Virus record (IMG/VR): IMGVR_UViG_3300006920_000161
Coordinates: 1-29,528 of that record
Reading direction: 5' to 3' (one strand)
Source of the DNA: a virus
DNA: 29,528 bases
The position numbers and the translations under genes were made by a program. Below the pieces are notes generated by a model. It did no database searches, was not told the origin of the DNA, and saw nothing but the letters and a program-made list of their open reading frames with translations. Shown here in pieces: positions 1-29,528 of this stretch; position 1 is the first letter of the stretch; each line of letters begins with the position of its first letter.

Positions 1-35
1 AAGGTTCTCTAATTATAAAGCTTAATTAGCCTTAA

Positions 36-63
36 TTTGTATAAACAGAAAATATGATACAAT
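36..63 (+). promoter_or_regulatory. Promoter with extended -10, abutting the first gene
   Basis: An extended -10 element TGATACAAT lies at 55-63 with a weak -35 (TTTGTA) at 36-41 and a 16-bp spacer. Only six bases (AAAAGA) separate the -10 box from the ATG at 70, so the predicted transcript would start at or next to the start codon. Prediction from sequence only. Confidence 0.45.
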
Positions 64-69
64 AAAAGA

Positions 70-330
70 ATGAGGCGACACTTAATTGTTTTTGCCATTC
101 TTTTATGCTCAACGGAAGATGTCGAAATTTCGGAAGATGACTATTCTTATTTTGAAGATCCAAAAAAATTAGATACTTTAATATTTGAATATGAAACTAA
201 AAGAGTCGGAGAAATTGAAGTAACATGCCCCGAAGGCGTTCGTTGCGATAATGGCGAAGAGATAGGAGAAGATTACGAAGTCACTCCTGAATTTCAGAGT
301 ATTTTAGACGGGTTTAGTAAATACAAGTAA
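70..330 (+). CDS. Small acidic protein of unknown function
   Basis: The 86-residue product is not recognised. It opens with a short basic and hydrophobic stretch (residues 2-13, MRRHLIVFAILLC) and continues with a strongly acidic body rich in Glu and Asp, including CPEGVRCDNG near residue 53. The N-terminus looks like a weak signal or lipoprotein segment, but the residues before Cys13 (ILL) do not make a normal lipobox. There is no SD before the ATG; it sits six bases behind an extended -10 box, suggesting a leaderless message. The next gene has its own promoter-like sequence. The start is uncertain, and a gene beginning before the window cannot be excluded. Confidence 0.5.
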   Translation: MRRHLIVFAILLCSTEDVEISEDDYSYFEDPKKLDTLIFEYETKRVGEIEVTCPEGVRCDNGEEIGEDYEVTPEFQSILDGFSKYK

Positions 331-331
331 C

Positions 332-359
332 TTGCAAACGGCAAGATTTTCCCTATACT
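332..359 (+). promoter_or_regulatory. Sigma70-like promoter of the phosphoesterase gene
   Basis: TTGCAA (332-337) and TATACT (354-359) are separated by 16 bp, a good match to a housekeeping promoter. The ATG of the following gene begins six bases after the -10 box, and no SD is present between them. Confidence 0.55.
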
Positions 360-365
360 AATTAA

Positions 366-1070
366 ATGGCTTATAGTTCAGTATTAATAATTTCTGACCA
401 ACACATACCATATCAGCATTACGACATGATTAAATTTCTACGCGCTTTAAAAAAGAAATATAAGCCTGATTTAGTTATCAATATGGGTGACGAGGCGGAT
501 AAGCACGCGCTAAGTTTCCACCCCACCGATTCTGACTTATTTTCAGCAGGCGACGAGTTAAAAGAAACGATTAAATATCTCAAGGGATTGTATGATCTTT
601 TCCCAGAAATGCACATCATGGAGTCTAATCACGGCTCTATGGTCATGCGAAAGGCGAAGGCCAACGGAATACCCCTTCATTATTTTAAGAGCTATAACGA
701 CGTTTACGAGCTTCCTAAGACGTGGAAGTGGCATAATGACAAAGTAACAAGACTAAGTAACGGCCAAGACGTTTACACTTGTCATGGGAAAATTAAAGAT
801 TCCGCTAAACTTTCGCAACAGATGGCCATGAATGTCATACAGGGTCACTATCACGAATCATTTAAAATAGAATTTTGGTCGAACCCTAATAACTTATTCT
901 GGGGGATGAATGTTGGATGCTTAATTGATAATAATTCAATGGCATTTGCATATAACAAGCTTTTTCCAAAAAGACCGATAATAGGCACGGGCGTCATAAT
1001 TAACGGCTATCCGAGACTTGAGCCCATGATTCTTAATAAAAAGGGTCGATGGATTGGTCACCTTGTCTGA
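366..1070 (+). CDS. Calcineurin-like metallophosphoesterase
   Basis: The 234-residue protein carries the ordered metal-binding motifs of the calcineurin-like phosphoesterase superfamily: SDQH (Asp11, His13), GDE (Gly41-Asp42), SNHG (87-90, in the position of the usual GNHE/D), CHGK (His140) and GHYH (160-163). Such enzymes use a two-metal centre to hydrolyse phosphomonoesters or phosphodiesters. The substrate cannot be told from sequence; phage members are often small cytoplasmic enzymes of unknown target. The GN-to-SN change in the third motif keeps the metal-ligand Asn. The start is chosen because the SDQH motif falls in the first beta-strand, as expected. There is no SD, but a promoter ends six bases upstream. 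The end overlaps the next gene by 17 bases. Confidence 0.85.
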   Translation: MAYSSVLIISDQHIPYQHYDMIKFLRALKKKYKPDLVINMGDEADKHALSFHPTDSDLFSAGDELKETIKYLKGLYDLFPEMHIMESNHGSMVMRKAKANGIPLHYFKSYNDVYELPKTWKWHNDKVTRLSNGQDVYTCHGKIKDSAKLSQQMAMNVIQGHYHESFKIEFWSNPNNLFWGMNVGCLIDNNSMAFAYNKLFPKRPIIGTGVIINGYPRLEPMILNKKGRWIGHLV

Positions 1071-1302
1071 TTTAAAACTTCTCCATTTCCCAGATAAAAC
1101 AACAGACGAAAGAATGACGCAGATACTCAAAGAACTATCAAATATGGATGGAACTAATGACGAATACTATTCTGTAGACTCGTTGATAATTTGCTTAATT
1201 AATCATTTTGCAGAACTAGAAGGAAATGAGGCCTTTATGATTAATTGGGAATTAAGAAAAATACGCCTCGCAATTGAAGAATTCTACTTATATACAAACT
1301 AG
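1054..1302 (+). CDS. Small protein of unknown function
   Basis: An 82-residue product starting at TTG and overlapping the end of the phosphoesterase gene by 17 bases. AAGGG at 1041-1045 is a reasonable SD for the TTG at 1054; TTG at 1063 is an alternative in the same frame. The sequence is mostly helical and acidic, with SVDSLIICLINHFAELEGNE in the middle, and no family is recognised. It is probably co-transcribed with the phosphoesterase. Its end overlaps the end of the opposing gene by four bases. Confidence 0.55.
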   Translation: MVTLSDLKLLHFPDKTTDERMTQILKELSNMDGTNDEYYSVDSLIICLINHFAELEGNEAFMINWELRKIRLAIEEFYLYTN

Positions 1303-1538
1303 TCCAGATTCGTACTAATTTCAGGTAAGCCAAGTACCGCTCTTAATTCCATCGAAGCCGCAAGTAAATCTTCAAGACGATCGATTTCAACGCCCAACTT
1401 AAAAGCATAGGCCTTATCAGCACAAGCGTCGTCAAATTCTGCGATCATTTCAAGTTTGTAAATCTTCAATCTAAGAATAGAGATTCTTTCGGTGGTAATA
1501 TGGTCTGCATCTAAAATTTTACTTTTTGTAACTGTCAT
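1299..1538 (-). CDS. Small helical protein of unknown function (minus strand)
   Basis: A 79-residue protein on the minus strand, converging on the preceding gene with a four-base overlap of stop regions. It is predicted to be largely alpha-helical and coiled-coil-like, with Leu and Ile spaced through ISILRLKIYKLEMIAEF and LGVEIDRLEDLLAASMELRA. No SD precedes the ATG. Instead TGATACACT lies six bases upstream, the same arrangement as at positions 70 and 366. No function is assigned. Confidence 0.5.
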   Translation of the reverse strand: MTVTKSKILDADHITTERISILRLKIYKLEMIAEFDDACADKAYAFKLGVEIDRLEDLLAASMELRAVLGLPEISTNLD

Positions 1539-1544
1539 TTTTAA

Positions 1545-1553
1545 AGTGTATCA
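1545..1553 (-). promoter_or_regulatory. Extended -10 element for the minus-strand gene
   Basis: On the minus strand TGATACACT runs from 1553 to 1545, followed by six bases and the ATG at 1538. It differs by one base from TGATACAAT at 55-63. The -35 region is only a T-run, which is also the tail of the hairpin at 1571-1598. Confidence 0.35.
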
Positions 1554-1565
1554 GAAAACAGGAAT

Positions 1566-1598
1566 AAAAAAAGCCCTCAGATTGGACGCCGAGGGCTT
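1566..1598 (-). terminator. Rho-independent terminator, leftward
   Basis: Perfect 8-bp inverted repeat AAGCCCTC (1571-1578) and GAGGGCTT (1591-1598) with a 12-nt loop. The T-run follows on the minus strand (A7 at 1566-1572 on the plus strand), so it terminates leftward transcription. On the plus strand no U-tract follows. It sits between the minus-strand gene and the strong rightward promoter at 1646, and would insulate the two. Confidence 0.7.
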
Positions 1599-1645
1599 AA
1601 AATATAATAACAACATGGAATCTAAATCTTAAACTATTTTTTCAC

Positions 1646-1676
1646 TTGACACAAGCGGGGGGTGTATACATATAAT
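1646..1676 (+). promoter_or_regulatory. Strong sigma70-like promoter of the regulator/terminase operon
   Basis: Consensus TTGACA (1646-1651) and consensus TATAAT (1671-1676) with a 19-bp spacer containing a G7 run at 1657-1662 broken only at its 5' end by C. Spacing is about 2 bp longer than ideal, which can indicate a regulated promoter. The ATG at 1683 starts six bases after the -10 box. Confidence 0.7.
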
Positions 1677-1682
1677 ATTCGT

Positions 1683-2126
1683 ATGGATGAAATTGAAATA
1701 AGGCGTCATATAAAGCAACGTGCCATCTCGGAAGAAAGCGGCATGAATCGGCGGCTATTATGGATTCGGGAAAAGCTGAATATTTCATTAACGGAAGCAT
1801 CGAGAAAGACTGAGATTCCCATTTCTTCATTACACGGCTGGGAGAATTATACCCGAACTTACATGTATGAGTCTTTGATGATTCTCGTATTGTACTATAA
1901 CGAATTGTGGCAAAATCGCTTTCTTGGAGGATTTCCGAGACTTGAAGGAGTCGAGGTTGAGTATATCAGCCTAAATTTTCTTTTTATGGGAAAAGATCCA
2001 ACAATCGAAGATTTGAAACAATTTAATTCACGTATTCATGAAAGGCTAACTAAAGAACTCATGGATTTATCAATTAATTATCAAGACGCTAAACACCAGC
2101 TTGATATGTTCAAAGAGGGCGCATGA
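1683..2126 (+). CDS. XRE-family helix-turn-helix transcription regulator
   Basis: A 147-residue protein whose residues about 21-75 fit a Cro/CI-type (XRE, HTH_3) domain: MNRRLLWIREKL, then NISLTEASRKTEI (helix 2), PISSLHGWENYTR (recognition helix), and LMILVLYYNELWQN, matching the LADYFNVS-like last helix. The C-terminal part is helical and unrecognised; it may serve in dimerisation. It is the first gene behind a near-consensus promoter and its operon leads into the terminase, so a phage transcriptional switch or autoregulator is likely (inference). Start: ATG 1683 is placed six bases behind the -10 box with no SD. ATG 1743 is a credible alternative, with GGAAG eight bases upstream and the HTH beginning at once. 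Confidence 0.75.
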   Translation: MDEIEIRRHIKQRAISEESGMNRRLLWIREKLNISLTEASRKTEIPISSLHGWENYTRTYMYESLMILVLYYNELWQNRFLGGFPRLEGVEVEYISLNFLFMGKDPTIEDLKQFNSRIHERLTKELMDLSINYQDAKHQLDMFKEGA

Positions 2127-2452
2127 ACGAGAAAGAAAAAACTACACTAATCCTAGAAAATTCAGAATGGCTTTCTGGCGAATTAAGGCTATTGATTGGT
2201 CCAGATAAAGAAAGTGAAGCTATTTCACTTATGAAGCAATACGAGAGCGAAAAGGTGAGAATTTTAAAAAACCCAAATCGTGAACAAATTAGCCGAGAAT
2301 TTCCGCACGACTATGTATTGGGTGTGCTTTTAACGCATATGGGAACTAGTAAGGAAAAACTGCCCAAGATTGTAGAAAGAGCTTATCAGATGGCGAGGAT
2401 ATATTTTGACCCAGAATTAAAACCCCTCACAGTTAAAGAAGGCTTTCAATGA
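2123..2452 (+). CDS. Protein of unknown function
   Basis: A 109-residue mixed-charge, mainly helical protein, overlapping the regulator gene by ATGA with AGAGGG as SD. Features include LSGELRLLIGPDKESEAI and a C-terminal segment ending in YFDPELKPLTVKEGFQ. No family is recognised. It is translationally coupled on both sides, to the regulator upstream and to a 20-codon peptide gene downstream. Confidence 0.65.
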   Translation: MNEKEKTTLILENSEWLSGELRLLIGPDKESEAISLMKQYESEKVRILKNPNREQISREFPHDYVLGVLLTHMGTSKEKLPKIVERAYQMARIYFDPELKPLTVKEGFQ

Positions 2453-2511
2453 ACGAAATTGCACTTTATTTCGTTATCGGTTTAATAATAGGAGCTATCC
2501 TTGGCAAATAG
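2449..2511 (+). CDS. 20-residue hydrophobic membrane peptide
   Basis: A miniature gene encoding MNEIALYFVIGLIIGAILGK, essentially one transmembrane helix with a small-residue face (GxxxG-like GLIIGAILG). It overlaps the previous stop by ATGA, has AAAGAAGG as SD six bases before the ATG, and its last codons overlap the TTG start of the small terminase. Function is unknown. It could be a small membrane effector or mainly a translational-coupling leader for the terminase. Confidence 0.5.
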   Translation: MNEIALYFVIGLIIGAILGK

Positions 2512-2983
2512 TGAATTGAATGAAAGGCAGCAATTATTTTGTATTGAGTACATAAAGGACTTTAATGCAACACAAGCTTATATTAGGGCGGGTTACTCGG
2601 CTAAAACAGCAGAACAAGCCGCGTCAACAATGTTGAGAAATATTAAGGTCCAAAAAGAAATTTCGCGCCTCACAAAAAAGGTTATGGCAAAGGCCGAAAA
2701 GAAAACAGGATTAACTATTGAATCATGGCTTAAGGACCTTGAAACTATCAAAAAAAGGTGCATGACGGCAGAACCCGTTATGGAGTTTGACCGAGAAGAA
2801 AAGAAGATGGTCGAAACTGGCGAATTTAAGTTTGATTCATCTGGAGCTCTAAAGGCAAGTGACCAGCAGGGTCGATATATGGGAACTTACGAGAAAGATA
2901 ATACCAAGACAATAAAAGTTAAAACTATAGAAGATTATGTATTTGAGGAATTAATCGACTTTAATAAGGAAAGTGAAAAATGA
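2501..2983 (+). CDS. terS: Terminase small subunit
   Basis: A 160-residue protein with the Terminase_2 family signature at its N-terminus: LNERQQLFCIEYIKDFNATQ followed by AYIRAGYSAKTAEQAASTML and an LRNIKVQKEI helix, a DNA-binding helical domain. The family binds the packaging site and loads the large subunit. The centre and C-terminus (about 90-160) are acidic and variable, as usual for the oligomerisation and TerL-binding parts. Start is TTG 2501 with GGAG six bases upstream, overlapping the 20-residue peptide gene. The gene ends in an ATGA overlap. The large subunit lies 1.8 kb downstream, an unusually wide separation filled with small genes. Confidence 0.88.
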   Translation: MANSELNERQQLFCIEYIKDFNATQAYIRAGYSAKTAEQAASTMLRNIKVQKEISRLTKKVMAKAEKKTGLTIESWLKDLETIKKRCMTAEPVMEFDREEKKMVETGEFKFDSSGALKASDQQGRYMGTYEKDNTKTIKVKTIEDYVFEELIDFNKESEK

Positions 2984-3237
2984 AAGGCGAACTTGATGAA
3001 TGTAGCTATACTTATCTTGTCAACGAAAGAGAATTAAGAATGAGTAATTTAAAAGAGTTAGAAAAACATGTTAATGAACGGTGTCTAATGAAGGTCGGTC
3101 GTTTATGGGCGGAAAAGCATGCGAAAAGGGAAGAGTATCATGTATTTGACGACTGTTCCGAAAGATTTAAAGATTTTCCCGAACATCAGCCGGGCAGATA
3201 TATAGGAAAACAGATAATTTATACACTAAAGAAATAA
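2980..3237 (+). CDS. Protein of unknown function
   Basis: An 85-residue protein overlapping the small terminase gene by ATGA, with AAGGA as SD. It has one Cys near each end of its first half, His and Arg-rich stretches and an acidic middle (EEYHVFDDCSERFKDFPEHQ). No domain is recognised. Confidence 0.6.
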   Translation: MKGELDECSYTYLVNERELRMSNLKELEKHVNERCLMKVGRLWAEKHAKREEYHVFDDCSERFKDFPEHQPGRYIGKQIIYTLKK

Positions 3238-3247
3238 AGGACTTAAA

Positions 3248-3460
3248 GTGACCACTACTGCGACATGCGGACACCTTGTTGACGAGGGAATAGGCCTCTC
3301 CGTAAGTGATAGAACGAAAGAGTGGGAACCCTGTGTGGCCTATGGGATATATTGCGCAAAATGCACACTTGTTTACCATTTTGAAAAAAGGGTAGTAAAT
3401 AAAGATTTTAACGAATTAATGGAACTGTTTTCACTATTAAAAAGGATAGAAAATGACTGA
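3248..3460 (+). CDS. Small putative zinc-binding protein
   Basis: A 70-residue protein with GTG start and AAAGGA SD. CGH near residue 7 and CAKC near residues 36-39 could together form one zinc site (CxH plus CxxC, inference). The rest is helical. It overlaps the next gene by eight bases. Not assigned to a family. Confidence 0.6.
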   Translation: MTTTATCGHLVDEGIGLSVSDRTKEWEPCVAYGIYCAKCTLVYHFEKRVVNKDFNELMELFSLLKRIEND

Positions 3461-4160
3461 AGTATCAGAATTAAAGAGAATCGCAACAGAGAACAATTTA
3501 GAGTTTCATCAAAACTATGGTGAAAAGAAAATGCTTGAGGTTTTGGAGCAAGGCGGAGTTCCTGGCTTTCATCAACCAATGCCCACTGGCGGAGCAGTAG
3601 ACGCCGTTTCGAAGGAATATAAGGCACTAAGAGACACTTTTCAATCTAACACCAATGAGCGAACGAGAGAGCAACAAGTTCACTATAGAAAGCTTTTTGT
3701 TCAAAAAACCGCGCCGATTAAGAAAAGATTTCTTGAGCTTGGAGCAAAAAAAGAACTTCTCGCCGTGATGAAGTATGAAGATAAGCACAAAATGCTTCCA
3801 AAGGCCCATCAATTTCAGCTTAACAAGATGGAAGCGGAAGAATGTGAGATTTATTGTAGATGTTTTCGAGATCCAAAAGTTGCTGGACTCAGGGTGTCGG
3901 TTGAGGGCGTTTATCCATATAGGAAACATTTTGACGAAGAAAGACAATCTGATATGTATACATTCTATCCTACAGTCGTAATTGAGCCAGAAGAGCAAAT
4001 TTCTAAGCAATTGGCACGAAAGCTCGATCAAGGATTTATGCCCAGTGAGGATGATTACAGCGACCCTAAGGACCAGGTCTGGAAATTCACGCTTAGAGAA
4101 TCTGAATGGGTTAAATACTTCAAAGAAGATGACGGGAAGCAAGAGGATATCTTTTCATAA
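3453..4160 (+). CDS. Phage protein with N-terminal HeH/SAP-like helical motif
   Basis: A 235-residue protein. The first 35 residues (ELKRIATENNLEFHQNYGEK followed by KMLEVLEQGG) resemble the helix-extended-loop-helix/SAP-like motif found at ends of phage structural and DNA-associated proteins. The middle and C-terminal parts contain several aromatic and Arg-rich segments (YCRCFRDPKVAGLRVSVEGV) and an acidic end. Function is not known; its place between the terminase subunits suggests packaging or head accessory work (inference). AAGGA precedes the ATG, and the stop overlaps the next start by one base (TAATG). Confidence 0.65.
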   Translation: MTEVSELKRIATENNLEFHQNYGEKKMLEVLEQGGVPGFHQPMPTGGAVDAVSKEYKALRDTFQSNTNERTREQQVHYRKLFVQKTAPIKKRFLELGAKKELLAVMKYEDKHKMLPKAHQFQLNKMEAEECEIYCRCFRDPKVAGLRVSVEGVYPYRKHFDEERQSDMYTFYPTVVIEPEEQISKQLARKLDQGFMPSEDDYSDPKDQVWKFTLRESEWVKYFKEDDGKQEDIFS

Positions 4161-4423
4161 TGAGAGACCTAGAAGAACCAATCCTTTTTATATGCATAGC
4201 GGCTGTCATTATCACGGCCACTATACAGCTAAAGGATTATTCTATTGAACTCAGAGAGCTTGAATATGCCTATAAATCCGAACAAAGGACCATAGATGTT
4301 AAGGAAGATTTGGGAAATAAGAAGAATAAGAATAGCCATACTTACGGTATTGTTAGGGGGATTACTCGCCGCAACCTTGAACGTCGGAGTCGAAATCAAA
4401 TCAGAGATGCAAAGACTCGATGA
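4160..4423 (+). CDS. Small single-TM protein
   Basis: An 87-residue product with one N-terminal transmembrane segment (ILFICIAAVIITATIQL, about residues 8-24) then a charged helix. The last 43 codons overlap a second frame (4296-4439) with better coding character there, so the C-terminal part of this protein may not be under strong selection. Start follows the preceding stop directly (TAATG); the nearest SD-like GAGGA is 12 bases away, so reinitiation is likely. No family known. Confidence 0.45.
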   Translation: MRDLEEPILFICIAAVIITATIQLKDYSIELRELEYAYKSEQRTIDVKEDLGNKKNKNSHTYGIVRGITRRNLERRSRNQIRDAKTR

Positions 4424-4439
4424 GGTGTTTTTGAAATGA
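4296..4439 (+). CDS. 47-residue TM protein in an overlapping frame
   Basis: Codes for a basic N-terminus (MLRKIWEIRRIRI), a transmembrane helix (AILTVLLGGLLAATLNVGV) and a short amphipathic tail ending in EVFLK, a positive-inside layout. AAAGGA lies six bases before the ATG, a better SD than most neighbours have, and its stop overlaps the next ATG (ATGA). 128 bases overlap the previous gene in another frame. There is no lipobox, so this is not an Rz/Rz1 pair. Confidence 0.55.
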   Translation: MLRKIWEIRRIRIAILTVLLGGLLAATLNVGVEIKSEMQRLDEVFLK

Positions 4440-4585
4440 ATCCAAAATTACTACTCCTTGTCGCAATAGGCTATATACTAGGACAACTTTTTCTATATAT
4501 GGTATATCCAATTATTTTGGATAAGTGGATGAGGTATCGCCACCCCGAATGGTTTCTGGACTATAAACAAAAGGACGACATTTGA
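4436..4585 (+). CDS. 49-residue single-TM protein
   Basis: Starts in an ATGA overlap and encodes MNPKLLLLVAIGYILGQLFL followed by a short basic and aromatic tail (WMRYRHPEWFLDYKQ). One N-terminal transmembrane segment. It forms a run of three adjacent small membrane proteins. Function unknown. Confidence 0.55.
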   Translation: MNPKLLLLVAIGYILGQLFLYMVYPIILDKWMRYRHPEWFLDYKQKDDI

Positions 4586-4586
4586 A

Positions 4587-4817
4587 ATGAAAAATCTTGA
4601 GAAACATATAAAGAAACGAGCGAGACTCGGACTTTTTCCTTATGTCACAATGGTTCAAGGCATACCATACAAAGAGGCCAAATTAACCGTTCCTGAGACG
4701 GCAAAGGGAAGAGTCGACAATTTAGACGGAAGCGGAGTTTTTTCAACAGAATATTATAATTTCATGGTTCAGTTGTTCGCTAATCAGATAGTTCGGAATC
4801 GGAAGAAAATTAAATAA
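4587..4817 (+). CDS. Small basic protein of unknown function
   Basis: A 76-residue, strongly basic protein (start KNLEKHIKKRARLGLFPYVT, end NRKKIK) directly ahead of the large terminase, sharing one base with its start (TAATG). AAAGGA upstream may act as SD at a rather long distance. It may bind nucleic acid, judged only from charge and place. Confidence 0.6.
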   Translation: MKNLEKHIKKRARLGLFPYVTMVQGIPYKEAKLTVPETAKGRVDNLDGSGVFSTEYYNFMVQLFANQIVRNRKKIK

Positions 4818-6490
4818 TGTCCAGAATTAACCTAAATTTCGAAAAATACGCATTAAACATGATGAAGATCAAGACTAAGATGGACGGCTTACAGCAGTTT
4901 AAACTTAGAAAGTATCAGAAACGGTTTGATGCGTTTTGGGATGATATAAAAGGTCCCGTTAGAATTATCACGCTTAAGCCGAGACAGGCGGGCTGGTCGA
5001 CTTTCATAGCTGGAAAATTTGCTCATAAAATGGCGACTACCGCGAGTTATAAAGGCCTAGCAATGGCGGATAAGTCAAAGCGTACGGCTGAAATACAGAG
5101 TATATACAGTACTTTTATCGACAACTTGCCCCTTGAATTTCGACCGATGATTAGCAAGAATAACACAGAAGAAATCTTGTTTGATAATCCTAAGAAGCAA
5201 GAAAAGGGCGCAAGACCTGGATTAGGAAGTGGTTTAATTTATGAAACGGCACAAGATCCTAATGCTGGGCGGTCAGGTTCTCGCCGCTTCGCTCACCTTT
5301 CAGAAAACGCATTCTATCGTTATTATCGTGAGATCGACGAAGGTGTACAAAACTCAATCCCTATCGCTTCGGGAACTGCAATTATTAAAGAGTCGACCGC
5401 TAATGGTAGATCGGGAATCGGGAAAGGTTTTTATGACCTATGGAGCGCGGCGGAACGAGGTGAATCGATTTATAAGCCATTTTTCGTAAGTTGGTATGAA
5501 ATCGATGATTATCAGATACAAATCCCAAGAGGGTTTATCCCCACAAAAGAAGAGAGAGAGATTCTTTCTCAAAACCCGAATGTTACTCAAGCAAATCTTT
5601 CATGGAGAAGGCTTAAGCTTTTAGAGTACCTATCAGACGAAGATAATCAGTTTCTAAGCCCTGCGGAGAGGTTCAAGCAGGATTTTCCTCTTACTTCGAG
5701 TGAAGCGTTTAGACACAGTGGAGCTCCGGTATTTGATCCGGACACAGTTTCCAAGATGGTTACATTTCTCACAAGCTTTAAACCTAACAATATAGCCATA
5801 ATTGTATCCAAAAATGACCATATGATGACAAATTACATGGCGGATCTAAAGATTTTTGCACCACCGAGAAAAGGAAAGCAATATTTCATAGGTGCTGATG
5901 TTGCCGAAGGACTAGCTCAGGGTGACCATTCAAGTCTAATGATAATGGATTCTGAATATAATCAAGTAGGCTCCTGGCACGGAAAGGTTGACCCAGATGT
6001 ATTTGGCCATTTAATGATCTCTATAGGAAGGGTTTACAATAACGCCGTTTTGATTCCTGAAAAAAATAACATGGGCCACACAACAGTGACCACTATTCGG
6101 AACGAGGGCTACTATCCTTTATATACAAAAGTCAAAGAAGATAAGATCACAACGGAGCGAGTCACGGAATATGGCTGGAGAACTACTCAGAAATCTAAGC
6201 AAGAGATGCTAAATGAGGCAATTGCCAGGACGAGAGATGAGGATTGCAAGATTCTTGATATCGGATTAGTTAGAGAGATGGAAATCATTGCTCGTGGTGA
6301 TAACGGTGATGTCGATTTAAACGGCAGAGATAGGGTTGTCGCCTTCTGTTTGACATTGATAGGGATAAAGCATTACCGAACCGCCACAGTCGTCAGAACG
6401 TCTGAAAACACAGCAAAAGGCACGGGGGTAGAGCTCCAAACAGGCGGATATATTCACGGCAAAAATAAATCTGGCGATATGTTTGACTAA
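4817..6490 (+). CDS. terL: Terminase large subunit
   Basis: The DNA-packaging motor, 557 residues, normal length for the family. N-terminal ATPase: Walker A variant LKPRQAGWST (53-62), Walker B with catalytic acidic residue FAHLSE (158-163), coupling motif ESTANG (192-197). C-terminal RNase H-like nuclease: first acidic residue in IGADVAEG (Asp361), second in LIPEKNN (Glu415), third in NGRDR (Asp505). It would cleave concatemeric DNA and translocate it through the portal at 12063-14054. In this Walker A the classic GK(S/T) lysine is replaced (GWST); the basic residues lie earlier (Lys54, Arg56), as in other phage terminases. The stop codon lies inside a promoter for the next operon. Confidence 0.93.
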   Translation: MSRINLNFEKYALNMMKIKTKMDGLQQFKLRKYQKRFDAFWDDIKGPVRIITLKPRQAGWSTFIAGKFAHKMATTASYKGLAMADKSKRTAEIQSIYSTFIDNLPLEFRPMISKNNTEEILFDNPKKQEKGARPGLGSGLIYETAQDPNAGRSGSRRFAHLSENAFYRYYREIDEGVQNSIPIASGTAIIKESTANGRSGIGKGFYDLWSAAERGESIYKPFFVSWYEIDDYQIQIPRGFIPTKEEREILSQNPNVTQANLSWRRLKLLEYLSDEDNQFLSPAERFKQDFPLTSSEAFRHSGAPVFDPDTVSKMVTFLTSFKPNNIAIIVSKNDHMMTNYMADLKIFAPPRKGKQYFIGADVAEGLAQGDHSSLMIMDSEYNQVGSWHGKVDPDVFGHLMISIGRVYNNAVLIPEKNNMGHTTVTTIRNEGYYPLYTKVKEDKITTERVTEYGWRTTQKSKQEMLNEAIARTRDEDCKILDIGLVREMEIIARGDNGDVDLNGRDRVVAFCLTLIGIKHYRTATVVRTSENTAKGTGVELQTGGYIHGKNKSGDMFD

Positions 6491-6510
6491 TTAAAAAATT
6501 CTGCTAATTT
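6483..6510 (+). promoter_or_regulatory. Extended -10 promoter after terL
   Basis: TTGACT (6483-6488) and TAATTT (6505-6510) preceded by TGC (6502-6504), spacer 16 bp. It overlaps the end of terL and would start the operon of small Cys-rich and membrane genes at 6554. Confidence 0.45.
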
Positions 6511-6553
6511 ATATTCAAGGCGAAACAATAAACATTTAAAAAAGGCGTAAATT

Positions 6554-6874
6554 ATGAAAATCTCTAATGATTGGCTGTGCTCATCTTGTGACCAGCATAT
6601 AGAAAAACCACGGGTTCCTGTTGATTATGACGGCCCTGACTTTTGTCCAGAATGTCGAGATGTGGACACTTTGACTCATGTTGATGATATTGACCCGACT
6701 CCGTGGTGTTTGCCGTGTGGCTCAATGACGAGTAAAGGCTGTAAGTGCGGACCAATGGCGACAAGTGATAGTGACTTAAGTATTGAAGCACACCAAAAAA
6801 TGAAAAAGAAGATATTAACTTATAACGATATGCTTGGCGAAATGATCGACTTAATGACAAGGAGAAATTCATGA
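6554..6874 (+). CDS. Cys-rich zinc-ribbon-like protein
   Basis: A 106-residue protein with CSSC (9-12) and CPEC (31-34) forming a likely zinc ribbon, then CLPC near 52-55 and CKC near 63-65 as a possible second site. The C-terminal 35 residues are helical. AAAGGCG is the SD, the same form used before recT and the small HTH gene. First gene of the post-terminase operon. No function assigned. Confidence 0.65.
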   Translation: MKISNDWLCSSCDQHIEKPRVPVDYDGPDFCPECRDVDTLTHVDDIDPTPWCLPCGSMTSKGCKCGPMATSDSDLSIEAHQKMKKKILTYNDMLGEMIDLMTRRNS

Positions 6875-7038
6875 AACTAGATACATTTGACAAGGTAACG
6901 TTAGCTATATTGATTACCTTTACATTTATGATAACTTTCTTTGTATTGCTTAATTACGCAAAATTAAGAGAGGGTGTCGAGGGTGGCAAGTATGTTGAGG
7001 TAAATTCTAGATTTTATAAATGCGAGGCGGTAAAATGA
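6871..7038 (+). CDS. 55-residue single-TM protein
   Basis: Linked to neighbours by ATGA overlaps on both sides. Short polar start (MKLDTFDKV), a transmembrane segment (TLAILITFTFMITFFVLLNY) and a hydrophilic tail ending FYKCEAVK. GGAG precedes the ATG. Function unknown. Confidence 0.6.
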   Translation: MKLDTFDKVTLAILITFTFMITFFVLLNYAKLREGVEGGKYVEVNSRFYKCEAVK

Positions 7039-7391
7039 GCAAAATCGAAATATTCGTACAATGTGGGGGCTGTGAAGAGGTTTTGACTCTTGATAAGCCA
7101 ATAGTAGAGGGTGACATATGCCCGTCATGCAAGGAGCCCGATGATTTCTTTGACTTAGTCGAGTGTGAGGACTGCGGAGAGCACGTCCTGGAGAGCGAGA
7201 TTATCGACGGGTGGCCACCTGATAACAGCGGAGGTTGTGATAGATGTTGGCCCAAAGAGTACTGCGGTTATTGCCAGGGGCGAGTCTATACAAAATTTAA
7301 AGGCTTTTATGTGCATCAAAAATGCTGGGAAGAGGGCAAGGCTGACTATGACCACCAGTGCGCAAAAGATGCAAGATCGGAGGCGAGATGA
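7035..7391 (+). CDS. Multi-zinc-ribbon protein
   Basis: A 118-residue protein with at least five CxxC-type pairs: CGGC, CPSC, CEDC, CDRC and CGYC, ending with a lone Cys and His-rich tail (VHQKCW, DHQC). This suggests two or three zinc-ribbon units in series. Start ATG 7035 is preferred over an in-frame ATG at 7020 because it forms an ATGA overlap and has GAGGCGG as SD. Possible roles are protein or nucleic-acid binding; nothing more specific can be said. Confidence 0.65.
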   Translation: MSKIEIFVQCGGCEEVLTLDKPIVEGDICPSCKEPDDFFDLVECEDCGEHVLESEIIDGWPPDNSGGCDRCWPKEYCGYCQGRVYTKFKGFYVHQKCWEEGKADYDHQCAKDARSEAR

Positions 7392-7666
7392 ATCAAATTT
7401 CACACAACAACGAGCCTATAATGTTTCTCAGAGATTTACAGACGGAGCTCGGTATATTTGAGTTGACAGAATCTTGTGATAGATTAAAATTACTTTTACA
7501 TAAGCATAATAAAGAAGGCGTAAACGTTCAGAAAATTACGGAAGAGTTGAGCGAGCTTTTACACGAGGCTAACGTTTTAAAAGAAAAAATAGATCACGCA
7601 ATATTAACGGGTGCACTCTGCGAATGTGGAAAGTATCTTAAGCGTGATTGTGAAAATGGGCGGTAA
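7388..7666 (+). CDS. Small helical protein with C-terminal CxC pair
   Basis: A 92-residue protein starting at the ATGA overlap, SD GGAGG. Residues 30-75 form a long helix with coiled-coil spacing (CDRLKLLLHKHNKEG, ITEELSELLHEANVLKEKI). The end carries CECGKYLKRDC, a possible half zinc site. Unknown function. Confidence 0.6.
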   Translation: MNQISHNNEPIMFLRDLQTELGIFELTESCDRLKLLLHKHNKEGVNVQKITEELSELLHEANVLKEKIDHAILTGALCECGKYLKRDCENGR

Positions 7667-7667
7667 T

Positions 7668-7817
7668 ATGGAAATTCTTAACGATTATGATGTTTATAAG
7701 TTAGATAATGATGGCGACGAATACGAGCTTTGCATTATGTGCGAAAGCCCTAATTTGTGCGAATGTTGCGGTGAATGTGTCGAGTGCGGAGATAAAAATG
7801 AATGCTGTGGCAAGTAA
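7668..7817 (+). CDS. Tiny Cys-rich protein (nine Cys in 26 residues)
   Basis: A 49-residue protein with an acidic N-terminal half and a C-terminal half with Cys at 22, 25, 31, 33, 34, 37, 40, 46 and 47. The density recalls metallothionein-like or compact zinc-cluster proteins, but no family is claimed. Start ATG 7668 has GGGCGG five bases upstream. The next gene begins inside its end in another frame. Confidence 0.6.
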   Translation: MEILNDYDVYKLDNDGDEYELCIMCESPNLCECCGECVECGDKNECCGK

Positions 7818-7935
7818 AATATTTATAGGTTCTATTTTCTTAATAATGATAATTATGTTCGTGGTAGAGTTTTGCATCATATTTCCAGATGATTATCACG
7901 AGGTAAATAGGGCGATATATCAAGGTAGACAGTGA
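7798..7935 (+). CDS. 45-residue single-TM protein
   Basis: Encodes MNAVASKIFIGSIFLIMIIM followed by FVVEFCIIFP and a polar tail. One transmembrane helix of about 22 residues. GGAG lies six bases before the ATG; the start overlaps the previous gene by 20 bases and the end overlaps the next by GTGA. Function unknown. Confidence 0.55.
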   Translation: MNAVASKIFIGSIFLIMIIMFVVEFCIIFPDDYHEVNRAIYQGRQ

Positions 7936-8054
7936 GAAAAACAAGTCCGAGTGATGCGAGAGCAATTAACAAAGTTAAACTTGCGATTCTGTATGGATTC
8001 ATCAAGGTGGCGTTAATCGGCGCAACAATATTATGTTTAATTAACAAAGGATAA
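7932..8054 (+). CDS. 40-residue single-TM protein
   Basis: GTG start in a GTGA overlap with AAGGT upstream. Basic N-terminus (RKTSPSDARAINKVKLA) then a transmembrane helix (ILYGFIKVALIGATILCLI) and a very short end. Positive-inside orientation would put the N-terminus in the cytoplasm. Function unknown. Confidence 0.5.
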   Translation: MRKTSPSDARAINKVKLAILYGFIKVALIGATILCLINKG

Positions 8055-8056
8055 TC

Positions 8057-8542
8057 ATGAGTGAAGATAAAGAAACATTTGAAGATTGGCACAGACGTAT
8101 TGCTGCCTCGCTAGATAAAGAAACGCTTCCAATATTTTTTAGATATAGAGAAAGGGTTGCAGAGATAGAGAAATACATATCCGGCTCTAATGCTATTCAA
8201 GGCGAATCGCTAGAATGTAAAATAACAGGATTAAAAGCCGGTTCAATGAGCGCATTAAATTCTAAACGGCTCGTATTGCTAGAGAAGACCGTGAAGGAAA
8301 ATAAGGCCCTCATAAAAACATTAAGAGAAGCAGTTAGTAAGATTGAGTTTTATGGTGAACAGGACAATTGGTGCATCAACTCAGATATGAGTGGAGGCGT
8401 ACACCAGAGCATAAATATTATGCTGGTTGACGGCTATGCAACATGTGCGACAAGTGAAACTCAGGGCAAAAGGGCTAACGAATACCTTAACTCAGAAACA
8501 TATTTAAACATTAAACACCTACTAGAAGAGGATAAGAAATGA
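8057..8542 (+). CDS. Phage protein of unknown function with coiled-coil centre
   Basis: A 161-residue protein, SD AAAGGA. Residues 60-105 are a likely coiled coil (LLEKTVKENKALIKTLREAV) followed by KIEFYGEQDNW, a sequence type common in small phage early proteins, and a C-terminal domain with two Cys. No enzymatic motif is visible. It ends in an ATGA overlap with the next gene. Confidence 0.65.
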   Translation: MSEDKETFEDWHRRIAASLDKETLPIFFRYRERVAEIEKYISGSNAIQGESLECKITGLKAGSMSALNSKRLVLLEKTVKENKALIKTLREAVSKIEFYGEQDNWCINSDMSGGVHQSINIMLVDGYATCATSETQGKRANEYLNSETYLNIKHLLEEDKK

Positions 8543-8913
8543 AAATCCAAGAGGCGAATAAGATTATAGCGGAGTATATGGGGTTATTAGAATGCTCATC
8601 TCATATGTATGTGAGCGAAAGCGAAATGTATTATATGCAAAAAGGAATCTCTTTTGTCGCGAAGAAATACTCTCATTCAATCGACCGCCTCGTACCAGTT
8701 TGGGAGAAGGTCGATCAGATTCCGCTTTTCAATCGGACAGACGAAGTTACTCATTCTGGTTGGCTGTGTGAAATTGAGTGTGAAAACTCCGACCCGAAAT
8801 TTAATTATGTATCAGGTCAAGCAAGCACAATCCAAGAAGCCGCATGTATCGCAACAGCAAAAGCTATCTTAGAAAACAACACTAATTTAAGTATAGATAA
8901 GAAGGGAGAGTGA
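8539..8913 (+). CDS. Small phage protein resembling the ABA-sandwich domain family
   Basis: A 124-residue protein with the order seen in small phage ABA-sandwich proteins: an N-terminal NKIIAEYMGLLEC helix, a YSHSIDRLVPVWEKVDQI helix, an IECENSD strand region and a final AACIATAKAILE helix. The function of the family is not established. ATGA overlap at the start. Assignment rests on motif resemblance only. Confidence 0.65.
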   Translation: MKIQEANKIIAEYMGLLECSSHMYVSESEMYYMQKGISFVAKKYSHSIDRLVPVWEKVDQIPLFNRTDEVTHSGWLCEIECENSDPKFNYVSGQASTIQEAACIATAKAILENNTNLSIDKKGE

Positions 8914-8916
8914 TAA

Positions 8917-9171
8917 ATGGCTTGTGATAAATATAAAGGCGGAAGTTTTGATAAAAATTCAGGGTGTAATATATGCGCAGGGTGCTCAGAAGAGGTTAGG
9001 GACTTGTTTAGCGAACTCGCTTTATTTAAACAATACTATAAAGAATCTAAAGAGAAGCTAGATGAAATCGTAGGCGATGAGAATGGTTATGGAAATCCTG
9101 ATATAGCAGAGGATTTTTTAGAGAATAGTTCAGACTTAATTAAGAAGATCGAAACCTTGGAGGGGAGATGA
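8917..9171 (+). CDS. Small Cys-containing helical protein
   Basis: An 84-residue protein with CDKYKGGSFDKNSGC then CAGC in its first quarter, a probable zinc site, and an acidic helical C-terminal part. GGGAG precedes the start and ATGA overlaps the next gene. Unknown function. Confidence 0.6.
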   Translation: MACDKYKGGSFDKNSGCNICAGCSEEVRDLFSELALFKQYYKESKEKLDEIVGDENGYGNPDIAEDFLENSSDLIKKIETLEGR

Positions 9172-9317
9172 ACGAAGACGGTGAGATAGAGTATTTGATT
9201 GAAACAGACTCGTGTGAATCCTGCACAGAAATATTCCCCGAAGAGGATATGATACTACTAGATGATGGTTATTATTGTGATATGTGCAGAGAGTCGAAGG
9301 GGTGGAGAAGTGAGTAA
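9168..9317 (+). CDS. 49-residue zinc-ribbon-like protein
   Basis: Begins at an ATGA overlap with GGAGGGG as SD. CESC at 16-19 and CDMC at 37-40 form one predicted zinc ribbon in a very acidic protein. It resembles minimal phage zinc-ribbon proteins; no function is assigned. Confidence 0.6.
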   Translation: MNEDGEIEYLIETDSCESCTEIFPEEDMILLDDGYYCDMCRESKGWRSE

Positions 9318-9639
9318 ATTAGTATTGGGGAGCGATAATCAAGCGTCAGTCCAGTACAGAAAAGAAAAAGAGCAGTTAAAAACCAAGCACTCCGTTGATA
9401 TAGAGTTGTTAGAGAAAGAAAACGAGCGATTAAAGCGCATCAATACTTTGCTTGAAGAGTGTCGGGCTTTTTATGGCGATAAAAATGGTTACTGGAGAAT
9501 TCCAGTCGGTGAAGGAATGGTTCAGGAACCCATACAAGATGGCGACAAGGGTGAGTTTGCAAGAGAAACAGCAAAGCAAATAGATAAGATAATGAGTGAG
9601 CGACTAAATTCTGTAAAAATACAGACAATTGAATTTTAA
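9310..9639 (+). CDS. Coiled-coil protein of unknown function
   Basis: A 109-residue protein beginning at GTG 9310, with AAGGGG seven bases upstream; longer in-frame starts would run through the previous gene. Residues 18-50 (EKEQLKTKHSVDIELLEKEN then ERLKRINTLLEE) form a coiled coil, followed by CRAFYGDKNGYWRIPVGE. The final codons contain the first copy of a 16-bp palindrome found again just downstream. Confidence 0.55.
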   Translation: MSKLVLGSDNQASVQYRKEKEQLKTKHSVDIELLEKENERLKRINTLLEECRAFYGDKNGYWRIPVGEGMVQEPIQDGDKGEFARETAKQIDKIMSERLNSVKIQTIEF

Positions 9640-9664
9640 AATCTGTAAAAATACAGAGTATAAT
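9610..9664 (+). promoter_or_regulatory. Paired 16-bp palindromic operators with a -10 box
   Basis: TCTGTAAAAATACAGA occurs at 9610-9625 and identically at 9642-9657: perfect 6-bp arms (TCTGTA/TACAGA) around AAAA, spaced 32 bp centre to centre, about three helical turns. A consensus TATAAT follows at 9659-9664, and no good -35 is seen; the second palindrome occupies the spacer and part of the -35 region. The likely reading is a regulated promoter for 9697 onward with two binding sites for a dimeric regulator. Confidence 0.65.
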
Positions 9665-9696
9665 ATATAAGACTACAATATGATAAAGAGGAAAAT

Positions 9697-9969
9697 ATGA
9701 GCTTACAAGACAAAGAAACAGCACATCTAAAAATAGATCCTAATAAATACAGAGAGGGTTATGATCGGATATTCAATAAGAAAAACAAAGAAAGCAAGAA
9801 GAAACAGTCTCAACCTTTGATTTGTCCACACTGGGCAAGAGAGAGAATCGATGAACTAGAAAACCTTTTAAACGAATCCCAAACAGCAAGACGAGAACAA
9901 CAGATCGAAATATCAAGGCTTAAAAAACTTGAACTTGAACTAATTAAAATACAGGAAATGACGAGATGA
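9697..9969 (+). CDS. Basic coiled-coil protein of unknown function
   Basis: A 90-residue protein, first gene after the paired palindromes, SD GAGGAAAA. A very basic central part (KKNKESKKKQ), a single CPHW, then a long C-terminal coiled coil (RERIDELENLLNESQTARRE and on). ATGA overlap with the next gene. No family recognised. Confidence 0.6.
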   Translation: MSLQDKETAHLKIDPNKYREGYDRIFNKKNKESKKKQSQPLICPHWARERIDELENLLNESQTARREQQIEISRLKKLELELIKIQEMTR

Positions 9970-10229
9970 ATTTATTAATGCTTTATAATGGATTTTTAAC
10001 GCTCCTTACTATTACTATAATTATCTTCATGGAAAACAGGTCAAGAAAGCGTCACATTGCCTTAATGACCTATTTAAGCGAGATAGCGAAAAGTCTTGGT
10101 GAAGAGATGCCACAGCCTACAGCGCAAGCTTACGAGCCGAACAAGGCTATCGAGAAAGGCTCTGCGTGGAATCCGAGTAAAGATCAAGATTATGTTATGA
10201 AAGGTAAATTAGTTGATTTTTTCGATTAG
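9966..10229 (+). CDS. Small membrane-anchored protein
   Basis: An 87-residue protein with an N-terminal transmembrane segment (LYNGFLTLLTITIIIFM) followed by basic residues (ENRSRKRH) and a soluble tail. The basic patch after the helix predicts N-out, C-in. Last gene of the rightward block before the minus-strand pair. Function unknown. Confidence 0.55.
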   Translation: MNLLMLYNGFLTLLTITIIIFMENRSRKRHIALMTYLSEIAKSLGEEMPQPTAQAYEPNKAIEKGSAWNPSKDQDYVMKGKLVDFFD

Positions 10230-10319
10230 ACAAAAAGCCAATTTCTTAAAACCCTTGCTATGTTTTTAGACTTATCCCACGCTAAAGAAATGACAGCAAA
10301 GACGATAGCTAACGAAAAT

Positions 10320-10337
10320 ACCGCAATATAGAGCGGT
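10320..10337 (-). terminator. Weak hairpin, possible terminator of the minus-strand pair
   Basis: Five-bp stem ACCGC (10320-10324) and GCGGT (10333-10337) with an 8-nt loop, 43 bases beyond the stop of the minus-strand structural gene. On the minus strand it is followed by ATTTTCG, a poor T-tract. The rest of 10230-10380 holds no credible gene. Confidence 0.3.
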
Positions 10338-10380
10338 GAAGATGTTAGGATTTTAATTACGATTTTAGATATTTTTTTCA

Positions 10381-11538
10381 TTAATTCCTTTTATATTCTA
10401 GTAAACTAAATCTTATGGCGGCAACAGTAGCATTTGTGTCTGTATCCGCTGTAAAATAAAGTACATCCGCAGGCGATAGCTTAAAGCCGATAGGAGGTTC
10501 AACTATAACAGTATTTTCAACTCCTGTGTCAATAACAGTTCTAAATACTTCAAACCTAGTATTTATCAGTCGATTGTACACATATCCTTTTATGCTCACT
10601 CGTGGAGATCCACCGCCCGAAATTTTGTTTACATTTAGCCATATATCTTTAGCCACACCATCACTGTTAGCGTCGACATGAAATATCGCTTGCTGAGTCA
10701 CTGACCCCAGAGCGGGGAGCCCTGCCTGAATAGTTCCTGCCCCGGTTGATGTAACCGATATAGCGTTAGTATTCCACGTAGCACCACCGTTGGACGATAC
10801 CGCTATTCTATTTATCCCAAGGCCTGTAAATGACGTCACATCTGTGCCTGTATCGCCTAATGTATGCACGGTCGCAGCCGCTAAACCATCAGCGTCTATG
10901 TATTGAATATATAAAGTCAGTGCCCCTGTTGTGCCGAGCCCATCAGTTGTTGCGTTATATGCGATAGTAAAGGTGCTTGCTACGGTCATCGGCGTGAAGT
11001 TACCAGTAGAAGACCAAATGGTCTGCTCTCCTGATGCTGCAAGTAAGTCGTCTCTATATCCGAATTTGGAAAAATGGGTTATTCCGCCCCTTCTTCCGAT
11101 AAGGACCTCGTCAGTAAAATCTGTAATTCTTGTCGCGGTAGCGTCAGAGTCTAGCCCTATCGATTGATTTAATGGTGCATTAGATGGCACAAAATGATTT
11201 CCGAAATATGTATATAGCCTTAAATAAGTTTGGTCAGATCCTGAATTATTTTCAAATCTTACTCTGAAATATCTTCCTAACTTTACGCCTGTATGAAATT
11301 CATGAACACCGGCAGCAACGTTAAAGCCGGTCGGAGGAAATACGGAGTCCCAATCTCTTCCGTTGCCAGAAAATTCCGTATAAAGAATGCCTGATTGGTC
11401 TGTTTTTAAAGATACGCCGAAATGAGCATGGCCCGACTGTTCGCCTCGCCCTGTAAATTCGCCACCATCAATTAATTCTGTTTCTGTGCAGTTGTAATCG
11501 GCCGATATTGTAGCGTCGACGCGTTCCGGTAATGTCAT
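10381..11538 (-). CDS. Beta-rich virion structural/receptor-type protein
   Basis: A 385-residue protein of mostly Thr, Ser, Gly, Asp and Val with alternating beta patterns and no transmembrane or catalytic motif. It starts MTLPERVDATISADYNCTET, has a GDTGTDVTSFTGLGINRIAV repeat-like centre, and ends with a jelly-roll-like region (SIKGYVYNR, EVFRTVIDTG, FKLSPADVLYFTADTDTNAT). I associate this C-terminal pattern with tail or virion proteins of marine-type phages. It overlaps the upstream zinc-ribbon gene by four bases and is transcribed against the surrounding virion genes. Likely an appendage or receptor-contact protein (inference). Confidence 0.65.
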   Translation of the reverse strand: MTLPERVDATISADYNCTETELIDGGEFTGRGEQSGHAHFGVSLKTDQSGILYTEFSGNGRDWDSVFPPTGFNVAAGVHEFHTGVKLGRYFRVRFENNSGSDQTYLRLYTYFGNHFVPSNAPLNQSIGLDSDATATRITDFTDEVLIGRRGGITHFSKFGYRDDLLAASGEQTIWSSTGNFTPMTVASTFTIAYNATTDGLGTTGALTLYIQYIDADGLAAATVHTLGDTGTDVTSFTGLGINRIAVSSNGGATWNTNAISVTSTGAGTIQAGLPALGSVTQQAIFHVDANSDGVAKDIWLNVNKISGGGSPRVSIKGYVYNRLINTRFEVFRTVIDTGVENTVIVEPPIGFKLSPADVLYFTADTDTNATVAAIRFSLLEYKRN

Positions 11539-11939
11539 ATTTTACCTTTTAGGTGGTCGGCTTCTCTTGAGTCTAAAGAAATGCCTTGCTTAGTGTAAAT
11601 CTTTCTTAAAACTTCGTCAGTAAAGTATTGAGTAGGGGCCTCTTCGTTTTCGGGAAGTTCGTCATACCCTATTTCTATTAAGCCCATTCTTTTTAATTCT
11701 GCTTTATATTGCCCATAAGTGGCGCAGTGTTTTCTTATGTTCGGCTGGTATCCCGGTTGAAAACCGTCTTTTGCAAGCTTGCCCGACTTCATTGTGATCA
11801 TCTTGGGAAATCCGCAATTATAACAAGCGATGCCCGGTACTGGACCATATTGCAATTTGTCGAACTCTTCTGAGCTGAACGGGCGGAGAAACTCACCGCC
11901 ACATTTCTTATTCCTACATTTGAGTCTATAACTTTGCAT
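11535..11939 (-). CDS. Zinc-ribbon protein paired with the minus-strand virion gene
   Basis: A 134-residue protein with an N-terminal zinc ribbon (CRNKKC at 8-13, CYNC at 39-42), a basic DGFQPGYQPNIRKHCATYGQ segment and an acidic C-terminal helix. A similar zinc-ribbon gene beside a structural gene between terminase and portal is a pattern I recall from podovirus genomes, function unknown. No SD precedes the ATG; CATTAT lies seven bases upstream, so this may be another leaderless start. It forms a two-gene unit with the following minus-strand gene. Confidence 0.6.
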   Translation of the reverse strand: MQSYRLKCRNKKCGGEFLRPFSSEEFDKLQYGPVPGIACYNCGFPKMITMKSGKLAKDGFQPGYQPNIRKHCATYGQYKAELKRMGLIEIGYDELPENEEAPTQYFTDEVLRKIYTKQGISLDSREADHLKGKI

Positions 11940-12062
11940 ATTTCATATAATGCACTCGATTATCTTTATCTATAGATTTTATCCGTAAGTACGAATGTGG
12001 AGCTGTATTAATGAATTAATAATTTAGACTAACGGTGTTATTGATTTAAAACGGATAATACT

Positions 12063-14054
12063 ATCGAAAATTCAGAAGATGAAAAGCCAATTCAAATCGT
12101 TAAGTCTGTAGAAAGAGAGCTTAATAAGTATCTCTCTCAATTTAAAAAAGGCTGGACCGAGGAAGAGGATATTTATTACGGTGATATTTGGAGCGGTGGC
12201 GAGCATAAGCCTTTCGTAAACGAGTGTTTTCCTATTATCGAGGGCGAGGTTCCGGTTTTAACCGATTCAATGTCTAGCGTTGTGGCAAATCCGGAAGATG
12301 CGCAATATGAGCAACAAGCAAAAACGTTAGCTAAATCAATTGAGTGGGTACTTAAAAAAGAGAAATTTTCAGTTAAGTACCCTCAAGTTATAAGAAATTC
12401 CCTAATTGCGGCTCCTGGATTCATTTATATTGATTACGATATTAATGGAGATAGGGGAAATGGTAGAATCGGGATTGAAATCGTTCCTTGGCAACAAGTA
12501 AGGCTTGATGGAAATGTCTCATTACTAGAAGACTCAGAGAAAAATCAAATTGATCTTTATAAGCGTAAAAATTGGCTCAAAGTCAGATATCCGAAATATG
12601 CCGAAGAAATTGACAAAATGAAGGCCAAAGACGGCGGAAAAGATGACGATTCTCAAAGAGGTTTAGAGACTCAAGACATCGGCGGTCGCCATAAGAGGCG
12701 AAGACCTCAAAGACACATGGCCGAGGACATTCTTAAACTTCAAATTACGTATACGAAAGACGCGACGCTTGAAGCTATTCCTGACGAAGTAACAATGGCA
12801 GAGCTTGAAAAAGAGCGAGAGACCTTAAAAGAAGGCGAAGGCGCGGACGTAAATATTTATCAGAATCACGAAGCACATATGGAAGATCATTTCCAGATGG
12901 CCGCACAACTTAAGGCGGTTGTTGAACTACCTCCAGAAGCAACATTTGAGCAAGTTGAGCAAGTAGTTAATCAATTAATGGAAGAAAATCCCGAAGCCAA
13001 AGAACTGGCTGAAGGTCTAATGTTATTAAAAATAATCGAAAATCACATAGAAGAACATGTGACTCTGCAAAAAGAAAATCCTAAAGGAGGACGACTAAAA
13101 TATCCCGGCGGATGGCGGGTGCTAGAATCAATACAAGATAAAGTTTTATATGACGGTGCAAGTAGATATGAACACAATGAATTTCCAGTAGTTCCTTTCT
13201 ATTGTTACAAGGACAATTCTATTTATGGGTTTTCAGAAATGAGAAACTTGGTGGATCCTCAACGTATGCAAGCGGTCATGGAATATAAAGAATACAAGGG
13301 CCTTCAAAAGGTCGCTAATCCTAGCGTGGCAGTTTTTAAAGATTCTGGACTAACTAAAGATGATGTGACGAATGAGGACGGTGCAATATGGGAAATTAAC
13401 ATGGGCTCAAAGCCGCCCACTCATATACAGCCTGGTCAAGTATCCGAACAGGTTTCACGTTTTTCTCAAAAGAAATCAGACAAGATGCGCGATATTTCAG
13501 GAGTCAACGAAGCGACTCAAGGAAAAATGCCGTCGCCAAATGCAAGTGGTGTTTCATTAGAAAGAATACAGACGCAGGCAATTGGAAGAATACGTCTCAA
13601 GGACCGTTTAAACGAGCATTACAGCGTTAAAAGAATGGGAACGCTTATTGCTTCAAACATTGTCCAGTTTTGGACGACAGAGCGAGTCTTGAAGCTTGAA
13701 GACACGCCAGAAGGTAAACAGCAATTAATGTTTAATCCATTAGAAATGGAAGACTTAGAATATGAAATCGAAATAGCTCCAGGCTCAATGGCCGGTGTAG
13801 ATAAAGGGGCATATAACACAATGCTTCTAGGTCTCATGAATAGCCAACAAATTACATTAGAGCAATTTCTCGAAGTCGCAGAGATTCCAAAAACTGACAA
13901 ATTAAAAGAGCTTGTTTCTACTGAAAAGCAAAAAGCAGAGCAAATGCAAGCACTCCAAATGGAAAATTTACAATTGAAATCACAACTAGCTCCAGAATCA
14001 TTGAGTGACGAGGAATTAGAATTATTAGAATCCAGTAATGAGGGAGCCAATTAG
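12063..14054 (+). CDS. Portal protein (P22-type), apparently AUC start
   Basis: The head-tail connector ring through which DNA is packaged and ejected. From ATC 12063 the product is 663 residues, near the size of P22-type portals. Family-like parts: an N-terminal GDIWSGGEHKPFVNECFPII region, LIAAPGFIYIDYDINGD, IVPWQQVRLDG, a charged helical insertion (about residues 245-345), YDGASRYEHNEFPVVPFYCY, DPQRMQAVMEYKEY, and RFSQKKSDKMRDISGVNEAT. The C-terminus is a long helix. No ATG, GTG or TTG occurs in frame between the upstream stop at 12042 and ATG 12270, although the intervening codons clearly read as protein. CGGAT at 12052-12056 could be the SD for ATC 12063. Starting at 12270 would remove about 69 residues. 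Confidence 0.85.
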   Translation: MENSEDEKPIQIVKSVERELNKYLSQFKKGWTEEEDIYYGDIWSGGEHKPFVNECFPIIEGEVPVLTDSMSSVVANPEDAQYEQQAKTLAKSIEWVLKKEKFSVKYPQVIRNSLIAAPGFIYIDYDINGDRGNGRIGIEIVPWQQVRLDGNVSLLEDSEKNQIDLYKRKNWLKVRYPKYAEEIDKMKAKDGGKDDDSQRGLETQDIGGRHKRRRPQRHMAEDILKLQITYTKDATLEAIPDEVTMAELEKERETLKEGEGADVNIYQNHEAHMEDHFQMAAQLKAVVELPPEATFEQVEQVVNQLMEENPEAKELAEGLMLLKIIENHIEEHVTLQKENPKGGRLKYPGGWRVLESIQDKVLYDGASRYEHNEFPVVPFYCYKDNSIYGFSEMRNLVDPQRMQAVMEYKEYKGLQKVANPSVAVFKDSGLTKDDVTNEDGAIWEINMGSKPPTHIQPGQVSEQVSRFSQKKSDKMRDISGVNEATQGKMPSPNASGVSLERIQTQAIGRIRLKDRLNEHYSVKRMGTLIASNIVQFWTTERVLKLEDTPEGKQQLMFNPLEMEDLEYEIEIAPGSMAGVDKGAYNTMLLGLMNSQQITLEQFLEVAEIPKTDKLKELVSTEKQKAEQMQALQMENLQLKSQLAPESLSDEELELLESSNEGAN

Positions 14055-14080
14055 GGCCAACCCATATCATAAAGGTTTAT

Positions 14081-15133
14081 ATGTTTACGATTAAGAATTT
14101 TATTAACTTATTGAGCTATGTTTTAAAAGACCAGGCGGGCAACTTCGAAATCGGAGATCCGACAGATTATAGCAACGACGAGTTTTTAAACGGTGATTCG
14201 GACGATTCGGATACTACTGACAATTCAGAAAGTGATAGTACGCAGTCGGAAGGCCAAGCAGAAAACGCGGAAGAATTAACGGTGGAGCAACAATTGGACG
14301 CGATGGAAAATGGCGAACCTGTTGCAAGCGAGGGTGGAGACAAAGGACTTTTAGACTTAGTGAACTCTCTTGGGTTGATTGATAATGGACTACCTTTCGA
14401 GCTAGAAAATGAAGAATCGATCCGTGAGACAATTATGAAAGGTCATAACTACACTCAAAAAACTATGGCACATGCAGACGCTGTAAAAGCGTGGGAAGAG
14501 AGTCGGACTGCTCAAGAAAGTGAATTTTCACAAGAACGAGAAGCCTTTGAAGCTGAGAGATCAGGGCACCATGAGTTATTACAGGAAAACAGAATTATTG
14601 GAGAGATTTTACCTCAAATTAAGGAAAATTACCCCGATGTTTTTCAGGAAATTACTCAGGCCTATCAGCAATCAATGAATCTTTACAAGCAGGCTATAGA
14701 TAATCCTCTACTACAGAAACAAAATGAGCGAATGAGCGCATTAGAGAAGCAGTTAGAGGCGAAAAATTCTCAAGAAAACGAAAGCGCAAAGGAGCGGATA
14801 CGTTCTGAGTGGGATAGTGGATTGGGAGAGGTTCAAACTAAGTGGGGCGCAAAGCTTAAAACTTTAGGAATCTCGCCGAAATGGGCAGATGTACAAAACA
14901 CATGGCAATCTGACGCCTCACAGAAAATGACGGTGCAGGGTGCTTTAATGAGTCTTTACGGAGATCAAATAGCCAAAGGGCTAAGCTCACAAAAGAGGCT
15001 CGCAACAACTAAAGCAAATTCGACGGCTAGACAGGGCACACGTTCCGGTAGTCAATCAACAGAGCCTAAAAAGTCAGTCTATAGGGGTGACGAGTATATG
15101 CAAGCGTTGAACGCATTTGCTGATAAACTTTAA
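14081..15133 (+). CDS. Capsid scaffolding protein
   Basis: A 350-residue protein between portal and major capsid, the usual place for a scaffold. It is highly charged, with an acidic disordered part (residues 25-70, rich in Asp, Ser and Glu), long helices (REAFEAERSGHHELLQENRI, LQKQNERMSALEKQLEAKNS) and a basic C-terminal tail (TRSGSQSTEPKKSVYRGDEY) suited to binding capsid protein. It should direct procapsid assembly and then leave or be degraded. Odd: it opens with a hydrophobic stretch (KNFINLLSYVLKD) matching the start of the capsid protein. SD AAAGG. Confidence 0.8.
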   Translation: MFTIKNFINLLSYVLKDQAGNFEIGDPTDYSNDEFLNGDSDDSDTTDNSESDSTQSEGQAENAEELTVEQQLDAMENGEPVASEGGDKGLLDLVNSLGLIDNGLPFELENEESIRETIMKGHNYTQKTMAHADAVKAWEESRTAQESEFSQEREAFEAERSGHHELLQENRIIGEILPQIKENYPDVFQEITQAYQQSMNLYKQAIDNPLLQKQNERMSALEKQLEAKNSQENESAKERIRSEWDSGLGEVQTKWGAKLKTLGISPKWADVQNTWQSDASQKMTVQGALMSLYGDQIAKGLSSQKRLATTKANSTARQGTRSGSQSTEPKKSVYRGDEYMQALNAFADKL

Positions 15134-15144
15134 TGGAGTAAGAA

Positions 15145-16167
15145 ATGAAATTTTTAATTAATCTATTTTTAGGGTTCTTCAAAGAAATCCTAGCTTGTGA
15201 AGTCGGAGCTTTGACTTATGCACAAGTTGAATCATTAACTCACGACCTTATCAAAGACAAGATGACTGACGGGGTTTTCCTTTCAGACGCTTTCTTAAAT
15301 AGAGTGAGAGAGAAGCAAGAACTTGAAGACGGCGGAAATGTTATTCGTTGTCCTCTATATTCAGTAGATGAGACTGGAACCGTTGGTGGTTTCTTTTCTC
15401 CAAGAGATGCACTATCTCTTAATGAGTATGACGGAATCACAAATTCAAGTCATGATTGGAAATATGTCGAAGAAAGTTGCGTAATTTACAATGCTGATAT
15501 CGCTAAAAACGCGGGGCGTTTAGGTGTTCTTAAGCTTGTAAAAGAAAAGGTTATGCAATCAGAAGCGGCCTTAAAAGAAAGACTTAAGAAAGGTATCCTT
15601 TCTGACGGTACGGCCTCAACGGGCGAGCTTACAACTAAGCAATTTGTTGGTATGCAGGCGTTTATCGCGGCTTCCGGAACTTACGGTGGAATCGCAGTGG
15701 CTGATTTAGCTTCATGGGTTTCTGTTGATGCTTCAAACTCCGGAACTCCTAGAGCTCTGACTAAGGCAATCCTAGACCTTTCTTATGACAATACAAACGA
15801 AGAAGGAAAGGGCGGAGCAACTTTAGGTCTTTCTAACAAGGCTGTATTCTCTAAAATTAAAGGTCTTTTAACAGGACAACAGAGAACGACTCGTGAATCT
15901 ACCCTAAGTGGTCAAGGTCACAAGGGAACATCGATTGTTTATAACGGTATTGATTATTTAATTGAAAATAATATGCCTGCTGAAACAATCTTTCACCTAG
16001 ATGAGAGACATGCAAAGCTTCATGTTCAAAAAGATAACAACATGAGAGTTCAAAAGATTTCTGATTTAGAAACTGCTGACGCTCAGTTGCATAGAGTTTT
16101 TCTTTATGCTTCTTATGTTGCATCACAAAGAAAGTATCACGGTAAAATCGGCGATATTACAGAGTAA
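15145..16167 (+). CDS. Major capsid protein
   Basis: 340 residues, the main shell protein, expected HK97-like fold. Features seen in podovirus and related capsids: GGNVIRCPLYSVDETGTVGG, the helix ALKERLKKGILSDGTA, LSYDNTNEEGKGGATLGLSN and the final RVFLYASYVASQRKYHGKI. Position after the scaffold and before a strong terminator supports high expression. GGAG sits directly before the ATG, fixing the start. The first 21 residues (MKFLINLFLGFFKEILACEV) are a hydrophobic extension ahead of ALTYAQVESL, where I would expect such a capsid protein to begin. ILAC resembles a poor lipobox. Confidence 0.88.
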   Translation: MKFLINLFLGFFKEILACEVGALTYAQVESLTHDLIKDKMTDGVFLSDAFLNRVREKQELEDGGNVIRCPLYSVDETGTVGGFFSPRDALSLNEYDGITNSSHDWKYVEESCVIYNADIAKNAGRLGVLKLVKEKVMQSEAALKERLKKGILSDGTASTGELTTKQFVGMQAFIAASGTYGGIAVADLASWVSVDASNSGTPRALTKAILDLSYDNTNEEGKGGATLGLSNKAVFSKIKGLLTGQQRTTRESTLSGQGHKGTSIVYNGIDYLIENNMPAETIFHLDERHAKLHVQKDNNMRVQKISDLETADAQLHRVFLYASYVASQRKYHGKIGDITE

Positions 16168-16173
16168 GCCTAT

Positions 16174-16197
16174 CGGGGTGTAAAAGCCCCGTTTTTT
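16174..16197 (+). terminator. Rho-independent terminator after the capsid gene
   Basis: Stem CGGGG (16174-16178) and CCCCG (16187-16191) with an 8-nt loop, then six T (16192-16197). It lies seven bases after the capsid stop and would separate portal-scaffold-capsid transcription from the tail genes. Confidence 0.88.
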
Positions 16198-16250
16198 AAT
16201 GTTTTAATAATTACGCATAATCAACAATTAACTTAAATGGAGAAATAGAG

Positions 16251-16769
16251 ATGAAAAATTTAGTATTATTAGCTCTTTTTGGCCTTATCGGTCTTATGAG
16301 CATGTCGGTCACAATGGCAGATGTTGGGCCAGTTGGTCGAGGAACGTCTTTTACTGGAGCAGGAGCTTTACAGGCCGGTTCAGGTGAAAAATGGTTTATT
16401 AATGTTGTAAATCAAACAACCGCTTTCGCTGACGGTGATGTTGCGACAATTGATTTTGGAAATGATGACGGTTATTCGGTTTCAAGTTCAACGACTGCTG
16501 GCGCGGTTCCAATGTGTATCATGGATGAAGCTTGTGCGGCCGGTGCTACTTGTAGATGTCAGACCTACGGACTTAAAACTAACGTAAATTTTGACGTAAC
16601 GGGAGCGGAGTCCAGTGCTGGTGGTCTAGTGTTTATCTCTGAAACTACTGCTGGAAGTGTTCAGGCGACGGCTCCGGGGTCAATTGCTGGACTAGATACT
16701 CCAATTGGGATGTTTTACGACGGCGTTTCCGCAACGGGCGACGCTGAAATTTTTATCAAGTTAAGATGA
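16251..16769 (+). CDS. Head decoration-like protein with a Sec signal peptide
   Basis: 172 residues, directly after the capsid terminator, SD GGAG. The N-terminus is a typical signal peptide: MKN, a hydrophobic LVLLALFGLIGLMSMSV core, and a likely cleavage site TMA/DV at residue 23. The mature part is small, Gly, Ala and Thr-rich and beta-like, with a four-Cys cluster (CIMDEACAAGATCRC) and an ending (TPIGMFYDGVSATGDAEIFI) of the type seen in head decoration or fibre-head proteins. Role inferred from place and composition. A cleavable export signal on such a protein is unexpected. Confidence 0.65.
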   Translation: MKNLVLLALFGLIGLMSMSVTMADVGPVGRGTSFTGAGALQAGSGEKWFINVVNQTTAFADGDVATIDFGNDDGYSVSSSTTAGAVPMCIMDEACAAGATCRCQTYGLKTNVNFDVTGAESSAGGLVFISETTAGSVQATAPGSIAGLDTPIGMFYDGVSATGDAEIFIKLR

Positions 16770-17911
16770 ATCTATTCGGTTTATATTGGGGCGCGGTTTC
16801 GATCGCGCTCCCTGTATTTATAAAACTTGGCGGTCCTCACCCGGTTAGGTATTCGAAAGATTTCTTTTTCGGTTTCGCTGTCATTTTATCACTGGTCCTT
16901 TTCGGAATGAAAAAGCACAAGAACCTTGCTTTATACTTAACGAGCGGTTTTTTTATAATCGTTGGTTTTATAAATCAATATTCTTTCGCTAGTGTTGGTG
17001 TCCAGTTTCAGTTTCATATGATGTGCGCTGGAATCGTATTGCTCAATCAGATGGTAGGAAACACCACAAAAGAAGACATAATTTACATTAAAAGAGGTTT
17101 GGCGGTTTCGTGCATAATTCAATGTGCGCTTGTCTGCATAAGCTTTCTCGGTGTTGATCTTTACAGATTATCACTGGAATATATCTTCAATGCTAGGACT
17201 CTAGATAACGACCTAAGGCCGTTTACTGCGGTTCTTAAAGGATTAGGCTCACTTGGAAATAAAGGCATTGCAGGGGCGTTTATAGCCTCGACATTACCCT
17301 TTTTATTTAATGGTAAATTTAAGTGCTTTATTCCCTTGTGCTTATGCGGTTTAATACTTACAGATTCAGCGATACCTATTCTTGCCACAGGATGCGGCTT
17401 GATAGTCTATTTCTATACCAGAGTGTTGAGAAGGCGGTATTTTTATCACCTTCTCACACTCTCGGCCATAGGCGTGGCGTTGATTGCTCACGCTTCGACT
17501 AACGCGGGGTTTTTCAGTGCAAGCGGAAGGCTAGAAACATGGCACAAGGCAATTGTATTTTTAGGAAAAAAGGATTTTCTTTTTGGTAAGGGGCTAGGCT
17601 TTGTGCATGATAAATATCAACTATTCAGTCAAGACGGTTTAAAAATGCTTCAATTGCACAATGAATATTTAGAAATATTGCTCGCTTTCGGAGTGTTAGG
17701 CGTCTTTATGTGCATATGGTTTTTTATGATTAACAAAAATAGAATTTTGACAAATGACACACATTTCTTAATTTCACTAGCAATTACGGCAGGCGTTTCT
17801 GTCGGGTGGTTTAATTTGCATATCACATCAACGGCTTTGGTCGGAATTATGGCACTGGCCATATTAATACGGGGTAAATCATGTCACGAACTTGGAACCA
17901 TAAGGCTCTAA
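16766..17911 (+). CDS. O-antigen ligase/polymerase-like (Wzy_C type) membrane protein
   Basis: A 381-residue polytopic inner-membrane protein with about nine or ten hydrophobic segments. Motifs of the O-antigen ligase/polymerase family appear in order: GSLGNKGIAGAFIASTLPFL (161-180), a periplasmic-loop-like SGRLETWHKAIVFLGKKDFL (252-271) with GKGLGF, and HNEYLEILLAFGVLG (298-312). The family joins or polymerises lipid-linked glycans on the periplasmic side. In a phage it could change host surface glycan and block superinfection (inference). It is coupled to the preceding gene by ATGA and overlaps the adaptor by 31 bases, so it is firmly part of the virion operon. Codon use looks like its neighbours. 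Confidence 0.75.
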   Translation: MNLFGLYWGAVSIALPVFIKLGGPHPVRYSKDFFFGFAVILSLVLFGMKKHKNLALYLTSGFFIIVGFINQYSFASVGVQFQFHMMCAGIVLLNQMVGNTTKEDIIYIKRGLAVSCIIQCALVCISFLGVDLYRLSLEYIFNARTLDNDLRPFTAVLKGLGSLGNKGIAGAFIASTLPFLFNGKFKCFIPLCLCGLILTDSAIPILATGCGLIVYFYTRVLRRRYFYHLLTLSAIGVALIAHASTNAGFFSASGRLETWHKAIVFLGKKDFLFGKGLGFVHDKYQLFSQDGLKMLQLHNEYLEILLAFGVLGVFMCIWFFMINKNRILTNDTHFLISLAITAGVSVGWFNLHITSTALVGIMALAILIRGKSCHELGTIRL

Positions 17912-18939
17912 TAGACAGGCTTATTATTGAAAACTGGTCTTCTAATAATGCCACAGAGAGGGGCAGAGTTATTGATTGGATCAACGAGATTCAAGACGAT
18001 ATTTCAAGCGCAATTCCTGTTGATTACTGGAAGTTTAAACTTAAAAAGCTTTTACCTACAGGGCAAGAGATTATTTCCCTTTCTCCTGATATTTCAGCGG
18101 CTCCGACGACTGCGTTAGCGGTGGGCGGTTCTTTGACTGACACAACGGAATATATTGTTTACGTGACCTTTAAAATATTGAATATTGACGGAACTTTGAC
18201 ATATATTGAATCGGTGGCGTCATTGGCATCAACAGCGAGAACGGCAACAGGCTCATCATTACAAATCGACGTTTCGGCCATTCCCATTTATCCTGGAGAC
18301 ACTTCGGTTAGTCCGGCGACAATTCATCGAAATATTTATGTTTCCAAAAAAGCAAGTGGAGACACGGCACATGGAGCGGCTTTATATTCAACGACAATCG
18401 AAGATAATATATCTACGACGGTCAGCATTACAACAGAGCCAACAAGTACGATTTCACCTCCAAGCGATACGGAGGTTGACCAGGTTTCGAGCGATCACTT
18501 AACGTTTTCAACAGGTAATCGAATACTTTATAGAGAAAATTCAAATAAATTAAGAAGATATGACCCGAACTTATCAGAGACAACCTCTCCAGATGCTTTC
18601 GATTTTGAGGGATTAGACAAGATTTTCCTTTATGGAAAGTTGAGTTCTAGCGCAACCACAGCACAAAGAACTTTAGAATATTACGTTTATCGACGACCTC
18701 ACGAGTCTTTTTATGATGTGACCAGATTGATCGATATGCCTATTCATGCACGAAAGGCCCTTATCGCTGGGGTTACTTATAAGGCGTGGGAGTTTAAAGA
18801 TCGGAACGGCTGGGTTTCAAAACAGGGCCAATACGAAGCATATAAAAAAGAGTTATTAACAAAGATTACGCGTCAAAGGGGAGCCCCTGGAAGCGTTAGA
18901 GATGTAAACGGCGACACTTACGGTTACGAGGTTAATTAA
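17881..18939 (+). CDS. Head-tail adaptor-like protein with inserted beta-sandwich domain
   Basis: 352 residues. The N-terminal 60 residues (WNHKALIDRLIIENW, ERGRVIDWINEIQDDISSAI) and the last 100 (YVYRRPHESFYDVTRLIDMP, ARKALIAGVTYKAWEFK) form a helical adaptor-like frame as in P22 gp4-type neck proteins. Between them (about 81-200) is a Thr/Ser-rich beta domain beginning GGSLTDTTEYIVYVTF that recurs in the next gene. It should sit under the portal. It starts inside the preceding membrane-protein gene and shares one base with the next start (TAATG). Confidence 0.7.
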   Translation: MSRTWNHKALIDRLIIENWSSNNATERGRVIDWINEIQDDISSAIPVDYWKFKLKKLLPTGQEIISLSPDISAAPTTALAVGGSLTDTTEYIVYVTFKILNIDGTLTYIESVASLASTARTATGSSLQIDVSAIPIYPGDTSVSPATIHRNIYVSKKASGDTAHGAALYSTTIEDNISTTVSITTEPTSTISPPSDTEVDQVSSDHLTFSTGNRILYRENSNKLRRYDPNLSETTSPDAFDFEGLDKIFLYGKLSSSATTAQRTLEYYVYRRPHESFYDVTRLIDMPIHARKALIAGVTYKAWEFKDRNGWVSKQGQYEAYKKELLTKITRQRGAPGSVRDVNGDTYGYEVN

Positions 18940-20834
18940 TGCCACAAGCACTAAGAAAAGTACAAAAATGGAAACTATGGAATATGCCGGTTTCTTATAA
19001 TATTCTCGACCAAAAAAGGATGGCCGACTGTTCAAACGCTTGCACTATTCAGAAAATTCTACAAACAAGACCAGGCACAAGCAGATGGAACGCAACGGCA
19101 ATAAGTGCCGATGAAATAATGTCTTTGTCTTTTTTCACAAATAATGCCGATGCCGATTTTGTCATAAGCAAGTCGGGGGCGAGTATCTTCAAGGTTCCGG
19201 CAACGGGAGCGAGTACAGCACTAAAGGCAGGGTTAACGAGTACGACAAAACACAGGGCCGTAACATTTAATGGTAGACACTTTTTAGCAGTCGAGTCGGA
19301 CGGGCTGTACTCATACGACGGAACTACTTTTTCCCAACTTGGCCAAGTGCCCCCGGCGACAGGCTCAGAAGCCTTAAGTTCTGGTGGGTCGTTAACTGAC
19401 ACTAATACTTATCAAGTAGGATTAACCTTTTATGATTCGACAAATGGTTTCGAAACTAATATTTTTGGTTTAGATCAATCGGTAACCGCTAGCCCTAATT
19501 TACAAATAGACGTTTCAAATATTCCGGCGACAGCGACAAACGGAAATATCGATAAAGTTAGGATATACTTAAAAGATGTGACCGCCGCGGGAGATTACTT
19601 GTTTTTCGCAGAAATTAACCTAGGGACCACCACATATACCGTAGATTCTGTTCCGACAAGCACAAGTACACCACCGACAAAGAACGCACCACCCCTGGCG
19701 GGCGGAGCTAAATATTTAACTATGTTTGGAGACAGGTTAGTTTATTCAGGAAATTCTAATTTTCCTTCTGACGTATTTTTCTCAGAAATATATATACCCG
19801 ACGCGTGGGACGATACAAGTTCCCGAGTAGTACTTACTGGTGCGGGGAACGGACCTATTACGGGACTGGCGACAGGGTTTTATGGTTCCGACAATATGGA
19901 TCCTTATCTATGTATCTTTAAGAGAAATTCAGTCGAGGTTTATTCAGAATTAGGCGGAATCAAAAGGCAGTCTCTGATCTCTCCAAATATCGGCGCACCT
20001 AGTCAGGACACAGTACAAGTAATTAATGGAGATGTTCATTTCATGTCCACAAAAGGCTGGCATGTTATTTCAAACGGTAACCTGATTAAAAAAGATCGAA
20101 GAGTTTACAATCTCGGAGACGGCGACGTGGATAACATATTTAATGATGATGGGTTTACTTACGCTTTAAATAAAAGCGAGATGAGTAATTTTAAGAGCAT
20201 TTATTACCCTACTTTGGATCAATACATTACCTTTATAAAAGAATCCGGATCAACAAATTCCTTCAAGGCTTATAATTTTGAGTTTAATATTAACGGATTT
20301 AGGACTTATGCCTTTCCTTTAAATATCATTGACGTTGCTATGGGCGAAGATTCGGCGGGCGAGACAACAGCTTTTTTTGCCACAGAAGGCGGCTTTGTGA
20401 TGAAACATAACATCGGAGAAGCGAAAAGCGATACATTGTCCGATAACACGACTCAAGCAATAAGTGTATTCGGCAATTTTTACTGGATATCTGGCGACGA
20501 TATGGACGCAACTTTTAATTTTGGCGAATTTATAGCGAGAGCGTTGAGAAACGATAACTTAATTCAGTTTAATTACTATTTAGATTATAAATATGACATT
20601 CAAACTAATGAAGATTTCGACTTCACGGAAGGGGCGACAGGTTTTACTCTTGATGTGTCAAAATTAGACGAAGGTATACTTTCGGACGGGCGAAATGTAG
20701 TCAGACACGTAGGTTCTATTTATAAAACGTCACAAAGTTTATTAATCACCTTTAATCATGAAGTGTCAGGCTCTAATATTAACTTTATAGAAGCACAGTT
20801 AGACTTCTCGAAAAATGGAAACCCAAATGCATAA
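18939..20834 (+). CDS. Tail stopper/hub protein, probable beta-propeller
   Basis: 631 residues, beta-rich with repeating blade-like units: FFTNNADADFVISKSGASIF, FNGRHFLAVESDGLYSYDG, FGDRLVYSGNSNFPSDVFFS, CIFKRNSVEVYSELGG, NGDVHFMSTKGWHVISNGN. This arrangement and its place after the adaptor match podovirus tail stopper (P22 gp10-like) proteins that close the portal channel and bind the fibre. Residues about 147-250 hold the GGSLTDTNTYQVGLTF beta domain shared with the adaptor. The C-terminal 130 residues (NFYWISGDDMDATFNFGEFI) are another beta region. The end overlaps the next gene by eight bases. Confidence 0.75.
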   Translation: MPQALRKVQKWKLWNMPVSYNILDQKRMADCSNACTIQKILQTRPGTSRWNATAISADEIMSLSFFTNNADADFVISKSGASIFKVPATGASTALKAGLTSTTKHRAVTFNGRHFLAVESDGLYSYDGTTFSQLGQVPPATGSEALSSGGSLTDTNTYQVGLTFYDSTNGFETNIFGLDQSVTASPNLQIDVSNIPATATNGNIDKVRIYLKDVTAAGDYLFFAEINLGTTTYTVDSVPTSTSTPPTKNAPPLAGGAKYLTMFGDRLVYSGNSNFPSDVFFSEIYIPDAWDDTSSRVVLTGAGNGPITGLATGFYGSDNMDPYLCIFKRNSVEVYSELGGIKRQSLISPNIGAPSQDTVQVINGDVHFMSTKGWHVISNGNLIKKDRRVYNLGDGDVDNIFNDDGFTYALNKSEMSNFKSIYYPTLDQYITFIKESGSTNSFKAYNFEFNINGFRTYAFPLNIIDVAMGEDSAGETTAFFATEGGFVMKHNIGEAKSDTLSDNTTQAISVFGNFYWISGDDMDATFNFGEFIARALRNDNLIQFNYYLDYKYDIQTNEDFDFTEGATGFTLDVSKLDEGILSDGRNVVRHVGSIYKTSQSLLITFNHEVSGSNINFIEAQLDFSKNGNPNA

Positions 20835-21909
20835 AATACTTAAATTGATATTATTAATGGCCGTTGTCGTGGCAATGGGAGTTTTTAGTAAATCCCACGC
20901 CGGAACATGTACGGCAGATACTTACACCTCTAATAGTGCAAATTCCGTCTTAACATCTTCTAAATATAATTCCGATAATACGACAATCTACAACCGATTA
21001 AACGGAAATCTTGACGGTGGTTGTGTAGTTGATGGAACCGTCGAGGCGGCGGCCTTAAACACAACAGAGTTTTCAGCATCATTAAACGCAATAAAAGAAG
21101 GGTGCACACTTTCTAAATCTGACGCTAATACTATCGCCGTTGATAAATGCATTATGACTGTGAATGGTTTTAATATAAAAACAACCTCCGCGAATACTGT
21201 CACGTGGGGAGACAATTCAGGATCTTCCGAAGCGGCAAGTACGACATATTATGTTTACGTTTTGACGGGATCAACAGGAACCACTTTAAATTTATCATTA
21301 CGAACAACCGTGCCAAATAATGACGGTTACGACGCTAGTTCTAATAAGGTGATTGGAAGGATTCAAAACGACGCATCTAGCGATATTTCGGACACTTTTC
21401 AAGATTGGTCTAACGGCAGATTTTTAGGCTATACAGTAAAAGGCGTTGTAAGCATTTTTGACGAGAAGGCGAATAATACAGCGGGTGGCACGGCCACAAC
21501 AGGCGGCTGGATAATTAGGACTCTTAATCAGACGTCTGGCGACCTTGGGGCGCTGGGCATAACTCTTGCGACTAATGTTTTTACATTACAGCCTGGTCGC
21601 TACAGAATATGGGCGCGTGCACCGGCTTATCGAGTTAACACGCATCAAATAAGGCTTTATAATACCACCGCCGCCGGAATAGCTACGGATACGGACGGTA
21701 ATAGCGTGATAGGCTCGTCAGTGACATCGATAGCCTCAATGCAAATGGACTCGGTTATCGATACGGTCATTGATGTAACGACGGCGTCGGGATTTAGGAT
21801 AGATCATCAAGTTCAAACGACTTTCGCGACCACTGGTTTCGGGGTAGCAACGTCATTTACTGCGACACAGGAAATTTTTACACAAGTAAGGATAACGGCT
21901 TATGAATAA
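20827..21909 (+). CDS. Tail fibre-like protein with a Sec signal peptide
   Basis: 360 residues from ATG 20827, chosen over ATG 20815 because GGAAA lies five bases upstream. A clear signal peptide (HKILKLILLMAVVVAMGVFS then KSHA/GT) is followed by a helical, Asn/Thr-rich part and a C-terminal jelly-roll-like domain (RFLGYTVKG, NVFTLQPGRYRIWARAPAYR, THQIRLYNTTAAG, FTATQEIFTQVRI) of the type at the ends of phage fibres. It likely contacts the host surface. A signal peptide on a fibre in a virion operon is unusual, since virion proteins assemble in the cytoplasm. Confidence 0.7.
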   Translation: MHKILKLILLMAVVVAMGVFSKSHAGTCTADTYTSNSANSVLTSSKYNSDNTTIYNRLNGNLDGGCVVDGTVEAAALNTTEFSASLNAIKEGCTLSKSDANTIAVDKCIMTVNGFNIKTTSANTVTWGDNSGSSEAASTTYYVYVLTGSTGTTLNLSLRTTVPNNDGYDASSNKVIGRIQNDASSDISDTFQDWSNGRFLGYTVKGVVSIFDEKANNTAGGTATTGGWIIRTLNQTSGDLGALGITLATNVFTLQPGRYRIWARAPAYRVNTHQIRLYNTTAAGIATDTDGNSVIGSSVTSIASMQMDSVIDTVIDVTTASGFRIDHQVQTTFATTGFGVATSFTATQEIFTQVRITAYE

Positions 21910-22237
21910 ATTATTTATTATAGGAGTTTTTCTATTCTCGTTTAATGTTTTTGCGAATCAGGCGAGAATTGATGCAATCAGAGATTTCGACCACGCCGCA
22001 GCCTTGGCGGGCTCCTTTAATTCGGCATTGGCTAAAAAGAAGATACTGAAAGGCGACACGGCACTGCTTATTTTAATAGAGTCTAAGGTTGCCGAAGTTG
22101 AGGCTTTTAAAACAAAGCAAGACGGCGAAGAGTTGGAGCTAGAGCAAACACGGGCGGCGATTAAGAATATATCCGACCCGACTGTACGCAAAGCACTAAG
22201 AAGAATATTTAAAGATTTGTATTTTAAAAGGAACTAA
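21902..22237 (+). CDS. Small exported protein of unknown function
   Basis: 111 residues with a strong signal peptide (MNKLFIIGVFLFSFNVFA/NQ, cleavage after VFA). The mature part is helical and charged (AEVEAFKTKQDGEELELEQT), perhaps a coiled coil. It overlaps the fibre-like gene by eight bases. Third gene of this operon with a signal peptide. No function assigned. Confidence 0.6.
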   Translation: MNKLFIIGVFLFSFNVFANQARIDAIRDFDHAAALAGSFNSALAKKKILKGDTALLILIESKVAEVEAFKTKQDGEELELEQTRAAIKNISDPTVRKALRRIFKDLYFKRN

Positions 22238-22582
22238 ATGAAATCAATGTATGCGAGATATTGCGAGGAAAGGGAAAACAAGTTCGTTTTAGAGAATGAT
22301 CTTGGATTTGTTAAATACAGCTTTGGTTATAATGAAATAGAAGTAAAGCATTGTTATATTGAAATAGTTTTCACTTTAAAAGAATCGAGAGAGAAGCACG
22401 TTGCCGCTGAGTTGGCGGATCAAGTCGCAGAAATAGCACGAAAAGAAGACTGCTTATTTCTATACGGCTCAGTCGAAGCAACGGGAAATGATAGAGATAG
22501 ATCAATAAAAGTTTTACACGCCTATGGAATGGAATTTTCCCATCTTGGTGATAATATTATGTTTTTTAAGAAGGGGCTTTGA
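22238..22582 (+). CDS. GNAT-like acetyltransferase fold protein
   Basis: 114 residues. The order ending strand, helix and strand fits a small GNAT domain: CYIEIVFTLKESREKHVAAE (in place of the R/QxxGxG/A acetyl-CoA loop), ADQVAEIARKEDCLFLYGSV, RSIKVLHAYGMEFSHLGDNI and MFFKKGL. The acetyl-CoA loop is degenerate (KESREKHVAA), so activity is doubtful. GNAT-like genes next to virion genes are often seen in podoviruses. Starts right after the preceding stop. Confidence 0.55.
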   Translation: MKSMYARYCEERENKFVLENDLGFVKYSFGYNEIEVKHCYIEIVFTLKESREKHVAAELADQVAEIARKEDCLFLYGSVEATGNDRDRSIKVLHAYGMEFSHLGDNIMFFKKGL

Positions 22583-22583
22583 T

Positions 22584-23264
22584 ATGAGTGACGCGCTAAA
22601 TGTTGTGACAAACGTTTCCACGGGTGGCCTTGTTGGTTACGGAAAAGACGGTTTCGGCGGTGGCGCGGTGACTAAGGCCGTTGGCGGTGCTGTCGGAGGA
22701 TTACTCGGCGGCGGTGGTGGCGGTGACGATTACCGACCATATAAAATGATGGAACTAGACCCTTCTTTGAAAAAAAGCGTAGACATGGGCCGAGAAGGTC
22801 AGCAAAAGGGACTTTCTGCTTTAATGGCGAGCTCCGGAGAGGATGCGGCGAAAGCTGATATTGCTCGAGAGATTTCAGGACAAAGGTCAGCCGGCGAAGA
22901 TGCTCAGAGAAGAATAAGAGAATCCGTTGCTCAAAGAGGATTGGGACGAAGCTCGATCGGCTTAGGTCTCGAAAAGGGCGTAGGCGAAAGAACCGCAAGA
23001 ATAGGAGCACAAACACAAGCTTCCCTCCCTGGAAGAATGAGAGATATGAACAAGGACCTTATAAGCGCAAGTGGTAGGGTTTTATCACAACCAGGAGAGC
23101 AGAGAACTATTCTCGGCGGTGAAAAGAAGCAAAAGAAAAAAAGCACATTAAGCAAATTATTAAGCATTGGTGGCGGCGTAGCGGGTGCCATGTATGGCGG
23201 TCCAGCTGGAGCCGGTGCTGGTATGCAAGTTGGTTCTGGTATCGGTGACATGATAGATAGTTAA
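22584..23264 (+). CDS. Gly-rich internal virion (DNA ejection) protein
   Basis: 226 residues from ATG 22584, with AAGGGG upstream; an in-frame ATG at 22524 would run into the previous gene. Gly/Ala-rich hydrophobic segments lie near the N-terminus (GGGAVTKAVGGAVGGLLGGG) and C-terminus (GGGVAGAMYGGPAGAGAGMQ), separated by a charged helical part (RRIRESVAQRGLGRSSIGLG). This composition and place match small ejection proteins such as T7 gp14 or P22 gp7, which line a channel across the cell envelope. Role inferred. Confidence 0.65.
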   Translation: MSDALNVVTNVSTGGLVGYGKDGFGGGAVTKAVGGAVGGLLGGGGGGDDYRPYKMMELDPSLKKSVDMGREGQQKGLSALMASSGEDAAKADIAREISGQRSAGEDAQRRIRESVAQRGLGRSSIGLGLEKGVGERTARIGAQTQASLPGRMRDMNKDLISASGRVLSQPGEQRTILGGEKKQKKKSTLSKLLSIGGGVAGAMYGGPAGAGAGMQVGSGIGDMIDS

Positions 23265-23281
23265 GTAGGGGTAATTTTACT

Positions 23282-24292
23282 ATGGCAAGACAATTTATAA
23301 ATTTAGCTCCGGTACAAAGAGAAGACGCCTTTGACAAAGGTATGCGTCAAATATCCAGCGGACTAAAGGGCTATGGCGAAGAAATGACTCGTCAAAAAGC
23401 TATGGAGCAGAAACAAGCAGACCGAGAACGTTCTCAATCTTTATCAGCTCAAAAATTCGTTAGCGGATTAGCTGAAAAGGGAATCGAAACAACTCCAGAA
23501 GAAAGGCAAGGAATCGGGGCGGCTTTCGCTTCCGGTGATTTAAGCAGTCTTGGGGCATATTCAAATAAGCTTGCAGAAAGCGAGAAAATTAGACGTGAAG
23601 ATTCCGCGCTAAACAAAAAAGAAGACCGAAAGCTAAACAGAGAATATAAGCGGGCTCAAATTGGCGCATTAACTAAAAAAGGACAACCCGAAGTAATGAC
23701 TTCAGCTCAAAGGCTTTCAAAGCAGGGCGAAGGCGTAAAGAGTAAGGTCGGGGCATTGGCAGAAGGCTTAAGGGCCTTAGGCGGAACGAGAAAAGCAATA
23801 AGTGCCGGATATGAGCCGGAGTATATTGATGTCGAAACTCCTGTTATCGGTGGAATGTTCTCAGATGATCCTTTCACTAAAAGTAGAAGAGTATTATCAG
23901 AAGTAGTCGGAAGGCTTCAATCTGGTGGTGCTATCAATAAAGACGAAGAAAAAAGATTTGTTGCAATGGGGCCAAGAGCTGGAGACACGCCGGCGATGGC
24001 GCAGAAAAAAATGGATGATCAAAAATCGTTCTTGTTAAATAAATTACAGGCGTATGGATTCAATCCACAGCAGATGCAAGAAATGGGCTTTAATATGGAA
24101 GCCGAAGACGTGGCACAAAAAGAGCCCACTAAAATAGCCATGTTTGGCGATGTGGCCGGTCAATCGGTAGCTCCAACGGCTCAAGCGGCAATGATGGAAC
24201 ACCCTCAAGTTAACGAGGCCCTGCAATGGGCGCAACAAAACCCTCAAGATCCAAGAGCGCAAGAAATAATCAGACGAGCAGGGGGCCAGTAA
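23282..24292 (+). CDS. Internal virion/ejection protein
   Basis: 336 residues, helical and charged, starting MARQFINLAPVQREDAFDKG. Contains long basic helices (RREDSALNKKEDRKLNREYK) and SRRVLSEVVGRLQSGGAINK, then a Gln/Ala-rich C-terminal end (HPQVNEALQWAQQNPQDPRA). No enzymatic domain is visible. Second of three consecutive genes of ejection-protein type. Shares one base with the next start (TAATG). Confidence 0.6.
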   Translation: MARQFINLAPVQREDAFDKGMRQISSGLKGYGEEMTRQKAMEQKQADRERSQSLSAQKFVSGLAEKGIETTPEERQGIGAAFASGDLSSLGAYSNKLAESEKIRREDSALNKKEDRKLNREYKRAQIGALTKKGQPEVMTSAQRLSKQGEGVKSKVGALAEGLRALGGTRKAISAGYEPEYIDVETPVIGGMFSDDPFTKSRRVLSEVVGRLQSGGAINKDEEKRFVAMGPRAGDTPAMAQKKMDDQKSFLLNKLQAYGFNPQQMQEMGFNMEAEDVAQKEPTKIAMFGDVAGQSVAPTAQAAMMEHPQVNEALQWAQQNPQDPRAQEIIRRAGGQ

Positions 24293-25956
24293 TGCCTTTT
24301 GATCCTGATCAATTTTTAGCTGAAACTCAGCCGCAACAGCAGGGCCAACCAAGACAAAGGGCGGCCTTTGACCCTGATCAATTTTTACTAGACACAACTC
24401 CGCAAGAATCGAGAGCCGGAGAGGCCGCGCTTCAAGGATTTGGAGAAGCCGCGACATTGGGTTATTTGCCTCAATTACAAGCTGGCGCGGGTCAGTTAGT
24501 GCAGGCGTTAACCCCAGAAAGTGAGGCCGATAAATTATTAAAATCCAAAGGCTTTCAATTACCAGAACAAGATCAAACATATACAGAAATGAGAGATACT
24601 AACGTTCAAAGAGGCGAGCAATTACAAGAAGCGCACCCTATAGCGTCAGGCGTTGGCCAATTGGCCGGAGGTATCGCAACGGCTCCAATGTTCGGCGGAG
24701 CAAGTGGTGCCACAGCACTGGCAAGAGGGGCGCAGGCGGCGAAAACGGGCGCGACAATGGGCTTTTTATATAATCCAGGTGAAGACGAGGGCGAAATAAG
24801 TCCTGTTCAATTAGGGGATAGATTGAAAAACGCTTCCCTTTCTGCGGTTACGGCCGGAATTATGCAAGGAGGAGCCGAAGGAATTGCTCGAGGTGCCAAA
24901 ATAGTCAAGTCTCTTCCTGGGGCATTAAAGAAATATTCTGAATTAAAAGCATTTAAGGCTTCCGGCGCAATGCTAAAGGATTTTAGGAAACAATACGGAC
25001 GCAAAAAAGTAAACGATATAGGCCGGTCAATGATCGATCACAATATCGTCGCGCTAGGAGATGATGTTGGCGATGTCGCGAAAAAGGCCGTCATTATGCA
25101 AGAAAACGTCGGGAAGAATATCGGCTCAGTTTACAAAGATGTTGATGATCTTCTTATGAGTGGGCGCAAATTATCTAAGAAACAAATTAAAACCATAGCA
25201 GATTCAAATCTCGACGCGACGAAATTAGCCGACGAAATGGCCTTCGATATATTAGACAGACATAGCGGAAAAGTCGGAGGTCGAAAGACTATCGAGACCG
25301 TTATGAAAGATCTTGAAGATTTAGCAGAAAACGGAACCGATTTAACTATGAGTAAGTGGAACGAAATCAGGCGAAGCATTGACGACCAAGTTAATTGGGC
25401 CAAGATGAACGAACCCAAGCCAGTACAGCAAGAATATATAAATCTCAGAAATAAAATGCAGGATTTTGCAAAAAGAAGACTTAAGGCGATAGACGACGTT
25501 TATGGCGGTAATCGCTCAAAAGAAATAACTAAGCTAAATAAAGATTATTCTAATTTATCAGAAGTTTCAAAAATGGCTAAAGATAAGATGGCCCGAGAAG
25601 AGTCTAATGCGGCCTTTGGTTTACGAGAAAGAATGTCGGGCGGGGCGGGTGCAATTATCGGCGGAATGGCCGGTGGAGTACCTGGTGCAATTATCGGCGG
25701 AGCGATAGGCTCCACGGCAACGAAAGCGGCGAGACAATACGGAACGCCGGCGGTGTCGAGAATTGCTGACAAGATTGGTGATGTTCTCGAAAATAACCCT
25801 GCTCTGTTGGGAGAATTTGCACAGCCTTTAATTGATAAGCTACAGCAAAACCCTCGAGAGTTTGCGGCACTTTTAACTAATTTAATGCAAGATCCAGAGT
25901 TTAGACGAAAAGTGTCAAAGAAGAAAATAAGACCATTGGGAAGAATCGGGCGGTGA
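24292..25956 (+). CDS. Large internal virion/ejection protein with N-terminal FDPDQFL repeat
   Basis: 554 residues from ATG 24292. The start is supported by the TAATG junction and by MPFDPDQFLAETQP being a repeat unit itself. The motif FDPDQFL occurs twice (residues 3-9 and about 26-32) separated by a Gln-rich linker. Then come Gly/Ala-rich segments (ALQGFGEAATLGYLPQLQAG, VGQLAGGIATAPMFGGASGA), a long helical middle and a second Gly-rich membrane-like segment (GGAGAIIGGMAGGVPGAIIG). P22 gp16/gp20-type proteins have this style. Likely packaged in the head and released on infection. Confidence 0.7.
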   Translation: MPFDPDQFLAETQPQQQGQPRQRAAFDPDQFLLDTTPQESRAGEAALQGFGEAATLGYLPQLQAGAGQLVQALTPESEADKLLKSKGFQLPEQDQTYTEMRDTNVQRGEQLQEAHPIASGVGQLAGGIATAPMFGGASGATALARGAQAAKTGATMGFLYNPGEDEGEISPVQLGDRLKNASLSAVTAGIMQGGAEGIARGAKIVKSLPGALKKYSELKAFKASGAMLKDFRKQYGRKKVNDIGRSMIDHNIVALGDDVGDVAKKAVIMQENVGKNIGSVYKDVDDLLMSGRKLSKKQIKTIADSNLDATKLADEMAFDILDRHSGKVGGRKTIETVMKDLEDLAENGTDLTMSKWNEIRRSIDDQVNWAKMNEPKPVQQEYINLRNKMQDFAKRRLKAIDDVYGGNRSKEITKLNKDYSNLSEVSKMAKDKMAREESNAAFGLRERMSGGAGAIIGGMAGGVPGAIIGGAIGSTATKAARQYGTPAVSRIADKIGDVLENNPALLGEFAQPLIDKLQQNPREFAALLTNLMQDPEFRRKVSKKKIRPLGRIGR

Positions 25957-25958
25957 TC

Positions 25959-26213
25959 ATGACAGAAGAGAAAAAGAACTTGATGTCAAAGATCAAGAAA
26001 GTGGGGGCCGGAGGTTCTTTGACGGTCATGCTTATTGGCTTAATTGTCGAGGGAAACGCTCAGTACAAGGGATTAAAACAAGAAATCGCGTCGAATCATG
26101 AGGAAATTGCGGTAATTAAAACCATAAACACCTATCAAGACAAGACTAGCGAATCAATATTAAGGAATCAAAACATTATTATTAACGACATTAAACTATT
26201 ACTAAGGAAGTAA
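25959..26213 (+). CDS. Small single-TM protein, possible holin or lysis accessory
   Basis: 84 residues from ATG 25959, GGGCGG five bases upstream; a GTG at 25953 is also in frame. A basic N-terminus (EEKKNLMSKIKKVG), a transmembrane segment (GGSLTVMLIGLIVEG) and a C-terminal helix with heptad spacing. Sits between ejection genes and an OM-lipoprotein-like gene, where lysis genes would be expected. XhlA-like or holin-like function is a guess from layout. Confidence 0.5.
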   Translation: MTEEKKNLMSKIKKVGAGGSLTVMLIGLIVEGNAQYKGLKQEIASNHEEIAVIKTINTYQDKTSESILRNQNIIINDIKLLLRK

Positions 26214-26214
26214 A

Positions 26215-26568
26215 ATGGAAGCTGAAAAAGTAGCTATTAAAACTCAAGAGGAACAGTTTCAAGAAGCGGTCGAGGCCCTAAAGGTAATCGCCTCATTCGT
26301 TGGAAAAGTTTCATCTGACGGGAAAGTAAACGCGTCCGACTTTAAGCATGTTGTTGAGCTTGCAAAAGATTTTAGCGTTATCATGGACGGAGTAGAGGGA
26401 ATTTCCGAAGCAATGCCACCGGCACTCAATCGAAGATTTGGGACCTTGTCATTCGAGGCAATTTTCTCAATATTCGAAGCTTTCAAAAGCGGAAAGGCTG
26501 TAGAAAGTCCTATTGAAGAAATTGAAGAGATCGAAAAACCTGTTATTTCAGAAATTAAAGAAGAATAG
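26215..26568 (+). CDS. Acidic helical protein of unknown function
   Basis: 117 residues, SD AAGGAAG. Helical with SSDGKVNASDFKHVVELAKD in the middle and a repetitive acidic tail (PIEEIEEIEKPVISEIKEE). No domain recognised. Lies inside the lysis-like cluster and shares one base with the next start. Confidence 0.6.
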   Translation: MEAEKVAIKTQEEQFQEAVEALKVIASFVGKVSSDGKVNASDFKHVVELAKDFSVIMDGVEGISEAMPPALNRRFGTLSFEAIFSIFEAFKSGKAVESPIEEIEEIEKPVISEIKEE

Positions 26569-26768
26569 TGGCGGCGTTTTTCGCTTATATCGCAACGATT
26601 ATTGAAATGTGGGATATCTTAAAACCTATTATTGATACTCTAAAAAGCACCCCCCTTGAGGACCGAGAGCGGGTGGGCGTTGTTACATTGAAGGCTTCAA
26701 AATTAGCAAGCTCAGTGGGCGACACTTCGGAATATGAGAATTTAGTCAAAAAGGGGCGACTCAATTAA
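26568..26768 (+). CDS. Small protein with hydrophobic N-terminus
   Basis: 66 residues from a GTG overlapping the previous stop (TAGTG). N-terminal hydrophobic part MAAFFAYIATIIEMWDILKP, too short and charged to be a sure transmembrane helix, then a basic body. Possible lysis-cluster member. Its stop overlaps the ATT start of the next gene. Confidence 0.55.
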   Translation: MAAFFAYIATIIEMWDILKPIIDTLKSTPLEDRERVGVVTLKASKLASSVGDTSEYENLVKKGRLN

Positions 26769-27009
26769 AAAGCTATTATTATTTCTTATTATCAGTGGTT
26801 CTATAGGGGCGGGAAGTTGTGACAGAAGACAGCCCGGCCCCGAAGTTAAAATATACGTTTCTAAGCCTCTTAAAGGCGGTTTATATCGTTCTCAAGATGA
26901 CGAGCTTATACTTTATCAAGATTCTAAGAATATGCGCTCAATGAGCCCTCAAGACTTTGATGCTATAATTAACTGGTGCTTGAGTCCGGCGATTATTAAA
27001 ATTAAATAA
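26764..27009 (+). CDS. Lipoprotein of the lysis cluster, apparently AUU start
   Basis: 81 residues if translation starts at ATT 26764, with AAGGGG (26751-26756) seven bases upstream. The N-terminus is KKLLLFLIISGSIG followed by AGSC, a fair lipobox with Cys19 as the lipidated residue. The mature part (VKIYVSKPLKGGLYRSQDDE, MSPQDFDAIINWC) resembles small phage lipoproteins found near lysis genes and often called spanin-like. In frame there is no ATG, GTG or TTG between the upstream stop at 26743 and an ATG at 26932, which would leave a useless fragment. The ATT overlaps the previous stop (AATTAA), a typical coupling junction. Confidence 0.65.
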   Translation: MKKLLLFLIISGSIGAGSCDRRQPGPEVKIYVSKPLKGGLYRSQDDELILYQDSKNMRSMSPQDFDAIINWCLSPAIIKIK

Positions 27010-27011
27010 GT

Positions 27012-27512
27012 CTATTGGGTATAAGTCTTTAAAATTTTACTTACATTCTCTTGAGTTGTTCCGATCATTTCGGCTATGTCGCTTTGACTGTACATGTTTA
27101 TGGATAAGCATTTTATCATCGGATACCACTCTCTTTTAATTTTAAGATTTCTATCTTTCAGGTGGTTGGTGTTTGCAAGGCCTGTTTTATGCGCATGGAT
27201 CATATTTTCTTTATGGGTAACAAGCTCAAGATTATCTATGCAATTATTGGCCTTATTCCCGTCGATATGATTTATCTCCATTCCGCTTGGAATGTCTTTT
27301 CTTTTAATTGTAGACCAGACCAGTCTATGGACATACTCTGTCCTATAAACACCTTTCGATTTCGTCATAGTGGTTCTGAGATACCCTTTTTTATCGGGGT
27401 AAGATTTTTTCGGCGCACCATTATTATATTTCTTATAGGAAAAAATATTTCCCTCTCTGTCTATATTGTACCCCGCGTAACCCCTAATTCCTTTCTGTCT
27501 TAATTTTGTCAT
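27012..27512 (-). CDS. NUMOD4/HNH homing endonuclease
   Basis: 166 residues. Residues 11-48 match NUMOD4 (GYAGYNIDREGNIFSYKKYN, KKGYLRTTM). Residues 60-105 match HNH_3 (YVHRLVW, EINHIDGNKANNCIDNLELV, THKENM) with the catalytic His82 and Asn90 region intact. Residues 141-163 form a helix-turn-helix (YSQSDIAEMIGTTQENVSKI) for target binding. AAGGAG precedes the start. It is inserted as a free-standing gene between the lysis cluster and the next minus-strand genes, converging with the lipoprotein gene two bases away. Such enzymes promote their own spread between phages. Confidence 0.9.
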   Translation of the reverse strand: MTKLRQKGIRGYAGYNIDREGNIFSYKKYNNGAPKKSYPDKKGYLRTTMTKSKGVYRTEYVHRLVWSTIKRKDIPSGMEINHIDGNKANNCIDNLELVTHKENMIHAHKTGLANTNHLKDRNLKIKREWYPMIKCLSINMYSQSDIAEMIGTTQENVSKILKTYTQ

Positions 27513-27579
27513 ATCTACTCCTTAGTCATAACCTATGAAAAAATAGCCTAAATGTAAAGCTGTTAGGGATAATTTCTAA

Positions 27580-27858
27580 TTATGCCTTAGACGGTTTTAA
27601 CTTAATTTTGGGTCCATCAACATGAATAAATATCATTTGATATAAACCGCCTCCGTCAACGTCAATTCTGCTTTTAAAATAAGTTAATTCCTCAAGGTTT
27701 TCGTCTAGCTCCATGCTTATTAATATTTGAGCATCAACAAATCTTTGGGTCATTTCTGATAATTCTTCTAGAATAACTCTTTTCCTTTCCGTTTTATCTT
27801 TTTCGATTGACGCACATAAACACATAGTATTTCCGCAGCCTGGACAATATCCACTCAT
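27580..27858 (-). CDS. Small zinc-binding protein (minus strand)
   Basis: 92 residues with CPGCGNTMCLC at 5-15, a compact Cys cluster, followed by a helical middle and a beta-like end (GGGLYQMIFIHVDGPKIKLK). SD AAGGAG. Unknown function. Probably transcribed with the small HTH gene upstream on this strand. Confidence 0.6.
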   Translation of the reverse strand: MSGYCPGCGNTMCLCASIEKDKTERKRVILEELSEMTQRFVDAQILISMELDENLEELTYFKSRIDVDGGGLYQMIFIHVDGPKIKLKPSKA

Positions 27859-27914
27859 TTCAACTCCTTACCCCTACGCACTAACGTTTATAGGTGTTTT
27901 TGTTAGTAGACCGC

Positions 27915-27940
27915 TTACCTGGTAACGTCTATGATATAAT
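27915..27940 (+). promoter_or_regulatory. Palindrome TTACCTGGTAA beside an extended -10 box
   Basis: TTACC/GGTAA arms around T form an 11-bp palindrome at 27915-27925, and TGATATAAT at 27932-27940 is an extended -10 on the plus strand, the same type as at 55-63. The palindrome lies where a -35 and spacer would be. Transcription from here would run antisense through the small HTH gene toward recT. Candidate operator and promoter only. Confidence 0.35.
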
Positions 27941-27954
27941 ATCCCTATTATCGC

Positions 27955-28140
27955 TTATAGATTCCGTTTTTCCATCTCGTAAGCAATTTCTCGAGCATGT
28001 TCAACCTTATTTATCAGCTTACTAATTACAGAATATGAAGATCCGTAAAAACTAGCGACAGTATTGAGGCTGTGCCCTTTCTTATAAAATTCGTAAACGT
28101 CGACCATTTTCTGTGGTGTCCACTTTATTTCTTGTGCCAT
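27955..28140 (-). CDS. Small helix-turn-helix DNA-binding protein
   Basis: 61 residues from ATG 28140, with AAAGGCG as SD; a longer in-frame start at 28167 is less likely. Residues 8-40 (KWTPQKMVDVYEFYKKGHSL, NTVASFYGSSYSVISKLI) match a GcrA- or resolvase-like HTH in which SYSVISKLI would be the recognition helix. It is divergent to recT with 108 bases between, so it could regulate that operon (inference). Small size suggests a DNA-binding domain alone. Confidence 0.65.
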   Translation of the reverse strand: MAQEIKWTPQKMVDVYEFYKKGHSLNTVASFYGSSYSVISKLINKVEHAREIAYEMEKRNL

Positions 28141-28186
28141 TATTTCGCCTTTTGTAAAACTTACCAAATAAAATTAATAAAGCAAG

Positions 28187-28214
28187 TTGTATTTTTAAAA
28201 AAGATATATATAGT
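28187..28214 (+). promoter_or_regulatory. Promoter of recT
   Basis: TTGTAT (28187-28192) and TATAGT (28209-28214) with a 16-bp spacer, in the divergent region between the small HTH gene and recT. The leader is about 28 bases and contains AAAGGCG as SD. TTACC at 28161-28165 repeats the arm of the palindrome at 27915. Confidence 0.5.
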
Positions 28215-28248
28215 TATTTTACACTAACATTTTAACAAAGGCGTAAGA

Positions 28249-29052
28249 ATGAACAATGGATTAATGCTATTTGAAGGAGACAGATTAGTTTCTCTTTATA
28301 AGGCAACAGACACACTAGCAAAAAGCTCAATGATTCCTTATCATTTACGAGGGAAAAGTGCGGATATTTTTGCAATTCTCACAATGGGTCAAGAATTAGG
28401 TATCGCACCAATGCAATCTTTACAGGCGATTAATGTCATACAGGGAAAGCCCACAGTATCGCCACAGCTCATGATTGCGCTTGTAAGGTCAAAATTTCCT
28501 AATGCCCTTATCGACATTAAGATTGACGAGGAAAATCAATCTGTGACCTGTAGAACAGCGAGAGATTTGGCCCAGTCGGAGTTTGCCTACATTGCGACTT
28601 GGAACATGACAAAAGCGCAAGCTATGGGATTAAGTGGAAAGGATAATTACACCAAGCAAGCGACGAACATGCTAAAATGGCGAGCCGTTGCCGAATCTTT
28701 TCGTGTAACGTTTCCTGACGTTTTGATGGGTTTATATGCCCCCGAAGAATTTCAAGATTTCAGCGGAAAAGAAATAAGAACTGTCTTAAATGAAAAAGAA
28801 GAATTAGAGCAAGATTTTCCAATTCCGGAAGAAGAAAAAGAAAGCGGAGCCGGTACCTATAGAGTGCAGAACGGTAAACTTCGAGGTAAACAATTGAAAG
28901 ACGTTGTGACCGAAGAAATGGAAGATTATGTAATCGTATTAGAAAAGCGACTCAAGAAAGACGGGAAACTTAAGCCGTGGGAAGATGAACTTTACACAAG
29001 CATGATCAGTTATTTAGAGGCACTTAACGCGGACATTGTCGATGAGCGGTAA
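28249..29052 (+). CDS. recT: RecT-family single-strand annealing protein
   Basis: 267 residues with the RecT-like phage recombinase pattern: LYKATDTLAKSSMIPYHLRG, DIFAILTMGQELGIAPMQSL, QAINVIQGKPTVSPQLMIAL, then DNYTKQATNMLKWRAVAESF and RVTFPDVLMGLYAPEEF. The protein coats single-stranded DNA and anneals complementary strands in phage recombination and concatemer formation. The C-terminal 90 residues are acidic and include a GxLRGKQLKDV segment, perhaps for partner contacts. No exonuclease partner is visible upstream; it may lie beyond the window. First gene of a rightward unit, with a promoter and SD of its own. Confidence 0.88.
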   Translation: MNNGLMLFEGDRLVSLYKATDTLAKSSMIPYHLRGKSADIFAILTMGQELGIAPMQSLQAINVIQGKPTVSPQLMIALVRSKFPNALIDIKIDEENQSVTCRTARDLAQSEFAYIATWNMTKAQAMGLSGKDNYTKQATNMLKWRAVAESFRVTFPDVLMGLYAPEEFQDFSGKEIRTVLNEKEELEQDFPIPEEEKESGAGTYRVQNGKLRGKQLKDVVTEEMEDYVIVLEKRLKKDGKLKPWEDELYTSMISYLEALNADIVDER

Positions 29053-29302
29053 AAGAACGAGAAGGTACTGTAAATCTTGCATTACCTTATATCCTATCGA
29101 ATATTTCAACGGGGGTGACAGAATTTGCGCATCCTGTAAAGGCGTCACTATGCTTAAAAAAGATTTACCCAAAATGAGAGAATGTCTCGGCATAGAATGC
29201 GAAGGCAAAGCTCTTGAAAATCGAATGTTCTTATCCAGGTCGAAACTTAATAAAATGTGTTCGACCTGTAAGGGTTCTGATTTTGCGAGGTTTCACGCAT
29301 GA
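29042..29302 (+). CDS. Cys-rich zinc-binding protein
   Basis: 86 residues from ATG 29042 inside the end of recT, with GCGGAC upstream. Cys pairs CKSC (10-13), CASC (29-32), C48/C53 and CSTC (73-76) suggest two zinc sites. Basic, so nucleic-acid contact is possible. Longer starts in frame (TTG 29036) are less likely. ATGA overlap with the next gene. Confidence 0.6.
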   Translation: MSGKRTRRYCKSCITLYPIEYFNGGDRICASCKGVTMLKKDLPKMRECLGIECEGKALENRMFLSRSKLNKMCSTCKGSDFARFHA

Positions 29303-29496
29303 AAAGCCAATGTGATAAGCATGGCTGTAAAGAGCTATTGTGCGGTTGCTCAACTTTTGAGCTTGAGACTAAGAACGATATTTCAGAGATCATAAAAGCA
29401 AAAGATAAGTGGATTGCTGAATTGTTAGACGATAACGAGAGAATGAAAAACAAGATAGCTGAATTTATAGATGGGGAGGATCAAGGTGGATACTGA
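29299..29496 (+). CDS. Small Cys-containing coiled-coil protein
   Basis: 65 residues starting at an ATGA overlap. CDKHGCKELLCGC at the N-terminus gives four Cys and a His, then an acidic helix (IIKAKDKWIAELLDDNERMK) with coiled-coil spacing. Unknown function. Confidence 0.6.
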   Translation: MKSQCDKHGCKELLCGCSTFELETKNDISEIIKAKDKWIAELLDDNERMKNKIAEFIDGEDQGGY

Positions 29497-29528
29497 TTTA
29501 ATTAAAAAAGACATAGATGACGAGAAGA
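29486..29528 (+). CDS. Start of a gene cut by the window edge
   Basis: GTG 29486 with GGGGAGG upstream opens a frame (VDTDLIKKDIDDEK) that runs to the end of the window. It overlaps the preceding gene by 11 bases. Too short to identify. Confidence 0.4.
   Translation, partial: MDTDLIKKDIDDEK

Follow-up and report, generated by a model that had tools for sequence, protein, structure and literature searches.

The window analysed here, the whole of a linear virus record of 29.5 kb, is a single entry in IMG/VR; features of its portal region lie on the + strand unless stated otherwise. A frame scan showed that the portal frame opens after the TGA at 12042-12044, as the first-pass annotation had stated, and stays open until the stop codon 14052-14054 (12045-14054, stop to stop, 670 codons with the stop). 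Its product is a genuine P22-like portal. The protein matched PHROG 156 (E=5e-32, from residue 37, at about 12153) and Pfam P22_portal (PF16510; E=2e-24, 86.3 bits for a curated cut-off of 26.1), and a Foldseek search with its structure model retrieved solved portals, the best being the Pan3 portal (E=3e-11), together with many P22, SU10 and PaP3 chains. A remote sequence match also ties it to a solved portal. The likeness to this family thus holds in profile, over most of the length, and in fold; identity to cultured phages is very low and, unlike other P22-like portals, the frame opens without ATG, GTG or TTG. Confidence in the structure model is moderate (pLDDT 67) and low over residues 34-68, for which reason no argument about the N-terminus draws on it.

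The portal gene is followed by a gene in scaffold position and then by the major capsid gene, the latter identified through its PHROG match. Between them, the gene at 14081-15133 holds the same place in relatives and is called scaffold by position only. Next to the portal lies a divergent gene (11535-11939, - strand), found in the frame list and conserved at the loci of most relatives; because it is divergent, translational coupling from upstream was rejected. A 385-residue protein encoded at 10381-11538 (- strand) is 65% identical to a protein of relative L022 and 55% identical to one of L009, where the gene has the opposite strand relative to the portal; matches in other relatives were weak or not found, and this comparison suggests that it is perhaps a mobile or swapped gene. 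Within the head-tail cluster, 16766-17911 (+ strand) encodes a membrane protein matching the Pfam O-antigen ligase family (Wzy_C, E 2e-12) and keeps its place in L007, L009, L010 and L011; it may perhaps serve in surface-sugar alteration or superinfection exclusion. Three other proteins of the structural cluster (16251-16769, 20815-21909 and 21902-22237, + strand) have apparent N-terminal signal peptides, as judged by eye, which is odd for virion proteins. An HNH endonuclease gene (27012-27512, - strand; Pfam HNH_3, E 6e-15) probably encodes a free-standing homing endonuclease.

The first ATG, GTG or TTG of the portal frame is ATG 12270-12272, 75 codons in and inside a conserved TDSM. The claim that no such codon precedes it was confirmed by the frame scan, and the missing canonical start is real and exceptional. 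Indeed, among the sense-strand genes of the window only the portal has a gap this long before its start, and across 418 kb of related contigs none of 194 complete stop-to-stop ORFs of at least 250 codons had a gap reaching 40 codons, the largest being 37.

Near relatives were reached via the capsid gene, and then with portal profiles and with the terminase. The closest, L007, is 66% identical across the portal. The main alignment comprised 16 relatives, and the portal N-terminus was read in 43 relative records (about 40 distinct); their start codons were set by rule, taking the first ATG ahead of the conserved stretch, a few having two candidates. No relatives were found in GTDB genomes and no close relatives among GenBank phages, and searches of IMG/VR with peptide patterns and a degenerate DNA pattern found no near-identical copy of the window.

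In the comparison with L007, the stretch ahead of ATG 12270 (12066-12269) showed 63% identity and a pN/pS of 0.41, values close to the 67% and 0.27 of the remaining portal gene, with changes in excess at third positions. Its residues also align in every one of the 16 relatives in the main alignment. These comparisons indicate that the 69 residues ahead of ATG 12270 are real protein under purifying selection, so the natural start is not ATG 12270. A shortened portal begun at this first canonical in-frame codon is thus very improbable: it would drop, as had been anticipated, all 69 conserved residues, among them those lined up with the relatives' PYEN..F.IIE.EVPILTDS, and the codon has no good SD (-2.4 kcal/mol).

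Where the gene begins can be read from the same alignments. In relatives at 66-35% identity, the initiator Met coincides with ATC 12063-12065 or lies no more than about 20 codons from it, in some up to about 20 codons earlier. That of L007 is one residue off in the alignment, and an internal Met in L009 and in L010 stands at exactly the same distance from a [KN]PI motif (KPI/NPI) as the ATC. The residues from 12063 on therefore form a genuine portal N-terminus, as the first-pass annotation had proposed with just such an alignment as the check, and by homology the portal gene starts at 12063 or only a few codons away. A second candidate near-cognate codon, ACG 12051-12053, has no usable SD in our scoring and suits the spread of N-terminal lengths among relatives about as well as the ATC does. 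It had also been stated that no upstream frame has a usable start, and indeed none offers an obvious one without an indel. ATG 12079 was rejected, being out of frame and followed by a stop ten codons on.

The portal may be started by true near-cognate initiation, with fMet placed at AUC 12063 (less likely at ACG 12051) at low efficiency and aided by a GGA; we rank this reading slightly below a one-base fault of the record. It draws on the agreement of ATC 12063 with the Met spacing in L009 and L010 and with the L007 initiator, on the conserved coding sequence with no canonical start upstream of it, on an otherwise clean record, and on the GGA 7 nt upstream of the ATC (GGATA 12053-12057, GGA at 12053-12055). 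AUC has, moreover, been mentioned as an occasional bacterial start (PMC10191623), and an ATC start in E. coli reporters gave measurable output, although the values were inconsistent even within one paper (PMC6925171). The window portal shares with known near-cognate-start genes (E. coli infC and pcnB, AUU; S. aureus infC and ccpN, AUA, and cvfC1, AUU; Y. pestis RcsD-Hpt, AUU) a long conserved frame with a near-cognate codon at the expected start. The natural non-canonical starts described in S. aureus are, however, conserved ones with an extended SD (PMC13009471), whereas here the odd start occurs in one record and the SD is weak. The CGGAT that had been noted at a normal SD distance is there, but its weight was overstated: the anti-SD pairing of the GGA (-3.3 kcal/mol) is equalled or bettered at 34% of arbitrary window positions, and in most window genes the value is -5 to -6 kcal/mol or better. 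The relatives begin the portal with ATG in 38 records, GTG in 4 and TTG in 1, so that none of the 43 records has a non-canonical start and the window alone is without a canonical one. No tRNA gene was found in the window, which also disposes of a phage-encoded initiator-like tRNA as a helper for AUC. A riboswitch or structured leader was likewise rejected, with no Rfam match and a leader folding no better than shuffles. All together, the position proposed for AUC initiation fits, while its use, which had been called probable, finds no support in canonical relatives, a weak SD and published odd starts that carry extended SDs. For the same reasons, the proposal that an AUC start keeps the portal dose low cannot describe a trait of the family.

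The portal ATG of the 16 relatives has essentially no SD, L007 being the only exception (AAGGAA), and at the same loci the SD medians are strong for the scaffold (-5.4 kcal/mol), the capsid (-7.1 kcal/mol) and the next head gene (-6.9 kcal/mol). In 13 of the 16, a TANNNT ends 5-8 nt before the portal ATG, where Markov simulation of the sequences would give 2.6, and other ATG frames of these loci show one in 8 of 121 cases; these SD-less portal AUGs are found in L009, L010, L011, L014, L018, L020, L023, L024, L026, L029, L035, L037 and L038. The pattern was spotted by eye in this first set before counting, and the independent test is a set of 27 further loci, where it recurred in 11 (4.1 expected), strong in closer relatives and absent from many distant ones. 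TANNNT before the start is the published signature of leaderless bacterial (TA-led) genes (PMC3160421), which the relatives' portals resemble in both the 5-8 nt spacing before AUG and the lack of an SD. This likeness suggests that the portal mRNA of most closer relatives is probably leaderless and heads the head operon. Leaderless translation in E. coli shows a strong preference for AUG (PMC9031893).

Unlike TA-led genes, the window has no TANNNT about 6 nt before the ATC, the only ones lying 32 and 37 nt before it. With its box 32 nt away, the window portal would not be leaderless at ATC 12063. The predicted -10 box of the portal promoter is TAGACT 12025-12030, the best site in the stretch that separates the divergent gene from the portal (score 4.5, the next -5.0) with a PWM that was built from 13 sites and performed only moderately in leave-one-out trials. 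Relatives have a conserved TTCC..GAA element some 32-41 nt ahead of their -10 box, and TCCGTAAGTACGAAT (11982-11996) resembles it. Transcription is thus predicted to start at ~12037, leaving a leader of about 26 nt before the ATC. GATAAT 12054 was rejected as a promoter for a leaderless AUC, the box being just 3 nt from the codon. We do not claim that L007 shares the -10 position of the window: a TANNNT is present there at 32 nt, but the PWM does not pick it.

Since most closer relatives begin the portal 5-8 nt past the -10 box, the start might instead be an earlier codon of another frame, close to where transcription is predicted to begin, with an indel before 12063, in the record or in nature, splitting the frames. 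GTG 12035 and TTG 12041 do stand in another frame close behind TAGACT. However, that frame stops at 12047-12049, no coding similarity was seen upstream of 12063, and L007 and the window may just have longer leaders. We consider this arrangement improbable, and it is partly a special case of a base departure in the record.

The most likely reading, by a small margin over AUC initiation and with a probability of roughly 0.5, traces the missing start to one altered base in this single metagenomic record. That base, anywhere from the promoter to ~12063, would not match the functional gene, either because of a sequencing or assembly error or because a rare defective variant was sampled from the population. 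The phage itself would then start its portal at a canonical codon, like all examined relatives, and the missing start would be a trait of one contig. Such a fault accounts for all observations. It is favoured by the canonical starts of the 43 relative records and the lack of any startless case among the 194 long ORFs, by the ATG of L007, with its AAGGAA SD, one residue away in the alignment, by the weakness of the window's SD-like GGA, and by the status of the window as a single linear record for which no second copy was found. On the other hand, none of the other window genes compared with relatives is frame-shifted or truncated, giving no sign of a high error rate, the chance of striking just this codon is low, and the ATC, itself near-cognate, has a GGA suitably spaced ahead of it. 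These weights rest on our own prior estimates of how often assembly errors and natural AUC starts occur.

The portal is the DNA-entry ring of the head, present in roughly twelve copies. It is conceivable, though on balance unlikely, that this phage starts an essential structural gene at AUC, within a clade of unusual (leaderless, SD-less AUG) head-operon starts, so that little portal would be made from an mRNA that carries strong ribosome sites for scaffold and capsid. If AUC is used, the phage would provide a natural example of an essential virion protein relying on such a start, and of a neat means to set the portal dose. If it is not, the case is a warning that one base is enough to conceal where a key gene of a metagenomic phage begins and to make gene callers cut off 69 real residues. 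The portal starts of the relatives, SD-less and apparently leaderless, may matter more than the missing start of the window, and offer a testable idea for how the portal dose is kept below the capsid dose.
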